A stretch of DNA of 64,000 bases from an uncultured Clostridia bacterium. Lineage in GTDB: Bacteria > Bacillota > Clostridia > Oscillospirales > Acutalibacteraceae. The translations under genes were made by a program, and so were the position numbers. Within the stretch, counting starts at the first letter, position 1. Each line of letters starts with the position of its first letter. Location: NCBI GenBank assembly GCA_946499275.1, contig CAMMRL010000006.1, positions 1 to 64,000 of the forward strand, in the 5' to 3' direction. The notes under the pieces were generated by a model. It did no database searches and had not been told where the DNA came from. It was given only the letters and a program-made list of their open reading frames with translations. This document shows positions 1-64,000 of this stretch, piece after piece.

Positions 1-55
1 AGATTTTTTGTTTTCCGGCTGATGGTACTCATCCTTTCGCCGTTTTTCGCTAATA

Positions 56-82
56 CCGCCGGGAGAGAACCCCTCCCGGCGG
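56..82 (-). terminator. hairpin just downstream of pyrD
   Basis: A 10-bp GC-rich inverted repeat (56-65 pairs with 73-82, 7-nt loop) starts 10 bases past the pyrD stop. There is no clear U tract on the minus strand after it, so it may be a weak terminator, an mRNA 3' end stabiliser, or an intercistronic hairpin before a further pyr gene (pyrE, for example) beyond the window edge. Confidence 0.4.
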
Positions 83-91
83 CAGTAGATT

Positions 92-1003
92 TTACCATTC
101 GGAAAGCGTGCCGGTCAATTCAGTGATGCTGTCCAGCCCGCTTTTTTCCGCATAGGCCGTCATACCGTCGATGATTTTCACGCATGCCATCGGGTCGCGG
201 AAGCTGGCCGTCCCCACCTGGACGGCGGACGCCCCGGCAATCATCATCTCCACGGCATCCTCCCAGGTGGAGATGCCTCCCATACCGACCACCGGGATTT
301 TCACCCGCTTATACACCTCCCGCACCATGCGGACGGCGACCGGGAACACGGCCGGGCCGGACAACCCGCCGGTATTGTTATGCAGAATCGGCCGGCGGGT
401 GCGGATATCGATCCGCATGCCGGTCAGGGTATTGATAAGGGACAAGGCATCCGCCCCGGCCGCTTCCGCCGCCGCCGCAATGTCGCCGATACTGGTGACG
501 TTTGGGGTCAGCTTTACCATCAGCGGCTTGCCGCAGCGCTTTTTCACTTCGCCCGTCACCTGCGCCACGCTGTCGCAGGAGGTGCCAAAATTCACCCCGC
601 CGTGCTTGACGTTAGGGCAGGAAATGTTCAGCTCGATCATGTCCACGTCGGAATCGTGCAGCCGTTCCGCCATCGCGCAGTAATCCTCCACCGAATTCCC
701 GGCGATATTCGCAATAGCCGCCGTCCCCTGCTGCTTCAGCCAGGGCAGATATACCGACAGGAACATCTCCACCCCTGGGTTCTGAAGGCCGACGCTGTTC
801 AGCATTCCCGAAGGAGTTTCCGCGATGCGGGGCGCATGGTTGCCTTCCCGCTCTTTGAGCGTGGTCCCTTTGCAGGATACGCCGCCCAACCGGGAAACCG
901 GATAAAACTCATTGTATTCCATCCCATAGCCAAAGGTACCGGAAGCGGCGATCACCGGATTTTTCAGCGTTACGCCGCAAAGGGTGACCGACATATCAGG
1001 CAT
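92..1003 (-). CDS. pyrD: dihydroorotate dehydrogenase B, catalytic subunit
   Basis: 303-aa FMN-binding TIM barrel that oxidises dihydroorotate to orotate, the fourth step of UMP synthesis. Visible motifs are NSVGLQNPG (residues 69-77), the active-site stretch ELNISCPN ending at residue 131 with Cys129, VKLTPN (163-168), and the C-terminal phosphate-binding GMGGI segment followed by ASAVQVGTA. The length fits the type 1B family, whose NAD-linked partner PyrK is encoded immediately upstream with an 8-nt overlap. AAGGAGG lies 9 nt before the ATG at 1003, fixing the start. It is the last gene of the pyr operon inside this window. Soluble heterotetramer with PyrK expected. Confidence 0.96.
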   Translation of the reverse strand: MPDMSVTLCGVTLKNPVIAASGTFGYGMEYNEFYPVSRLGGVSCKGTTLKEREGNHAPRIAETPSGMLNSVGLQNPGVEMFLSVYLPWLKQQGTAAIANIAGNSVEDYCAMAERLHDSDVDMIELNISCPNVKHGGVNFGTSCDSVAQVTGEVKKRCGKPLMVKLTPNVTSIGDIAAAAEAAGADALSLINTLTGMRIDIRTRRPILHNNTGGLSGPAVFPVAVRMVREVYKRVKIPVVGMGGISTWEDAVEMMIAGASAVQVGTASFRDPMACVKIIDGMTAYAEKSGLDSITELTGTLSEW

Positions 1004-1772
1004 CCCAATCCACCTCCTTTGAATCGAAGACAGGGCCGTTCAGACATACACGGGTACGGTGCGGTCCGTCCTTATCCTTTGTCTGGCACACACAGCCCAG
1101 GCAGGCGCCTACGCCGCAGCCCATGCGTTCCTCCATGGAAACATAACAGGGAATCCCCACCGTTTCCGCCAGCCTAGCCACGCCCCGCATCATCACCTTC
1201 GGGCCACAGGTGTAAACCACATCGCAGGGATGATCCTGCAGATGCCATTCCAGCGCCTGAGTGGTGAAGCCATGGAAGCCCGCGGATCCGTCGTCGGTAC
1301 AAAGAATAGTTTTCGCTCCGGCGGTCTCAAAATCCGCCTGCAGGATCGCAGCAGAAGCGCTGCGGAAGCCGGTGATCACCGTCGCATTCGCACCGTAAAA
1401 ACGGGCCGGAGGCAAAAGGGGCGGCGTACCGATCCCCCCGCCGACGAATACCGCTTTCTTGTTCGGATCCGTCAACGGGAAACCGTGGCCCAGCGGACCG
1501 ACCAAATCGATCCGTTCCCCGGCTTCCCGCCCAGCCAGCCAATCCGTCCCCTTTCCCCGTATCTCAAACACGAGACGAAGAATGCCCAGCGACGCGTCGA
1601 ACCCGGCGATCGAAATCGGCCGACGGAGCTGATAGCCGTCGCAAAGCACGTTCACAAACTGTCCGGCCGACGCCGCCCCGGCAATCACCGGGGCCGACAG
1701 CACAAAACTGAATATTCCCGGTGCGAGTTCGCTTTTGTTTAGAAGCTTTGCCATTTCCTGCGTATAACGCAT
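996..1772 (-). CDS. pyrK: dihydroorotate dehydrogenase B, electron transfer subunit
   Basis: 258-aa FAD/[2Fe-2S] reductase subunit that passes electrons from PyrD to NAD+. The N-terminal half is a ferredoxin-reductase-like FAD barrel, with RRPISIAGF as the FAD contact. The middle GGGIGTPPLL is the nucleotide-binding loop. The C-terminal cysteine cluster (CGVGACLGCVC, then a last Cys in RVCLNGPVF) is the iron-sulfur site typical of PyrK. The open frame extends to 1811, but GAGAGG sits 7 nt before the ATG at 1772, and homologues begin with a similar peptide. Overlap with pyrD implies translational coupling. The pairing marks an NAD-dependent enzyme rather than a fumarate- or quinone-linked one. 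Confidence 0.95.
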   Translation of the reverse strand: MRYTQEMAKLLNKSELAPGIFSFVLSAPVIAGAASAGQFVNVLCDGYQLRRPISIAGFDASLGILRLVFEIRGKGTDWLAGREAGERIDLVGPLGHGFPLTDPNKKAVFVGGGIGTPPLLPPARFYGANATVITGFRSASAAILQADFETAGAKTILCTDDGSAGFHGFTTQALEWHLQDHPCDVVYTCGPKVMMRGVARLAETVGIPCYVSMEERMGCGVGACLGCVCQTKDKDGPHRTRVCLNGPVFDSKEVDWDA

Positions 1773-1863
1773 AATGGTTCCTCTCTTTCGCGGCAAGATA
1801 ACTTTTTCCAATACAGAGCGGCCCCGCGATGCAGAGCCGCTCTACGCCTAGTATGCCCGTATT

Positions 1864-4800
1864 TTATACCTTAGTAATATCGATTAAGTCCACATCGTTC
1901 ATCGTCTTGTCCAGTGCCAGGCAGCGCACCATCGCGCTCGCCGTGTCCACCGAGGTAAAGACCGGAATCGCGTGTTCAATGGCCAGGCGGCGCATCTGTA
2001 CGCTGGCAAGCTTCGGGTCGCGGCCATGCGCATCGGTAGATAGGATATAATCGATTTTCCCGCTTTCAATCAAATCCACAATGTTCGGATGTTCCTCGTG
2101 CATCTTCCGCACAGCGGAGGCTGGGATCATCTGCTTATTGAGAAGGTTCGCGGTCCCCGCCGTCGCGTAAAGGCTGAATCCCTGCGACAGGAACTTATCC
2201 GCCAAGCTAATCGCTTCCTGCTTGTCGGAATCCCGGACGGTGATCAACACGCCGCCGCTTTTTTTCATCTTGTATCCCGCGGCGATCAGCCCTTTGAACA
2301 GTGCGTCGTCAAAGGTCTTGGCAAGGCCAAGCACTTCACCGGTGGATTTCATCTCCGGCCCAAGCTGGACATCCAGGTCGCGCAGCTTTTCAAAACTGAA
2401 CACCGGCACCTTGACCGCCACATAATCCGCCTCCGGCACAACGCCGACGCCGTATCCCATATCGCGCAGCGGTTCGCCGAACATGCAACGGGTCGCCAAT
2501 TCCACCATCGGCACGTTGGTCACCTTGCTGATATACGGCACCGTACGCGAGGACCGGGGATTCACCTCGATTACATAAACTGTATCCTGATACACGACGT
2601 ACTGGATATTGACCAGGCCGACCACCTTCAGCGCCTTGGCCAGGCGGCCGGTGTAGTCGATGATGGTGTCCTTGACCTTCTGGCTGAGCGTCTGGGAGGG
2701 ATACACCGAGATCGAGTCACCCGAATGGACGCCCGCCCGCTCGATATGCTCCATAATGCCAGGAATGAGGTAATCTTCGCCATCGCAGATGGCTTCGACT
2801 TCCACCTCTTTGCCCATTAGGTATTTGTCGATGAGTACCGGATTTTCCAGCTTGTGGGATGTAATGATGCCCATATATTCCCGTACGTCATTTTCGTCGT
2901 ATGCAATGATCATGTTCTGCCCGCCGAGCACATAGGAGGGGCGCAGCAGCACCGGGTAACCCAGCGCATCCGCCGCTTTTACCGCTTCCTCCGTCTCAAA
3001 GACGGTGGTGCCCTGCGGACGCGGGATGCCGCACTGTTCCAGCAGCTCGTCGAACCGCTCGCGGTCCTCCGCCGCGTCGATGCTGTCCGGCGGCGTCCCC
3101 AGGATCCGTACGCCTTTTTCCACCAGGTGCTTCGTCAGCTTGATGGCGGTCTGGCCACCGAACTGCACCACCACCGCTTCCGGCTGCTCGGTCGCCAGCA
3201 CGTTGTCCACATCCTCGGGCGTCAGCGGGTCGAAATACAGCCGGTCGGCCGTGTCGAAATCGGTGGAAACGGTTTCCGGGTTGTTATTGGCGATGATCGC
3301 CTCGTACCCCAGCTTTTTCAGGGTGCGGACGCAGTGGACGGAGCAATAGTCAAACTCGATGCCCTGGCCAATCCGGATTGGGCCGGAACCGAACACTACC
3401 ACCCGCTTTTTCTTGGAATTCAGCCGCGCGCGGTAAATTTCCGCCTCGTTCTCCTCGTCCCAGGAGGAGTAGAAGTACGGCGTTTCGGCCACGAATTCTG
3501 CCGCGCAGGTATCCACCATCTTATAGGCGGCCGAGCGGGAAACCGGCGGCTTCTGGCCCGAAAGGCGTTCGATCGTCTTATCCAGGAAGCCGAGCTTTTT
3601 CGCCCGCATATAGGTTTCCTCGTCCAGCGGGACGGATTTGAGCTCCTTTTCCATAGCGGCCAGGCGGTTGAGCTTGCTGAGGAACCAGCGGTCGATCTTG
3701 GTCATCTCGAAAATCTCGTCGGCGGTCATAATTCCGCGGGTGATCGCCTCATAAATTGCGAAGATCCGCTCGTCGTCCATTCGGGCGATGATCTCCCTGA
3801 TCTCTTCGTCGCTCTTCTTCGCAAGCTTCGGCAGGCTCGGCGTATCGATCCCCAGTTCAATAGACCGCACCGCCTTCATAAAGGCAATCTCAAAGCCGGC
3901 GCCGATGGACATCACCTCACCGGTCGCCTTCATCTGGGTACCCAGGCGGCGGTCGGCGTAAACGAACTTGTCAAACGGCCATTTTGGGAACTTGATAACG
4001 CAGTAATCCACCGCCGGCTCGTTGCAGGCGTAGGTCTTGCCTGTCACCGCGTTCACAATTTCGTCCAGCCGGTAGCCAATCGCGATTTTGCACGCTACCT
4101 TGGCGATCGGATAGCCGGTCGCCTTGGACGCCAGGGCGGACGAACGGGACACACGGGGATTCACCTCGATCACCGCGTATTCGTTGCTGTCCGGCTTTAG
4201 GGCGAACTGCACGTTGCAGCCTCCCTCCACGCCCAGCGCGGTCACAATATTCAGCGCGGCGGAACGCATCATGCGGAACTCCGAGGCGGTCAGGGTCTGA
4301 GCCGGGGCGACTACGATGGAGTCGCCGGTGTGCACGCCGACCGGGTCGACGTTTTCCATGGAACAGACCTCGATGCAGTTGCCCACGCCGTCGCGGATCA
4401 CCTCGAACTCGATCTCTTTCCAGCCGGCCACGCTTTTTTCAATCAGCACCTGATGGATCAGAGAAGCGCGCAGACCGCCGGCGCAGATTTCGTTCATCTC
4501 TTCGTCGTTGTGGACAAAGCCGCCGCCGGTGCCGCCCAGGGTATAGGCAGGACGAACCACCACCGGATACCCGATGGTATGGGCGAATTCCAGCGCGTCC
4601 TCAACCGATTCCACCACTTTGGAGGGGATACAGGGTTCCCCAATAGAAAGCATGGTGTCCTTGAACGCCTGGCGATCCTCCGCTTTCCGGATGGTTTCAG
4701 GATTGACGCCCAACAGTTTCACGCCGCGGCTGGTCAGAAAATCGCCTTCGGACAATTCCATCCCGATATTCAGGCCGGTCTGGCCGCCCATGTTTGCCAG

Positions 4801-5058
4801 CACGCTATCCGGCTTCTCGATATCAATAATCCGTTTCACTGTATCCAGGGTCAGAGGTTCGATATAAATCTTGTCCGCCATGGTTTTATCGGTCATGATG
4901 GTCGCCGGGTTGGAGTTGACCAGCACCACCTCCAGCCCTTCCTCACGCAGAGCGCGGCAGGCCTGGGTTCCGGCATAGTCGAATTCCGCCGCCTGGCCGA
5001 TCACGATCGGCCCGGAGCCGATTACTAGAACCTTTTTCACATCGTCGCGTTTTGGCAT
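1864..5058 (-). CDS. carB: carbamoyl-phosphate synthase large subunit
   Basis: 1064-aa synthetase with the usual duplicated ATP-grasp halves. Each half opens with a GSGP(I)xIGQ(A/G)xEFDY motif (near residues 12-26 and again near 560), and each carries the ATP-grasp proline-rich loops and ENPRVSRSSALASKATGYP or NPRSSRTVPYISK blocks. A C-terminal MGS-type allosteric domain follows. It makes carbamoyl phosphate from bicarbonate, 2 ATP and ammonia. Nothing in the synthetase motifs looks damaged, which matters because its partner CarA has lost its glutaminase residues. The ATG at 5058 is preferred over 5064 because AAAGGG is 9 nt upstream of it. The gene starts 90 nt after carA. Confidence 0.96.
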   Translation of the reverse strand: MPKRDDVKKVLVIGSGPIVIGQAAEFDYAGTQACRALREEGLEVVLVNSNPATIMTDKTMADKIYIEPLTLDTVKRIIDIEKPDSVLANMGGQTGLNIGMELSEGDFLTSRGVKLLGVNPETIRKAEDRQAFKDTMLSIGEPCIPSKVVESVEDALEFAHTIGYPVVVRPAYTLGGTGGGFVHNDEEMNEICAGGLRASLIHQVLIEKSVAGWKEIEFEVIRDGVGNCIEVCSMENVDPVGVHTGDSIVVAPAQTLTASEFRMMRSAALNIVTALGVEGGCNVQFALKPDSNEYAVIEVNPRVSRSSALASKATGYPIAKVACKIAIGYRLDEIVNAVTGKTYACNEPAVDYCVIKFPKWPFDKFVYADRRLGTQMKATGEVMSIGAGFEIAFMKAVRSIELGIDTPSLPKLAKKSDEEIREIIARMDDERIFAIYEAITRGIMTADEIFEMTKIDRWFLSKLNRLAAMEKELKSVPLDEETYMRAKKLGFLDKTIERLSGQKPPVSRSAAYKMVDTCAAEFVAETPYFYSSWDEENEAEIYRARLNSKKKRVVVFGSGPIRIGQGIEFDYCSVHCVRTLKKLGYEAIIANNNPETVSTDFDTADRLYFDPLTPEDVDNVLATEQPEAVVVQFGGQTAIKLTKHLVEKGVRILGTPPDSIDAAEDRERFDELLEQCGIPRPQGTTVFETEEAVKAADALGYPVLLRPSYVLGGQNMIIAYDENDVREYMGIITSHKLENPVLIDKYLMGKEVEVEAICDGEDYLIPGIMEHIERAGVHSGDSISVYPSQTLSQKVKDTIIDYTGRLAKALKVVGLVNIQYVVYQDTVYVIEVNPRSSRTVPYISKVTNVPMVELATRCMFGEPLRDMGYGVGVVPEADYVAVKVPVFSFEKLRDLDVQLGPEMKSTGEVLGLAKTFDDALFKGLIAAGYKMKKSGGVLITVRDSDKQEAISLADKFLSQGFSLYATAGTANLLNKQMIPASAVRKMHEEHPNIVDLIESGKIDYILSTDAHGRDPKLASVQMRRLAIEHAIPVFTSVDTASAMVRCLALDKTMNDVDLIDITKV

Positions 5059-5148
5059 CGTCATCTACCCTTTCTATCCTGAGGAAGTCTCCGGGGCAAG
5101 CCCCACGGGGAGGAAATCCCTTACGAAATCTTTGGACTGCCGAGGAGC

Positions 5149-6237
5149 CTAGTTCTTGCTTTGGGCCAGCATACCGGCAAATTCTTCGAAAATGCAGGCC
5201 GTATCCTGATAACCGCGGCCGTTCGACGGCTCAAACTGCACGGTCATTGCCGGTGCCGCCTTATAGCGGATACCTTCCACCGTGCCGTCGTTGACGTTGC
5301 GCAAAAACGCATCCGCCCGTTCGGGATCGATACTTTCCAGCGCCACGGCATAGCCGTGATTCTGCTCGGTCGTCATCACCCGCCGGGTTTCCTCGTTGCG
5401 CACCGGCTGGTTGCTGCCGCGATGGCCGACCGGCAGCTTTTCAATCCGGAATCCGTTGGCCACCGCCATAAGCTGGTGCCCCAGGCCCCAGCCGAAAAGC
5501 GGCTTCCCACTCTTCATCAGTTCGCGGATGATCTCGATGATCTCCGGATTGTCCCATGGATCGCCCGGGCCGTCGGACAGGACGATACCGTCCGGATCAG
5601 CGGCCAGGATCGCCGGCGCCGAGGTATAGGCCGGATAGACGACACAGGTGCATCCCATTTCCATAAAATGCGGAAGGATGGAGCGACGGAAACCGTAATC
5701 CGGAATTGCCAGGGTGTATTTCGTGTTTTCTGCTTCGTAGCGCTGCGGTTCGTTCACCGTGATCTGCCCCACTGCCGGCGGGACGCGGTAACCTTCCAGG
5801 CGGGCGAACAACTCATCCCGGTTGTCCAGGGATTCCGCGATGACGCCGTTCATCACGCCGTGGTCGCGGATATGCCTGGTGAGCGCGCGGGTATCGATCC
5901 CGCACAGGCCGACAATCCCACGCTGCTTCAAATACTCATCCAGCGTGACAAATTCATGGGCGTCGGTGGGTTCCACACACCACTCCCGCACGATATACCC
6001 GCTGGCCATCAGCTTGGAAGGCGCTTCAGGATCCACGCCGCGGTTGCCGATGAGCGGATAGGTCTGCACCACGATCTGGCCGGAATAGGTAGGGTCCTGC
6101 AGAAGGTCCTGATACGTAGTCATATCGGTGTTGAACACCACTTCCCCTACCGCCGAGCCTTCTGCCCCCATGGCATATCCCTTGTAGGTGGTGCCGTCCT
6201 CCAGCAGGAGGTAAGCGGTTTTCATCTTTTTGTCCAT
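5149..6237 (-). CDS. carA: carbamoyl-phosphate synthase small subunit with a degenerate glutaminase triad
   Basis: 362-aa homologue of CarA: N-terminal CPSase small-chain domain (TYQDLLQDPTYSGQIV near residues 41-56) and C-terminal class I glutamine amidotransferase domain. Family enzymes have FGxCLGHQ with the nucleophile Cys (E. coli C269). Here the stretch is FGWGLGHQ and the codon at 5485-5487 is GGC, Gly. The family HPE motif (H353, E355) reads EPS here: GAG at 5230-5232 and TCG at 5224-5226. Glutamine-site elements GPGDP, LGHQ and QNHGYAV remain. So the fold is kept but the catalytic triad is gone. The expected role is structural/allosteric support for ammonia-dependent CarB, as in ammonia-type CPSases. 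GGGGAG lies 9 nt before the ATG at 6237; the frame is open to 6312. Assignment is sure; loss of glutaminase activity is inferred. Confidence 0.93.
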   Translation of the reverse strand: MDKKMKTAYLLLEDGTTYKGYAMGAEGSAVGEVVFNTDMTTYQDLLQDPTYSGQIVVQTYPLIGNRGVDPEAPSKLMASGYIVREWCVEPTDAHEFVTLDEYLKQRGIVGLCGIDTRALTRHIRDHGVMNGVIAESLDNRDELFARLEGYRVPPAVGQITVNEPQRYEAENTKYTLAIPDYGFRRSILPHFMEMGCTCVVYPAYTSAPAILAADPDGIVLSDGPGDPWDNPEIIEIIRELMKSGKPLFGWGLGHQLMAVANGFRIEKLPVGHRGSNQPVRNEETRRVMTTEQNHGYAVALESIDPERADAFLRNVNDGTVEGIRYKAAPAMTVQFEPSNGRGYQDTACIFEEFAGMLAQSKN

Positions 6238-6321
6238 AATTGCACTCCCCATTCCTTCCACGCGATATATTCGAACATTCGTATATGTCAGGGATAACGC
6301 TTTCCCCGTCAAACAAGCGGC

Positions 6322-7236
6322 CTACAGCGCACCCAGGATATCGTCCCGCATCCGCAGGGCTTCCCGCCGGGCCGCGCCAGCGTAATCCTCCGGCGCACAG
6401 CCTTCCTTTTTCCAGGCGCAGAGGATGCCGCGGGAGGAATTGATCACCGCGCCCAGGCCATCCTTGTCAAACGCGCCCGCCACATCCGCCGCGCCGCCTC
6501 CCTGGGCCCCGTAGCCGGGCACCAGGAAGAAGGTATGTGGCAGCGCCGCCCGCAGTTCACTGAGTTGGGCAGGCCAGGTGGCTCCCACCACCGCGCCGAC
6601 CCCGGAATAGCCGTATTTTCCCGGAAGCTGTTCGCCCCACTGCTCGCACAGTTTTCCCATCCGGCGGTACACCGGCTCGCCGTCAATTGGTTTGTCCTGC
6701 AGTTCCCCGGACGAAGGGTTCGACGTTTTCACCAGCACGAAAATCCCGGTGTCAAAACGGCGGCACACATCCACCAGCGGCAGGATGCCATCCGCGCCGA
6801 GATATCCGTTGACCGTCAGCGCATCCCCGCCGAAGGCCGGGATCTCCGCATTCCCCACGCGGGTGACGCCCAAATGGCCGGCCGCATACGCCTCTATGGT
6901 GGAACCGATGTCGTTGCGCTTGCCGTCAGTGATGACGAACATCCCCTTCTTCTTTGCATAGGCGATGGTTTCGCATAGGGTGCGTACCCCCGGCCAGCCG
7001 TACATTTCGTAATACGCTGCCTGGGGCTTGACCGCCGGTACGATATCGCACAGCGCGTCAATCAAACCCTTATTATAGGTGAGAATCGCCGCCGCCGCGC
7101 CTTCCAGCGTTTCTCCGTATTCGGCAAACGCGGCGCGGACGATCGGTTCCGGGATATAGTCCAGCTTTGGGTCCAGCCCCGCCACAGTTGGGTTTTTTGT
7201 CCTCTTAATTCCCTCAATCAGTCTGTCCAGTGCCAT
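6322..7236 (-). CDS. pyrF: orotidine 5'-phosphate decarboxylase (long form)
   Basis: 304-aa decarboxylase converting OMP to UMP, the last step of de novo pyrimidine synthesis. It shows the long (type 2) family features: TVAGLDPKLDYIP near the N terminus, the catalytic DGKRNDIGST (around residues 103-112) with the Lys and Asp residues of the active site, and the phosphate loop VPGYGAQGGG near the C terminus. GGGAGG is 6 nt before the ATG at 7236. The start lies inside the end of rmuC (23-nt overlap), so translation of the two is probably coupled. It is followed by carA after 84 nt. Confidence 0.95.
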   Translation of the reverse strand: MALDRLIEGIKRTKNPTVAGLDPKLDYIPEPIVRAAFAEYGETLEGAAAAILTYNKGLIDALCDIVPAVKPQAAYYEMYGWPGVRTLCETIAYAKKKGMFVITDGKRNDIGSTIEAYAAGHLGVTRVGNAEIPAFGGDALTVNGYLGADGILPLVDVCRRFDTGIFVLVKTSNPSSGELQDKPIDGEPVYRRMGKLCEQWGEQLPGKYGYSGVGAVVGATWPAQLSELRAALPHTFFLVPGYGAQGGGAADVAGAFDKDGLGAVINSSRGILCAWKKEGCAPEDYAGAARREALRMRDDILGAL

Positions 7237-8506
7237 AACTACCTCCCGATAATTCTGTATCTTCCTCTCCGCTGCATGAGCGGGTCTCTGTAAAAGAGCT
7301 TGTCCCTCCGCCGATTAGCCCTTCCGCTTCGCTGTCCGGCAGTTCTTCCACCGAACGAAGGCGGTTCTGGATGATCTCGGTCCGTTTGGCGGCCCGGCCG
7401 ATGTTCGCCGTCGCTTCCTCCAGCTTTTTCTGGGTGGCGGAGAGCGCCTCCCCAAACCGGCCGAACTCAGTTTTGACCGCGCCCAGCAGCTTCCACACCT
7501 CGCCCGACCGCTTCTGAATCGCCAGGGTGCGGAAGCCCATCTGCAAGCTGTTCAAAAAAGCGCCGAGGGTGGTCGGCCCCATAATGGTAACCCGGCAGTC
7601 CCGCTGGAGGGCGGCGCAGAGCTCCGCCCGGCGGGTGTCCTCCGCGTACAGCCCCTCGGTCGGCAGGAAGAGGATTGCGAAATCGGTGGTGTAAGGCGGC
7701 GCAATGTATTTGTCCCGGATAGTGCGGGCGCATTCCCGCACTGCCGCTTCCAACTGGCGGGAGACGGCGTCCACCCCGGAGGGATCCCCCGCTTCCGACG
7801 CTTCTACCAGACGGAGATAGCTTTCCAGCGGGAATTTGCTGTCGATGGGAAGATACACCGTCTCAACCCCGTCCTCTTTTCCGGGCAGACAGATGGCGTA
7901 TTCTACAATTTCGTTTCGGCGGGGGATTACCTTTACATTTACCCGGTACTGCTGCGGGCTGAGGAGCTGTTCCAGCAGGCTTCCGAGCGCAATTTCTCCC
8001 CAGGTGCCGCGGGTCTTCACATTGGTCAGCACCTTCTTCAGGTCGCCGACCCCGACCGCCAAAGCCTGCATTTCCCCCAAGCCCTCATATACCTTTTTGA
8101 GCTGTTCGTTTACCGTGTTAAAGCTTTCGCCCAGCCGCTTTTCTAGGGTGACGGTCAGCTTCTCATCCACCGTCTGCCGCATGCTGTCCAGTTTGCGGGC
8201 GTTGTCCTCCTGCAGGGAGCGGATGTTTTTATCCACCGTATCCTGCATCGCTGCAAGCCGCCGGTCAACCACCCGGGTCATCTGTTCAATATTCAGCCCG
8301 GTTAGCTGGCTGGTATTTTTCATCGATGTATCCACCTCCTGCTTGAGCAGGCTGAGCTGCCGGAGCATGTCGTTGCTCTGGTCCGCCATCTCCCGCCGGA
8401 GCTGTTCATAGGTAACACTGCCGCTTTTTTGCGGCATACGGATCAGGACAACCACGCACAAAATCGCCGCTGCGGCAGAAAACGCCGCCGCCAGGATCGC
8501 TATCAT
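7214..8506 (-). CDS. rmuC: RmuC-family DNA recombination protein
   Basis: 430-aa protein with one N-terminal membrane helix (about residues 2-22), a long coiled-coil/heptad region (about 30-140), then the RmuC nuclease-like domain with AVGVGDLKKVLTNVKTRGTWGE, LPIDSKFP and the ILFLPTEGLYAE stretch typical of the family. RmuC proteins limit DNA inversions and act on forked or damaged DNA; the exact reaction is not settled. It has no known part in pyrimidine synthesis, yet it is embedded in the pyr operon between pyrC (47 nt upstream) and pyrF (overlapping), so it must be co-transcribed with them. Confidence 0.9.
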   Translation of the reverse strand: MIAILAAAFSAAAAILCVVVLIRMPQKSGSVTYEQLRREMADQSNDMLRQLSLLKQEVDTSMKNTSQLTGLNIEQMTRVVDRRLAAMQDTVDKNIRSLQEDNARKLDSMRQTVDEKLTVTLEKRLGESFNTVNEQLKKVYEGLGEMQALAVGVGDLKKVLTNVKTRGTWGEIALGSLLEQLLSPQQYRVNVKVIPRRNEIVEYAICLPGKEDGVETVYLPIDSKFPLESYLRLVEASEAGDPSGVDAVSRQLEAAVRECARTIRDKYIAPPYTTDFAILFLPTEGLYAEDTRRAELCAALQRDCRVTIMGPTTLGAFLNSLQMGFRTLAIQKRSGEVWKLLGAVKTEFGRFGEALSATQKKLEEATANIGRAAKRTEIIQNRLRSVEELPDSEAEGLIGGGTSSFTETRSCSGEEDTELSGGSYGTGQTD

Positions 8507-8553
8507 TGCTGCCCTTCACCGTCCTCTCGTTTTTACGTCCGCTCTCTCCCGCT

Positions 8554-9846
8554 TTATTCCGCCCGGTAAACCAAACGGCCTTCCAGCAGCGTGTACCGCA
8601 CCCGGCCGCGCAGAGTCATCCCCTTGAACGGCGTATTGCGGGATTTCCCGTGAAGCTTCGCCGGGTCGACGTTCCATTCCTCGTCTGGATCGAATAAAAC
8701 AATGTCCGCCGGCGCACCGGGCACCAGCGTCCCCGCAGGGATTCCCAGCAGACGGGCAGGCTCGGTAGACATCAGCCACAACAGGCGGGGCAAGTCGAGC
8801 CGCCCGGTAGCTACCAGCGCGGTGATCCCCGCCGCCAACGAAGTCTCCATCCCAATTGACCCGTTCGGCGCACGCAGAAAATCCGCCTTATCCTCTGGGG
8901 AATGGGGTGCGTGGTCGGTTGCAATGGCGCTGAGCGTGCCGTCGCAGAGCCCTTCAATCACCGCTTCCCGGTCGTCCTGTGTACGCAGCGGCGGGTTCAT
9001 GCGGTAATCCGCATCCCGGCCGCGAAGCGTCTCCTCGGTCAGCAGGAAGTAGTGCGGGGCCGTCTCCCCCGTCACCGGGGCGCCCCGCCGCCGCGCATCC
9101 CGCAAAAGCGCGACGCTTCCTCGGGTGCTCACATGGCAGATATGCACCGGCAAACCGGTCGCCGCGGCGATGGCAATCTCCCGCGCGGTGGCCACGTCCT
9201 CCGCCCCACGGTGGATGCCGGGGACCTGGAGCGCATGGGAAACCTCCCCTTCGTTCATAATCCCGCCGCGGGTTAGGGAAAAGTCCTCGCAGTGGGACAG
9301 CACCGGCATGGACAGCGCTGCGGCTGCTTTCATAGCATCCATCATCTGCCCGGCGGTCGGCACCGGCCGGCCGTCGTCCGACACCGCGATCGCCCCCGCT
9401 GCTTTGAGGGCGGCAAAGTCATTCAGCTTTTCCCCGCCCAATGACGCAGTAACGGCGGCCACCGGATATACATGAGCTTTGGCGGAAGCCGCCCTTTTCA
9501 CGATATCTCCGATAACCGCCGGATTGTCCAGCACCGGCGATGTATTGGGCATACACGCCAATGAGGTAACGCCGCCTGCCGCCGCAGCGGAACAGCCGGT
9601 CTCTATATCTTCTTTATATGTCTGTCCCGGATCGCGGAGATGGACGTGCATGTCCACCAGGCCGGGAGCACAAACCAGTCCACTGCCGTCCAGCACGTCG
9701 GCGTCGGAAAAATCGGTTTCCGGCGTGAGGGCGGCGATCCGTCCCCCGGAGACAAATACATCTTGACAGGCGTCAATATTCCGGGAAGGATCAATGACCC
9801 GCGCACCGCGTATCCACAGCTTTTTCCCCGCTTGATTTTTTTCCAT
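8554..9846 (-). CDS. pyrC: dihydroorotase
   Basis: 430-aa zinc amidohydrolase that closes carbamoyl aspartate to dihydroorotate. The metal-binding DMHVHLRDPG motif, ACMPNTSPV, the HCED and HICHVSTRGS histidines and the TDHAPHSPEDK loop with the catalytic Asp are all present, so it is the catalytic type I form rather than a PyrX-like dead paralogue. Start: AGGGAGG lies 8 nt before the ATG at 9846; upstream in-frame codons at 9867 and 9855 are badly placed for that site. It is the first gene of the pyr operon, about 110 nt downstream of the predicted transcription start. Confidence 0.95.
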   Translation of the reverse strand: MEKNQAGKKLWIRGARVIDPSRNIDACQDVFVSGGRIAALTPETDFSDADVLDGSGLVCAPGLVDMHVHLRDPGQTYKEDIETGCSAAAAGGVTSLACMPNTSPVLDNPAVIGDIVKRAASAKAHVYPVAAVTASLGGEKLNDFAALKAAGAIAVSDDGRPVPTAGQMMDAMKAAAALSMPVLSHCEDFSLTRGGIMNEGEVSHALQVPGIHRGAEDVATAREIAIAAATGLPVHICHVSTRGSVALLRDARRRGAPVTGETAPHYFLLTEETLRGRDADYRMNPPLRTQDDREAVIEGLCDGTLSAIATDHAPHSPEDKADFLRAPNGSIGMETSLAAGITALVATGRLDLPRLLWLMSTEPARLLGIPAGTLVPGAPADIVLFDPDEEWNVDPAKLHGKSRNTPFKGMTLRGRVRYTLLEGRLVYRAE

Positions 9847-9965
9847 ACCGCGCATCCTCCCTACCATTTTTCATGTTCATTTATCCGCCCGCAAAGCCCG
9901 AAATCTATTCCAGTATACTAGTAGGCAAGCAAAACCGCCTATTTCAAACCCCTGATCAACTATGT

Positions 9966-9995
9966 ATTATAGCATATCCGCTGTATTTCTGGCAA
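9966..9995 (-). promoter_or_regulatory. promoter of the pyrC-pyrD operon
   Basis: On the minus strand TTGCCA (9990-9995) and TATAAT (9966-9971) are 18 nt apart. TGC directly precedes the -10, giving an extended -10 (TGnTATAAT). The implied start is about 9958, leaving a leader of about 110 nt. The leader has a small palindrome around 9913-9920 (AGTATACT), but no convincing PyrR anti-terminator/terminator pair was seen. Confidence 0.7.
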
Positions 9996-10370
9996 CGGTA
10001 ATTCGACGAAATCCACCGATTTGTCGAAAACAGAGAAGCGCTTATCTCCGCCAAGATACTTTCGCCCTCCGGAACGGTTATCCTGCCACAGCATTATTGA
10101 TAGGAAAACATCTTATTTTGTTCATTTTGCTTTTTACGATGCTTTATTTTCGATTAATCCGACAGTTTTCAGAAAGGAAGATCCCTTCAGTATTCCACGG
10201 TTACCCGTAAACTTTCATTCGGCTATTGCCTTTCACCGTACTCTCCGGTGATTCCGATAATCCGTACCCACTTTCCTGCACCAAAACAATCAGTTTCTAT
10301 CATTGCTATATGAATTTTCTTGAGTTTATGTGGTAATAAAGATTTTTTTTGAAATTTTCTCATATTGTTC
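9996..10370. other. gene-free stretch between the divergent pyr and gdhA promoters
   Basis: No coding region with recognisable protein, RNA gene or mobile element is visible. The part from 10040 to 10170 is AT-rich. On the minus strand 10170-10270 holds several short inverted repeats in a row, including CACCG/CGGTG around 10236-10252. This could be a small structured RNA or chance; no known riboswitch consensus was recognised. Confidence 0.4.
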
Positions 10371-10399
10371 TTGCAAAAAAGCCATTTATTCTGTATAAT
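10371..10399 (+). promoter_or_regulatory. promoter of gdhA
   Basis: TTGCAA (10371-10376) and a perfect TATAAT (10394-10399) are separated by exactly 17 nt. The predicted start is near 10406, giving a leader of about 60 nt before the gdhA ATG at 10469. Confidence 0.8.
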
Positions 10400-10414
10400 G
10401 GCAATTGCTGATAG

Positions 10415-11800
<1,386 letters not shown>

Positions 11801-11829
11801 TAACAAACAAGCCTAAAAATTAGAAAAAA

Positions 11830-11864
11830 CCCCTCTCGGTCTCTAACCGAGAGGGGGCTTTTTT
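11830..11864 (+). terminator. gdhA terminator
   Basis: An 11-bp perfect stem (11830-11840 with 11846-11856), 5-nt loop, followed by six T at 11859-11864. It begins 29 nt after the gdhA stop. A run of A before the stem (11824-11829) means it can also work for the converging methyltransferase gene. Confidence 0.92.
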
Positions 11865-11894
11865 CGTTCCCTATGTCCCTTCCCTTATTCCTGC

Positions 11895-13022
11895 TCAACG
11901 GAAATACATATAAAGTTGGCATTTCAGCATGCCGTTGTACAGCTTTCTCCTTTTATCCGCCGGGCGGCCAAACAGGGACTCAAATTCCTCGTGCGGGCTG
12001 ATAATATAATAGCTCCAGCCCTTTTTCGGCAGAAAAACCCGGCCCATTTCCCGATAAAGCCGCTCAGCCGCCTGGACATCCAGCAAGCGTTCGCCATAAG
12101 GAGGATTACAAAGAACAACCCCTTCCTCCCCTTCCGGCCGGAAATCCTGCAGACCCGCCTGTACGGCCGTCATCCTTTCCCCTATGCCCGCCTTCCGGGC
12201 GTTTTCTCTCGTCAGCGCCGCCATTTCCTGGTCGATATCGCCGCCCCAAAGGCGGATAGGGTTATCCCGCCGCTCCATTTCCCTGGCGCGTACACGTTCT
12301 GTTTTCCATAGCTCGGCAGGGACACATTTCCAGGAAGAGGCAGCAAATTCCCTCCGGATCCCCGGCGCAATCCGCATGGCGGACAGAGCCGCTTCAATCA
12401 ACAATGTCCCGGAGCCGCAGCAAGGATCAAACACACGGCCGGCATGACGAACACGGGCCAAGTCCACAATCGCCGCCGCCAGCGTTTCCTTCATCGGCGC
12501 GCCACCGGCGTTCGCCCGGTATCCCCGCTTATGCAGGCCCGGACCACTGGTATCGATCATCAGGGCAGCCTCGTCTTTCATTATGGAAAACTGTACCTGA
12601 TACAGCGCACCGGTTTCTTCAAACCACGAAATGTGATAGCGTACTTTCAGCCGTTCCACAATCGCCTTCTTAATAATCGACTGGCAGTCGGGGACACTGT
12701 GCAGGGCAGAATTCAAGGACCAGCCTTTTACCGGGAACCGGTCAGCCTTGCCGATCCACCTCTCCCAGGGCAGTGCCTTCACCCCTTCGAACAACTCATC
12801 AAAGGTACGCGCCGGGAACTGGCCGACCAGTATCTGGACCCGTTCCGCGTAACGGGAACCGATATTGGCCCGCGCCAGGATTTCCGGCCCGCCGGAAAAA
12901 AACACCCTTCCATTTTGGGCATTGACTTGTTCCGCGTCCATCCGGCGGAGTTCGTCCGCCAAAATGCCCTCCACCCCAAAAAGGCAGGGGGCGCAGTAAT
13001 TCATCGTTTCGATCCGACTCAT
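11895..13022 (-). CDS. THUMP-domain class I SAM-dependent RNA methyltransferase (YpsC/RlmL-like)
   Basis: 375-aa protein with an N-terminal ferredoxin-like/THUMP RNA-binding region (about residues 1-155) and a C-terminal Rossmann methyltransferase. The SAM motif DPCCGSGTLLIEAAL and the NPPYGERL motif, which marks N-methylation of an exocyclic amino group, are clear. Relatives modify guanosines in 23S rRNA or tRNA; the target here is not decidable from sequence. ATG at 13022 overlaps the upstream stop as ATGA, supporting that start over the TTG at 13031; GGAG lies 10 nt upstream. Confidence 0.87.
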   Translation of the reverse strand: MSRIETMNYCAPCLFGVEGILADELRRMDAEQVNAQNGRVFFSGGPEILARANIGSRYAERVQILVGQFPARTFDELFEGVKALPWERWIGKADRFPVKGWSLNSALHSVPDCQSIIKKAIVERLKVRYHISWFEETGALYQVQFSIMKDEAALMIDTSGPGLHKRGYRANAGGAPMKETLAAAIVDLARVRHAGRVFDPCCGSGTLLIEAALSAMRIAPGIRREFAASSWKCVPAELWKTERVRAREMERRDNPIRLWGGDIDQEMAALTRENARKAGIGERMTAVQAGLQDFRPEGEEGVVLCNPPYGERLLDVQAAERLYREMGRVFLPKKGWSYYIISPHEEFESLFGRPADKRRKLYNGMLKCQLYMYFR

Positions 13023-14059
13023 CCTTTCCAATCTCCGTCGCCCAGCGTAAAGGCCATCTCTGCTTCCACTGGTTCCTCACCGGCGCTGCAAAGCATGGCC
13101 GAAAAAACCATCCGATTGTCACCAATATACGAATACCAGCCGATCCCGGCGGCGGCTTCCCCTTCCTCGAGTTCCCGATTGCCGGCAAGATATACGGCCG
13201 CTGTCCGGCTGTCCTTGACCTCCAAGGAAAAGGTGGTTTCCAGATAAGCGGCGAGTTCCTTCTGCTCCTCATCGCTCAGGTGAATCAGACGGCTGGTATC
13301 CAACCAAAGTACATGGGGCGTTTCCGGGGCACCGGTTAACAAGCGGGAAAACGCCTGCTTATACACGGAAAGCCTTCCGCCTTCCTGCGGGAGAGGTTCA
13401 CTGAGCATGGAGGAAAGATTATAATTGTCGGATAAGCCTTCCATCAGCTGTTCGCCGGTTGCTCCCACGGCGTCCGTTTCATTTTTAAACAGGATGTAAA
13501 AAGGCTTTCGCCGGTATTGATACAGGTAAGCTTTTTCCGACCCGGCCACTGCGGTTTCCAATGTAGGGCCAAAACTGTCCAGCAGCTCCCGATAGGTCAT
13601 GTCCGGTTTTACCGCGAGAATATTTTCCGTTTCTACCTCGCCGGTATGGGCGGTTTCCGACACCAGGCGGCCATATAAAAGCCGTATCGTCTCCTCGTTG
13701 TCCCGATCCACGGTGTACTCCTGTCCATTCAGACGCAGCCGGTCGTCCCAGCATTCCCCAAACAAAAAATCCCCGTACATCGTGGACATGGTAAATGTGA
13801 TCCCTTTTCCATCGCTATCCGCCGTTTTTGTGCGCTTCATCGATTCAAACAGGGTAGTCACGGAACTGATGATCGACGGATCCCGGCTGAAAACCGTTTC
13901 CCCCGTTTCCTGATCGGTCGCATACATCACCAAGGGATTCAATTGGTTGATGTCCATCCCAAAATTATTTTCTTTCCCTTCTTCCCCTTTCCGGCATCCG
14001 GTCAGCAGCAGGCCAGAGCCGATAAGCAAAAAGGAAAGGCAGCGCTTCCATACGGACAT
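13019..14059 (-). CDS. hypothetical lipoprotein
   Basis: 346-aa protein with a clear lipoprotein signal: basic MSVWKR, hydrophobic helix, then lipobox LLTGC with Cys about residue 21. The mature part is polar and globular without a motif I recognise; a repeated theme of short beta-like segments is visible. GAGG lies 6 nt before the ATG at 14059, and the lipobox confirms this start although the frame is open to 14122. It is expected on the outer face of the cytoplasmic membrane. It overlaps the RNA methyltransferase gene by 4 nt, so the two form an operon. Function unknown. Confidence 0.75.
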   Translation of the reverse strand: MSVWKRCLSFLLIGSGLLLTGCRKGEEGKENNFGMDINQLNPLVMYATDQETGETVFSRDPSIISSVTTLFESMKRTKTADSDGKGITFTMSTMYGDFLFGECWDDRLRLNGQEYTVDRDNEETIRLLYGRLVSETAHTGEVETENILAVKPDMTYRELLDSFGPTLETAVAGSEKAYLYQYRRKPFYILFKNETDAVGATGEQLMEGLSDNYNLSSMLSEPLPQEGGRLSVYKQAFSRLLTGAPETPHVLWLDTSRLIHLSDEEQKELAAYLETTFSLEVKDSRTAAVYLAGNRELEEGEAAAGIGWYSYIGDNRMVFSAMLCSAGEEPVEAEMAFTLGDGDWKG

Positions 14060-14107
14060 ATAAGACCTCGTTTCTATTCCTGCTGGTGTAGCGGTATATA
14101 CAAGCCG

Positions 14108-14139
14108 CAAAATGCGGGCCATAGCAGTATGGCCCGCAT
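14108..14139 (-). terminator. hpf terminator
   Basis: A 12-bp stem (14112-14123 with 14128-14139) with a GCAG loop, 19 nt after the hpf stop. A short T run follows on the minus strand. Confidence 0.75.
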
Positions 14140-14158
14140 AATACTTTTCATCCGACGG

Positions 14159-14677
14159 TTATGCGTTCGGCTCTAACAAGCCGTAATTGCCGTCCCGGCG
14201 CGCATATACTACATTGATTTCGTTAGTATCCATATTGCGGAACATATAAAACTGATGCCCCAGCATATTCATCTGCAAAATTGCCTCGTCCACATCCATG
14301 GGCTTGACCGGGAATTTTTTGGAACGCACCACACGGTACTCGGATTCCTCCGGCTCGTCCGGCAGAAAATCAGTAAATGCATCGTCCCTCAGCCGTTTTT
14401 CCAGCCGCGTTTTGTTGCGGCGGATCTGGCGGAACAGCACATCCACCAGCTTGTCGACAACTTCAATAGCTTCGGCCGACGCATCTTCCGCGCGGAAAAG
14501 GAGACCGTTGTGACGGATAGTTATTTCAACGCGCTGGAGGTTCCGCTCCTGGGTAACGGTTACCTCTGCCGACGCGTCGGAGTCAAAGAACTTGTCCAGC
14601 TTCGACAGCTTTTTTTCCGTGCGTTCGGTGAACGAATCGGTGATGGGAACTTTTCTTCCGGAAATCGTGGTTTTCAT
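14159..14677 (-). CDS. hpf: ribosome hibernation promoting factor, long form
   Basis: 172-aa protein with two domains: an N-terminal RaiA/HPF S30AE fold (about 1-100, starting MKTTISGRKVPITDSFTERTEKKL-like) that binds in the 30S decoding region, and a C-terminal dimerisation domain (about 115-170, VVRSKKFPVKPMDVDEAI) that joins two ribosomes into inactive 100S particles. The length is that of the long form found in Firmicutes. GGGAG lies 10 nt before the ATG. It stands alone between its own promoter and terminator, fitting growth-phase control. Confidence 0.95.
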   Translation of the reverse strand: MKTTISGRKVPITDSFTERTEKKLSKLDKFFDSDASAEVTVTQERNLQRVEITIRHNGLLFRAEDASAEAIEVVDKLVDVLFRQIRRNKTRLEKRLRDDAFTDFLPDEPEESEYRVVRSKKFPVKPMDVDEAILQMNMLGHQFYMFRNMDTNEINVVYARRDGNYGLLEPNA

Positions 14678-14704
14678 GAAATCAACTCCCTATCTTTCCT
14701 TTGC

Positions 14705-14734
14705 GAAAGGCTCCTCTATTTAGGAGGGGCTTTC
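14705..14734 (-). promoter_or_regulatory. 5'-end hairpin in the hpf leader
   Basis: GAAAG (14705-14709) and CTCCT (14711-14715) pair with CTTTC (14730-14734) and AGGAG (14722-14726). With transcription predicted to begin near 14735, this hairpin would form the very 5' end of the hpf mRNA and could protect it. It lacks a U tract, so it is not a terminator. Confidence 0.5.
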
Positions 14735-14741
14735 TAAGGCT

Positions 14742-14750
14742 ATTATACCA
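14742..14750 (-). promoter_or_regulatory. extended -10 promoter of hpf
   Basis: TATAAT at 14742-14747 preceded by TGG (14748-14750), giving an extended -10. No good -35 is visible 16-18 nt upstream. The region between here and the fumarase gene is AT-rich. Confidence 0.55.
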
Positions 14751-14854
14751 AAAGACCGGAAGAAATAAAAGGTATTTCTATGAATATTTTGTAATTATTC
14801 TTAAAATTGTGATTAAACACACAGAAAACAAATTCCGCCTTTATCGCTATCCCC

Positions 14855-15697
14855 TTACAGCACAATGGAAGCATGGCGGGTGACATGGCATCCGACGTTG
14901 ACCGCCACCGGCAGCCCCGCGATATGAGTGGGATAGGTTTCGATCGCCACATGCAGGGCGGTGGTAAGCCCGCCGAAGCCCTGCGGGCCGATATCCAAAG
15001 CGTTTACCCTTTCAAGCGCTTCCTGTTCCATCTCCCGGTAAAACGCATCGGGATGGGGCGTGTCCAGCGGGCGACACAGCGCCTTTTTTGCCAGCAGCGC
15101 ACAGAGTTCGAAGTCCCCGCCGATCCCGACTCCCAGAATCATGGGGGGGCAGGGGTTGCTTCCCGCCGTACGGGCCGTTTCCACAATAAACGCAAGGATC
15201 TCTTCTTTCCCGGCGGCGGGAGTAAACATCTTCATTTTGCTCATATTTTCGCTGCCAAAGCCTTTGGGGGCTACCGTCAACGTCACCCGGTCCCCTTCCA
15301 CCAGGGTGGTATGCAGGACGGCTGGGGTATTATCCCCGGTATTCATCCGGCGGAGCGGGTCGCCAACTACCGAACAACGCAGCAGCCCCCCGGTATAGCC
15401 TCGGGCAACGCCACGGTCCACCGCCTCGCGGAACAGGCCGCCGGTCAGGTGAACGTCCTGCCCGATCTCGGCAAAGACCACCGCCATGCCCGTATCCTGG
15501 CAGACCGGCAGCTGCAGTTCTTCCGCCGCGTCGATGTTCCTGCGCAGGTCGTTCATGATCTCCTTGGCCAGCGGCTTCGTTTCTTTCTCCCCAGCCGCGC
15601 AGATCGCCGCGCAGACATCCGAAGGCAGCCGGCGATTCGCTTCAATGCACAGATCGCACACCGCGTCTTCAATTCTTTTTATGGATAGCTCTCTCAT
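14855..15697 (-). CDS. class I (Fe-S) fumarate hydratase alpha subunit
   Basis: 280-aa alpha (N-terminal) half of the two-subunit iron-sulfur fumarase/tartrate dehydratase family (TtdA-like), which hydrates fumarate to L-malate. The three cluster cysteines are visible in PVCQDTGMAVVF, SNPCPPMILGVGIGG and the C-terminal VNVGCHVTRHA. AAGGAGG is 10 nt before the ATG at 15697; the TTG two codons earlier is too close. The beta subunit that normally follows is not adjacent: hpf comes next. Whether a beta subunit exists elsewhere, or this works on another hydroxy acid, cannot be told here. Confidence 0.88.
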   Translation of the reverse strand: MRELSIKRIEDAVCDLCIEANRRLPSDVCAAICAAGEKETKPLAKEIMNDLRRNIDAAEELQLPVCQDTGMAVVFAEIGQDVHLTGGLFREAVDRGVARGYTGGLLRCSVVGDPLRRMNTGDNTPAVLHTTLVEGDRVTLTVAPKGFGSENMSKMKMFTPAAGKEEILAFIVETARTAGSNPCPPMILGVGIGGDFELCALLAKKALCRPLDTPHPDAFYREMEQEALERVNALDIGPQGFGGLTTALHVAIETYPTHIAGLPVAVNVGCHVTRHASIVL

Positions 15698-15752
15698 TTT
15701 CAACGATCCTCCTTGCGGAAAACACCTCGTTTAGGCCTTATGAATCCCCGCT

Positions 15753-16907
15753 TCAGCGCACCCGCCGCCCTTCGGCAAAAACGGCGGACGGCTTGGCGGC
15801 AACGGTCAGCGGGTCCTCGTGGAACAATACGAGATCCGCGTCCTTCCCCGGCGCAATCGAACCGACCCGGTCGCTGATCCCGCAGATCACCGCCGGGTTG
15901 ATGGTAATGGCTTTCAGCGCGTCCTCATACGGCAATCCTTCGCGGACCGCCAGCCCGGCGCAGAGCGGCAGGTACTGTTCCGGGATGACCGGATGGTCGG
16001 TGATAATGGCGATTCGGTCTACGCCGGCCTGCTTGAGCAAAGCAGGGTTCGCCGGCGTCAGGTCCCGCAGTTCCGGCTTGGAACGGTCGCACAAAAGCGG
16101 GCCGCAGAGGATCCGCACCCCGTCCTCCGCCATCAGATCCGCCTGCAGATGGGCTTGCGTACCATGTACAATAACGTAATCCAAATCGAATTCCTCTGCG
16201 ATCCGCTGGGCGGTATGGATATCGTCCAAGCGGTGTGCGTGGAAATGGACGGGGAGCTCGCCCCGGATCACCGGCAGCAGCGCTTCGCATTTCGCGTCGT
16301 AATCCGGCTCATCCATCTCTTCGTCTTCCTGCGAACGAAGCTTGTCCTGGTAATACCGCAGCGTGTGGGAAAGCTGTTCCCGGATGATGGCGGCAGTCGC
16401 CATCCGGGTAACCGGCGCCTGGCTTTTACCGTGATAGGTAGTTTTCGGGTTTTCCCCCAGCGCCATTTTCATGGCGACCGGCGCTTTGACGATCATCTCT
16501 TCCATCCGCCGGCCATAGGTCTTGATAGCACAGAGCTGGCCGCCGATGGGATTCGCGCTACCCGGGCCGGTAATCACCGTAGTCACGCCGGCCTCCAGCG
16601 CCTCCTGAAAACAGTGGTCGAGCGGATTGACGGCATCGATCGCCCGCAACTGCGGGGTGGAGGGATCGGTATCCTCGTTTCCGTCGTCCCCTTCAAATCC
16701 CAAGCCGTCCTCCCACATCCCCATATGGGTATGTGCGTCCACAAAGCCGGGCAGAAGGATCCCACCCTGTGCATCCAACGTCTCTTCGCCATTGTCCTGG
16801 GCAGGCATCGCCCCCACGTCGGCAATGCGGCCGTCCCGGATCTGGATAAAGCCGCATTCAATGCAGGGGCCTTCCATGGTATAAATTTTCGCATTACGGA
16901 TAACCAT
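15753..16907 (-). CDS. amidohydrolase family protein (imidazolonepropionase/prolidase-like group)
   Basis: 384-aa metal-dependent amidohydrolase. The N-terminal beta domain is followed by LPGFVDAHTHMGMWEDG, the HxH metal pair; later come HFHAHRLDDI, DYVIVHGTQAH and an ITDHPVIP stretch with a candidate catalytic Asp. The C-terminal end returns to the beta domain (GKDADLVLFHEDP). It belongs to the COG1228-like branch whose members act on varied cyclic amides or dipeptides, so the substrate is unknown. It starts 55 nt upstream of the fumarase alpha gene and is probably co-transcribed with it. Confidence 0.85.
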   Translation of the reverse strand: MVIRNAKIYTMEGPCIECGFIQIRDGRIADVGAMPAQDNGEETLDAQGGILLPGFVDAHTHMGMWEDGLGFEGDDGNEDTDPSTPQLRAIDAVNPLDHCFQEALEAGVTTVITGPGSANPIGGQLCAIKTYGRRMEEMIVKAPVAMKMALGENPKTTYHGKSQAPVTRMATAAIIREQLSHTLRYYQDKLRSQEDEEMDEPDYDAKCEALLPVIRGELPVHFHAHRLDDIHTAQRIAEEFDLDYVIVHGTQAHLQADLMAEDGVRILCGPLLCDRSKPELRDLTPANPALLKQAGVDRIAIITDHPVIPEQYLPLCAGLAVREGLPYEDALKAITINPAVICGISDRVGSIAPGKDADLVLFHEDPLTVAAKPSAVFAEGRRVR

Positions 16908-16955
16908 CGCTTTTCCCTTTCTTATCTTCCGATATTTCTCGCCCTATAACCGGCA

Positions 16956-16985
16956 AACGAAAAGCGGGGGCGAAACGCCCCCGCT
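16956..16985 (-). terminator. terminator of the yab operon
   Basis: A 10-bp perfect GC stem (16963-16972 with 16976-16985), 3-nt loop, then TTTCGTTT on the minus strand. It lies 50 nt after the stop of the S1-domain gene and closes the sporulation/division block. Confidence 0.8.
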
Positions 16986-17034
16986 GCCAAAATTCCATCA
17001 CGCAAGCGCGAATCCGCGCCGAAAGCCGACTTCC

Positions 17035-17460
17035 TCAGCGGGATCCGCGGCGGGAAAAGCCGCCGTGTTTGCCGTCCATCGACCGTTTGAGATCCGATAT
17101 CTTTTCATCGCTGGCCTGCTTGAATTTGGACATCATATCCTCAAAGCTGGCGGGTTCGCTGCGGCTGCTCTGCCACTCAAATCCACCCGGACGGCCGGGA
17201 GACGATGCACGCCGCCGGCCGGCGGCCGGTTCGACCGCCTTTTTCATCGACAAGCTGACCTTTCCGTCTTCGCCAATCGCCAAGATTTTCACCTTGACCG
17301 TCTGGTTTTCCGTGACAAAATCGCGGATCTCCTTTACGTAAGTCGGTGCCACTTCCGAAATATGCACCATCCCGGTTTTGCCGCCCGGAAGCTCCACAAA
17401 CGCTCCGAATTTCGTAATACCCGTGACCTTACCTTCAACTACCGCTCCAACTTCCAGCAT
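17035..17460 (-). CDS. yabR: S1-domain RNA-binding protein (YabR/YugI-like)
   Basis: 141-aa protein with one S1 OB-fold at residues 3-75 (GAVVEGKVTGITKFGAFVEL, GMVHISEV, VKVKILAIGEDGKVSLSMK) and a low-complexity basic Arg/Gly/Ser tail from residue 80 on. The place directly after divIC matches yabR of Bacillus subtilis. Binds RNA, probably ribosome-linked; the exact role is not established. The short leader before it has a ribosome site GGAGG close to the ATG. Confidence 0.9.
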   Translation of the reverse strand: MLEVGAVVEGKVTGITKFGAFVELPGGKTGMVHISEVAPTYVKEIRDFVTENQTVKVKILAIGEDGKVSLSMKKAVEPAAGRRRASSPGRPGGFEWQSSRSEPASFEDMMSKFKQASDEKISDLKRSMDGKHGGFSRRGSR

Positions 17461-17506
17461 ATGTGCTTGTTTTCCTCCTACTTAAATCGATTGATATTTA
17501 GAAAAA

Positions 17507-17779
17507 TTACTTTTCCTTGAAAATCGTTTCACCCGGGCGGGCGTATCCCTGCTCGCGCGCCTTCTGTTCCTGATAATATTCGTAGTTGTCGCTTTGCTTT
17601 TGCAGGTTGTCATTCTCCATTTCCTGCTGACGGATCTGGTCGTCCAGCGCCGCAATTTTATTCTGCCGGTCGGTGATCTCCATCTGCAGCTGCACAAGCA
17701 TGACAACGACGTAAACAGAAAAGGCCACCAAAGCAATCCGGAGGAAAATGCTTTTTTTCTTCCTTTTAACGGCCTTCAT
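17507..17779 (-). CDS. divIC: septum formation initiator DivIC/FtsB-like
   Basis: 90-aa single-pass protein: basic cytoplasmic N terminus (KAVKRKKKS), a transmembrane helix about residues 11-31, and an extracellular heptad coiled coil (about 32-75) ending in ARPGETIF, typical of the DivIC/FtsB family that joins FtsL and FtsQ/DivIB in the divisome. ATG at 17779 is chosen over a TTG at 17809 because AAAGGGA lies upstream and homologues begin there. It overlaps yabQ by 14 nt. Confidence 0.92.
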   Translation of the reverse strand: MKAVKRKKKSIFLRIALVAFSVYVVVMLVQLQMEITDRQNKIAALDDQIRQQEMENDNLQKQSDNYEYYQEQKAREQGYARPGETIFKEK

Positions 17780-18320
17780 CAGCGTCTGATTCCCTTTCCA
17801 TAGCGGCAAGCGGCGTTTTCTGCCTGCCTTTTTTACGATTATACAATAGAGAGGGCGTCCGTTTCAAGCCCTTTTTCAAAAGTTGGAGCGCTTTTTCGCC
17901 AATTTTTCGATAAAACCGGCATACAGCCGCCGCTGGCCGGCGAAACAAGCGGCCAACCAAGCGGAACGGAAAGGAAACCAACCGCCAAAAGCCGTTCCAG
18001 GCCTTTACCACAACAGCGGTCACAACGCCTGCAAAGCGCATGACTACCCGGCCGATGGTAAAATAATAAGCGGAGAATCCCAGCGCTTCTCCAAAAAAGA
18101 GATAAAAACGAAGCCGTCCTTCCATCACAGCAAGGGCAAACAGGAATGTAAAGACTGCCGATGTAAGAAAAAACAGCAGGTCTTGGACAAAAATCCACCG
18201 CTTTCCCGCACGCATAACCAAGCGGGCGACTCGGTATACATCATAATACAGCCCCAGGAGGAATCCCATGCCGCAGGAGAGAAAAAGCTGGTTGAGCTGC
18301 TCCCCGATCGTTATCTCCAC
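17766..18320 (-). CDS. yabQ: spore cortex biosynthesis protein YabQ
   Basis: 184-aa membrane protein with about four helices in the first 115 residues, beginning with the family signature around LFLSCGMGFLLGLYYDVYR (residues 12-30), and a basic cytoplasmic tail. YabQ sits in the outer forespore membrane and is needed for cortex formation. It lies between yabP and divIC as in other spore formers. Confidence 0.93.
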   Translation of the reverse strand: MEITIGEQLNQLFLSCGMGFLLGLYYDVYRVARLVMRAGKRWIFVQDLLFFLTSAVFTFLFALAVMEGRLRFYLFFGEALGFSAYYFTIGRVVMRFAGVVTAVVVKAWNGFWRLVSFPFRLVGRLFRRPAAAVCRFYRKIGEKALQLLKKGLKRTPSLLYNRKKGRQKTPLAAMERESDADEGR

Positions 18321-18332
18321 AGCCCCACCTTC

Positions 18333-18620
18333 TTACTTGAACAAGCGGCCGAAGAAACCTCCGGAGCGGGATTGTACGTCGGTATAGGTCAGGGATTGGA
18401 TCATCCCTTCCAATGTCAGTTCTCCTGTTTCTATATTCAGGCGGTTGATATGCAGCCCTTCCCCTTTGACGGTCAGTTCCCCCATATCCGTATAGATAAT
18501 TACCGTCAGCTCATCGAAGCTATCCACATCCGATACGCCCGAAACCGTCAGCGCGCGGCGATCTTCCAGAATCACATGATGCGGCATCTGCACTGTTGCC
18601 GCCGCTTTATTATCAGCCAT
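18333..18620 (-). CDS. yabP: sporulation protein YabP
   Basis: 95-aa protein of the YabP/YqfC family with HHVILEDRRALTVSGVSDVDSF near the N terminus and GELTVKGEGLHINRL in the middle, both family signatures. It works with YabQ during cortex assembly. It ends 12 nt before yabQ. Confidence 0.93.
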   Translation of the reverse strand: MADNKAAATVQMPHHVILEDRRALTVSGVSDVDSFDELTVIIYTDMGELTVKGEGLHINRLNIETGELTLEGMIQSLTYTDVQSRSGGFFGRLFK

Positions 18621-18714
18621 CGCTACCGCTCCTTCACACAGAACCTTTTATCCCATGTCTATGTGAAAATAGGGACGGTTATACCTGCGCACGGACAAAT
18701 TCCACACCACCGGT

Positions 18715-18957
18715 TCAGGGCAGCAGGCGGTACAGCAGGGCTGCGTCGTTTTTTGCCGCGTGTTCCTGCACCGAAACCACTTCAGCCTTCACCATACGGG
18801 CGCCCATTGTGATTTCCAACACGTCGCCTTCTTTCACATCGTAGGAAGCACGGGCCGGTCTGCCATTAACCAGCACCTTCCCAGCGTCGCACGCCTCGTT
18901 AGCGACAGTACGCCGCTTGATCAGGCGTGATACCTTTAAATACTTGTCAAGCCGCAT
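18715..18957 (-). CDS. rqcP: S4-domain RNA-binding protein RqcP (YabO)
   Basis: 80-aa protein that is essentially one S4 domain (MRLDKYLKVSRLIKRRTVA, then LVNGRPARASYDVKEGDVLEI). RqcP helps RqcH add alanine tails to stalled nascent chains on 50S subunits in Firmicutes. It follows the hup terminator by about 30 nt, so part of its expression must come from readthrough or a local promoter. Position before yabP matches yabO of Bacillus. Confidence 0.92.
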   Translation of the reverse strand: MRLDKYLKVSRLIKRRTVANEACDAGKVLVNGRPARASYDVKEGDVLEITMGARMVKAEVVSVQEHAAKNDAALLYRLLP

Positions 18958-18984
18958 ATTGTTTCCCCCTTTTTCTTAAAACCG

Positions 18985-19024
18985 ATAAAAATCGGGAAGC
19001 CGCCCGTGGGGGACGGCTTCCCGA
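18985..19024 (-). terminator. hup terminator
   Basis: An 11-bp stem (18992-19002 with 19014-19024) followed by a five-T run on the minus strand (18986-18990). It lies just after the hup stop, upstream of rqcP, so hup mRNA is probably largely monocistronic on its 3' side. Confidence 0.85.
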
Positions 19025-19043
19025 AACCATAAACGTCGCCGAA

Positions 19044-19319
19044 TTATTTCGCAACAGCGTCCTTAAACGCCTTGCCCGCTTTGAACACAGGCTGCTTGGA
19101 AGCCGGGATGATGATGGTTTCCTTCGTGCGGGGATTACGGCCGGTGCGCTCCTCGCGGGAACGGGTTTCAAACGTGCCGAAACCAACAAGCTGTACCTTA
19201 TCGCCGGATGCAACAGCTTCCGTCACCGCTTCCAGGACGGCGGCGACCGCCTTCTCGGCGTCCTTCTTGGCCAGGCCGGACTTCTCGGCAACAGCAGCTA
19301 CCAATTCAACTTTGTTCAT
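19044..19319 (-). CDS. hup: HU family DNA-binding protein
   Basis: 91-aa HU: MNKVELVAAVAEKSGLAKKDAEKA at the N terminus (helical dimer part), VQLVGFGTFETRSREERTGRNPRT (beta arm with the conserved RNP tip), and a KAGKAFKDAV C terminus. Bends and compacts DNA as a dimer. Its position between mazG and rqcP is common in Clostridia. AGG lies close upstream of the ATG. Confidence 0.97.
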   Translation of the reverse strand: MNKVELVAAVAEKSGLAKKDAEKAVAAVLEAVTEAVASGDKVQLVGFGTFETRSREERTGRNPRTKETIIIPASKQPVFKAGKAFKDAVAK

Positions 19320-19405
19320 CGTAATTAACCTCCATCGTTTTTATACACCAGCGGGTTTAACCGCGCATGGATTAAGATAGATAGCCGCTACCGTGCGGCA
19401 TAGTC

Positions 19406-20212
19406 CTACTGGACGGTGCGCTCTTTCGCCAGCTCCCAGAGCCGGTCCAATTCTTCCAGCGGGGCGGACGCCATATCAATCCCTTGTTCTTTCGCCAGCT
19501 CCTCCACCACGGAAAAACGGCGGATAAACTTGTCGGACGCCAGGGTCAGCGCCTGCTCCGCATCGGCATGCAGGAAACGGGAAACATTGACCGCGGAAAA
19601 GAGCAGGTCGCCCAACTCCTCTTCCACTTCGGCGGTGTTTCCGCCGGCAATCGCCTGTTTGAGCTCCACCGTCTCACTGTCCAGCGCTTCCAGGGCGCCG
19701 GAAACATCCGGCCAGTCGAAACCCACCCGTTTTGCGCGGTTCTGCACCTTAGCGGCACGCATCAACGCCGGGAGGGAACGGGGGACGGCCCGCAGCAGAT
19801 CCGCCTGCGTTTTACCGCCCTTGGTTTCCCGTTTGATGGCGTCCCAATTCTTCCACACCTGGGCGGAAGAATCGGCCGAAGCGTCGGCAAAAACATGGGG
19901 ATGACGGACAATCAGCTTCTTAGCGATGCCGTCCACTACATCATCGAAGGAAAAATGCCCTTCTTCCTCTTCAATCCGGGAATGGAAAACCACCTGGAGC
20001 AGCACGTCGCCCAGTTCTTCCTTCAACCCTTCGGTATCATGGAGATTAATCGCCTCCACCGCCTCATGGGTTTCCTCCAAGAAATCGGAGCGGATGCTTT
20101 CATGCGTCTGTTCCCGATCCCAGGGACATCCCTCCGGTGAACGGAGCAGGCGCATGATTTCGAGCAAGTCTTCGATTGTGTACCGATCTTTGGGCGTAAA
20201 CTGTACAGCCAT
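19406..20212 (-). CDS. mazG: nucleoside triphosphate pyrophosphohydrolase MazG
   Basis: 268-aa protein with two tandem MazG helical domains. The first carries the metal-binding EELGDVLLQVVFH and the preceding EE..EA pair; the second carries EEELGDLLFSAVNVSR. It hydrolyses NTPs/dNTPs to monophosphates and pyrophosphate, cleaning damaged nucleotides. Length and motifs match full-length MazG, without the N-terminal methylase domain seen in Bacillus YabN. It sits between spoVB and hup, 71 nt after spoVB. Confidence 0.94.
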   Translation of the reverse strand: MAVQFTPKDRYTIEDLLEIMRLLRSPEGCPWDREQTHESIRSDFLEETHEAVEAINLHDTEGLKEELGDVLLQVVFHSRIEEEEGHFSFDDVVDGIAKKLIVRHPHVFADASADSSAQVWKNWDAIKRETKGGKTQADLLRAVPRSLPALMRAAKVQNRAKRVGFDWPDVSGALEALDSETVELKQAIAGGNTAEVEEELGDLLFSAVNVSRFLHADAEQALTLASDKFIRRFSVVEELAKEQGIDMASAPLEELDRLWELAKERTVQ

Positions 20213-20283
20213 GGTTATTTTCCCCGCTTTTATATCGGATTGGCCGTCTTATTCTCCCAAATCCAACCCGAACCAAAACTATA

Positions 20284-22014
20284 TTACCCTATCCAATTAC
20301 GTTTTTCAAGTATCTGTGCGATTTTTTCCCCTTTTGGCAACATTAGGATATCCTCTTTGGCAATGGCACGTGTCAGGAAAAGCGCAAAAACATATACCAC
20401 AACCGCAACCAAAATAGCGATCACCACCGCTATCTTCGCGGAAATCCAAAGGCTGAGCAGTCCGTTTACCGCCCAAGCCGATGCACCGCAGATAAGCGAC
20501 GCGATCAGGGGGCGGATAAAAATCATCCGCCAATTCAGCCGCACGCCCACCACTTTCCGCAAAGAGATTAAACTAAGCAGCACCATTACAATATAGCATG
20601 CCAGCGTGCTGTAAGCCGACCCCATGATATTCAGCTTCGGTTGCAGCACCAGCACGATGTTGAGCACCAGCTTCACCGCCCCGCCGACCAGCACGATCTT
20701 AGCCGGGATGTCCGCCCGCCCCATCGCCTGCAGCATGGAGTTAATCGGTGCGGTCAGGCAGATGAATACCACCGCAATCCCCAGCACCTGAAGCTGCGGG
20801 CCGGCGACGGACGCCGTCACCGGATTATACAGCAGGTTCAGGATGGGCTTGGCCAGCAAGGATAGCCCGATCCCCGAGGGCAGAGCCACCAGCAGGGTGA
20901 TCCGCAGCACTACGGAGACCATCTTTTTGAGCTGGGGGCGGTTTTTCATCGCCCAGGCCGAGGTGATGACCGGCAGCGCGCTGATGCCGAGGGTCAAGGT
21001 GACGTTGGGTACCAGGTTCACATAAGTCATGGCAATGCCGCGGTTGGCGGTCAGGTACGCCAGGATATCGTTGGTGCCGCTGGCTTCGATCTGTGAAGCG
21101 TACAGCTCCCGGATCACGTCCCCGCTGTGTTCCACCACGACGGCCAGGCATTTTTGCAGGGATACTACGTCGATCAGGTTGGTAAGCTGGGTGGCGAGCG
21201 TCCCTAAAGCCACGGGGATGGCGAAAGCCAGCAAACGGCGGAATATCCGCCTGGGAGAATACGGCCGGGGCGAAGAAGCCAGTTCCGCCCGGGTGATCCC
21301 GCTGCCCTTGGCTTTATACCGCAACACCAGGTAAGCCAGCGAAACAAACGAACCGAAGGTTACGCCGATCATCCCGCCCGCCGCAATGTACGGCAGGCTA
21401 ATCTCCAGCGCTTCGGACGCCGAAGCGGCAGCTTTGCCGTAGACCATGCCTCCGTTTTCAAACTGCCACTGCCCGAGTTGAAGCGCCCCCGCCGCCAAGC
21501 CAAGGCCGACCGCCAGCTTCCCCACCGCTTCGAGTATCTGCGAAATCGCGGTGGGATACATGTTGCGGGAGCCTTCGTATACGCCGCGATAAGCGGACAC
21601 CATACAGCAGAAAAAGATCGAAGGCGCCATCATCAACATGGTGAGCATCACCGGCGGCATATGGACAAAACCGGGATATAGGAAAGCCGCTACAAACATG
21701 ATGAGGGTGCCGACCGTACCGGTAACGAAAAATATCCGGTTGGCCACCCGGTGGATCACCCGGATATCACGGTACCGCCCTAGAGCGAGACTTTCCGATA
21801 CCAAGCGGGACACAGCGATCGGGAAGCCGGCGGTGGATACAGTGTACAGCGGGATGTAGATATTATACGCCGCCTCAAAGTACCCGTACGCCGTTTCATT
21901 GATATTCTGCAACGGGATTTTGAAAAATAGGGCGCCGATGATCTTCGTCAGGATCGCTGCGACGGATAATATCAACGCCCCGTGCAGAAAGCTTTGTTTT
22001 TCCTGTTTCGCCAA
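20284..22014 (-). CDS. spoVB: SpoVB/YabM-like polysaccharide flippase (MOP superfamily)
   Basis: 576-aa integral membrane protein with about 14 hydrophobic helices over its full length, of the MurJ/SpoVB branch of the MOP exporters. Expected to flip lipid-linked peptidoglycan precursor for cortex or cell wall. The start motif HGALILSVAAILTKIIGALF is typical of SpoVB. Position upstream of mazG equals yabM in Bacillus. It starts 24 nt after the deaminase gene. Confidence 0.9.
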   Translation of the reverse strand: MAKQEKQSFLHGALILSVAAILTKIIGALFFKIPLQNINETAYGYFEAAYNIYIPLYTVSTAGFPIAVSRLVSESLALGRYRDIRVIHRVANRIFFVTGTVGTLIMFVAAFLYPGFVHMPPVMLTMLMMAPSIFFCCMVSAYRGVYEGSRNMYPTAISQILEAVGKLAVGLGLAAGALQLGQWQFENGGMVYGKAAASASEALEISLPYIAAGGMIGVTFGSFVSLAYLVLRYKAKGSGITRAELASSPRPYSPRRIFRRLLAFAIPVALGTLATQLTNLIDVVSLQKCLAVVVEHSGDVIRELYASQIEASGTNDILAYLTANRGIAMTYVNLVPNVTLTLGISALPVITSAWAMKNRPQLKKMVSVVLRITLLVALPSGIGLSLLAKPILNLLYNPVTASVAGPQLQVLGIAVVFICLTAPINSMLQAMGRADIPAKIVLVGGAVKLVLNIVLVLQPKLNIMGSAYSTLACYIVMVLLSLISLRKVVGVRLNWRMIFIRPLIASLICGASAWAVNGLLSLWISAKIAVVIAILVAVVVYVFALFLTRAIAKEDILMLPKGEKIAQILEKRNWIG

Positions 22015-22038
22015 GCGGGTCAGTCCTCTCGGGAAAAT

Positions 22039-23340
22039 TTATCGCGCCAGGAGCGCTTTGACGCAGCGGTTAACACGGTAACGGATCCGTTCGATGTCCA
22101 GCGTTGGGAACTCACCGCCGCGATACAGCACCCGCCCGTTTACCACCGTCATTTCCAACGCGTCCGGCGACGCACTGAACAGCAGGTTCGTCAGCAGGCT
22201 GTGCCGGGGAGTCATGGAGGGGGCCCGTTCGTTGAGCACCAGCAAGTCCGCCCGGTATCCCTCCCGGATATCGCCGCAGTCCTCTCGCCCTTGGGCAAGG
22301 GCCCCCGCGCGGGTAGCCATATACAGTGCATCCGCCGCGGGCAGTGCGCAGGGATCCCTAGCGATGCCACGGGCCAGCAGGGCGGCCGTGCGGATTTCTT
22401 CCAGCAGGTCAAGGTTATTATTGCTTGCGGTGGAGTCAGTGCCGACGGCGACGGGTATCCCCATACGGCGCATATTCTCTACCGGCGCGATCCCGCTGCC
22501 GAGTTTCAAATTGCTCTGCGGGCAGTGCGCCACCGTCACGCCGTGTTCCCTTAAAATCTCCTGGTCGCTTTCCGTCACCCAAACGCAGTGGGCGGCGGTA
22601 ACCGGACGATTGAACAGGCCTGCATCCCGCATCACCGCCGCGGGGGTTTTTCCGTGCCGGCCGACACAGGCAAGCTGCTCTTTCTGCGTTTCGGAGAGAT
22701 GTGTCTGCACCCGCGTGCCGTACACGGCCGAAAACTCCGCCAATTCAGCAAGAAGCTTCGGGGTGGTAGTATACTCCGAATGGGGCGCGACGTCAACCCG
22801 AACACGGTCGGTGCGCAGCTCCCGCAGCGCTTCCAGAAGCCCTTTGGTTTCAAAAAACGATGGAAGTTCTTTCAATGATTTCTTATCATCCGTACAACGG
22901 ATACTATGCCCTATATTTGCCTTGATACCGCTGGTGAACGCCGCCTGAGCTACCCGGTCGGAGAAAAAATACATGTCGGAAAAGGAAACCGTACCGGTAG
23001 AAAGCATTTCGGCAATGCCGAGCATCGTCCCCCAATATACATCGTCCCCCGTCATTTTGGCTTCGATTGGGAAAATCCTCTCCCGCAGCCAGCGATCGAG
23101 CGGCAGGTCCTCCCCGGACGCTCCCTCGCCGTATCCCCGCAGAATCGTCATGGCCGCGTGGGTATGGACGTTATACAGCCCTGGCATCAGCAGCCGGTCC
23201 TTCCCGGCTACCACTTCCCCCCAGTCGGCCGTGGGGACGGATTTGCCAATATACACAATCCGCCCATCCCGCACCGCAACCGTCCGGCCGGGAAGCAGGG
23301 TTCCGTCTGCCTGTAAAACGTCGATGTTGGTAAAGAGCAT
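22039..23340 (-). CDS. mtaD: 5-methylthioadenosine/S-adenosylhomocysteine deaminase-like amidohydrolase
   Basis: 433-aa amidohydrolase. It has the metal site NVHTHAAMTILRGYGEG, HLSET, VAHCPQSNLKLGSGIAP and VAVGTDSTASNNNLDLLEE, the pattern of the MtaD/TrzN deaminases. It would convert MTA or SAH to the inosine forms. The neighbouring purine nucleoside phosphorylase could then cleave the product, so the pair makes a nucleoside salvage module. The frame is open to 23529, but that overlaps pnp; ATG at 23340 (weak AGGCGG upstream) matches family starts best, with ATG 23367 as an alternative. Confidence 0.87.
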   Translation of the reverse strand: MLFTNIDVLQADGTLLPGRTVAVRDGRIVYIGKSVPTADWGEVVAGKDRLLMPGLYNVHTHAAMTILRGYGEGASGEDLPLDRWLRERIFPIEAKMTGDDVYWGTMLGIAEMLSTGTVSFSDMYFFSDRVAQAAFTSGIKANIGHSIRCTDDKKSLKELPSFFETKGLLEALRELRTDRVRVDVAPHSEYTTTPKLLAELAEFSAVYGTRVQTHLSETQKEQLACVGRHGKTPAAVMRDAGLFNRPVTAAHCVWVTESDQEILREHGVTVAHCPQSNLKLGSGIAPVENMRRMGIPVAVGTDSTASNNNLDLLEEIRTAALLARGIARDPCALPAADALYMATRAGALAQGREDCGDIREGYRADLLVLNERAPSMTPRHSLLTNLLFSASPDALEMTVVNGRVLYRGGEFPTLDIERIRYRVNRCVKALLAR

Positions 23341-23372
23341 GCCGCCGCCGCCGCCTGTTATACTCATGTGGG

Positions 23373-24194
23373 CTACAGGACAGTCATTACCGCCTTTATC
23401 AAATTGCCAAAACGCTGCGCCGCGCCGGCTGCATTCATATTGACCTCCTCGTCGCTGATCACTGTGTCCGGCACCATCCCCGCCGCCAGGTTGGTGATGC
23501 AGGAAAGCCCCAGCACCTCCATCCCACACTGAGCAGCGGCCGTCGCTTCCATTACGGTGGACATTCCTACCGCGTCGCCGCCTAAAAGGCGGATAGCGCG
23601 GATTTCGGCCGGGGTCTCAAACTGTGGTCCGGGCATGTAAAAGTATACCCCTTCCCTCACGGCGATCCCCATTTCATCCGCACACCGATGGGCAAGGTCG
23701 CGGAGACGGGGCGAGTAAACCCGGGTCATATCAAAAAAACGGGGACCGAAAAGAAAGCGTTCTTCGCCGCGGGCCGGGCTGCTTGCCCCCAGTTGGATAT
23801 GGTCGGCGATCAGCATCAGATCCCCTACCCGATATTCCAAGTTCACACCACCCGCAGCGTTTGTCAAGATTAAAACCTTTACGCCAAGCAGCTTCAGCAC
23901 CCGCACATAATACGCAACCGTTTCCGCGTCGTACCCTTCATAATAATGGAAGCGACCGGAAAACAGCAGCGCCCGGCAACCGTTCAGGCTCCCCGCCGTG
24001 AGGATTCCCGCATGGGATGGGACGGTGGAGCGGGGAAACCCCGGTATTGTCGAATACGGTATACGTACCGCGTCCACCACCTCGTCCGCCAGCCTTCCCA
24101 AGCCGGACCCCAGGACCAGAGCTACCGGAGGGATAAAGGGCAGCTTGTCCTGCAGATAAGCGGCACTGCGTTCGTATTGCTCCACCGGGATCAT
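23373..24194 (-). CDS. pnp: purine nucleoside phosphorylase
   Basis: 273-aa trimeric-type phosphorylase that splits purine ribonucleosides with phosphate. LVLGSGLGRLADEV (phosphate loop), LFSGRFHYYEGYD, NAAGGVN and the purine-site stretch VGMSTVMEATAA match the PNP/MTAP family. AGGGGGAGG is 6 nt before the ATG. It lies directly upstream of the MTA/SAH deaminase gene. Family members also cleave MTA, so substrate preference is open. Confidence 0.94.
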   Translation of the reverse strand: MIPVEQYERSAAYLQDKLPFIPPVALVLGSGLGRLADEVVDAVRIPYSTIPGFPRSTVPSHAGILTAGSLNGCRALLFSGRFHYYEGYDAETVAYYVRVLKLLGVKVLILTNAAGGVNLEYRVGDLMLIADHIQLGASSPARGEERFLFGPRFFDMTRVYSPRLRDLAHRCADEMGIAVREGVYFYMPGPQFETPAEIRAIRLLGGDAVGMSTVMEATAAAQCGMEVLGLSCITNLAAGMVPDTVISDEEVNMNAAGAAQRFGNLIKAVMTVL

Positions 24195-24223
24195 GAATCC
24201 TCCCCCTTATCTTCATGCTTTAT

Positions 24224-24260
24224 AATAAACAGGGCGGTAAACCGTACCGCCCTGTTTATT
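24224..24260 (-). terminator. terminator of the zinc-ribbon gene
   Basis: A 16-bp inverted repeat (24224-24239 with 24245-24260) with A/T-rich ends, so it has U-rich sequence on either strand. It lies 14 nt after the stop of the zinc-ribbon gene and before pnp. Confidence 0.85.
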
Positions 24261-24273
24261 CACCGCTCTCGCC

Positions 24274-24636
24274 TTAATTCGAAAGCTTCACGCCGCAGCG
24301 CTTGCAGTATACGGCGTCGTCCGCATTCTGCGCACCACAGTTTTTGCAAGTGACCTGGTTGCGGTACTCGTCTATTTTCGCCCGCACCTTCACCAGTTCC
24401 GCGTACCGTTCGTCCAGCTTCAGGCAGCAATCGTCCAGCTTGCCGGCCACATCGGCATCTTCTTTCCGGGATTCGTAAACAAGCCGACCCAGCCCTTCCA
24501 GCATAGCGGCAATATCCTTTTCCATTTCCGCCGCCTGCAGCTTCAAACGGGTCACTTCGATCATTTCGCTCGTCTTCTTCCCTGCCGTTTCCGCTACGCT
24601 TTTCGCCTTGGAAAACACATCGTCAAACGTTGTCAT
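24274..24636 (-). CDS. small zinc-ribbon protein with helical N-terminal region
   Basis: 120-aa protein: a largely helical, charged N-terminal part (about 1-90, probably coiled coil) and a C-terminal zinc ribbon with two CxxC knuckles, CKNCG and CKRCG, spaced about 15 residues apart. Proteins of this shape are common in Firmicutes but lack an assigned job. AAGGAGG lies 7 nt before the ATG at 24636. It has its own promoter and terminator. Confidence 0.8.
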   Translation of the reverse strand: MTTFDDVFSKAKSVAETAGKKTSEMIEVTRLKLQAAEMEKDIAAMLEGLGRLVYESRKEDADVAGKLDDCCLKLDERYAELVKVRAKIDEYRNQVTCKNCGAQNADDAVYCKRCGVKLSN

Positions 24637-24731
24637 ATCGCATCCTCCTTGATCAATCAAGCACTAATCGAACCACTAAACGCGGTATACCGTCCTACGA
24701 TCCGCGGCGCTATCATCCGCCATCTATTTCC

Positions 24732-24760
24732 ATTATACCTCAGTTTTCCCGTTTTGACAA
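24732..24760 (-). promoter_or_regulatory. promoter of the zinc-ribbon gene
   Basis: On the minus strand TTGTCA (24755-24760) and TATAAT (24732-24737) are 17 nt apart. The predicted start is about 90 nt upstream of the ATG at 24636. Confidence 0.75.
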
Positions 24761-24776
24761 CCGCAAGCGCGCCGAT

Positions 24777-25727
24777 TCAGTAGGAAACGCCATCCCCGAC
24801 AAACTCCCGGAGCAGGGAATCCCGCGGCATCGCGTCCAAGGACACCGGTTCAAACCGCTCGAGCTTAGAGACCAGTCTCGCCGCCATGGCCGCGTGGGGG
24901 CTATCCGGCGGCACCGCTTTCAGCGAGGGCAGCAGCAGCGGTGCGAACACGCAGGATTCGTACGCATGGGTGGTATCCACTAGATAGTCCGCCGTATCCA
25001 CGTAGGGAAACATATACTCGTTTTCCCCCCGTACCACCTGCGGCCACATGCCGAGCGTATTTTCCACCGGGCTGCCGCGGAACCGTTCATCCCGCAGCAG
25101 GCGGCGAATCAGCCGCAATTCCCGCCGGGCGACCAATTTGTCGCTTCCATCATAAATCGGGGTTACCGTGTTGACGAAGATCTTGAACAGGTTTTCGCTG
25201 GGGAGATGCCGTTCAAAATACGGGTTGATTGCATGAATCCCTTCAAAAATCACCACGGAACCGGGCTGGATACACAGTTCCCGTGTCTCTTCCGCCGGTT
25301 TTCCCGCCTGAAAATCGAAGCGCGGGATTTCGGCACATCCTTTTTGGAGTAAGTCCCTCATACAAGTCTCCAAGGTATCCAGCCGGAGCGCTTCCAGCGT
25401 CTCGTAATCAAACGAGCCGTCCGGCAGCCGCGGCGCCTGCTCCCGCCCGCGGTAAAAATCGTCCATCGAAATCGTGTGGGCGTCCACGTCCATCTCCCGC
25501 AGCCGGTCGCGGAGCATCAGCGCGGTGGTCGTTTTTCCCGAAGAACTCGGCCCGGACAGCATCACCAGGCAGTGGCTGTCAAAACCCACCGCGAGAAAAC
25601 GCGCCAGCGCGTCGATTTCCCGCTGATAGCGTTCGTTTTCGCTCTGCGCGAAGCCTTCGGGATCCACCTTGGCAAAACGATTGATTTCCTCCAGTTTCAG
25701 CGTCCGCTTATGAAAATTCTGTTTCAC
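24777..25727 (-). CDS. uridine kinase-like P-loop nucleoside kinase
   Basis: 316-aa kinase of the uridine kinase/phosphoribulokinase family. The Walker A motif is LSGPSSSGKTTTALML (about residues 56-71), followed by SMDDFYRG (substrate-site Asp) and VVIFEGIHAINPYF (Walker B-like). Clostridial relatives often carry an N-terminal TGS/threonyl-tRNA-synthetase-like extension; here only about 50 residues precede the P-loop, so that part is absent. A GTG start at 25727 after GGTGGGAGA is preferred to the TTG at 25745. It is probably single; function in uridine salvage is inferred. Confidence 0.82.
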   Translation of the reverse strand: MKQNFHKRTLKLEEINRFAKVDPEGFAQSENERYQREIDALARFLAVGFDSHCLVMLSGPSSSGKTTTALMLRDRLREMDVDAHTISMDDFYRGREQAPRLPDGSFDYETLEALRLDTLETCMRDLLQKGCAEIPRFDFQAGKPAEETRELCIQPGSVVIFEGIHAINPYFERHLPSENLFKIFVNTVTPIYDGSDKLVARRELRLIRRLLRDERFRGSPVENTLGMWPQVVRGENEYMFPYVDTADYLVDTTHAYESCVFAPLLLPSLKAVPPDSPHAAMAARLVSKLERFEPVSLDAMPRDSLLREFVGDGVSY

Positions 25728-26046
25728 TCTCCCACCACCTTCCAAAACGGCGTCACCACCGGTTATGGCTCCTATCGGCTATATCCGTATAAGATTCCTA
25801 ACGACATCCTATGCCGCGCCGCTTCCTCTGTTGACACATTTATACATCCACTATTGGCATTTCAGCATAGAATATGCAACCGGCAGCGTAATAGCGCTTT
25901 TTCTCCAATGTTTCCACAAGATTGGATTTATCATAGCATATAATTTGGAAAAAGGGCAAGCGGGGAAAAGAAAACAATTCATGAAGATTTTGCCCGATCC
26001 CCGTTCTGAACAAAACTCCCAGGCGGCCTTCGTAAATCCAAAATAC
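25728..26046. other. intergenic stretch without a gene
   Basis: About 320 bases between the kinase start and the hemZ terminator. AT-rich from 25780 to 25960. No ORF with recognisable protein, no RNA gene and no convincing promoter with both boxes was found, although the kinase promoter must lie here. Confidence 0.5.
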
Positions 26047-26077
26047 GGAACCGCCCCCTTTGAAAAGGGACGGTTCC
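26047..26077 (-). terminator. terminator of the recJ-hemZ operon
   Basis: GGAACCG (26047-26053) pairs with CGGTTCC (26071-26077), extended inwards by a CCCTTT/AAAGGG-like stem with wobble pairs. It lies about 40 nt past the hemZ stop; the following minus-strand sequence has a short T-rich run. Confidence 0.65.
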
Positions 26078-26113
26078 ACCTTCCTGTTTTTCAGCGCAGA
26101 CATTTTTGCAAGG

Positions 26114-27586
26114 TTATCCGATATGCGGAACATACCGCTCATAAAAATCCATAATCCCCTGCTTGCGCTCCATCAATTCTGCAAAGCGGCGGTTATATTC
26201 ATAGGGGAACTTGAAATTGAAAATCCGCTCAATATACTCGCCGCCGGGCTGTTTGAGCTTAGTCACCGCCCCGGCGCCGCAAGCCAAGATCGTATGGGTT
26301 TCGTCCATGATATAAACGTTATACAGCCCTTCGCTGCCCGGTCTGGACCAACCGACATTTTCCATATTCCCCACCGCGCGGCTCTGCCGGTAAAGATAAT
26401 ACGGATGATAGCCTTCCTCCCGCAGGCGGCGGCCGCTGTAATCCACCATCCGCACCGCTTCGTGCCCGCCGTCATATTCCGCTCGGCGGTGGATAACCAG
26501 GTTCGACGCCCGCTTCATCGCCAGCGTATGTACCGTCACACTTTCCGGGACCAAGGCCAGCACCCCGTCCAGGCTCCTCTGGAAGCCGGCGTAATCGTCC
26601 CCCGGCAGGCCGGCGATCAGGTCGACGTTGATGTTGTCCAGTCCGCAGCGGCGCGCAAGGGCAAACGCTTCAAAAAACTGCGCCGCCGTATGCCGCCGGC
26701 CGATTGTCTCCAGCACGGTATCCTGCAGGGTCTGGGGATTGATGCTCACCCGGGATGCCCCTTCCGCTTTCAGCGCGGCGAGCTTTTCCTCGGTAATAGT
26801 GTCCGGCCGTCCGGCTTCCACGGTATATTCCCGCAGGTGCGAACAGTCGAACGAGCGGGAAACCGTGCCGAGCACCCGGCGGAGCTGCTCGGCGGAAAGC
26901 GTGGTCGGGGTACCGCCCCCCATGTACACCGTCTCCAGCCGCAGCCCTAACTGTAAAGCGATTTTGCCTGTCAGCTCTATCTCTTCGCACAGGCGGTCAA
27001 CATATTCCGGGATCAGCTTGGCCGCACGCTCCACCGTGTGGGAGACAAACGAACAATAGTCGCAGCGGGTCGGACAGAAGGGAACCGACAGGTACAGGCT
27101 GAAAGAATCCGGACGGGAAAGCGCCAGCAGCTTGTTTTCTTCCCGCAGCGTGTCCAGGCAGAGCGCCGTTTTTTCGGGGCTGACCAGAAGCTCTTGCTCA
27201 AACCAGCGGATCGCCGCTTCTTCTCCCTGCTGTCCGATTATCCGGCGGAGGAGCTTGACCGGCCGAACACCGGTGACGGCACCCCAACGAAGGGAAAAGC
27301 CAAACAGCTTTACAAACAGCGTATACAAAAGGACGGCAAGCCGGCGCTCGCATTCCTTATCGTAATTGGGCAGCCCATTGTCCACCTGCGCCTGCGCCAT
27401 TTCCCGCCAATCCTCCAGAGACAGTTCTGCGGTCAGGATGGTATGTTCTTCCCCCTTATGTAAGGAAGTAACGGCATGGACGCCTTCCGCTTCCTCATTC
27501 ACTTTTACCGCTTCCTGGGGCAGGAACAGGCGGCAGATATTTTCCATCTCATAGCGGTAGGCGTGGCCAACCAAATCCAGTCTCAT
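26114..27586 (-). CDS. hemZ: coproporphyrinogen dehydrogenase HemZ (radical SAM)
   Basis: 490-aa radical SAM enzyme. After an N-terminal region of about 160 residues comes the cluster motif CPTRCDYC (CxxxCxxC), then VYMGGGTPTTL, EAGRPDTI and INPQTLQD, all typical of HemN/HemZ oxygen-independent coproporphyrinogen oxidases. The long N-terminal extension marks the HemZ branch found in Firmicutes. Its role in heme synthesis in anaerobic Clostridia is uncertain; no other heme genes are nearby. The ATG overlaps the upstream gene by 4 nt. Confidence 0.92.
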   Translation of the reverse strand: MRLDLVGHAYRYEMENICRLFLPQEAVKVNEEAEGVHAVTSLHKGEEHTILTAELSLEDWREMAQAQVDNGLPNYDKECERRLAVLLYTLFVKLFGFSLRWGAVTGVRPVKLLRRIIGQQGEEAAIRWFEQELLVSPEKTALCLDTLREENKLLALSRPDSFSLYLSVPFCPTRCDYCSFVSHTVERAAKLIPEYVDRLCEEIELTGKIALQLGLRLETVYMGGGTPTTLSAEQLRRVLGTVSRSFDCSHLREYTVEAGRPDTITEEKLAALKAEGASRVSINPQTLQDTVLETIGRRHTAAQFFEAFALARRCGLDNINVDLIAGLPGDDYAGFQRSLDGVLALVPESVTVHTLAMKRASNLVIHRRAEYDGGHEAVRMVDYSGRRLREEGYHPYYLYRQSRAVGNMENVGWSRPGSEGLYNVYIMDETHTILACGAGAVTKLKQPGGEYIERIFNFKFPYEYNRRFAELMERKQGIMDFYERYVPHIG

Positions 27587-28206
27587 AGCAGCGATAAATA
27601 CGGATTGCCGGAACGTTCCTTATCCAGCGTGGTTGCCGGACCGTGGCCGGGCAGCACCGTATATTCTCCTTCCAGTTTGCTCAAGCGATGCAGCGATTCC
27701 CGCAGCATGCCTTCATCCCCGCCGGGAAAATCCGTACGCCCGACACCGCCAGCGAAGAGAGTATCTCCCGTCAGCAGCGCGTCCCCGCAACGGTAACAGC
27801 AGCTTCCGGGCGTATGGCCGGGGGTAGCGATCACTTCCAGCCGCAGTTTCCCTACGGTCAAAATGTCCCGATCCTCTACTAGGCGATCTGGACGTAAAGG
27901 CGTCTTGCTTTTCTCCTGCAGCCATTGCAGCAGGCTGCGGGACGGGTCCGTCAGCGCGGCTTCGTCCCCTTTCGGGATCCACAGCGGCGCGCCGGTTGCC
28001 GCCTGGACCTCATCCGCCGCCAGCATATGGTCGAAATGGACGTGGGTGAGCAATACCGCCTGAACCTTGAGTTGTCTCCGGTGGATTTCCTCTAAAATCC
28101 GCTCCGCGTCCCCGCCCGGGTCAACCACGGCCGTGTTTTTCCCTTCGTCAAAAAGCAGATAACAGTTGGCCTGCAGGGGGCCGACCGGCAGAGTCAATAT
28201 CTCCAT
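27583..28206 (-). CDS. MBL-fold metallo-hydrolase (glyoxalase II-like, YqgX group)
   Basis: 207-aa beta-lactamase-fold hydrolase. The zinc ligands are visible in THVHFDHMLAADE (HxHxDH), TPGHTPGSCCY, GDTLFAGGVGRTDFPGGDE and a final LPGHGPATT. This is the glyoxalase II-like/YqgX pattern; the natural substrate is unknown. It sits 4 nt after dtd and overlaps hemZ (ATGA), so the three are tightly coupled. Confidence 0.9.
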   Translation of the reverse strand: MEILTLPVGPLQANCYLLFDEGKNTAVVDPGGDAERILEEIHRRQLKVQAVLLTHVHFDHMLAADEVQAATGAPLWIPKGDEAALTDPSRSLLQWLQEKSKTPLRPDRLVEDRDILTVGKLRLEVIATPGHTPGSCCYRCGDALLTGDTLFAGGVGRTDFPGGDEGMLRESLHRLSKLEGEYTVLPGHGPATTLDKERSGNPYLSLL

Positions 28207-28210
28207 ACGA

Positions 28211-28660
28211 TTACCATTCCTTTGTATTCAGCATCAGCGTAACCGGGCCGTCGTTTTCCGCGAAAACCCGCATATCCGCCCCAAAAACGCCGGTTTCCAC
28301 TGTCTGTACCCCTGCCCGGCAAAGCCGGTCCACAAAGGTACGGAACAGCGGCTCCGCCGTTTCCGGGCGGGCGGCGGCCAAAAACTCCGGCCGACGGCCA
28401 TGGCGGCAATTGCCGCAGAGCGTAAAATTTGGGATCAGCAGGATTTCTCCCCCGATATCCAGAACCGAGCGATTCATTTTCCCTTGTTCATCACTGAAAA
28501 CGCGCAGGGCGGCTACCTTACCGGCCAGCTTTTCCGCCTGTTCCGAACCGTCGCCCTCTTCCACGCCGAGGAAAAGCAGGATCCCCCGCCCAATTTTGCC
28601 GACGGTTTCCCCCTCCACGGAAACGGAAGCGGAAAGAACCCGTTGATATACCGCGCGCAT
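28211..28660 (-). CDS. dtd: D-aminoacyl-tRNA deacylase
   Basis: 149-aa DTD, which removes D-amino acids and misplaced glycine from tRNA. The N terminus MRAVYQRVLSASVSV, GRGILLFLGVEEGD, GRRPEFLAAARPE, TGVFGADM and the cross-subunit proofreading motif NDGPVT are present. The usual SQFTL motif reads PNFTL here, a conservative-looking but notable change. It follows relA by 54 nt, the usual gene order in Firmicutes (relA-dtd). Confidence 0.93.
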   Translation of the reverse strand: MRAVYQRVLSASVSVEGETVGKIGRGILLFLGVEEGDGSEQAEKLAGKVAALRVFSDEQGKMNRSVLDIGGEILLIPNFTLCGNCRHGRRPEFLAAARPETAEPLFRTFVDRLCRAGVQTVETGVFGADMRVFAENDGPVTLMLNTKEW

Positions 28661-28714
28661 CGGCTAGCCCCCTTTCCTTCACCTTTTCTCACCCGCCGCC
28701 ATGCGGGCAGTCCT

Positions 28715-31009
28715 CTAGTTCCCGTGTCCCGCGCGGGTGATTTTATAAATCCCCTCGATGCGGGAAAGGCGGGTGATGACGGTCTGTAAATGTTCCACAC
28801 TGTTCACGCCCACCGTCACGCTCATCACCACTTCGTTGTCCTTCGGTTCCCGGGCGCTGATCGCGTGGATCATCACATGCATCGCCGCAAGCTGGGTGGT
28901 AACGTCCGCCAGCAGGGCATGCCGGTTGCGCGCCTCAATGGACAGCGTCGCTTTGAATTCGTTGCGCACGCTGTCCTCCCAATACACGGAAACCCAGCGT
29001 TCCGGCTCCGCCGCTTGGGAAATATCCTTCGGTACGTTGACGCAGTCCCGCTTGTGGATGGACACGCCGTAGCCGCGGGTGATAAAGCCGATGATATCGT
29101 CCCCCGGCACCGGGTTACAGCAGCGGGCGAATTTCACCAGACAGTTGTCCATATCGTCGATAATGACGCCGCCGTTGTTGTGATGCGGCTTAGAAGCGGT
29201 GACAGCGGTTTCGGGCTGGATGTTTTCGGCTTTCAGCAGCTTGAGGTAATCCTCTTTGATCCGGGGCATGATACGGGATAAGAGGATACCTCCGTACCCG
29301 ATCGCCGCGTAAAAATCCTCCACCGATTCGCAGTGCTGCTTGGCGCTTTCGTCTTCGATAAAGCGCTCCATCTTCTCATCGGGAAGCCGGATCCAATGGC
29401 GGGCCAGCTCCTTTTCCAGCTCCTGACGGCCGGTTTCGATGTTTTCCTCCCGGCATTCTTTTTTAAACCAGGCGCGGATCTTGTTGCGCGCTTCGCCGGT
29501 TTTCACGATATTCAGCCAGTCGCGGCTGGGGCCGTGCCCCTGGGCCGAGGTGGTGAGCACCTCCACGATCTCGCCGGTTTTCACTGTATAATCAATCGGC
29601 ACCATCCGGCCGTCCACCTTGGCGCCGATCATCCGGTTGCCAACGGCGGAGTGGATGGCGTAGGCAAAGTCGATCACCGTCGCGCCCACCGGCAGGGTAA
29701 TGACGTCGCCCTTAGGGGTGAAGACGAACACATCGTCGGAAGAAAGGTCGGTTTTGATCGAGCGGACGATGTCCTCCGCATCGTCCACATCCTTCTGGTT
29801 TTCAATAAACTGGCGCACCCACGCCAGGCGTTCCTCCAGCTTATCCTTCCGCTGGATGCCGAGTTTGTATTTCCAATGCGCCGCAATGCCGTATTCCGCG
29901 GTATAGTGCATTTCCCAGGTGCGGATCTGCACTTCGAAAGGGATCTTCTCCTTGCTGATCACGGTGGTGTGCAGCGACTGGTACATGTTCGCTTTCGGGG
30001 TGGAGATATAATCTTTGAAGCGGTTAGGGAGCGGGCGGAACATATCATGTACCACGCCCAGCACATTATAACAGTCGTTGACCGTGTCCACAATCACCCG
30101 CACCGCATACACATCATAAATCTCATCGAACGATTTCCCCTGCATATACATCTTCCGGTAAATCCCGGTAATGCTCTTAATTCGCCCCGAAATATAGCAG
30201 TCGATATGAAGGCTCGCAAGCTTTTCCGTCAACCGCTGCTTGATGCTTTCGAGAAAAGCGTTCCTCTCCCCTTCGCGTAAGGCAAGCGCGTCCTCGATTT
30301 CCTTATAGGCGATGGGGTCCAACGTACGCAGAGAGAGGTCTTCCAATTCCTCCTTCACCGCGCGGATACCGAGACGATGGGCCAGCGGCGCGTAAATATC
30401 CATCGTCTCCTTCGCGGTATCCCGCCGTTTCTGGTCCGGTTTATACCGGATGGTCCGCATATTGTGCAAGCGGTCGGCCAGCTTGATGATAACCACCCGG
30501 ATATCCTGCGCCATCGCCAGCAGCATTTTCCGGACGTTTTCGGCCTGCTGCTCTTCCCGGGTAGAAAACGGGAGCTTGCGCAGCTTGGTAACGCCGTCCA
30601 CCAGCGCCGCTATCTCCGGCCCGAATTCCTTCACAATGTCCGCTAACTCCAGCGGCGTATCCTCCACCACATCGTGGAGCAGGGCGGCCACAATGGTATC
30701 GGTGTCCATCCCCAGTTCCACCAGGATTTTCGCCACCATCAGGGGGTGGATCACATATTCTTCCCCCGAGGAGCGGAATTGCCCGGCATGGGCGCGGCAG
30801 GCCGTGGCGACCGCCCGGTCAATGATATCCATATCGTAGGGCTTGCCGGTTTTTTTAATGAACTCCCGCAGTTCCGCAACCGCTTCGTCCTTCTCCATTT
30901 TCGGCTCTTCCGGAAACTCCGGGAAGGGCGAGCTTAACAGAGCCGCTGCGTTTTCTTCCGGCTTTCCCTCCGTGGTTTTCTCTTTTTCCGGTTCCATATT
31001 GACGACCAT
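28715..31009 (-). CDS. relA: bifunctional (p)ppGpp synthetase/hydrolase
   Basis: 764-aa long RSH protein that makes and degrades the alarmone (p)ppGpp on ribosomes. Domains in order: HD hydrolase with the intact ALLHDVVEDT motif (about residue 110), synthetase with RFKDYI, NMYQSLHTTVI and EVQIRT (about 290-370), TGS domain (FVFTPKGDVITLPVGATVIDFA, about 415-470), a zinc-finger/CC region with RCCNPVPGDDI (about 645) and a C-terminal ACT domain. Both catalytic halves look functional. The ATG at 30997 is an alternative start. Second gene of the recJ operon. Confidence 0.95.
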   Translation of the reverse strand: MVVNMEPEKEKTTEGKPEENAAALLSSPFPEFPEEPKMEKDEAVAELREFIKKTGKPYDMDIIDRAVATACRAHAGQFRSSGEEYVIHPLMVAKILVELGMDTDTIVAALLHDVVEDTPLELADIVKEFGPEIAALVDGVTKLRKLPFSTREEQQAENVRKMLLAMAQDIRVVIIKLADRLHNMRTIRYKPDQKRRDTAKETMDIYAPLAHRLGIRAVKEELEDLSLRTLDPIAYKEIEDALALREGERNAFLESIKQRLTEKLASLHIDCYISGRIKSITGIYRKMYMQGKSFDEIYDVYAVRVIVDTVNDCYNVLGVVHDMFRPLPNRFKDYISTPKANMYQSLHTTVISKEKIPFEVQIRTWEMHYTAEYGIAAHWKYKLGIQRKDKLEERLAWVRQFIENQKDVDDAEDIVRSIKTDLSSDDVFVFTPKGDVITLPVGATVIDFAYAIHSAVGNRMIGAKVDGRMVPIDYTVKTGEIVEVLTTSAQGHGPSRDWLNIVKTGEARNKIRAWFKKECREENIETGRQELEKELARHWIRLPDEKMERFIEDESAKQHCESVEDFYAAIGYGGILLSRIMPRIKEDYLKLLKAENIQPETAVTASKPHHNNGGVIIDDMDNCLVKFARCCNPVPGDDIIGFITRGYGVSIHKRDCVNVPKDISQAAEPERWVSVYWEDSVRNEFKATLSIEARNRHALLADVTTQLAAMHVMIHAISAREPKDNEVVMSVTVGVNSVEHLQTVITRLSRIEGIYKITRAGHGN

Positions 31010-31051
31010 TCCTTTCCTGCAGGTAAGGGTGAAAAAGGACGTATGCTCTCC

Positions 31052-33100
31052 CTACCTGTTTGCCAACGAATGGAGATACTGCAAAATCGGCGTGTCCTCC
31101 AGATTCACCTTTCCGGCGACGGGCAACAGCGTCAGTTTGAGCGAATCGCCGGAATCGGCCAGCTCGATCAGCCCGGCCTGCCGCAGCGTTTCCAACGCCA
31201 CCCGCAGACGTATATAGGATATCCGCGGCTGCTCTAAAAAATAACACAATTGTTCCAGCGCTCCGCTCCATTCTTTTTTTCCGCGGAGATACCGGTACAC
31301 CCGCTCCAGTTCAGCGCGTTCCGGCATAAAGGCCGCCGCCTGCTCCGGCGCCGTTTCCTCGCGCAGAATGCCGTCGAACTGCTGCAGCGCAAGGATCAAT
31401 TCCTCCTGATCCAGCTCCCCCCCCCGGTTTTCCTTCGCCAGCACCGTAGGCGAAACGACGCCGCGGTATTCGTTGCGCTCCAGCGTCACCGCCAGGTTGA
31501 GGACCTGCCCGCATTCAAACGGGAATTCCGCGTACGGCGTGCCGAACTTGAGCACGGACAACCGTACATCGTCCCGGGAGACGGACATACGGACATGCTT
31601 GCCACCCGAAAGCGGCGTAACGTTGTCCAGCCGCATCTGGAAAAGCCCGAAAACCGGCGACGGATTTCCCGCTCCTACCGGTTCCAACGCTTTGAGCAGG
31701 TTCAATTTTTCCACGTCCACCTGCGAAGGGCGAAGCTTGAAATCCAACCGCAACTCCGGCACCGGCATCAGCGGATACCGCTCGGCGGCGTACTGATTGA
31801 TCTTTTCCCGGAAAGCGGGGATATCGCTGGCGTGCAGACCCACGCCGGCCGCCAGTTCATGCCCGCCGAAATGGGTCAGGATATCCGCGCAGGCAGAAAT
31901 CGCGTTGAACAGCGAAAAGCCTTTAACGCTGCGGCCGGAACCCTTGGCCTCGCCGTCCCGAACGGAAATCAGGACACAGGGCTTGCCGTACCGTTCCAAC
32001 ACCCGCGCCGCGATAATCCCCACCACACCGGGATGCCAGCCTTCCCCTTCTATTACCAGCACCCGGTCGGCCAGAAGGCGCGGCTCCCGCTGCAGTCGTT
32101 CCATCACTTCTTTGAGGATGCCGCCCTCAGTCGTCTGCCGGAGGACATTGCACTGCTGGATCTCCTCCGCCAGTGTTTCGGCCACTTCCGGCTGGCTAGT
32201 AAGCAGAAGCCGGGCCGCCTGCCCGGGCGATGACATCCGCCCGGCGGCGTTGATCCGTGGAACTAAAGTAAACACCACATTGGCGGAGGAAAGTTCCTTT
32301 CCTTCCACCCCCGCCGCTTTGGCCAAGGCGGTTAAGCCGGGCCGTTTCTTTTCGTTGAGGATCCGCATCCCCGCCCGTACCAACGCGCGGTTTTCCCCAT
32401 ACAACGGCATAACGTCGCCCAAGGTGCCGATGGCCACCAAGTCGCCAAAACGTTCCAGCACCGGCGCCGCGTCCCCTTCCAAAGCGCAGGCCAGCTTAAA
32501 GGCGACTCCCACCCCGGCATAGTCCTTGAAGGCGCTGCCGCAATCGGGACGGTGCGGATCCACCACCGCTACCGCCGGCGGCAGCATTTCCTGCGGCTGG
32601 TGGTGGTCGGTAACCACCACGTCGATCCCCAAAGCCGCGGCGTAAGCCACTTCCTCCACGGCGGCGATCCCGTTATCCACGGTGATAATCAGCTTCACGC
32701 CCTGCTGGTGAAGGGCATCGATACTCTCCTTATGTAGTCCGTATCCTTCCTTTTCCCTGTCGGGGATGTAGTAGGAAACGTCGGCTCCTTTTTCGCGGAG
32801 ATAGGTATATAAAAGCGCGGTAGAGGTAACGCCGTCCGCGTCGTAGTCCCCATAGACCGCCATGGTTTCCCGTTGATCCAGGGCGCGGCCGATCCGTTCC
32901 ACCGCCGCGTCCATATCCGCAAAACCGAACGGGTCGTCCGCAATCTCTCCGCCGAGTAGGAAGTCCGCGGCGGATTCTGGATCGGTAATCCCACGGGTGA
33001 CGAGCAATAATGCCAGGAAGGGATTGATCTCGCAGTCCTCCGCCAACTGCGCCGCCGTCTCCTTATCCAGCGGCGGCAAAACCCAGCGTTTGATCCCCAT
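31052..33100 (-). CDS. recJ: single-stranded-DNA-specific exonuclease RecJ
   Basis: 682-aa 5'-3' ssDNA exonuclease of the DHH superfamily for recombination and repair. VYGDYDADGVTSTALLYTYL, VVTDHHQPQE (the DHH motif), GVAFKLA and the DHHA1-type FGGHELAAGVGL region are intact; a C-terminal OB-like and winged-helix part follows. The frame is open to 33223, but homologues begin at MGIKRWVLPPLD, matching ATG 33100 preceded by AGGGG. First gene of the recJ-relA-dtd-MBL-hemZ operon, with a leader of about 225 nt. Confidence 0.94.
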   Translation of the reverse strand: MGIKRWVLPPLDKETAAQLAEDCEINPFLALLLVTRGITDPESAADFLLGGEIADDPFGFADMDAAVERIGRALDQRETMAVYGDYDADGVTSTALLYTYLREKGADVSYYIPDREKEGYGLHKESIDALHQQGVKLIITVDNGIAAVEEVAYAAALGIDVVVTDHHQPQEMLPPAVAVVDPHRPDCGSAFKDYAGVGVAFKLACALEGDAAPVLERFGDLVAIGTLGDVMPLYGENRALVRAGMRILNEKKRPGLTALAKAAGVEGKELSSANVVFTLVPRINAAGRMSSPGQAARLLLTSQPEVAETLAEEIQQCNVLRQTTEGGILKEVMERLQREPRLLADRVLVIEGEGWHPGVVGIIAARVLERYGKPCVLISVRDGEAKGSGRSVKGFSLFNAISACADILTHFGGHELAAGVGLHASDIPAFREKINQYAAERYPLMPVPELRLDFKLRPSQVDVEKLNLLKALEPVGAGNPSPVFGLFQMRLDNVTPLSGGKHVRMSVSRDDVRLSVLKFGTPYAEFPFECGQVLNLAVTLERNEYRGVVSPTVLAKENRGGELDQEELILALQQFDGILREETAPEQAAAFMPERAELERVYRYLRGKKEWSGALEQLCYFLEQPRISYIRLRVALETLRQAGLIELADSGDSLKLTLLPVAGKVNLEDTPILQYLHSLANR

Positions 33101-33331
33101 AACCCCTATCCGTCCTTTCCCCTGTAACCCCTTTGGCAGCCTCACTTTTCTTTTTAAACGATACATCGGCCGCGAATTGCCGTTTTGGGCGTATATTCCC
33201 CTAAGGGAAATCCGAAGCGCCACCCCACGGGAACTTGGCCACCGTCTATCCAGCTATCTTACCGTTTGCGGAAATTGGTCTTTGGAGCCAATACCGCCAT
33301 TTACTGACCAGATTTGACAACACGATAGTAT

Positions 33332-33360
33332 AGTATAGCATTTTTCAGCCGCATATTCAA
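33332..33360 (-). promoter_or_regulatory. promoter of the recJ-hemZ operon
   Basis: On the minus strand TTGAAT (33355-33360) and TATACT (33332-33337) are 17 nt apart, with TGC before the -10. The transcript would have an untranslated leader of about 225 nt (33101-33325), in which I see a CCCTTAGGGG hairpin near 33200 but no known leader element. Confidence 0.65.
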
Positions 33361-33400
33361 CCATTCCCGCCGTTCTCTTTGTGATATCAATGGATAATCC

Positions 33401-33443
33401 TATAAAAATAGTGGTTCCATCCCGCATTAGCGGGATGGAACCA
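33401..33443 (-). terminator. cdaR terminator
   Basis: A perfect 14-bp stem (33412-33425 with 33430-33443), ATTA loop, followed by TATTTTTAT on the minus strand. It starts 32 nt after the cdaR stop. Confidence 0.9.
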
Positions 33444-33475
33444 TCCGTTTACGAAATTTCGCCTAAATCGACCGG

Positions 33476-34795
33476 TTACTGTATGGTCAAATAAATCTCG
33501 TAGCCATCCGTTTCTTCCGGGCCATAATACACCCAAACATTGTTGTAACCGTTGACCTGCACATCCACCTTCAGGGGAACTGCTCCCGTCGCCTCGATGC
33601 CTTCCACATCCACGATTACCGACAAATCGGATGCGGTGATCTGATCCAGCGTATCGGCCGGCCCGATCAAACGAATATCCTTGATTGTCTGCCGAGATAT
33701 TGAAACCCTTCCATCCGGGTCGTTAACCACGGTGATATTGCTGGAGGTCAGCGGCAGGTCGAGCATTTTCTGTCCAAACCCATCCATCGCAAATTCCACC
33801 GTCACCTCCGTGGTGCCGTCCAGCACGAGGATCCCTTGCGGAACGTTGAGCGGAATGGTTTTTTTGTTATCCCCAATCCCGATGTGTCGGAAATCGAACA
33901 CGCCGAGATTCTCAACACTTTTTACAAAGGCATCCACACGCTCGGGCGTTCCCACCACCTCAATCGAAGAGGGGCTGATCGTGTAGAAACTGCCGTTTCC
34001 CTCATACGCTTTCGGCAGATTGGACAAGGTATACTCAAAATCCACTACGCGGTGGACATTGACCGGCACGGTTACCGTAACCCCGGAACCGGTCATTCCC
34101 TGGAAAGTACAATATTTCATGTCGACCTCATTGCCGTCCGCGTCCAGTGCCACCAACTCCGCATCAAAAGCGGTAACCTCGGAAATCGCCGAGGGCTTGA
34201 GGATTTTCGCCTTGATCGAAGCGATTTTGCTCACTACGGTTTTCGGCCCTTCGACATATACAGAGCCGTCTTCCAGGCCCGGCGCTTCCACCACCGGCGC
34301 ACCGAGCTGTACATCCACCCCTTCCTTTACCGAGATACCGTCGATATCCGCCTCGATTTTCATAGCGGAACTAGTCATGGGGTGGTCGCAGTATACCTGT
34401 ACCGCCTGGGGATAGACCGAAACGATTTCATAATCGGTGACTGCGCTATTGCGTACCACGCCCAAGCGGACTGTCGAATTACCAGCGCCTCGCACATCGC
34501 TGTAATCATACGTCACTTTTAAATCGTTTTCCTTCAAATTGTAGATTTTCGCGCGGGACCCGCGGACCTCCACCTTAATCGACTGGGAAGCCCCCTCGTA
34601 GATTTTTAGCCCGTCGGCTTCCGCGTAGCTGCCGGCGAGATCCATACTGGTGGTCAGTGTCATGGTACGGATCTCCAGATTGCTGTCGTTGTAGACCACG
34701 GAAGCCCAGATGGCAACCGCAGCAACCGCGGAAAAAACAATCATTAGCTTATTATTATGCAGCAAACGGTTTAACGCAAATTTTCCCTTCGCCAT
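33476..34795 (-). CDS. cdaR: CdaR, YbbR-repeat regulator of the diadenylate cyclase
   Basis: 439-aa protein with a short cytoplasmic N terminus, one membrane helix (about residues 14-34) and an extracellular region of about four YbbR-like beta repeats, each around 80-90 residues. CdaR binds and modulates the membrane cyclase CdaA. It starts 38 nt after cdaA and ends the two-gene operon. The glmM gene that often follows is not present. Confidence 0.93.
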   Translation of the reverse strand: MAKGKFALNRLLHNNKLMIVFSAVAAVAIWASVVYNDSNLEIRTMTLTTSMDLAGSYAEADGLKIYEGASQSIKVEVRGSRAKIYNLKENDLKVTYDYSDVRGAGNSTVRLGVVRNSAVTDYEIVSVYPQAVQVYCDHPMTSSAMKIEADIDGISVKEGVDVQLGAPVVEAPGLEDGSVYVEGPKTVVSKIASIKAKILKPSAISEVTAFDAELVALDADGNEVDMKYCTFQGMTGSGVTVTVPVNVHRVVDFEYTLSNLPKAYEGNGSFYTISPSSIEVVGTPERVDAFVKSVENLGVFDFRHIGIGDNKKTIPLNVPQGILVLDGTTEVTVEFAMDGFGQKMLDLPLTSSNITVVNDPDGRVSISRQTIKDIRLIGPADTLDQITASDLSVIVDVEGIEATGAVPLKVDVQVNGYNNVWVYYGPEETDGYEIYLTIQ

Positions 34796-34833
34796 ACGCT
34801 GTCCTTCCTTTCTCGCTTTTCGAAGCCGGTGGA

Positions 34834-35733
34834 TTATTTATCATCCGACTTCTTCTTCCTGCGGAAAGGTCCGATCGGTTTCCGCTCTCCATCCTTGTCC
34901 CGGCGGGCGCGGTCCCAGAGAATGCCGTTTTCCAGCGCGACGCGCAGGGCCTCCGAACTAAAATTGCGTTTCAGCTCGCCCCCTACTGCCATAGATACCG
35001 TACCGGTTTCTTCCGACACGATTACCACTAGCGCGTCGGAGTTCTCGCTCATCCCCACGCCGGCGCGGTGACGGGTGCCGAGTTCACTGCTAATCTGCAG
35101 GTTATCGGTCAGCGGGAGAATACAGCCCGCCGCGTATACCTTGCCGTCCCGCATGATCATCGCCCCATCGTGCAGGGGAGCCTTATTGAAAAAGATGTTG
35201 CCAATGAGTTCCGGCGTAGGATCCGCGTCCACCACGGTGCCGGAATTGATGATTTCCCCCAGCTTGGTGTTGCGTTCAAAAACGATCAGCGCGCCCATTT
35301 TCTGCCGCTGGAGCGTTTCCACTGCGGTGCAGGTCGCGGAAATCGCCCGCTGCCAGCGCTTGGTTTCCGCCTCCGCTTCCTCTTCCCGCATACCGAACAG
35401 GTTGATATTGCTGATGCGGGAATGTCCAACCTGTTCCAGCGCCCGCCGGATTTCCGGCTGGAAAATGATAATCAATACAATCAATATATTGTCAAACACC
35501 GTTTTGAGAAGATAATGCATAGTCTTCAGGTCAAGCAGGGAAGCCGACAAAAAGGCCAGAGCAAAGATAAGGATGCCTTTTAAAAGCTGTTCCGCGCGGG
35601 AATCGCGCACCAGCTTGATTACGCTGTATATGACAAAAGCAACCAGGGCGATATCCAGCGTATCGCGAATCCAATGATAGGAGTCAAAAAACGCGACGAT
35701 CGCTTCCCAGGCCTGCACAAAAAAATCCGCCAT
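34834..35733 (-). CDS. cdaA: diadenylate cyclase CdaA
   Basis: 299-aa membrane cyclase that makes c-di-AMP from two ATP. Three N-terminal helices (about 25-45, 55-75, 80-105 region) precede the DAC domain, which holds the catalytic motifs APLHDGAMIM (DGA) and LGTRHRAGVGMSE (RHR). The frame is open to 35787, but GAAAGGAAG just upstream supports ATG 35733, matching family N termini. The c-di-AMP controls potassium and osmolyte transport and wall homeostasis in this phylum. Confidence 0.95.
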   Translation of the reverse strand: MADFFVQAWEAIVAFFDSYHWIRDTLDIALVAFVIYSVIKLVRDSRAEQLLKGILIFALAFLSASLLDLKTMHYLLKTVFDNILIVLIIIFQPEIRRALEQVGHSRISNINLFGMREEEAEAETKRWQRAISATCTAVETLQRQKMGALIVFERNTKLGEIINSGTVVDADPTPELIGNIFFNKAPLHDGAMIMRDGKVYAAGCILPLTDNLQISSELGTRHRAGVGMSENSDALVVIVSEETGTVSMAVGGELKRNFSSEALRVALENGILWDRARRDKDGERKPIGPFRRKKKSDDK

Positions 35734-35820
35734 CTTCTTTCTTCCTTTCGGAGCCTGCACAGCAATGCGTATAACCCAGTTTTGCATAGGGATATACCAT
35801 CTTATACACCCTATTTTATT

Positions 35821-35848
35821 ATTTTAGCATACTCTCTAATTATTGCAA
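35821..35848 (-). promoter_or_regulatory. promoter of cdaA-cdaR
   Basis: On the minus strand TTGCAA (35843-35848) and TAAAAT (35821-35826) are 16 nt apart, with TGC before the -10 (extended -10). Confidence 0.6.
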
Positions 35849-35994
35849 TCCTTTTCTTCCTTTTCGGTTTTTGTAAATTTTCCATTCTATCCCAAGCATT
35901 TCTCTTGCCAACGGCTGTGGAACGTGATAAAATCCGATTACACCTAGGCAAAGAATAATCCATAACAAACGTTTTTTCCATTGTAGGTGATGTT

Positions 35995-36517
35995 GTGTTG
36001 GATACCGTGCTGGTCCGGCGGGAAAATTTGTGAAGATTACGACGCTGTATATTCGGTGGTGAAAGAAGCTTTTTTCCATGCCGAACACAGCGACGGAAAC
36101 GAACAGGACCTAGTGGCCGCGCTGCGCAAAAACGATGCCTTTGTTCCAGAATGCTCGCTGGTAGCGGAAATCGACGGAAGGGTCGTCGGCTATATATTGT
36201 TCACAGAGGTGGTTATCGGTGACAGCACCGCGCTGGCACTCGCCCCTCTCGCCGTGCTGCCCGCCTATCAACGGCAGAGGATCGGCTCCGCCCTCATCCG
36301 GGAAGGCCACCGTATCGCCGCAGAAAAAGGATACCCATATGCGGTTGTCCTGGGAAGCGAACGGTACTATCCGCGTTTCGGCTACCTCCCCGCTGCGCGC
36401 TTCGGTATCCGGGCGCCGTTCGACGTCCCTTCCGAAAATTTTATGGCGATCCCATTGAGGGAAAACGCCACAGCTGTACAAGGTACCGTGCAATACGCGA
36501 AAGAATTTGGGCTTTAA
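35995..36517 (+). CDS. GNAT N-acetyltransferase with an apparent N-terminal frameshift
   Basis: The main frame encodes a YhbS-like GNAT domain: EDYDAVYSVVKEAF, EIDGRVVGYILFTEV, LAPLAVLPAYQRQRIGSALI (acetyl-CoA loop) and LGSERYYPRFGY. Read as one frame the protein would start MLCWIPCWSGGKIC, unlike the family. In the next frame, AGGTGA (35985-35990) is 4 nt before a GTG at 35995 and the peptide runs VLDTVLVRREN, a normal GNAT start, until a stop at 36031-36033. Removing one base in the A4T3 run (36023-36029) joins them into VRREN(C)EDYDAVY. So this is a recent frameshift pseudogene, a base-call error, or rarely a slippage site. Substrate unknown. Confidence 0.65.
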
Positions 36518-36619
36518 CGGTTGGCTGTTATCGCACCAGCATCTTTTGGCGTATTTCCTTCTTTCATCATATACGCTTTCCCCTGACGGTCAATCCAATG
36601 ATGGTAAAGCAGAATCCTT

Positions 36620-36649
36620 TTGACAAAGTTATTCATAAATGATCACTAT
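36620..36649 (+). promoter_or_regulatory. putative csoR promoter
   Basis: A consensus TTGACA at 36620-36625 with a weak CACTAT (36644-36649) 18 nt downstream. The CsoR-type palindrome lies just after it, near the predicted start. Confidence 0.4.
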
Positions 36650-36662
36650 TGCTGTGCACATA

Positions 36663-36676
36663 TACCCTTACGGGTA
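36663..36676 (+). promoter_or_regulatory. CsoR-type operator upstream of csoR
   Basis: Perfect inverted repeat TACCC-TTAC-GGGTA. CsoR-family repressors bind G/C tracts flanked by TA in this arrangement. A related palindrome lies in the promoter of the ATPase gene, so csoR probably controls itself and the pump. Confidence 0.7.
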
Positions 36677-36690
36677 AGGGAGGAAATGGT

Positions 36691-36966
36691 ATGAAGCAAT
36701 GTATGGATGCCGACAATCTGCATCGGCGACTGAAAAAAATCATCGGCCAGGTCCAGGCGATCGACCGGATGATTGACGAAGACGTCCCCTGCGAAGACAT
36801 CCTGTCGCAGCTCAACGCGGCCAAGTCCGCCCTCCACAAATGCGGGCAGGTGGTCCTGGAAGGGCATATCCAGCACTGTGTCCGGGACGGCATAGAACAT
36901 GGCGACGCCGACAAAACCATTGCCAACTTTACAAAAGCCGTGGAGCGCTTTTCAAATATGGGATAA
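36691..36966 (+). CDS. csoR: CsoR-family metal-sensing transcriptional repressor
   Basis: 91-aa all-helical DUF156 protein. HRRLKKIIGQVQAIDRMI (about 11-28) is the basic DNA-binding helix. The Cu(I) ligands of the CsoR subgroup are all present: Cys34, His59 and Cys63 (x-C-H-C pattern), unlike the H-C-H-H of nickel/cobalt RcnR. Metal binding should release the operators. GGGAGG sits 8 nt before the ATG at 36691; the frame is open from 36649. It precedes the P1B ATPase gene by 114 nt with a terminator between. Confidence 0.9.
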   Translation: MKQCMDADNLHRRLKKIIGQVQAIDRMIDEDVPCEDILSQLNAAKSALHKCGQVVLEGHIQHCVRDGIEHGDADKTIANFTKAVERFSNMG

Positions 36967-36976
36967 CCGAAGAGGA

Positions 36977-37008
36977 ATCAGGCGGCAGCAGCGGCCTGAT
37001 TTTTGTTT
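36977..37008 (+). terminator. csoR terminator
   Basis: ATCAGGC (36977-36983) pairs with GCCTGAT (36994-37000), with T5GT3 directly after. It separates csoR from the independently driven ATPase gene. Confidence 0.8.
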
Positions 37009-37014
37009 AGCGTC

Positions 37015-37043
37015 TTTACAACATATACCCGTATAGGTATAAT
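37015..37043 (+). promoter_or_regulatory. ATPase promoter with CsoR-type operator in the spacer
   Basis: TTTACA (37015-37020) and TATAAT (37038-37043) are 17 nt apart. The palindrome ATACC-CGTATA-GGTAT (37025-37040) fills the spacer and overlaps the -10, the ideal place for repression by CsoR. It resembles the operator at 36663-36676. Confidence 0.8.
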
Positions 37044-37080
37044 GATGCCGATACCCCGAGCGGTACAAGGAGGCGTAGAG

Positions 37081-38958
37081 ATGAAATCCCTGGAAAAACT
37101 TCTGGAATGGGGCGGAATCAAACGGGATATTGCCTTTCTCGTGATAAGCGGGCTCGCGCTGATGCTGAGCCTTATGCAGCTCCCCTTTCCTTTTAACCCG
37201 GCCTGGGTCGCTATTCTTTTATGCGGTGTACCGATTGTACTAGAAGCCGTTATCGGGCTGGTAACGGCATTCGATATCAAAGCCGACGTATTGGTATCCA
37301 TCGCTTTGGTTGCCGCCGTCTTCATCGGGGAAACCTTTGCGGCCGGCGAAGTGGCGTTTATTATGCAGCTCGGCGCTTTGCTGGAAGAACTAACGGTGGC
37401 AAAAGCAAGGACGGGGATTGAAAAGCTGGTCCATTTGACCCCCCGCACGGCGAGGATCGTAAACAACGGGCGGGAAACGATGGTTCCCGCCGAACAGGTA
37501 AAGGTGGGCGACCGGCTCCGCGTCCTGCCAGGTGAAACCATCCCGGTGGACGGCCGGATTGTTTCCGGGCAAACCTCCATTAACCAGGCGGTGATGACGG
37601 GCGAGTCCCTACCCGTGGACAAACGGGAAGGGGACGAGGTCTCCAGCGGCACGGTAAACCAATATGGCTCGTTCGACATGGAAGCGACAAAGGTCGGGGA
37701 AGACAGCTCCATCCAGCGTATGATCCGCCTTGTCCAGTCGGCGGACGCGGGAAAAGCCAAAATCGTTGGTCTGGCCGACCGCTGGGCCACCTGGATCGTC
37801 GTCATCGCGCTGGCCGCCGCCGGGCTGACCTGGCTGATAACCGGCGAAATCATCCGCGCCGTCACGATTCTTGTCGTATTTTGCCCCTGCGCGCTGGTGC
37901 TTGCCACGCCGACAGCCATTATGGCGGCCATCGGGAACGCCACCAAGCACAGCTTCCTTGTGCGAGAGGGCGACGCGCTGGAACGGCTGGCCAAGGTGAC
38001 GGACGTCGCCTTTGATAAAACCGGCACCCTCACCTACGGCACTCCGAAAGTAGTCGCTGTCAAAAGCGTATCCGAAGCCGTTTCCGAAGAAGACCTGTAC
38101 GCCCTGGCTGCCGGCGCAGAAGCCCGTTCGGAGCACCCGCTGGGCAAGGCGATTGTCCTCTGCTATCAACAGTACGCGCAGAGAAACGCCCCCATCCCCC
38201 AAAAATTCACGATGCTGCCCGGCCGGGGCGTAAAAGCGGAACTTTCGGGAAATACGGTTCTCGCAGGCAATCGGGAACTGCTGAAAGAAAACGGAGTGGA
38301 ATGGAACATGCAAGCCGCCGGAGAATACCTTACGCAGGGCTGTACGGTCACCTATATCGCCGTCAATGGAAAAGCCGCCGGGTTTATCGCCCTGGCAGAC
38401 ACGCTTCGTGCCGAGACACCCGTAATGATTGCGGAAATAAAGCAAGCCGGCGTGGTTCCCGTGTTACTGACCGGGGATCACAAAAACGCGGCGAAGCAAA
38501 TTGCCGGCCAACTCACCGTTACCGAGCTGTGGGCCGACTGCCTGCCGGAGGATAAACTGCGGTACATCGAGATTGCCCAGAAAAACGGGAAACCGGTCTG
38601 CATGATCGGCGACGGGATCAACGACGCCCCGGCGCTGAAAAAGGCGTATGTAGGTATCGCCATGGGCGGCGTCGGGAGCGATATCGCCATGGACGCCGCC
38701 GACATCGTTCTCGTGAACGACGACATCAAAGAACTGCCGCACCTGCTACTGCTTTCCAAACGGATGGTGTTCACCATAAAATGCAATTTAACCTTTTCCA
38801 TGGCGCTGAATTTCGTTGCGATCATTTTAGCGATCACCGGCGTGCTCAATCCAGTGGTCGGCGCGCTGGTGCATAACGCCGGGTCGGTTTTCGTCATTGT
38901 GAATTCCGCCCTGTTGCTGAAATGGCGGAAAAGGCGGCGGACGGACCGGTCTCGATAG
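37081..38958 (+). CDS. P1B-type heavy-metal-transporting ATPase without N-terminal metal-binding domain
   Basis: 625-aa metal pump. Motifs: actuator TGES, the membrane CPC ion site (residues 268-270), phosphorylation DKTGTLTYG with Asp312, SEHPLGKA, and [13 protein letters not shown]. No HMA domain or His/Cys-rich N terminus precedes the first helix. In the last membrane region the sequence is [20 protein letters not shown], not the MSxSS pattern of Cu(I) pumps nor the DxG of Zn/Cd pumps. Regulation by a copper-type CsoR suggests Cu(I), but the last helix leaves the metal open. AAGGAGG lies 7-8 nt before ATG 37081; the frame is open from 37003. Confidence 0.9.
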
Positions 38959-39014
38959 CTGGAATGCCGTCTCTACATCTTTTACTACGCTTCCCCCTTG
39001 ACCGTTTTTCTTAA

Positions 39015-39068
39015 CCTAACGATAAAAAAGACATGGGTCGGATGACCCATGTCTTTTTTATCGTTAGG
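39015..39068. terminator. bidirectional terminator between the ATPase and cysteine desulfurase genes
   Basis: A perfect 25-bp inverted repeat (39015-39039 with 39044-39068) with a GGAT loop and A6/T6 tracts inside the stem, so it can stop transcription from either side. The two genes converge here. Confidence 0.9.
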
Positions 39069-39111
39069 CAGTTAGGCAGAGTGCTTGACAGTACGGGAAT
39101 GCGGTGCCAGC

Positions 39112-40302
39112 TCATCCGACACCGGTCGAACTGCGGGAATGCGCTTCGTTCCAAAGGGCTCGGCAGACACGCTCAATTTCATTCTGCGTGGTAAAAACGG
39201 ACGGGGCGAAACGTACCGTTCCGGTGTCCAGTGTACCGAAATGGCGGTGGGCGCTCGGCGCACAGTGCAGCCCGGCCCTACAATAAATACCGCGCTGATC
39301 CAGCGCCCGCGCCACCTCTTCGCTCCGACGGCCTTCCATATTCAGCGATACAACCGGCGCGGCGTGTTGGATATCGGGCCGCGGCGTGTACAGGTTGATC
39401 CCCCGCATATCCGCCACCCGGTCGTAAAAATACCTCATCAGCCGGATTTCCCGTCCAGCGATTTCGTCGATGCCCCGCTCCCGTACAAAACGGACGCCCG
39501 CCCGAAGGCCGCAAATCCCGACAGTGTTCAGCGTACCGCTCTCCAGCCGGTCCGGTAGTTCGTCCGGCTGCTGAAGTTCTAAGGACTGGCTACCTGTCCC
39601 CCCTTCTATGAAGGAGGGCAACATGTGGTTGCTGTTGCACAACAGCGCACCGATGCCCATGGGTCCATATAAGGATTTATGGCCGGGTATACAGAGGAAA
39701 TCAATATTATCCTGTTGCATATCGATGGGGAGTACGCCGGCGCTCTGGGCGGCATCCACAATGAAAGGCAAGCCGTGACGATGGGCCATGGCGCCGATTT
39801 CCCGGATGGGCAGTCGGACACCGAAGACATTGGACGCATGCGTACAGACAATACCGCGGGTTTCCGGGGTGATACACCGTTCGAATGCCGCGACCGTCGC
39901 CGGGATATTGCCGGGGGTTACTACGGCGATATCGTAAACCGGCGCGTCCGGCGACAGCGCATGAAGGGGCCGCATAACGGCGTTGTGCTCCAGATCGGAC
40001 ACCACCATCCGCCCGCCGTCTTTCATCAGCCCTTTGAGAACAATATTGAGCGCCATGGTACAATTTTGTACAAACACTACGTTCACGGGATTCTCCAGAT
40101 GGAAAAATTCGGACAGCGTCTCTCGGCAGCGGAATACCTCTTCAGATGCCGCTAACCCCATGCTGTGGCCGCTGCGCCCGGGATTTGCCCCGTATATAGT
40201 CATCGCCTGCTGAACAGCGCTGCGTACTACCGCCGGTTTCGGCCATGTTGTGGCGGCGTTATCAAGATAGATTTGTAAATCTCCCTTTCCTGCATAAGCC
40301 AT
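39112..40302 (-). CDS. cysteine desulfurase family protein (class V aminotransferase)
   Basis: 396-aa PLP enzyme. LDNAATTWPKP (N-terminal signature), DLEHNAVMRPL, VDAAQSAGVLPIDM (PLP Asp) and PGHKSLYGPMGIG (PLP Lys) are intact; a Cys is present in GIYCRAGLHCAPSAHR near the C terminus, where the persulfide Cys of desulfurases lies. It resembles the branch found near selenium-related genes and DUF3343 rather than IscS/SufS. It follows the DUF3343 gene by 62 nt. Likely mobilises sulfur or selenium; no selD or selA is in the window. Confidence 0.85.
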   Translation of the reverse strand: MAYAGKGDLQIYLDNAATTWPKPAVVRSAVQQAMTIYGANPGRSGHSMGLAASEEVFRCRETLSEFFHLENPVNVVFVQNCTMALNIVLKGLMKDGGRMVVSDLEHNAVMRPLHALSPDAPVYDIAVVTPGNIPATVAAFERCITPETRGIVCTHASNVFGVRLPIREIGAMAHRHGLPFIVDAAQSAGVLPIDMQQDNIDFLCIPGHKSLYGPMGIGALLCNSNHMLPSFIEGGTGSQSLELQQPDELPDRLESGTLNTVGICGLRAGVRFVRERGIDEIAGREIRLMRYFYDRVADMRGINLYTPRPDIQHAAPVVSLNMEGRRSEEVARALDQRGIYCRAGLHCAPSAHRHFGTLDTGTVRFAPSVFTTQNEIERVCRALWNEAHSRSSTGVG

Positions 40303-40365
40303 CGCTTTTCGCTTCCTCCTTTCTCCAAAGATTCCATTGCCTACTGCCCCCTTGAAAACACGCCT

Positions 40366-40587
40366 TTAATCCTCCCATTGCTTGCTGCGTATACGGATCC
40401 CGGACGAAACCAGAAGCCGTTCCGCCCGATCTCCTTCTTTGTTCACGGTGATACTGTAGCCGCAGCCGTTGTTTCCGTTGGCGTCGATGGTACGCCCGAC
40501 ATACGCGCGAATTCCGTTATGCTCCAACAAGGATTTCCCCCGCATAGCGTTTGTGACGGAACTCACGTTAAAGATCGTTTTGCTCAA
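40366..40587 (-). CDS. DUF3343 protein (putative sulfur/selenium carrier)
   Basis: 73-aa protein of the DUF3343 family, which resembles the TusA/YedF C-terminal region. The helix SVTNAMRGKSLLEHNGI leads to a glycine-rich strand with a single Cys in NGCGYSITV, the candidate carrier residue. A TTG start at 40587 is preceded by GAGGTGA. The family often sits beside a class V desulfurase, as here, and may accept persulfide or selenide from it. Confidence 0.8.
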   Translation of the reverse strand: MSKTIFNVSSVTNAMRGKSLLEHNGIRAYVGRTIDANGNNGCGYSITVNKEGDRAERLLVSSGIRIRSKQWED

Positions 40588-40655
40588 ATACGTTCACCTC
40601 GCTGTCAACAGTTCCGTATACCTTACTATATGCAAAAGGAAGTCGACCGGTCCAT

Positions 40656-40696
40656 AAAAAACAGAGTGGACAGACCACTTCTGTCCACTCTGTTTT
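40656..40696 (-). terminator. terminator of the ispD-ispF operon
   Basis: A 16-bp perfect stem (40658-40673 with 40681-40696), 7-nt loop, followed by TTTTTTAT on the minus strand. It lies about 80 nt after the ispF stop. Confidence 0.88.
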
Positions 40697-40778
40697 AATG
40701 ATTACTATATGATTATGGGAATCTTTCCTTAAGTCAAGGGTTTCCGAAAAAATCGTAGTGGAATGCTTATATAAAGTT

Positions 40779-41252
40779 CTACGCCGGCAGTAAAAGGCAC
40801 ACGGCATGGGCGGCAATCCCTTCCCCGGAACCGGTAAAGCCCAAGCCCTCCTCCGTCGTCGCCTTCACGCTCACCTGCGAAACCTCCACGCCGCAGGCGG
40901 CCGCCAGCTTCTCCCTCATGGAGAGGATCCACCCTTTCAGCTTGGGAGCTTGCGCCACCACCGTCGCATCGATGTTGCCGACCGCCCAACCCGCTTCCCG
41001 CACGACCCGTACCACTTGTTCAAGAAGGCACAGGCTGTCCGCTCCCCGATAGCGAGGATCCGTATCCGGGAACATCCCGCCGATATCCCCCAGCGCCACG
41101 GCGCCGAGTAGCGCATCAGAGACGGCGTGGGCCAGCACATCCGCGTCCGAATGCCCTAAAAGTCCCTTCTCGAACGGGATTTCCACCCCACCAAGGATCA
41201 ACTTGCGATTTTCCACCAAACGGTGTACATCATATCCATGTCCGATTCTCAT
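40779..41252 (-). CDS. ispF: 2-C-methyl-D-erythritol 2,4-cyclodiphosphate synthase
   Basis: 157-aa trimeric MEP-pathway enzyme that cyclises the CDP-methylerythritol 2-phosphate product. Zinc ligands are in GYDVHRL and the phosphate/substrate loop is [31 protein letters not shown] and the C-terminal [18 protein letters not shown] are intact. It overlaps ispD by 4 nt, the usual ispDF pairing for isoprenoid precursor synthesis. Confidence 0.96.
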
Positions 41253-41989
41253 CTATCCGTCCTCCGTTCCTGCAAAAGCCGCTCCGCTACCGGAAGGTCT
41301 TCCGGCGTGGTAATCTTTATATTGGCGTAATCCGCTTCATAGAGATATACGCGACGGCCCAACCGCTCCACAAGCTGGCAATCATCCGTAAAGTCTTCTC
41401 CTTTTTCTGAAGCGTCCTGTAAAGCACGGCGATAGAGACCGCTTTCAAACACCTGCGGGGTCTGCACACTCCAGAGAAAACGGCGGTCCGGCGTCGAATA
41501 GATAAAGCCCGCCGCATCCGCAATTTTTACCGTATCCTTTACCCGCACAGCAGCAGCGGCGCCGCCGTATTGCCTGGCAGCACCGATAACCCCCTCAATG
41601 ATATCCGGCGTAACCAGTGGCCGGGCCCCATCATGGATTGCACAGTAAGCCGCTTTAGGGGAAACACGAGCGATCCCCCGGGCGACCGATGCCTGTCGGG
41701 TCGTTCCTCCCACTGTAATGGCCGACACCTTTGTAAAGTAATATTCCCTGCATATGCTTTCAACCGCTTTCCGGTCTTCTTCGCGGAGCACCAGCACGAT
41801 CTCCCGAATGGAATCCGCTTGTTGAAACGCAGACAGGGTATGGGCAATCACCGGCCGTCCCCCGATGGGCGTTAATTGCTTAGGGATCCCGCCCATCCGG
41901 GTAAAACTACCCGCGGCAACGATCACCGCAGCGGTATCAGCCGTCCCTGTCGCCGAATGGTCAATAGGGACCTTTCCCTTATCCAGCAT
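41249..41989 (-). CDS. ispD: 2-C-methyl-D-erythritol 4-phosphate cytidylyltransferase
   Basis: 246-aa nucleotidyltransferase joining CTP and methylerythritol phosphate. The nucleotide loop [10 protein letters not shown] with IPKQL is near residues 26-40, then [13 protein letters not shown], and [14 protein letters not shown]. About 20 residues precede the core, so the start could be a little downstream, but ATG 41989 has GGGAA upstream. It sits between an acetyltransferase gene (16 nt) and ispF (overlap). Confidence 0.94.
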
Positions 41990-42005
41990 TGTTCCCGTCC
42001 CCTTT

Positions 42006-42506
42006 TCACACAGGCATTTCCAAGATATAGTCGTCCATGACGTATCCGTCGCCGATATCGGTCACCACGCTGTCCGTGACCGCCATGCCGTAATGCTTAT
42101 AAAGGCCTAGGGTGGCGTTCCCCTTGTTCACCGTCAGCCAAATCGATCCCAAACCCTGTTCCTTCGCCATCTGCTTAAGTTTTTCGAATACCAGCCGGGA
42201 GTAGCCCTTTCCGCGGCTTGCCGCCCGCAGGTACAGTTTAGAAAGGAACAGCTTTCCCGGCGGGTCGTTCAACCGGAGCATAAAATAGCCCGCCGGCTCC
42301 ATCTCCCCGTCTTCCACCAGCCAGAAAATACGGTATCCTTCCGCTTCTTCCTCCTGCAGCGCCCGTTCGCTCTGGAATTTGTCCAGCATATAGGCAATCT
42401 GTTTTTCCCCCAAAAGTTCGTGGTAATATTCCCGCCATATTTCCGACGCCAAGGCAGCCGTTTCCATCTGCTTCCCTTGTCCGGTTACTTCAATAATCCG
42501 CACCAT
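42006..42506 (-). CDS. GNAT family N-acetyltransferase
   Basis: 166-aa acetyltransferase with LFLSKLYLRAASRGKGYSRLVFEKL, where RGKGYS forms the acetyl-CoA pyrophosphate loop (about residues 104-109), and IWLTVNKGNATLGLYKHYGM, the typical GNAT C-terminal strand-turn. Substrate unknown. First gene of a small operon with ispD and ispF, 16 nt upstream of ispD. Confidence 0.87.
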   Translation of the reverse strand: MVRIIEVTGQGKQMETAALASEIWREYYHELLGEKQIAYMLDKFQSERALQEEEAEGYRIFWLVEDGEMEPAGYFMLRLNDPPGKLFLSKLYLRAASRGKGYSRLVFEKLKQMAKEQGLGSIWLTVNKGNATLGLYKHYGMAVTDSVVTDIGDGYVMDDYILEMPV

Positions 42507-42587
42507 GAATTTTCACATCCTTCCCGAATTCATCGGCGGCCCGTTGTACGCAATCTTTTAAGCACGCAGCCGCTGCCTTTCCCTTCA

Positions 42588-42596
42588 ATTATAACA
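42588..42596 (-). promoter_or_regulatory. extended -10 promoter of the acetyltransferase-ispD-ispF operon
   Basis: Minus-strand TGTTATAAT (TATAAT at 42588-42593 with TG one base before). No good -35 is visible. The start would be about 75 nt upstream of the ATG at 42506. Confidence 0.55.
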
Positions 42597-42723
42597 AATA
42601 AACAGCCATATTTCCAGCACAGGTCTTCATCCTCGGAAAACGGCGGATTTTGTAAGATGGTTTAAAAAATCATCCTTTCCTAAATATCCTATTTGACGCC
42701 TTAGAAGCTACCTTAAAAAACCG

Positions 42724-42764
42724 TACAAAAAAAACAGGCAGGCCGGCGGCCTGCCTGTTTTTTC
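42724..42764 (-). terminator. pfkA terminator
   Basis: A 14-bp perfect stem (42731-42744 with 42748-42761) and a long T run on the minus strand (42726-42734). It begins about 7 nt after the pfkA stop. Confidence 0.92.
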
Positions 42765-42770
42765 CATCAA

Positions 42771-43739
42771 TTAGATTGAAATTTCATGTGCCATATTGTA
42801 CAGTTCGAAATCGAAAGGTTTCTTCATCTGTAGGGCTTCTTCGATATCAAAGTCTACAATCTTGTCGCTCTGAATCGCTACAACGCGGTTACTTTTGCCT
42901 TCCAGCAGCAATTCCACCGCATGGTATCCCATTTCGCTGGCCAGGACACGGTCTCGCAGTGTGGGCGAGCCGCCGCGCTGTACGTGGCCGAGAATGGTGG
43001 CGCGGCTTTCTACGCCGGTTTCCTTCTCAATCCGCTCCGCCATTTCGATAACATGGCCGACGCCTTCGGCCACGATAACGATAAAGTGTTTCTTCCCGGT
43101 GGCGGAGGTGGCTTCCATCCGTTTCAGGATGTCCCGCTCAAAATCATAGGGGACTTCCGGTACAATAATGCTCGTTGCACCCACAGCGATGCCTACATTC
43201 AGCGCCAGATATCCCGCGTGACGGCCCATCACTTCTACCACGCTACAGCGGTCGTGAGATTGGGCCGTATCGCGCAACTTATCGATCATTTCCACGCAAG
43301 TATTCATCGCGGTATCGTACCCAATGGTATACTCGCAACAGGAAATATCGTTGTCGATTGTCCCTGGGATCCCGATGCAGGGCAGGCCGCGCCGGGTAAG
43401 GTCCTGCGCGCCGCGGAAAGAGCCGTCGCCGCCGATCACGACCACGCCCTCAATCCCGTTTTCCCGGCAGGTCCGGATCGCCTTCTGCATCCCTTCCTCG
43501 GTGCAGAATTCCGGACTGCGGGCGGTATAGAGCATTGTACCTCCACGATGGATGATATCCGAAACGCTGCGCAGATTCATCGGGAAAATGTCCCCGTTAA
43601 TCAGCCCGTTATAGCCGCGATATACGCCAAAAATATCCACGCCTTTGCTGAGCGCCGTGCGGGCTACCGAACGAATAGCGGCATTCATGCCCGGTGCGTC
43701 GCCACCGCTGGTCAAAACGGCAATTCTCTTTGTGGACAT
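42771..43739 (-). CDS. pfkA: ATP-dependent 6-phosphofructokinase
   Basis: 322-aa glycolytic kinase phosphorylating fructose 6-phosphate. LTSGGDAPGMNAAIR starts the enzyme; GGDGSFRGAQ has the Gly typical of ATP use rather than pyrophosphate; GTIDNDI contains the catalytic Asp; MGRHAGYLAL and the R-rich fructose-6-phosphate site follow. AAGGAGAGG lies upstream of ATG 43739; the frame is open to 43808 but family members start here. It has its own promoter and terminator, downstream of dnaE as in many Firmicutes. Confidence 0.96.
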   Translation of the reverse strand: MSTKRIAVLTSGGDAPGMNAAIRSVARTALSKGVDIFGVYRGYNGLINGDIFPMNLRSVSDIIHRGGTMLYTARSPEFCTEEGMQKAIRTCRENGIEGVVVIGGDGSFRGAQDLTRRGLPCIGIPGTIDNDISCCEYTIGYDTAMNTCVEMIDKLRDTAQSHDRCSVVEVMGRHAGYLALNVGIAVGATSIIVPEVPYDFERDILKRMEATSATGKKHFIVIVAEGVGHVIEMAERIEKETGVESRATILGHVQRGGSPTLRDRVLASEMGYHAVELLLEGKSNRVVAIQSDKIVDFDIEEALQMKKPFDFELYNMAHEISI

Positions 43740-43813
43740 CGAAATCCTCTCCTTAAATTTATCAGGCCGCTGAACGCCAAAATGGTGGGCGGCCTTTCTC
43801 TTCAACATTCCGT

Positions 43814-43843
43814 ATTATACACTATTTGTCAAGAAAATATCAA
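43814..43843 (-). promoter_or_regulatory. promoter of pfkA
   Basis: On the minus strand TTGATA (43838-43843) and TATAAT (43814-43819) are 18 nt apart. A TTGACA inside the spacer is too close to serve as -35. The leader would be about 70 nt. Confidence 0.65.
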
Positions 43844-43964
43844 GTACCTACTTATATAGATATCCTGCCGTAACGCTGGCGGTATTTGTCTATTCGTTTG
43901 ATTTTTTGGAAGAAAAATGGAAAACGCAGGCGAATTGTATAAATCCGCTGTCCAAAACTGCAAT

Positions 43965-46900
43965 TCACTCCACAACGGCAACGTTTTCCTTTCCCAAAAT
44001 CGCCTGCAATTCGCGGAGCATGACTTCGTTTGGCCACACCGACATAGAAGCCGGCGCCCGCAAAAGCTTCCCTGTATCCTGGAATCGGAAATATAGTGGG
44101 GAAGGCCCGTCGAATATACCCGTCACCAAACAGGCACGCTTGTAGTCTGCCCCCTTTTGCGAGGATACTCGCAAATATAAACCCGGATGAGCCGCCTTCT
44201 TTTTCGGCTCACCCGCCGATTCGAAACGGCTGGATCCCGCGGTCGCCCCGTCTCCCGCCAACGGCAAAGGGCTCCCCGGTTCCGGCGCCGGCGAAACGCT
44301 GTCGACGAGCAGCTTAGGCTGCTCGTCCTCCCGCATGCTCAGACGTCCGCGAACCAGCAGCACCTTTCCGGGCTGAAGTTGACTGACGCAGCTGGTCAGC
44401 GTACGAGGAAAAAACAGCAGTTCCAGCGTCCCGTACAGGTCCTCCAGCGTAACATAGGCCATCGTGGCGTTGCTGCGCGTGGTTTTCTGCCGCACTCCGC
44501 CGACCATGCCGAGCAGAGTAACCGTGTCGCCGTCCTTGTAATCCCCTCCGCCGGAACCGCCCTCGCCTTCCTCCACCGCCGAAAGAATCCGGTCGATGCG
44601 CGCCGCGTGCAGGGGCGCGTACATTGCCGCATAGGGTTTGAGAGGGTGCCCCGACATATACAGCCCGGTAACCTCTTTTTCCATGGCCAACAGCTCCGCG
44701 TAGGGATACTCCGGCAGATCGGGCAGTGTCGGTTCACCGTACCCCTCTTCCCCCGGGGAATCGAAAAATCCCATCTGTCCGGAAAGGTTCCGGCGGTTTT
44801 GCTCCTCCAGCATACCGAGGAACGTGTCCATGGATTCCATCATCTGGCGGCGGTTTGCGCCCAGCCCGTCTAGCGCGCCACTGCGCACCAGGCTTTCCAG
44901 CGCACGGCGGTTGAATTCCCGCCGGGTGGACAACCGCTCGCACAGCGAATAGAAGCTGCGGTAAGGACCGCTTTCTTCCCGTTCGCGAATCAGTTCCGCA
45001 ATCAAGCCCCGGCCGAGATTTTTGATCGCCAGCAGCCCAAAACGGATCCCCTGTCCCGGTACCACCGTAAATCCGGTGCGGCTCTCGTTCACCGATGGTG
45101 GTAGGACCGCGATGCCCAAACGGCCGCATTCTGCGATATAGGCAGCAACTTTGCTGCTGCCGTCCAGCACGCTGGTCAGCAGCGCGGCCATGTATTCCTG
45201 GGGATAAAAACATTTCAGCCACGCCGTCTGGTAGGATACCAGCGCGTAGGCGGCGGCATGCGCCTTATTGAACGCATAAGAGGCGAAGGAGGACATGTCC
45301 GCAAACACCGCTTCCGCCACTTCGGCGGAAACGCTGCGGCGCAGGCAGCCTTCCACCTCCACCGTCCCGTCCTCCCGGACCAGGCCGTAGATGAAGATAT
45401 CGTGTTCCCGTTCCATCACGTCGTGCTTTTTCTTGGACATCGCCCGACGGACGATATCCGCGCGCCCGAGCGAGTAGCCGGCCAGTTCCCGGAAGATCTG
45501 CATCACCTGCTCCTGGTACACAATGCAGCCGTTGGTCACATCCAGAATCGGCGCAAGCTTTGGATGCAAATAGCGTATCTTTTCCGGGTGCTGCCGGTTA
45601 TAAATATATTTCGCAATGGAATCCATTGGACCGGGCCGGTACAGGGCCAGCACGGCGATCAGATCCTCCAGGCAGGTCGGGGCAAGGTTCATCAGCACCC
45701 GCTTCATACCGCCCGATTCGAACTGAAACACCCCTTCGGTGTTCCCCTGCGCGATCATTTCGTACACCTTCGGCTCTTCCACCGAAATATCCTGGATACG
45801 GAAATCCGGGCGGTTCTGCCGGATCATCTGCTCCGCGTCGTCGATGATGGTCAGGTTGCGCAGGCCAAGAAAATCCATCTTGAGAAGCCCCAGCTCTTCC
45901 AGGACGGTCATGGTATATTGGGTGGCGACCGCTTCTCCGTTGACGCACAACGGCACATAGTCGTTGACCGGGCGTGCGGTGATCACCACTCCCGCCGCGT
46001 GGGTGGAAGCGTGCCGGGGCATCCCCTCCACCTTTTTGGCCATGTCGATCAGTTCCCGGACAGTGGGGTCCGTTTCGTACAGCTCCCGTAGCTGCTTGGA
46101 CTGGGAAAGAGCCTTGTCCAGCGTCATCTTCAGCTCCCAGGGTACCAGTTTCGCCGTCTGGTCGGCAGTCGCATAGGGAATCCCCAGCGCCCTCGCTACG
46201 TCCCGGATGGCGGCGCGAGCCGCCATGGTGCCGAAGGTAACGATCTGCGCCACATGGTCGGCGCCGTACTTGCCGATTACATAATCGATCACCTGCTGCC
46301 GCTTTTCGTTGCAGAAGTCGATGTCAAAGTCCGGCATGCTCACCCGCTCCGGGTTCAGGAACCGCTCGAACAGGAGGTTATACTTAATCGGGTCAATGCC
46401 GGTGATCCCAATGCAGTAGGCGCACAGGCTCGCCGCGCCGGAACCCCTCCCGGGGCCTACCGGGATGTCGTGGCTCTTCGCATACTGGACGAAATCGTTG
46501 ACGATGAGGTAATAGTCCACGTATCCCATCTTTTCGATGGTGGACAGCTCGTACTCCAGCCGCTCCTCGATTGCGGGGTCCGGATGCTCGCCGTACAGGC
46601 GGTGCAGCCCTTCGACACACTGCTGCCGGAAATAGGCGGCGCTGTCCCCGCCAGGGGCGTGGAACGCCGGGAGCTGGGTATGCCCGAATTCGAATTCCAG
46701 GTTGCATTCTTCGGCAATGCGCACAGTGTTGTCAAACGCTTCCGGGATCGCGGGAAAAAGCGTCCGCATCTCCTGCTCCGACTTGAGGTAAAACTCATCG
46801 GTTTCAAACGCCATTTTGGAGGGCTCGTCCACTGTGGTATTGGTCTGGATGCACAGCAGCACCCGCTGTACCCGGGAATCCTCCCGGGCCAGATAGTGCG

Positions 46901-47516
46901 CGTCGTTGGTGCAAACCAATGGGATACCGGTTTCCCGCGCAATCCGGATGATGTGCGGGTTGACGCTTTTCTGCTCGTTCAGGCCGTGATCCTGGATTTC
47001 CAGATAATAGTTCCCCCGCCCGAAAATCGAATCGTACCACAGGACGGTTTCCTTCGCGCCGTCCAGATCCCCCCGCATCAGGGCGCGGGGGATCTCGCCC
47101 GCCAGGCAGGCGGACAGGCAGACCAGCCCCTCGTGGTATTGTTCGAGCAGCTCGTGGTCAATCCGCGGGCGGGAATAAAAGCCTTCCGTCCATCCGGCCG
47201 ACACCAGCTTGATTAAATTCCGATAGCCGGTCTGGTTTTTGCACAGCAGGACAAGGTGATTATGCTCTCCGTCCAATTCATGCACTTTATCGAACCGGGT
47301 GCGGGCGGCAACGTACACTTCGCAGCCGATAATCGGCTTGATCCCTGCTTTTTTCGCCGCTTTATAAAAATCAATCGCGCCGTACATCACCCCGTGGTCG
47401 GTTACCGCCACAGCGGTCTGTCCCAATTCCTTGGCGCGGGAAACCAGCCCTTCGATCCGGCAGGCGCCGTCTAAAAGGCTGTATTCGCTATGTACATGGA
47501 GATGGACAAAGGCCAT
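43965..47516 (-). CDS. dnaE: DNA polymerase III subunit alpha (DnaE)
   Basis: 1183-aa replicative polymerase. The N-terminal PHP domain has HVHSEYSLLDGACRIEG and related metal motifs; GPGRGSGAASLCAYCIGI and PDFDIDFCNEKR give the polymerase active-site aspartates; a helix-hairpin-helix fingers/duplex-binding part is followed by a C-terminal OB fold (VTLLGMVGGVRQKTTR onward, about residues 985-1060) and a tail. Length is that of DnaE1/DnaE-type, not PolC. AAGGAGG lies 8 nt before the ATG and overlaps the stop of the preceding small gene. Last gene of the hprK-dnaE cluster. Confidence 0.96.
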   Translation of the reverse strand: MAFVHLHVHSEYSLLDGACRIEGLVSRAKELGQTAVAVTDHGVMYGAIDFYKAAKKAGIKPIIGCEVYVAARTRFDKVHELDGEHNHLVLLCKNQTGYRNLIKLVSAGWTEGFYSRPRIDHELLEQYHEGLVCLSACLAGEIPRALMRGDLDGAKETVLWYDSIFGRGNYYLEIQDHGLNEQKSVNPHIIRIARETGIPLVCTNDAHYLAREDSRVQRVLLCIQTNTTVDEPSKMAFETDEFYLKSEQEMRTLFPAIPEAFDNTVRIAEECNLEFEFGHTQLPAFHAPGGDSAAYFRQQCVEGLHRLYGEHPDPAIEERLEYELSTIEKMGYVDYYLIVNDFVQYAKSHDIPVGPGRGSGAASLCAYCIGITGIDPIKYNLLFERFLNPERVSMPDFDIDFCNEKRQQVIDYVIGKYGADHVAQIVTFGTMAARAAIRDVARALGIPYATADQTAKLVPWELKMTLDKALSQSKQLRELYETDPTVRELIDMAKKVEGMPRHASTHAAGVVITARPVNDYVPLCVNGEAVATQYTMTVLEELGLLKMDFLGLRNLTIIDDAEQMIRQNRPDFRIQDISVEEPKVYEMIAQGNTEGVFQFESGGMKRVLMNLAPTCLEDLIAVLALYRPGPMDSIAKYIYNRQHPEKIRYLHPKLAPILDVTNGCIVYQEQVMQIFRELAGYSLGRADIVRRAMSKKKHDVMEREHDIFIYGLVREDGTVEVEGCLRRSVSAEVAEAVFADMSSFASYAFNKAHAAAYALVSYQTAWLKCFYPQEYMAALLTSVLDGSSKVAAYIAECGRLGIAVLPPSVNESRTGFTVVPGQGIRFGLLAIKNLGRGLIAELIREREESGPYRSFYSLCERLSTRREFNRRALESLVRSGALDGLGANRRQMMESMDTFLGMLEEQNRRNLSGQMGFFDSPGEEGYGEPTLPDLPEYPYAELLAMEKEVTGLYMSGHPLKPYAAMYAPLHAARIDRILSAVEEGEGGSGGGDYKDGDTVTLLGMVGGVRQKTTRSNATMAYVTLEDLYGTLELLFFPRTLTSCVSQLQPGKVLLVRGRLSMREDEQPKLLVDSVSPAPEPGSPLPLAGDGATAGSSRFESAGEPKKKAAHPGLYLRVSSQKGADYKRACLVTGIFDGPSPLYFRFQDTGKLLRAPASMSVWPNEVMLRELQAILGKENVAVVE

Positions 47517-47528
47517 GGGAAATCCTCC

Positions 47529-48046
47529 TTATTGACCGGAAGAGGGACGAACGCCGCCCATCGCCCCCTCCTCGGGCTCTACCCGGCGGCGTACAGACAA
47601 GCAGACCGCCACAAGCAGCAGAAAAATGCCGGTCAGGAAAGCGCCGCAATACAGCGGAAGCATCCAGGAAATCCGGGGAGCCTGTACCGCTTGCAGCAGG
47701 TCGCACCCCAAGAAAAAGCGATAATGAAGGTACAGCGTCGTTATAAAGGACTGCGGAGGAATAAGCGCATACCCGACCCCTACCCCGGCGCTGAGTAAAA
47801 GAGACAAAATTCCCCATCGGCGGCTCCCTTTCGCGGCAAACAGCCCGCAGAACACAAGCCCCGCAGTGAGCAGCAACAGCGGCGGAATAAACGGCCAAGC
47901 ACTTGGGTCCGGAGCGCCGATGAGCACCGGCCCTCCATTCAGGGCAAAATCGAAAAGTATCTTCCCGGCTATAATACTGAATTCCAGAAACGCCGCCGCA
48001 AAAAAGCAAAGGAAACCCAGCTTACCTCCCGACGAAGCCGCGCCAT
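47529..48046 (-). CDS. small multi-pass membrane protein with an apparent frameshift near its start
   Basis: From 47927 down the frame encodes three hydrophobic helices (PFIPPLLLLTAGLVFCGLF; WGILSLLLSAGVGVGYALI; LPLYCGAFLTGIFLLLVAV) and a polar tail. The same frame upstream adds KLGFLCFFAAAFLEFSIIAG, a fourth helix, but holds no ATG, GTG or TTG start before 47927. In the neighbouring frame AAGGAGG stands 8 nt before ATG 48046, reading MARLRRE, then failing. Adding one base near 48024 joins them: MARLRRE(V)KLGFLCFF, a normal basic N terminus plus membrane helix. So this is one four-helix gene with a one-base lesion or error. No family recognised. It lies between whiA and dnaE and its stop overlaps the dnaE ribosome site. 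Confidence 0.6.
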
Positions 48047-48075
48047 GTTTCCTTCCTCCTTTTTCAGTCCCGTTT

Positions 48076-48978
48076 TTATTTCAGGCTGTCCGCAAATTCC
48101 ATAATTCGGCGCAGCCGGTGGTTCACCCCGGAACGGCTGAGCGGCTCGGGCAGCAGCTCCCCCAGCTCACGCAAAGACATCTCCGGGTTTTCCAGCCGAA
48201 GCCGGGCCAGCTCCCGCAATTCTTCCGGCAGGCCGTCCAGTCCCTGCCTTTGCTCAATCCGCCGGATCGCCTCGACCTGCGCCATGGACGCCGCCACGGT
48301 TTTATCGATATTGGCGTTTTCACAGTTGGCGATCCGATTGGCGGTGTTGCGGATATCCTTGACCATCTTGACACTCATCAATTCCAGGGAGGCGCCGGTG
48401 GCCCCCATCAGGGTCAGCGCGTCCTCAATCTGCTCGCTTTCCTTGAGGTAGATCACCTGGCTGCCCTTGCGCCGCACCAGCCGCGCACGGAATCCCAGTT
48501 CCTGCATCAGCGCCAGCAAGTCGCGGCTCAGGGGATAATGCGGGATACTGAACTCCATATGATAATCGGCGCTAGGATTGGTCACCGTGCCGCAGGCCAG
48601 GAACGCCCCGCGCAGATAGGCCGCCGGGCATTCTTCGCACTCCAGGTTCGCTCGGTTTAGCCGCAGGGACACTTCCCCCGGTGCATGGCCGAACCGTTCC
48701 AGCACCCGCAGGCGGAGCGGCTCCTCCGCCAGATGGACGATATGCACACCGCTGGAGCGGGAAGCATCCCGCCACGCCCCTTCCGGCAGGCCGCACACCT
48801 GCGTGAGCAGTTCGCGGTAGGTCGTGGACACCACAGGGTTTTCCGTCTGGATAGAAACGGCGGACGGCGAAAAGGCATGTCCGCATTCCGCCAACCCGTA
48901 TGCCTCGGCCGCCCGGCAGCAGAAGTTTTCCGGCCGCAGGCGGGACAGCTCCGCTTTTACCTCGGATGAAAACGACAC
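48076..48978 (-). CDS. whiA: WhiA-type sporulation/division DNA-binding protein
   Basis: 300-aa protein with an N-terminal LAGLIDADG-like part (about 1-200; YLRGAFLACGTVTNPSADYHMEF) and a C-terminal helix-turn-helix (LARLRLENPEMSLRELGELL, SRSGVNHRLRRI). It regulates development genes in Actinobacteria and chromosome segregation in Firmicutes. A GTG start at 48978 follows AAGGAGG. It comes 44 nt after rapZ; the yvcK gene that normally lies between the two is missing. Confidence 0.95.
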   Translation of the reverse strand: MSFSSEVKAELSRLRPENFCCRAAEAYGLAECGHAFSPSAVSIQTENPVVSTTYRELLTQVCGLPEGAWRDASRSSGVHIVHLAEEPLRLRVLERFGHAPGEVSLRLNRANLECEECPAAYLRGAFLACGTVTNPSADYHMEFSIPHYPLSRDLLALMQELGFRARLVRRKGSQVIYLKESEQIEDALTLMGATGASLELMSVKMVKDIRNTANRIANCENANIDKTVAASMAQVEAIRRIEQRQGLDGLPEELRELARLRLENPEMSLRELGELLPEPLSRSGVNHRLRRIMEFADSLK

Positions 48979-49021
48979 CGCCTTGTCCTCCTTTTCCAGA
49001 ATACCACGCCAAAACGGCGGA

Positions 49022-49882
49022 TTACAACTTCCCGATGTCGCGGTGATTCACCGCCACACGCCCGCCCGTTTCCCGGATATGGGCGGCCAGCGCCTCGGTC
49101 AGCGCGACCGAGCGGTGTTTCCCTCCGGTGCAGCCGATGGCGATAACCAACTGGCTTTTTCCCTCGTCGGCATATAACGGCAGTAGGTAATCAACGAGAG
49201 AATACAGCCGCTCTTCAAACCCACGGGTCGCGTCGTTTTCCCGCACATAGTCCCGCACGTCGGCATCCAAACCGGTTTTGTGCTTAAGCTCCGGTTCGTA
49301 AAACGGATTGGGCAGGCATCGCACGTCGAACATCAGGTCTGCCTCCGCCGGATAGCCGTATTTGAAACCGAAAGACATGCACTGCACCAGCATCGCTTTG
49401 GAATGATCGCCGAGAAACAGATCGGTTACCCGCTCCTTGAGCTGCGCGGAGGAAAGATGGGTGGTATCGATCAGGTAATCGGTGCGATCCAACAAAGGCT
49501 TAAGTAGTTGGCGCTCGGCGGCGACCGCCTGATAGACGGTTTGGATGTCCTCCCCGATCAAGGGATGCTGGCGGCGGGTTTCCTTGTACCGTCTTGCCAG
49601 CACCTGGTCGTCGCATTCCAGGAACAGGATTTTATAATCGATTTCCATCCGCCGCAGTTCCTGCAAGCCGTCGAACAGGTCGTCGAACATCTGGCCGCCC
49701 CGGACATCCACCACCATCGCCACCCGGGAAAGGCGGTCCTCCGACTGCAGGCAGAGCTCCGCGAATTTCGGCAGAAGCAGCGGCGGCATATTGTCCACGC
49801 AATAAAAGCCAATGTCCTCCAGCGCGGTGATCGCTCTGGACTTTCCAGCGCCGGACAGGCCGGTTACAATTATAAATTCCAT
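49022..49882 (-). CDS. rapZ: RNase adapter / nucleotide-binding protein RapZ (YvcJ)
   Basis: 286-aa P-loop protein: Walker A GLSGAGKS (about residues 8-15), DNMPPLLLPKF, VVDVRGG, FLECDD, then the C-terminal domain with FGFKYGYPAEADLMFDVRCLPNPF and IGCTGGKHRSV. In Bacteria it binds nucleotides and, in enterobacteria, a UDP-sugar precursor-linked RNA pathway; in Firmicutes the role is less clear. ATG 49882 is chosen because AAAGGA is about 9 nt upstream and the P-loop then has the family spacing. Confidence 0.94.
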   Translation of the reverse strand: MEFIIVTGLSGAGKSRAITALEDIGFYCVDNMPPLLLPKFAELCLQSEDRLSRVAMVVDVRGGQMFDDLFDGLQELRRMEIDYKILFLECDDQVLARRYKETRRQHPLIGEDIQTVYQAVAAERQLLKPLLDRTDYLIDTTHLSSAQLKERVTDLFLGDHSKAMLVQCMSFGFKYGYPAEADLMFDVRCLPNPFYEPELKHKTGLDADVRDYVRENDATRGFEERLYSLVDYLLPLYADEGKSQLVIAIGCTGGKHRSVALTEALAAHIRETGGRVAVNHRDIGKL

Positions 49883-49972
49883 GGTTTTCCATCCTTTCCC
49901 TGAACATCCCTCAGCCAGCTGCTTCTCCACCGTCTTTCCATAGGCCGTCCACCTCCTTGAAAGGCGGCGGGT

Positions 49973-50878
49973 TCAGCCGATAAAGCGGACCTCCGGCTCC
50001 AACTCCACACCATGGTCGCGCAGCACTTTTTCCTGCACCCGGCTCGCCAGGGAGCGCACATCCGCGCAGGTCGCCCCGCCGCGGTTGATGACAAAGCCCG
50101 CGTGCTTTTCGCTGACCTGGGCCCCGCCCACGGTAAAGCCCTTCAGCCCGCTTTCTTCAATCAGCGCGCCGGCGAAGTATCCCTCCGGCCGCTTGAAAAA
50201 GCTTCCCGCACTAGGATATTCCAGCGGCTGCTTCTCCCGGCGGCGGCGGAGAAACTCCTCCATCCGGGCGGTGACCGCCTGCGGGTCGTCCGGCGTCAGC
50301 CGCACCACTGCGGAAACGACCACCGCCTTCTCTTCCATAAACACGCTGCGGCGGTAGCCCAGCTTCATTTCCGGGAGAGCCACTTCCCGTACGCTGCCGT
50401 CCGGATACAGCGCCCGAGCGCTGCACAGCACATCCGCGATCTGTCCGCCGTAGGCGCCTGCGTTCATAAACACCGCGCCGCCGACCGTTCCCGGGATCCC
50501 GTAGGCGAATTCCAGCCCCGCCAGCCCGTTGTCCCGCGCAAAACGGCACAAGACCTTGAGCGGCAGACCGGCCGGGCAGGATATCACGCCGTCCCGACAG
50601 GCCAACTCGGCGGTCGTATCCCCCGCCAAACGGAGCACCACGCCCCGCACCCCTTCGTCGCTGACCAGCATATTGGTGCCGTTGCCTAAAAAGAGGACAG
50701 GCAGCTCCCGCTCACGGCAGAGCGCCAGAACCTCCCCCGCCGCCTTGGCGTCGGGAGCGGTGACCAGCAAGTCCGCAGGCCCGCCGATTTTAAACGATGT
50801 AAAATGCGCCATCGGCGCGTTTTCCTCCACGCGGCAGGATAGGGCGCGACAGGATTTTGCCAGTTCCGTTAACAGCAA
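49973..50878 (-). CDS. murB: UDP-N-acetylenolpyruvoylglucosamine reductase
   Basis: 301-aa FAD enzyme reducing UDP-GlcNAc-enolpyruvate to UDP-MurNAc for peptidoglycan. HFTSFKIGGPADLLV starts the FAD domain; FLGNGTNMLVSD, GIPGTVGGAVFMNAGAYGG and the C-terminal SAGSFFKRPEG and GFVINRGGATC are type II MurB signatures. The frame is open to 50965, but a TTG at 50878 has GGAGG 7 nt upstream and matches the usual length, so that start is used. It is followed by rapZ after 90 nt. Confidence 0.93.
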   Translation of the reverse strand: MLLTELAKSCRALSCRVEENAPMAHFTSFKIGGPADLLVTAPDAKAAGEVLALCRERELPVLFLGNGTNMLVSDEGVRGVVLRLAGDTTAELACRDGVISCPAGLPLKVLCRFARDNGLAGLEFAYGIPGTVGGAVFMNAGAYGGQIADVLCSARALYPDGSVREVALPEMKLGYRRSVFMEEKAVVVSAVVRLTPDDPQAVTARMEEFLRRRREKQPLEYPSAGSFFKRPEGYFAGALIEESGLKGFTVGGAQVSEKHAGFVINRGGATCADVRSLASRVQEKVLRDHGVELEPEVRFIG

Positions 50879-50932
50879 GTCGGTTCCTCCGTCCGTTATC
50901 AGTTTTCCGTTTGCCGGAAGCTTTATGCGGGG

Positions 50933-50970
50933 AAAGCGTGCCCGGCGCCGTAAACGGGCAGGCACGCTTT
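50933..50970 (-). terminator. hairpin between glk and murB
   Basis: AAAGCGTGCC (50933-50942) pairs with GGCACGCTTT (50961-50970), with a second CCCG/CGGG inner stem. The T run after it is short, so it may only partly stop transcription between the two genes. Confidence 0.45.
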
Positions 50971-51024
50971 AGTATACGGCGCCGGGCCGGTAATTAGACG
51001 CCCTCTATACGCAATTCCCATCCA

Positions 51025-52002
51025 TCAGACGTTTTTTTGCAAGTCCTGGATTCCGGCTTCGCTTAAATATGCGGCGCCGATGATCCCTGCGTCATTCCCC
51101 AGTGTGGCGACGCACAGCCGGGTCTGATCCACGGAGTATTTGCTGTACCGTTCCGATGCGATATACTCTTCAATCGGCTTGAGCAGGGCGTCCCCTTCCT
51201 TACAAATCCCCCCGCCAATGCAAAGCACCTCCGGCTGAAAGATATTAATCACGTTGACCAGTCCACAGGCGATATATTGAACATAGCGTTTTACCACCTC
51301 TTTGGCCGCCGCGTCGCCGGCGCGCATCCCGTCGAAAGCGGTGCGGCCGTCCACATTGTCCAGCGTCCCGGCGATCTCCCACATCTTGCTGTCCGGATGG
51401 GCTTCCATCGCCCGGCGGGTCTGCCGGATCAGCGCCGTCGCGGAGGCATAGGCTTCCCAGCAGCCGCGGCGGCCGCAGGCGCAGGGTTCGCCGTCCACCA
51501 TGATGACGATGTGGCCGAGTTCTGCGCCGGCAAAGTTGAAGCCGCCGTAAATCTTGCCGTCGATGATAATGCCGCCGCCCACGCCGGTGCCCAGGGTGAT
51601 GCATACACAGCTTTTCGATCCTCTGGCCGCCCCGGCCAGCGCTTCGCCGAACGCCGCGGCATTCGCATCGTTTTCCAGATAAACCGGCTTGCCCAGCAAC
51701 GCTTCCAGCTTAGCGCAGACCGGCACATTCTCAAAACCCAGGTTGCAGGAATACTCCACCACCCCGTTTACCGGGTTCGCGGTGCCGGGGCTTCCCACCC
51801 CGACGCAAAGCACGTCATCCATCGACAAGCCGGCGTCTTCCACCGCCCGGCGCGCCATATCCGCCATATCCGCCAATATGTCATCCGCCGGCCGGGGCAG
51901 CGCCGTTTTGCAGCGGGCGGTGCCGACGATCCGGTATTCCTCATCCACCACGCCGGCCTTGATGTTGGTTCCTCCCAGGTCGATTCCGATGCGATATTTC
52001 AT
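51025..52002 (-). CDS. glk: ROK family glucokinase
   Basis: 325-aa sugar kinase. IGIDLGGTNIKAGVV is the phosphate loop; LENDANAAAFGEA contains the catalytic Asp; CVCITLGTGVGGGIIIDG and the zinc motif CACGRRGCWEAYAS (CxCGxxGCxE) are the ROK signatures. Glucose is the likely substrate, as in clostridial GlcK, but other hexoses are possible. It follows the PHP gene by 60 nt. Kinase plus hprK and pfkA nearby ties the cluster to glycolytic flux. Confidence 0.92.
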   Translation of the reverse strand: MKYRIGIDLGGTNIKAGVVDEEYRIVGTARCKTALPRPADDILADMADMARRAVEDAGLSMDDVLCVGVGSPGTANPVNGVVEYSCNLGFENVPVCAKLEALLGKPVYLENDANAAAFGEALAGAARGSKSCVCITLGTGVGGGIIIDGKIYGGFNFAGAELGHIVIMVDGEPCACGRRGCWEAYASATALIRQTRRAMEAHPDSKMWEIAGTLDNVDGRTAFDGMRAGDAAAKEVVKRYVQYIACGLVNVINIFQPEVLCIGGGICKEGDALLKPIEEYIASERYSKYSVDQTRLCVATLGNDAGIIGAAYLSEAGIQDLQKNV

Positions 52003-52062
52003 GCTGGACCAATCCTCTCTATCGTAATTTGGTCAACCGCGCCGACTCCGGCGGTATAGTAA

Positions 52063-52806
52063 TTAGAGGGAAACTTTCCGTCCCCGACGACGGAAAAAGG
52101 CGTTTAGGTTCTCCACGCTGCCGTTGACAATCAGCTCCGGCGGAAAGCCGACCTCCTGCAACAGCTCCACGCAATGGGGCATATCCCCCACCTGGCCGTG
52201 GTAATGCGCGTCGGAATCCAGTGCGATATGCACGCCGTGTTTTCTGCACAGCTCGGCAATCCGACGGCAGTTGGGCGCCGAGGTTTTCCTCACGCGGAAA
52301 GTCCCCTCGTTGATTTCCACCGCTTTGCCCTGCCGGCCGAATTCGGGAATCGCCGTTTCATAATCGTAAGCAAACTGCGGCGCGCCGGAATGGCCGATAA
52401 TATCCACCAGCGGGTTCGCCGCCACCGCCAGCCAGGCTGCCGTACATTCTTCTGCTGAGGAAGCCGGCATGGTCTGGTTGTGCATAGACGCCACCACCAG
52501 TTCCAGGGATTTCAGGGTGCTCTCGTCCAGGTCAAGTCTCCCGTCCGTGCCAAGGACGTTTACCTCCGCCCCGCGCAGAACGCGGACCCCCGCGATATAG
52601 TCCGGCAAGGCCTTCAGGTTGTGGAAATGCCAAAGATGCGGTGCGTCCGGCATGGCGGGCGCATGGTCGGTACAGCCGACGGCGGCCAATCCCCGCTGCG
52701 CGGCGGCCTGCGCCAGTTCGGTGACCGTGCTGAACGCATGGGTGGAAGCGACGGTATGACAGTGCAGGTCCGCCGCCAGCGTATACAAAAAATCCTGTTT
52801 GCTCAA
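52063..52806 (-). CDS. PHP-domain phosphoesterase (YcdX-like)
   Basis: 247-aa PHP hydrolase. Metal ligands are in ADLHCHTVASTHAFST, GCTDHAPAM, RGAEVNVL, ASMHNQTMP, DIIGHSGAP and ALDSDAHYHGQVGD, the trinuclear zinc pattern of YcdX-like phosphatases. The substrate is unknown. It lies 37 nt after hprK in the same direction, a placement seen in other Clostridia. Confidence 0.9.
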   Translation of the reverse strand: MSKQDFLYTLAADLHCHTVASTHAFSTVTELAQAAAQRGLAAVGCTDHAPAMPDAPHLWHFHNLKALPDYIAGVRVLRGAEVNVLGTDGRLDLDESTLKSLELVVASMHNQTMPASSAEECTAAWLAVAANPLVDIIGHSGAPQFAYDYETAIPEFGRQGKAVEINEGTFRVRKTSAPNCRRIAELCRKHGVHIALDSDAHYHGQVGDMPHCVELLQEVGFPPELIVNGSVENLNAFFRRRGRKVSL

Positions 52807-52843
52807 AAGGGTCTTCCTTTCCTATACTTGGGACAGAGATCCG

Positions 52844-53812
52844 TCAAAAACGATTCCATTCGAGCTGTACCTCGGGGTCGGCGGGCGCGTCCGCATCCAT
52901 CCCCAGATTGTGCATCAGCTCCTGCGCGGCGTTGTAGCCCATCTTCTTCTGGCGGTTGTTCATCGCCGCCACCTCAATAATTATCGCTAAGTTCCGCCCG
53001 GGCTTCACGGGAATGGTAAGCATCGGCACGGTGATATTGAGGATTTCCGCGTATTCGTTGTCCAACCCCATGCGGTCGTATACCTTTTCGGAATCCCATT
53101 GTTCCAATTGGATCACGATATCGATCTTTTCGGTCATCTTTACCGCGCCCATACCGAAGATACGGCGGGCGTTGACAATGCCGATACCCCGCAGCTCGAT
53201 AAAGTGGCGGATATTCTCCGGCGCGGAACCGACCAGCGTCTTGGAGGACACCCGTCGGATTTCTACCGCGTCGTCCGCGATCAAGCGGTGACCACGCTTA
53301 ATGAGTTCAATCGCGGTCTCACTTTTGCCGACGCCGCTGTCCCCGATCAGAAGGATGCCTTCGCCGTACACTTCCACAAACACGCCGTGACGGGTGATCC
53401 GTGGGGCAAGCTGCACGTTCAGGTAGGCGATCAGCGTCGCCATAAAGCTGGAGGTCGTATCCGCCGTACGCAGCAGCGGCACGCCGTATTTCACACAGCT
53501 GTCCTTCAGTTCGGTCATAACCTCCAGGCTGCGGGAAACGATAATCGCGGGAGGGCGGCGGGAGACGAAATCATCCACCCGGGTCGCCCGCATCTCGGCC
53601 GGGAGGTCTTCCAGATACCCCGTCTCGCTTTTGCCGATCACCTGGATACGGTCGCTGTCGAAATAATCGAAATAGCCGCCGAGCTGCAGGCCGGGGCGGT
53701 TCACATCGCTGGAAGAAATCCGTATTTCGTCCGGCTTCACCGGCATATATATGGTTTCCAGCCCGGTTTCCTTGATCAGGTCCTCGAGCGAAACGGCAAA
53801 CCCCTTCGCCAT
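52844..53812 (-). CDS. hprK: HPr kinase/phosphorylase
   Basis: 322-aa bifunctional enzyme that phosphorylates HPr on Ser46 and removes the phosphate, the master switch of carbon catabolite repression in Firmicutes. The P-loop is GDSGVGKSETAIEL, and the HprK signature ELRGIGIVNARRIFG follows; the N-terminal domain is complete. AAAGGAAAG upstream and the family N terminus favour ATG 53812 over 53884. First gene of the cluster running to dnaE. Confidence 0.96.
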   Translation of the reverse strand: MAKGFAVSLEDLIKETGLETIYMPVKPDEIRISSSDVNRPGLQLGGYFDYFDSDRIQVIGKSETGYLEDLPAEMRATRVDDFVSRRPPAIIVSRSLEVMTELKDSCVKYGVPLLRTADTTSSFMATLIAYLNVQLAPRITRHGVFVEVYGEGILLIGDSGVGKSETAIELIKRGHRLIADDAVEIRRVSSKTLVGSAPENIRHFIELRGIGIVNARRIFGMGAVKMTEKIDIVIQLEQWDSEKVYDRMGLDNEYAEILNITVPMLTIPVKPGRNLAIIIEVAAMNNRQKKMGYNAAQELMHNLGMDADAPADPEVQLEWNRF

Positions 53813-53896
53813 ATGCACTTTCCTTTCCTTTTCCCCTGCGGCCGAAATTTTACACAGCCGCATAGGAGATGGTATATTTAACATGGGATTATCTGT

Positions 53897-53902
53897 ATTA
53901 TA
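53897..53902 (-). promoter_or_regulatory. possible -10 box upstream of hprK
   Basis: A TATAAT at 53897-53902 on the minus strand, about 85 nt upstream of hprK, but the -35 position (TTTCAT at 53920-53925) is poor. The rest of 53903-54063 is AT-rich and gene-free. Confidence 0.4.
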
Positions 53903-54063
53903 TCGTATTTATCGAGAAGATGAAATACTTATTTTTGACATCTTTGCCCCACTTTCCCGGCTGGACAAATCTTTCGGCGGTTTTTGAAAGAACCATGTTA
54001 AAATTTGTCGGCCGTTTTTACCGGATTTTCCGCCAATCTTATACAGAACTTCATAATTACTCC

Positions 54064-54093
54064 TTGAAACGGCAAGCCTATCCGGTGTAGAAT
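54064..54093 (+). promoter_or_regulatory. promoter of the glycosyltransferase gene
   Basis: TTGAAA (54064-54069) and TAGAAT (54088-54093) are 18 nt apart. The start would lie about 55 nt before the ATG at 54154. Confidence 0.65.
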
Positions 54094-54153
54094 AAAGACG
54101 CACTTGCATTGCTTCACCCCCCACAAACAAGGACAAGGAAGGCATGGTATCCA

Positions 54154-55350
54154 ATGAGCAGATTGAAAGTCGGCCAATTCAACGATTCGTTCCCCCCCAC
54201 CATTGACGGCGTCGCTCAGGCTGTGAAAAACTATGCCGGCGTATTGCAGGAAAAGTTTTGCGACGTGACGGTGGTCACGCCAAAATATAAGGACGTTGTA
54301 GACAACTATCCCTTCGACGTGTTCCGTTACCGCTCCATCCCGCTGGACCGGCGAATCGGCTATCGTGCGGGCAACCCGTTCGATATTGAGACCCTCATTA
54401 AGCTGCGGAGCAAACATTTCGACCTGATGCATGTCCACGCGCCGTTCGCCTCCTCCGTGCTGGTGCAGAACATCAACCGTAAGCCAAAAGTGCCCGTAGT
54501 GCTCACCTATCATACCAAATTCGACATTGATATCGCCAAACGGATCAAACTGTCCGGCTTCCGCAAGATCGCGCTCCGGTTCGTTCTGGAAAACATCAAC
54601 AACGCCGACGAGGTCTGGGTGGTGACCGAAGGCTGCGGCAAAGCGCTGCGGGACATCGGCTACCGCGGCGGATACCGGGTGATGGAAAACGGCACCGACT
54701 TCGCCTATGGCAAAGCCGACCCGGAAAAGGTAGAGGAGCTGCGCACCAAATACGGTGTTAAGGACGACGAATTCGTTTTCCTTTTCGTCGGGCGGATGAT
54801 GTGGTACAAAAACGTCCGCCTAATCCTAGACTCGTTGAAATACCTCAAGCAGCACGGCGTTCCGCTGCGGGCCTTTCTCGTCGGGGATGGGTTCGACGCC
54901 CCCGATATCCGGAAATACGCCGCCGACATCGGTCTGGAGAAGGAAGCGACCTTCACCGGCCCGATTTACGACCGCGAGTACCTGCGGGTTTTTTACAGCT
55001 TAGCCGATATGTTCCTCTTTCCCTCCACCTACGACACCTCCGGCATTGTGGTGAAAGAGGCCGCCGCCTGCGACTGCCCTACCCTACTGGTGCGGGGAAG
55101 CTGTGCTTCGGAAGGGGTGCAGCATGATTTTTCGGGCTTCCTGGCGGAAGAAAACGCCGAATCCTGCGGCCGGGTGCTGCTGGACGCCTGCCAGAGCCGG
55201 GAACATATTCACGAAGTGGGGGCAAACGCCGGCAAGCATATCTACTTGTCCTGGGACACCGCGGTGAGCCGCGCCTATCAGCGGTATACCGAAATCCTGG
55301 AAACCTGGCCCAGCCAACTTCCCTACAATTCCCGCAGCCGGTGGGTATAA
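54154..55350 (+). CDS. GT4-family glycosyltransferase
   Basis: 398-aa two-domain GT-B enzyme. The N-terminal SFPPTIDGVAQAVKNYAGVL and MHVHAPFASSVL form the acceptor domain; the C-terminal VFLFVGRMMWYKNVRLIL and the E-x7-E-like DTSGIVVKEAAACDCP are the retaining GT4 nucleotide-sugar site. Such enzymes often make glycolipids or wall polysaccharide; the acceptor is unknown. ATG 54154 follows AAGGAAGG by about 11 nt and begins like relatives (MSRLKVGQFNDS). It is single and divergent from hprK. Confidence 0.88.
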   Translation: MSRLKVGQFNDSFPPTIDGVAQAVKNYAGVLQEKFCDVTVVTPKYKDVVDNYPFDVFRYRSIPLDRRIGYRAGNPFDIETLIKLRSKHFDLMHVHAPFASSVLVQNINRKPKVPVVLTYHTKFDIDIAKRIKLSGFRKIALRFVLENINNADEVWVVTEGCGKALRDIGYRGGYRVMENGTDFAYGKADPEKVEELRTKYGVKDDEFVFLFVGRMMWYKNVRLILDSLKYLKQHGVPLRAFLVGDGFDAPDIRKYAADIGLEKEATFTGPIYDREYLRVFYSLADMFLFPSTYDTSGIVVKEAAACDCPTLLVRGSCASEGVQHDFSGFLAEENAESCGRVLLDACQSREHIHEVGANAGKHIYLSWDTAVSRAYQRYTEILETWPSQLPYNSRSRWV

Positions 55351-55376
55351 TCTTCGTCTCAATCAATACGGACTTT

Positions 55377-55414
55377 AAAACGGGACCTTTCCGTTAAGGG
55401 AAAGGTCCCGTTTT
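55377..55414. terminator. bidirectional terminator after the glycosyltransferase
   Basis: A 16-bp stem (55377-55392 with 55399-55414) with AAAA/TTTT at the ends, so it can serve the plus-strand glycosyltransferase and the converging isomerase gene. Confidence 0.9.
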
Positions 55415-55506
55415 CGCAGGTTCCTTGTCCGGTTTGCACGCCGGGCGGTCAAAGCCCGGCCCGCTTATATTAGGGGAGGACAGAAAAGCCGCTTTAAGCA
55501 TCGCCG

Positions 55507-56328
55507 TCACATACTTTCCATCCATGCCCGAATCCAGCGCAGATCGCGGTTCAGGGTATCCACATCCACTCCATCCGGCCGGATGCAGGGGGACTCCAAC
55601 GTCATCCCGCCTTGGTAGCCTTTTTCCTTTAGCCCTGCAAAAAATGCAGGGAAATCCACCATCCCTTCCCCCGGGTGCGGAATGGGGTACAGGCGGTTCC
55701 ACTCCTTATAGCCGCCGATGTAATCCCCAATGTGGACATGCCGGATATGTCCCGATTCCAGCAGCCCGCTTTCCAGAAACGCGGACAGCTCCCCGTGGAA
55801 TTGGGCAGGCCGCGTATCCAGCGTAAAGCCGATCGAGGGGTACCGTTCCGCCAGTTCCCGCATATGGTTCAGGGGGCTGCCATGGACGCATACGCAGTTT
55901 TCTGCCGACAGATCCAGCCTATACCGGGCGGCGATTTCCAGCAGTCGGCCGCACCGCCGGTAGATTTTCTCCAGATAAGCGTCGGAATCGGGAACACCCC
56001 AGATATGGCAGACCACCCTCTCCGCCCCCAGCATTGCCGCAAAACGGCAGTTTCTCTCAAAAAGGTGGAACGCGCCCTCCTCCGCCTCCGGCGACGGATC
56101 GCTCATCCGGTCGCCGATCCCTTTGTCCGCATGGACGACCGGGCAGCGCAATCCCCGCCCGTTATACAGCGCGGCGATCTCATCCAGCCCGCCGTACCAC
56201 TCTTCATACACCATCACTTCCAGCCCGTCGCACGCGAGCTGCGCCGCGCAATCCGCTGCAAGCAGCGCATTGCGCCCATTCACCCGGCCGGTGAACGTCC
56301 CGGTGGAACAATACAATGGATTGGCCAT
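55507..56328 (-). CDS. sugar phosphate isomerase/epimerase family protein (AP endonuclease 2-like TIM barrel)
   Basis: 273-aa TIM barrel. VCHIWGVPDSD, LSAENCVCVHG (metal Glu), FTLDTRPAQFHGE (metal Asp) and HVHIGDYIGGYKEW (metal His) followed by MTLESP fit the xylose isomerase-like family. The substrate cannot be named. GGAAGG lies before ATG 56328; the frame is open to 56370. It follows the ger operon terminator. Confidence 0.85.
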   Translation of the reverse strand: MANPLYCSTGTFTGRVNGRNALLAADCAAQLACDGLEVMVYEEWYGGLDEIAALYNGRGLRCPVVHADKGIGDRMSDPSPEAEEGAFHLFERNCRFAAMLGAERVVCHIWGVPDSDAYLEKIYRRCGRLLEIAARYRLDLSAENCVCVHGSPLNHMRELAERYPSIGFTLDTRPAQFHGELSAFLESGLLESGHIRHVHIGDYIGGYKEWNRLYPIPHPGEGMVDFPAFFAGLKEKGYQGGMTLESPCIRPDGVDVDTLNRDLRWIRAWMESM

Positions 56329-56348
56329 ACCGTACACCTTCCAAGATA

Positions 56349-56382
56349 CAAAAAAATCCGGAGGACGCATATCCTCCGGATT
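56349..56382 (-). terminator. terminator of the gerA operon
   Basis: An 11-bp stem (56355-56365 with 56372-56382), 6-nt loop, then a T run on the minus strand. It lies 37 nt after the gerAC stop. Confidence 0.9.
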
Positions 56383-56418
56383 GTATTCTATGCCTCTTTT
56401 CCGATAAAGGCAAGCCGG

Positions 56419-57567
56419 TCAGGACACCTGGTTTGGCTTTGCCCCGGTATCGGTGCCGATACTACGGATCTCGGCGTCCACTACAATATGGTACGCGCAC
56501 TCCTTGAGTTTCTGCGGCCAATCGTCCTCCTCTCCCCGGATCAGCCCCGGTTCTTTCTGCATGATCCGGCGGCCGAATCCGAAAACATCACAGCCGTAAT
56601 CCATCACGGTCTTCTCCACGGCAGCGCGCACTTCCTGCTCAATGCTCTGTTCCAGCTCGCGGCTCAATTCCCGCAGGTTGCCGGCCGCCAAGGAGTCCCC
56701 GTCCGACTCTTCCGCGATTTCCGCCTTGGCGGTAACGCGGATGGTAAAAGCGGCGGTGTCCCCCGTCCTCTCCAGCGAAATCTTAGTCCGCGATTTCTGC
56801 AGTTCCAGCGTCACCGGCGGTCCTTCCTCCCGCTCCAGGATCACCGCGCCTTTCTCGATCGCGTTCTGGATGAACAACAAGCCGCGGGTTTCCTCTGCGT
56901 TCAGCTCCCCTACAAAAGAACCCTCCCGGAAAACAGCGGTGCCGTCCATCTGGATGGAAGCGTCGTCTCCCTCGCCCTCCACTCGGACGATCGGCAGGTA
57001 CGCATCAAACATGCCGCTGAAAGCCCGCTCCGCATCCAGCAGGGTCGTCCCAGCGGAATAGCCCCAGCGCTGTCCCTCCCGCAGAAGGGTGACCAGATAC
57101 TCGGACGGAATGGTATAGCTGCTGGTCTTAATGCCGAGCACCTCGTCCGGGCTCCCCCGGCTGACGGCCAGATACACGCCCGGGCGGCTTTCCGTATTGC
57201 GTAGGAAGTAATCCAGTGTGGTTTGCAACGGCTGTTTCTGAATTTGATCCATAGACAAGACGATCGCCCGATTCTGCATCAGGTAGGTGTTCCGCCCGGT
57301 CTGGGTGACGAACGATTTCATCGCGGACGATACCGTCTCCCCCTGCGTCTGATATAAACCGGTGGCGTTGTCCTCTTGATTGGTCAGGCTGCCGGCAATC
57401 TTCAGCGCCTCTATCGCCTGGATGGACAGTGCGCAGCCTTCCTCCGCCGCATCGTCGATGCCGACGGCGGTGACCACCACCCGGTTGTTGATCTGGGACT
57501 TTTCCCGGCAGCTGGGAATCATAACAAAGCCCAGCAACACCGCCACCAAAAGGAACCATGTTCTCAC
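56419..57567 (-). CDS. gerAC: Ger(x)C spore germination lipoprotein
   Basis: 382-aa lipoprotein: signal helix at residues 3-17 and lipobox-like MIPSC with Cys20. The mature part has VVVTAVGIDD and the central DYFLRNTESRPGVYLAVSRG and GVFRE-type stretches of the Ger(x)C family, then a C-terminal helical domain. It is the C subunit of the nutrient germinant receptor on the spore inner membrane. It overlaps gerAB by 4 nt. Confidence 0.93.
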   Translation of the reverse strand: MRTWFLLVAVLLGFVMIPSCREKSQINNRVVVTAVGIDDAAEEGCALSIQAIEALKIAGSLTNQEDNATGLYQTQGETVSSAMKSFVTQTGRNTYLMQNRAIVLSMDQIQKQPLQTTLDYFLRNTESRPGVYLAVSRGSPDEVLGIKTSSYTIPSEYLVTLLREGQRWGYSAGTTLLDAERAFSGMFDAYLPIVRVEGEGDDASIQMDGTAVFREGSFVGELNAEETRGLLFIQNAIEKGAVILEREEGPPVTLELQKSRTKISLERTGDTAAFTIRVTAKAEIAEESDGDSLAAGNLRELSRELEQSIEQEVRAAVEKTVMDYGCDVFGFGRRIMQKEPGLIRGEEDDWPQKLKECAYHIVVDAEIRSIGTDTGAKPNQVS

Positions 57568-58658
57568 ACGGCTTCCCCCCTTTCTTTCCGCCGCTTTACC
57601 CGTACGGCGTTGGCGCCAAGCAGGACAATCGGCAGCACCACCGAGAACGCAAGCAGCAGAATCGTGGACGCCAGCCAGAGATATCCGTGTTCCGCCGCCA
57701 AAAGCGTATCGCCCAAAATCAGCCCCACCACGAGTACAACGGCGCCACCCAGCGCCACATACAATATTTTCAGCTTATCGCCGAACGCCTGCCGCAGGCA
57801 GCCAAGAAACAGCACGGCCATAAACGCCATTTTTACAAAAATACCGGCAAGCCAGATAGCCGCTACCAGGATATCCAGCCGCTGCAGCATACTGGAATGG
57901 GCGATGGTCACCGCCGTATAGTACGGATAGGTCACCATCTCGCTGTAATCCCCCAACACGCCGACCAGCGTAACCTGCATCACCAGCACCACCGCAGCTG
58001 CCGTCAGGATACCGGCGGAATACCCGCGGCTCATCCCCTTCACATAAGGCACCAACAGGGCCATCACCCCCAGTTCCAGAAAACGAGGCAGGTTTTCCAG
58101 TGCTCCCTCTATCACCGGGGCGACGCCGTCGTAAAACAACGGGGGAAAATTCAGCGCTTTCATATCTGGGATCAGGCTGAGCCCCAGAAACACAATCACC
58201 AGGGTCATCAGGAAGACCACCACCGCCGCGGTGCGGGCCGCCGCCTCTAGGCCGTAAAAGGCAGCTACAAAGGCGGCCGCCACCAAAGCGATGCACAGCA
58301 CGACCCGGGGGATATCCGGCGACATGGCTGTAGAGGCAAAATGGTCGAACTGCATCAGATCCAGGCACTGGATATACAAGCAGTACAGCGCGTACAACAC
58401 CGCCACCACCGCGCCTCCCCGGCCGAACTGGACGTATGCATACTCCAGCGAACCAATCCCCTTCGCCGCATGGATATACCAGAGGGTGGGAAGAAAAAGC
58501 AACAGCAGCAGCCCCGCTTCCAGTACCAGGGAGACCATCCGGTCGGTCCCATGCGCCACACCGGCCGCCCCGCCCGTATAGGTCAGCGCCACTGCAATGC
58601 GGCTGACTAGGATCAGCGATAGGAGCTGCCACGGGCTGATTTTCACGGTTTTTTCCAA
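57564..58658 (-). CDS. gerAB: GerAB-type germinant receptor permease subunit
   Basis: 364-aa membrane protein with ten hydrophobic helices, an APC-superfamily-like permease and the germinant-binding subunit of the GerA receptor. The N terminus KISPWQLLSLILVSRIAVAL is family-like. It follows gerAA by 74 nt and overlaps gerAC. Confidence 0.93.
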   Translation of the reverse strand: MEKTVKISPWQLLSLILVSRIAVALTYTGGAAGVAHGTDRMVSLVLEAGLLLLLFLPTLWYIHAAKGIGSLEYAYVQFGRGGAVVAVLYALYCLYIQCLDLMQFDHFASTAMSPDIPRVVLCIALVAAAFVAAFYGLEAAARTAAVVVFLMTLVIVFLGLSLIPDMKALNFPPLFYDGVAPVIEGALENLPRFLELGVMALLVPYVKGMSRGYSAGILTAAAVVLVMQVTLVGVLGDYSEMVTYPYYTAVTIAHSSMLQRLDILVAAIWLAGIFVKMAFMAVLFLGCLRQAFGDKLKILYVALGGAVVLVVGLILGDTLLAAEHGYLWLASTILLLAFSVVLPIVLLGANAVRVKRRKERGEAV

Positions 58659-58732
58659 GGTAATTCCCCCAGTTTTTCAGTCGTTTGGCAAGCCGGGATG
58701 CCCATCTCTCATGATGGGTGCCGTAATGGAAA

Positions 58733-60271
58733 TCACGGTTGCTTGCCATCGTCCCGCAGGTCGGAGCCCTTTACGTTCTGCACCCGGAATTTGTTTTTCC
58801 AAAGCTGCCGCCAATCCGCCCGGATCACCACATCCTTGAGCGCCTTGAAGGTAAGCGGCGAAACCGGCGCGGTATAGGGGATCCCCATCACATCGATGGC
58901 GCAGATACTGCACAGCAGCAATGTTGCCCCGAGCAGGATACCGTACAGACCCAGCGCACCACCCAAGAGGATGAAAACAAACCGCAGAATCGAAATCGGC
59001 GCGTACAGCGTAGGAAGAATAAAGGAGCTGATCGCCGTGAGCGCAAGGATAATCACCATCGGCGCGCCGACAAGCCCCGCTTCCACCGCCGCCTGCCCGA
59101 TCACCAGCGCCCCGACGATGCTGACCGCGTGCCCGGCCCGCGGGAACCGCAGCCCCGCCTCCCGCATGATTTCAAACAGGAAATGGATCAGCAGCGCTTC
59201 AAAGGTCAACGGGAAAGGCGTGGTGTGGTCGGCGTTCAGATAGGACAACAGTAGGACGGGAGGAAACATCTCCGGATGGTGGGTGCCGATGGCGACATAA
59301 AGCCCCGGCAGCAGAAGGCTGACCACGAACGCGATATACTTTAGTATCCGCAGAAAGCTCGCATAATACGGCGGCATGGTATAATCGTCCATCGCCTGAA
59401 AATTTTCCACAAATAGGTATGGCACGATCAGCGCAAAGGGGGTGCCGTCCACGAGAATCCCGATCCGCCCTTCGCTGATTTTCCCGCAGAGGGTATCCGG
59501 CCGTTCGGTTGTATTCACACTGGTGAATATCGACAAGTGTTTGTTTTCCAGAAACGGCTGAATGTAGCCGGAATCCAGCACCACGTCGAGAGGGAGGTTC
59601 TCAATCCTCTGGCGCACATTCCGCAGCAGCTTTTCGGACACCCTTCCCCGCATATAGCAAAGACAGACGTCGGTATTGCTGGTCTTCCCTGCCTTCATCA
59701 TCTCAAAAATGAGGTCGGGGGTTTTGAGCCGGCGGCGGAGCATGGACAGGTTGATCCGGATGACCTCGGTAAACCCTTCCCGGGAACCGCGGATCATCAC
59801 CTCACTGGCCGGTTCGCTCACCCCGCGCATGGCAAATCCCTGAATGCCGCCCAGGATCATATAATCCACGCCGTCGATCGCAATCGCCGCAAAGCCGGAG
59901 GCGATGAGGTTCATCAATTCCTCCATTGTGCGTACCTGGATCATATCGCCGGAACCGAGCACGTCGTCCCGGATGTATTCCATCAGCTCGGCCGGGGTGC
60001 GCTTGCTCCCTTTGATTTCGGTGATCGGCAGCAGGATGGCGTCGGCGAGAATATGGCGGTTTACCATCCCTTCCATGGTGATGACCGCCGCCTGGTAGCC
60101 GCACAGGTGGATTTCCCGGATCATCAGGTCGGAGCTGATGCCGAACTGCGTACGTAAATAAACAAGGTTGTCCAACAGGTTCGCGCTGATAGGCGTGGCC
60201 GGAGCCGGGCCGGACGGCGGCTGGACATGGCCGGGCCGGGCATCGGCGGTGAAATTGGTTTTATGAAACAT
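58733..60271 (-). CDS. gerAA: GerAA/SpoVAF-type spore germination protein
   Basis: 512-aa A subunit of the germinant receptor: a large soluble N-terminal region (about 1-280) with GSREGFTEVIRINLSMLRRRLKTPDL and VDGTPFALIVPYLFVE, then about five membrane helices and a C-terminal tail. AAGGAGA lies 9 nt before ATG 60271. First gene of the gerAA-gerAB-gerAC operon, expected to be made in the forespore under sigma G. No convincing sigma G promoter was found by eye. Confidence 0.93.
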   Translation of the reverse strand: MFHKTNFTADARPGHVQPPSGPAPATPISANLLDNLVYLRTQFGISSDLMIREIHLCGYQAAVITMEGMVNRHILADAILLPITEIKGSKRTPAELMEYIRDDVLGSGDMIQVRTMEELMNLIASGFAAIAIDGVDYMILGGIQGFAMRGVSEPASEVMIRGSREGFTEVIRINLSMLRRRLKTPDLIFEMMKAGKTSNTDVCLCYMRGRVSEKLLRNVRQRIENLPLDVVLDSGYIQPFLENKHLSIFTSVNTTERPDTLCGKISEGRIGILVDGTPFALIVPYLFVENFQAMDDYTMPPYYASFLRILKYIAFVVSLLLPGLYVAIGTHHPEMFPPVLLLSYLNADHTTPFPLTFEALLIHFLFEIMREAGLRFPRAGHAVSIVGALVIGQAAVEAGLVGAPMVIILALTAISSFILPTLYAPISILRFVFILLGGALGLYGILLGATLLLCSICAIDVMGIPYTAPVSPLTFKALKDVVIRADWRQLWKNKFRVQNVKGSDLRDDGKQP

Positions 60272-60438
60272 GAAACGGTCTCCTTTTTGGCAGGACAGCA
60301 TACGCTTTGTTGCCGCGCTTGTCATCTTTTGCTTGTTTAGTTATATCCGAAGGCGTGGAATATATTCGGTTTTTTCGGTCAATAATACGGTCGTCAAAAC
60401 ACCGGGGCTTGTGCTCCGCGGAAAGGATGAATGGCATT

Positions 60439-61116
60439 ATGGCTATTACCGCTGTCCGCACCGTGATAATCTACATATTTATTATCACGGCCATGCGCAT
60501 TATGGGGAAACGGCAGCTCGGGGAACTCCAGCCCGCCGAGCTGGTGGTGACTTTGCTGATTTCTGACCTTGCCGCCGTACCGATGCAGGAAAGCGGAATG
60601 CCCCTGCTCAACGGCCTGATCCCGATCATGATGCTGGTGGCGCTGGAACTGCTGCTGTCCGCTCTGATGATGAAGGTCCCCTTCTTCCACCGGATGATCG
60701 GCGGGAAAGCGAAAATCGTCGTCAGCGATGGGAAAATTGATGCGACCGCCATGAAGGGAATGCGGCTGACCGTGGACGACTTGATGGAAACCCTACGTCA
60801 ACAGGGGACCTTCGATATCACGGATGTACAATACGCGATTGTGGAAGCCAACGGAAAAATCAGCGTATTTCCCAAGCCAGCGGCTCGGCAGGCCACCTGC
60901 GGCGATTTGAGCCTGAACGTACCGGACAACGGGATGCCGATGGTAATCGTCAGCGACGGCAAAGTGTCCCAGTGGGGGCTTTCAGTCTGCGGACTGGACG
61001 AAGCGTGGCTTTCCGACGTGACGGCGGCCAACACCTGTACGGTGAAGGACATCTTTATCCTTACGGCGGATAAAAGCCGCCGCTATACCCTGATCCGAAA
61101 GGAGCAGTGCGCATGA
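60439..61116 (+). CDS. DUF421 (YetF-family) membrane protein
   Basis: 225-aa protein with about three N-terminal helices (ITAVRTVIIYIFIITAMRIMGKRQLGELQPAELVV) and a cytoplasmic YetF domain (GKAKIVVSDGKID, MKGMRLTVDDLMETLRQQGTFDITDVQYAIVEANGKISVF). Members associate with spore membranes in spore formers. The frame is open to 60307; ATG 60439 has AAAGGA about 10 nt upstream. It is divergent from gerAA and overlaps the next gene by 4 nt. Confidence 0.85.
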   Translation: MAITAVRTVIIYIFIITAMRIMGKRQLGELQPAELVVTLLISDLAAVPMQESGMPLLNGLIPIMMLVALELLLSALMMKVPFFHRMIGGKAKIVVSDGKIDATAMKGMRLTVDDLMETLRQQGTFDITDVQYAIVEANGKISVFPKPAARQATCGDLSLNVPDNGMPMVIVSDGKVSQWGLSVCGLDEAWLSDVTAANTCTVKDIFILTADKSRRYTLIRKEQCA

Positions 61117-61493
61117 AACGGCTGATTGTCGCCCTCGCTATACTGCTGACCGTCACGGCGCTTTGCACCTTCTCCCTCTCCTCCTTGACAAGGAACATGG
61201 ATTATCTCCTGGCCGATATGGAAGAAATGGAGGACGTCTACCATCGAGGAGACCTGGAGGAATGTCTCGTCCTTTCGGAAAAATTTGTGGAGGAATTCGA
61301 ACAGAAAACCCGGTTTTTCCCATTTTTCATGCGGCATGCCGACATCGCCAAAATCGAGGAATCGGTGGTGGTTTTGCCGGTGATGCTCCAAACCGGAGAA
61401 GAGACACATTGGCTGTCGGAACTTGCCAAATGCCGCAACCAGCTGGAAAAGCTGGCGGATATGGAGACAATTACTCCGGAGAATATTCTTTAA
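61113..61493 (+). CDS. DUF4363 small membrane-anchored protein
   Basis: 126-aa protein with an N-terminal membrane anchor (KRLIVALAILLTVTALCTF) and a helical extracytoplasmic domain rich in Glu and Lys. DUF4363 proteins usually follow a YetF gene, as here, with ATGA overlap, implying they form one complex. GGAG lies before the ATG. Function unknown. Confidence 0.8.
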   Translation: MKRLIVALAILLTVTALCTFSLSSLTRNMDYLLADMEEMEDVYHRGDLEECLVLSEKFVEEFEQKTRFFPFFMRHADIAKIEESVVVLPVMLQTGEETHWLSELAKCRNQLEKLADMETITPENIL

Positions 61494-61675
61494 TCCAAAA
61501 AGGAAGGGAGACAGCGGCCGCCGTCTCCCTTCCCGTATGCTTATTCGATCCGCTCATCATGTTTTCCCATCCGCCTTCCCCTTTTGCGGTACCCGATCCC
61601 TCCGGAAAAATATACGGCCTGAAGAAAAGCCGTCCCTCATCTTCTGCTAATTAGACAAGCCAAACTCCGGTTGAT

Positions 61676-61713
61676 AAAAAGTCCCCGGTTCTTTACGGAA
61701 TCGGGGACTTTTT
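61676..61713. terminator. terminator between DUF4363 and mscL
   Basis: A 12-bp stem (61676-61687 with 61702-61713) with A5/T5 ends, usable on both strands. It lies just after the mscL stop. A second hairpin without a T run is at 61502-61533, directly after the DUF4363 stop. Confidence 0.85.
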
Positions 61714-61716
61714 CAC

Positions 61717-62235
61717 TCAAAGACTTATGCCTTCTTCTCTATCCGTTGTCGTTTCTTTTAGAAGAGAGGTGCACTGCGGGCAGCGAGTTGCCTGCAGTGG
61801 GATCTCGCTGCAGCAATACGGGCAGGTTTTTACTGTAATCACGGGGGGCGGCATTTCCTTTTTCCGGAAATCCACCAGTTTGTTGATCCCTTTCACCATC
61901 GCAAAAATGACCACGGCCATAATCAGAAAATCGATCACCGCCGTCAGGAATGCGCCATAGTTAAATGTAGTGACGCCCAGGTCTTTCGCCACAGTCAAGG
62001 AGGTCACTGTTTCCCTTGCCACGCCGTCCGGCAGCCGCAGGATCAGGAACTGGTCGTTGAAGTTCACCCCGCCGGTCAGCGTCCCCACCAGGGGCATGAT
62101 CAGGTCATTGACCACCGAGGTCACGATCTTCTGAAAAGCGCCGCCGATAATCACGCCGACGGCAAGGTCGATCACATTCCCCCGCAGCGCGAATTTTTTA
62201 AACTCGGCAAGCAGGCCATGCTTTTTTCTTGCCAT
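61717..62235 (-). CDS. mscL: large-conductance mechanosensitive channel with C-terminal zinc ribbon
   Basis: 172-aa Msc[29 protein letters not shown] is the amphipathic N helix and first membrane helix; [11 protein letters not shown] and the second helix [19 protein letters not shown] follow. Instead of the usual short helical bundle tail, residues 136-158 carry a zinc ribbon: Cys138, Cys141, Cys152, Cys155. It would open under hypo-osmotic stress. AAGGAGA is 8 nt before ATG 62235. It starts 35 nt after the exonuclease gene. Confidence 0.93.
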
Positions 62236-62270
62236 GGGTTTTCTCCTTTCCGTATCGGCCGACATCTTTT

Positions 62271-63179
62271 TCATACTCCGGCCGGAGCCGGTGCGCCGTT
62301 TTCTCCCCGCTTTTCTTCTCGCTTGTCCTTTTCCGACTCAGGTGCTTTCACAACCAACTTACGCTTGGTCACCGGACCATCGTACTTCAGCTTTACCTGA
62401 ACCCGGGCGGTATACTTCGTCTTGCAGCTGCGGCAGAGGAACTCCGCGCAGAACGCACGGGAACGGAACTTCCAGTCGCTGGTGCGGCGAAGCGGACGGC
62501 CGCACCCTTCGCAACGGAAGGACAGCGCTTCCCTATCCACGTTTTCATCGTTAATGTCGCTAATAATCACTGTTTTAAACGTCAACCGGTCATAAAACTC
62601 CCGGTCGGCTGGCCGGACAGCCCTGGAAAAAGTGACCGGTTCAAACACCCTGGCAAACACCCGCCCGGTCAGGATACTGTCGTCCAGCGCCCGGTGAAGG
62701 TCCATCCCCTCCTCCGGGATACCCAGCAGTTCACAGGCCTTGCTCAGCCCCATCTGCTGCGCGGTGCCGTAATCCAGCCGCTCCTGGCAATAGGCCTGCA
62801 GGTCGGCATACCGCTTCATAAAGGGAATCTGCTCCCGGCCCAGAAAATACCGGCAATTCTCCAGCAGAACCATCAGATCGGTGGTGCTCCAGGTCATCAC
62901 CACCGCATCCGGGTCCGCGATCCATTTGCGTAGCTGGGAGACGGCGCGGGTGAATTGTTGCCCGCCCTCCAGCTCCTGCTCCTCAATCCCGGTCAAATCC
63001 TGCACCAGGGTGGAGAGTTTGCGGCTAACCACCGGCCGGATCACCGCATGGAAGGTATCCACCGGCTCCATCCGGTCGTTGATCTTCACCGCGCCGATTT
63101 CAATGATCTCGTTGAAAAAGCCCTTGGTCTTCCGGGTATAAGCGCCGTTCCACTCGAGATCCATTACAATATACGTCAT
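62271..63179 (-). CDS. DEDD-family 3'-5' exonuclease with C-terminal zinc ribbon
   Basis: 302-aa protein. VMDLEWNG (metal Asp/Glu), a central helical part and [16 protein letters not shown] (the last Asp) make an RNase T/DNA pol III epsilon-like exonuclease of the KapD branch. After it, CEGCG and CRSCK about 25 residues apart form a zinc ribbon near residues 206-237, then a basic tail. Likely acts on RNA or DNA ends. ATG 63179 is chosen by homology; AAAGGA lies about 12 nt upstream. Confidence 0.85.
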
Positions 63180-63247
63180 CCAGAAGGGCCATCCTTTCCC
63201 AGTAATCCGGGATGTGCGCACAGGAGTGCCGCCGGGCTGATGGGCGA

Positions 63248-63583
63248 TCAGGCCATTTCCCCAAGCTTCTCGCCGGCCAGTATATGGAAATGCAGGTGAT
63301 GCACCGTCTGCCCGGCGTCAACTCCATTGTTGGTGACCACGCGGTAATCGGTCAGACCCTGTTCCTTTGTCAGGCGGGCAATCACCTCGAAAATGTGGGC
63401 AACCACCGCGCTGTTTTCCGGCGTGACCGCCGCCGCACCGGAAAGATGCTGCTTGGGAATTACAAGGATATGCACCGGCGCCTTCGGCTCGATATCGTAG
63501 AACGCCAGCACCTGATCGTCCTCATACGCCTTTTTGGAGGGGATTTCGCCCCGGATGATTTTACAGAAAACACAGTCGTCCAT
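63248..63583 (-). CDS. HIT-family protein
   Basis: 111-aa nucleotide hydrolase/transferase of the histidine triad family. DCVFCKIIRGEIPSKKAYED starts it and the HLHFHILAG triad ends it. The family acts on nucleotide phosphoramidates or dinucleotide polyphosphates. It lies downstream of alaS in the same direction. The presence of two N-terminal Cys suggests zinc binding as in Hinge-type relatives. Confidence 0.94.
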   Translation of the reverse strand: MDDCVFCKIIRGEIPSKKAYEDDQVLAFYDIEPKAPVHILVIPKQHLSGAAAVTPENSAVVAHIFEVIARLTKEQGLTDYRVVTNNGVDAGQTVHHLHFHILAGEKLGEMA

Positions 63584-63665
63584 ATTTATTCCGCCTTTCC
63601 ATTTGCGATTGGGCTTTACGCATCGTAAAGCTGTTTATCTTTACACAGTATCTTCCTATCTCTTC

Positions 63666-64000
63666 TTATTTCTTTGCCGCCAGCAGCGCGGTCAGAATAT
63701 CGTCCACCGCGTTGATCGCATCGTCGACCTTGGAGATGTCTTTGCCGCCCGCCATCGCGGAATCCGGCCGGCCGCCGCCCTTGCCTCCGCAGATTTTGGC
63801 GACCTCCCGCACAATATTGCCCGCGTGCGCGCCCTTGACTACCGCATCCGGGCCGCAGTAGCAGGCGAAGGAAACCGAACCGGCGTCCTCCATAATGCCG
63901 GCGATCACCGCCACCACGTTCGGGATATCCGCATCCCGGCAGCGGTCGCACATCGCGCGGACCGCGTCGCTTCCCGTACCGGTAAAGGCCGCAGCCACTA
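63666..64000 (-). CDS. alaS: alanyl-tRNA synthetase, C-terminal fragment (runs off the window)
   Basis: About the last 110 residues of AlaRS. The DHHA1-like C-terminal C-Ala/oligomerisation segment is seen in AGNIVREVAKICGGKGGGRPDSAMAGGKDISKVDDAI, typical of AlaRS ends. The catalytic and editing domains lie beyond 64000. No stop or lesion is seen. Followed by the HIT gene. Confidence 0.9.
   Translation of the reverse strand, partial: VAAAFTGTGSDAVRAMCDRCRDADIPNVVAVIAGIMEDAGSVSFACYCGPDAVVKGAHAGNIVREVAKICGGKGGGRPDSAMAGGKDISKVDDAINAVDDILTALLAAKK

Follow-up and report, generated by a model that had tools for sequence, protein, structure and literature searches.

A pyrimidine-operon carbamoyl-phosphate synthase without its glutaminase triad in Clostridia

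Introduction

In Escherichia coli carbamoyl-phosphate synthase (CPS), the hydrolysis of glutamine requires residues C269 and H353 (PMC6245113). Variants of the E. coli enzyme in which the glutamine tunnel is blocked or perforated are still active on external ammonia (PMC4655335). The E. coli enzyme works on ammonia only at very high levels, and this use was judged likely to be physiologically irrelevant there (PMC6245113). Human CPS1, in which the catalytic Cys is replaced by Ser294, takes free ammonia, and the 2015 structural paper that describes it states that glutamine is used by all CPS types except CPS1 (PMC4655335). According to a 2018 review, bacterial CPS is of type CPS II and uses glutamine (PMC6022934). 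In another amidotransferase family, NAD synthetase (NadE), bacteria have both glutamine- and ammonia-using forms; a table of 600 genomes in the same work holds no CPS without a glutaminase component, with gene presence being scored and not catalytic residues (PMC3376133). In the open-access literature, with subscription papers mostly outside the scope of the search, we found no native bacterial CPS without glutaminase residues, no CPS pseudoenzyme and no C269G. In the Bacillus subtilis PyrAA/PyrAB type, a pyrimidine-specific CPS isoenzyme stands beside a second CPS.

The locus described here lies in a 64,000-nt stretch of DNA (the window). It comes from a genome of 2.5 Mb in 90 contigs that is 94% complete and that, among named taxa, is closest to Candidatus Avimonas species (Clostridia).

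Results and Discussion

The window carries a pyrimidine (pyr) operon with both CPS genes. Its features are as follows.

92..1003, minus strand: pyrD, dihydroorotate dehydrogenase, same operon (name from sequence)
996..1811, minus strand: pyrK-type, dihydroorotate dehydrogenase electron-transfer subunit, same operon (translation and conserved order; name from sequence)
1864..5064, minus strand: carB, CPS large subunit, checked catalytic, ammonia-gate and carbamate-tunnel residues kept (family and residue checks)
5149..6237, minus strand: carA, CPS small subunit, triad G-E-S replacing C-H-E (reading, family and PDB alignments)
5224..5226, minus strand: Ser codon TCG, aligned to E. coli E355 (read, with alignment)
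5230..5232, minus strand: Glu codon GAG, aligned to E. coli H353 (read, with alignment)
5485..5487, minus strand: Gly codon GGC, aligned to the E. coli nucleophile C269 (read, with alignment)
6322..7236, minus strand: pyrF, orotidine 5'-phosphate decarboxylase, directly upstream of carA (name from sequence)
8554..9867, minus strand: pyrC, dihydroorotase, upstream in the same orientation with an rmuC-like gene between (name from sequence)

An Rfam RNA search of the 64,000-nt window gave no match. A glutamate dehydrogenase gene (10469-11800, plus strand) flanks the pyr cluster in divergent orientation, as it does in the closest relatives. A connection of this neighbor with the supply of ammonia is purely speculative.

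CarA of the window has 362 residues, starts with ATG at 6237 on the minus strand and has an open frame. E. coli residue numbers were assigned by alignment to PDB chains and to E. coli K-12 carA. The preliminary description had claimed the loss of all three triad residues; re-reading of the codons and alignment to E. coli confirmed Gly, Glu and Ser at C269, H353 and E355, with the coordinates exact. Its claim that other elements of the glutamine site persist was borne out as well, as the oxyanion and glutamine-pocket residues G241, G243, L270, Q273, N311, H312 and G313 are all kept. The protein has both domains of the CarA family (TIGR01368 / NF009475), CPSase_sm_chain and class-I GATase, with Gly-Glu-Ser in place of the Cys-His-Glu catalytic triad. 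It scores 346 bits against a cut-off of 307 for the 'glutamine-hydrolyzing' NCBIfam model, so the loss of the triad would escape automatic annotation. The predicted structure matches E. coli CarA best and human CPS1 next; this moderate model (pLDDT 79, pTM 0.71, nine sequences) supports a CarA fold and is too weak for the pocket or tunnel. From the biochemistry of C269 and H353 in E. coli, we infer that the glutaminase activity of window CarA would be lost.

The G-E-S triad is invariant in the relatives of the window lineage, which are 69–89% identical and in which carA always lies between pyrF and carB. The closest relatives share the gene order pyrC-pyrF-carA-carB-pyrK-pyrD; at two loci (L012/L046 and L013) carB was seen with neither pyrK nor pyrD next to it. 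Pairwise dN/dS for CarA is 0.04–0.18, approximately 0.09 among the nearest relatives, with similar values for the GAT domain. The open frame, the strong purifying selection and the same triad in relatives agree with the earlier view that this gene is not in random decay. Two further class-I amidotransferases were detected in the genome, a CTP synthase-like and a HisH-like protein; both keep the Cys and HPE, which rules out a general decay of amidotransferases in this genome.

The partner CarB retains R129, R169, E215, E299, N301, R303, R675, R715, E761, E841, N843 and R845, as well as the ammonia-gate residues C232/A251/A314. Its pairwise dN/dS is 0.02–0.09, and the ATP-grasp domains are 83–87% conserved within the window lineage.

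The genome has two CarB genes. A second CarA, with FGICLGHQ and QFHPE and thus an intact triad, is found on contig C21, where the next gene encodes an in-frame fusion of CarB to DapF and the one after it is dapL-like. The window CarB and the CarB of this locus are 68% identical. The preliminary description had held that an intact second carA used for pyrimidines would count against it. Such a gene is present, on another contig, and may or may not feed pyrimidine synthesis. With an intact CarAB elsewhere in the genome, dependence of the cell on the pyr-operon copy does not follow. A genome assigned to the same genus (G104, 98% complete) has a single intact CarA near dapF (L063) and no pyr-operon copy; not even all members of the genus, therefore, have the pyr-type pair.

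The window pair shares features with several known systems. As in E. coli CarAB, a bacterial CPS II, the subunits are homologous and the domain order and the CarB active sites are the same; unlike E. coli CarAB, it has no glutaminase triad. Like the B. subtilis PyrAA/PyrAB type, it is a CPS among pyr genes with a second CPS elsewhere in the genome; unlike that type, the pyr copy is predicted to be glutaminase-dead and the CarB of the other copy is fused to DapF. In vertebrate mitochondrial CPS I (CPS1), the small-subunit-like domain is likewise kept without its Cys, and the synthetase and allosteric domains are intact. CPS1 consists of one fused chain, depends on N-acetylglutamate and functions in ureagenesis, whereas the window enzyme is bacterial, is encoded by separate carA and carB genes in a pyr operon, has lost all three triad residues and has Gly instead of Ser. 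Human CPS1 is nevertheless the nearest functional parallel; in both enzymes the catalytic Cys is replaced and the synthetase residues are intact. Unlike the single-domain ammonia-using NadE, from which the glutaminase is absent, the window CPS keeps its glutaminase as an apparently dead subunit.

With the triad gone, the frame intact and under purifying selection, and CarB intact, ammonia-dependent synthesis is the natural reading. We estimate a probability of about 0.6 that the window pair works as a CPS isoenzyme that depends on ammonia and is linked to pyrimidine synthesis. The small subunit of the pyr-operon CPS would no longer hydrolyze glutamine, and CarA would be kept as a structural, possibly ammonia-entry, subunit on an active CarB. 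CarB would make carbamoyl phosphate from free ammonia, bicarbonate and two ATP. The separate, intact glutamine-type CarAB, with its CarB fused to DapF, would be retained, and labor would be divided between both enzymes. We infer both the use of ammonia as the donor in vivo and this division of labor between the two CPS. Ammonia is plentiful in the gut. The very high ammonia demand of the E. coli CPS speaks against this reading, as does the intact CarAB in the same genome.

To see how common such enzymes are, an even sample of 150 family genomes was searched; a CarA was present in 109 of them, and 102 had a full-length copy after fetching. Only intact copies were found in 78 of the 102 genomes and a triad-altered copy in 24. 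An intact and an altered copy occur together in 11/102, no copy has the Cys in 10/102 (nine of these genomes are at least 90% complete), and in 3/102 the Cys is kept without a full triad in any copy; calls are uncertain where a gap stands at a triad position, as for the fragmentary L151. In the family tree set, Cys is found at the C269 position in 98 of 120 rows (E. coli included). The DNA pattern for FGxG[L/F]GHQ was matched in 29 of 396 order genomes and 14 of 388 class genomes (window included); the reversed pattern, as a control, matched two order genomes and one class genome, and a few FGxG[L/F]GHQ hits were not CarA. Copy number was determined for 22 of the order-level genomes with the pattern, and 16 of these have a single CarA, which is Cys-less. 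The expectation that a bacterial pyr CPS of this kind would be unusual thus did not hold, as Cys-less CarA recurs across the order and the class in this pattern search.

Some copies are less regular. Two genomes have two CarA or CarA-like genes, neither with a full triad: G264 (L165/L198 and L213) with triads G-D-T and A-C-E, and G301 (L187/L194 and L216) with G-Y-G and a divergent gene. The extra copies L216 and L217 are highly divergent CarA-like proteins of approximately 340 residues with no recognizable nucleophile motif. An apparently split CarA in G111 (L064) is merely a run of N in the assembly.

Losses of the Cys were counted on a CarA tree of 165 rows, built after removal of the triad columns. 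The presence of Cys changes at least 17 times. When branches below an SH-aLRT of 80 were collapsed, the minimum was 15 changes (19 losses when no regain of Cys is allowed); collapse at 95 left a floor of only five changes. The tree thus points to multiple losses, the exact number of which is uncertain. Where the Cys is missing in the family sample, 19 rows have Gly and three have Ser; the order and class sets were chosen for Gly through the pattern and are uninformative on this preference. Grouped by eye, there are approximately 14 events, of which 11 are to Gly, with a probability of 1e-7 if the single-base routes are equally likely. Gly suits the nucleophile elbow of class-I enzymes, where the backbone is strained. 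Its presence there argues that the CarA fold is being kept. Judging from these comparisons, the loss of the glutaminase triad is old, under selection and recurrent in many related bacteria.

Sixteen genomes were tested for other routes to carbamoyl phosphate and for the arginine pathway, including nine from the family in which every CarA is Cys-less and six order-level genomes with an altered CarA. Two transcarbamylase-family genes and ArgG (argininosuccinate synthase) are present in all 16, so loss of the arginine pathway was rejected as an explanation for the absence of an intact CarA. No carbamate kinase scored over the cut-off in any of the 16, and this enzyme was likewise rejected as another source of carbamoyl phosphate. 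The CarB residues are intact where read in these genomes, except in the pyr-operon CarB of G006. Given an active-looking CarB, two transcarbamylases, ArgG and no carbamate kinase match, the Cys-less CPS apparently suffices there, and it apparently supplies both pathways in the genomes that have no intact CarA. The genomes with only Cys-less copies give the strongest indirect support for the use of ammonia, with the provisos that single cases are not proof and that metagenome assemblies may miss genes.

A sister lineage of 10 genomes in seven genera, three of the genomes (G1009, G434, G452) being added by similarity, has a CarA-CarB pair in the same pyr-operon slot. The window and sister CarA fall in one 16-row clade with 99% support. 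The sister CarA has Gly at the Cys site and Thr or Ile at the His site (G009, G142, G006, G144, G002, G137, G102 and the three genomes added by similarity). In CarB, N301 is lost in all 10 genomes, and R715, E761, N843 and R845 are lost in all nine that could be read through site 2 (G1009 ends earlier). This loss of ATP-grasp catalytic residues, which would mark a pseudo-CPS, is seen only in the sister lineage and not in the window CarB. The sister CarB keeps K954, T974 and T977 of the MGS domain and E783 and D791 of the ornithine site; K993 is in a gap in L296, and T1042 is Pro in L295. MGS, which is among the least conserved domains of ordinary CarB, is the most conserved domain in the first seven sister sequences (66% identity vs 46% in ordinary CarB). 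Of the columns that are invariant in active CarB, the sister CarB keeps 95% in MGS (only six columns), 85% in the oligomerization domain, and 73% and 59% in the two ATP-grasp halves. Its dN/dS is 0.05–0.06. A second CarAB with an intact triad is nearly always present beside the sister pair, the exceptions being G006 (G-Y-D) and G144 (C-Y-E). The loci with an ATP-site-damaged pyr-operon CarB are L048, L050, L052, L054, L056, L058, L060 and L294-L296.

Judged on these residues, the sister pair is probably a pseudo-carbamoyl-phosphate synthase that acts only as a regulator. Without the ATP-site residues, catalysis is not what keeps this pair, and the window pair could share such a non-catalytic role: its CarB would sense UMP, PRPP or ornithine through MGS and tune the intact CarAB, for example in mixed oligomers, with synthesis by the window pair being secondary. 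The same slot, the two damaged ATP sites next to a well-kept MGS and ornithine site, and the second CarAB that nearly always accompanies the sister pair speak for this role. However, the window CarB keeps all checked catalytic residues in ATP-grasp domains that are 83–87% conserved, which a purely regulatory protein would not need, and we consider regulation unlikely as the main function of the window pair. A stepwise conversion can be sketched, tentatively and with the odds somewhat against it, from a duplicated pyr CPS through a glutaminase-dead ammonia enzyme (window) to a non-catalytic CarA-CarB, kept for an allosteric domain that would sense pyrimidine or ornithine status and tune the intact CPS (sister lineage).

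It is also conceivable that the pyr CarB borrows a glutaminase, being fed by the CarA of C21 or with ammonia from another glutaminase, and that the local CarA is a placeholder. An intact CarA is at hand in the genome, and the similarity of the two CarB proteins makes cross-pairing conceivable. The dead CarA, however, always adjoins its own CarB and is under purifying selection, and the nine genomes of at least 90% completeness in which every CarA is Cys-less have no intact CarA to borrow; we regard this arrangement as quite improbable. An intact second copy could relax constraint, but a decaying duplicate or an assembly or sequencing error is hardly credible here, as independently assembled relatives and other species have the same triad (which excludes sequencing error), the frames are open, dN/dS is approximately 0.09, CarB is intact and the operon conserved, and a pseudogene was ruled out on the same grounds.

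If ammonia-dependent synthesis by the Cys-less CPS is confirmed, an ammonia-type CPS would have evolved several times within Clostridia and would be the sole CPS of some species. The change would parallel, in nature, the well-known C269 mutants of E. coli. The switch from glutamine to ammonia would be testable across close relatives and would bear on the flow of nitrogen in ammonia-rich guts. The sister lineage would provide naturally occurring CPS pseudoenzymes that uncouple allostery from catalysis. Automatic annotation labels all of these proteins 'glutamine-hydrolyzing' or plain CPS.

The CarB-DapF fusion on C21 (L005, 11843-15929, plus strand) is one open frame of approximately 1350 residues with the linker ...TELVDINNMR.... 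Fusion of the intact type of CarB to DapF (diaminopimelate epimerase) was seen at 30 loci, C21 included, vs six at which the two genes are adjacent but separate.
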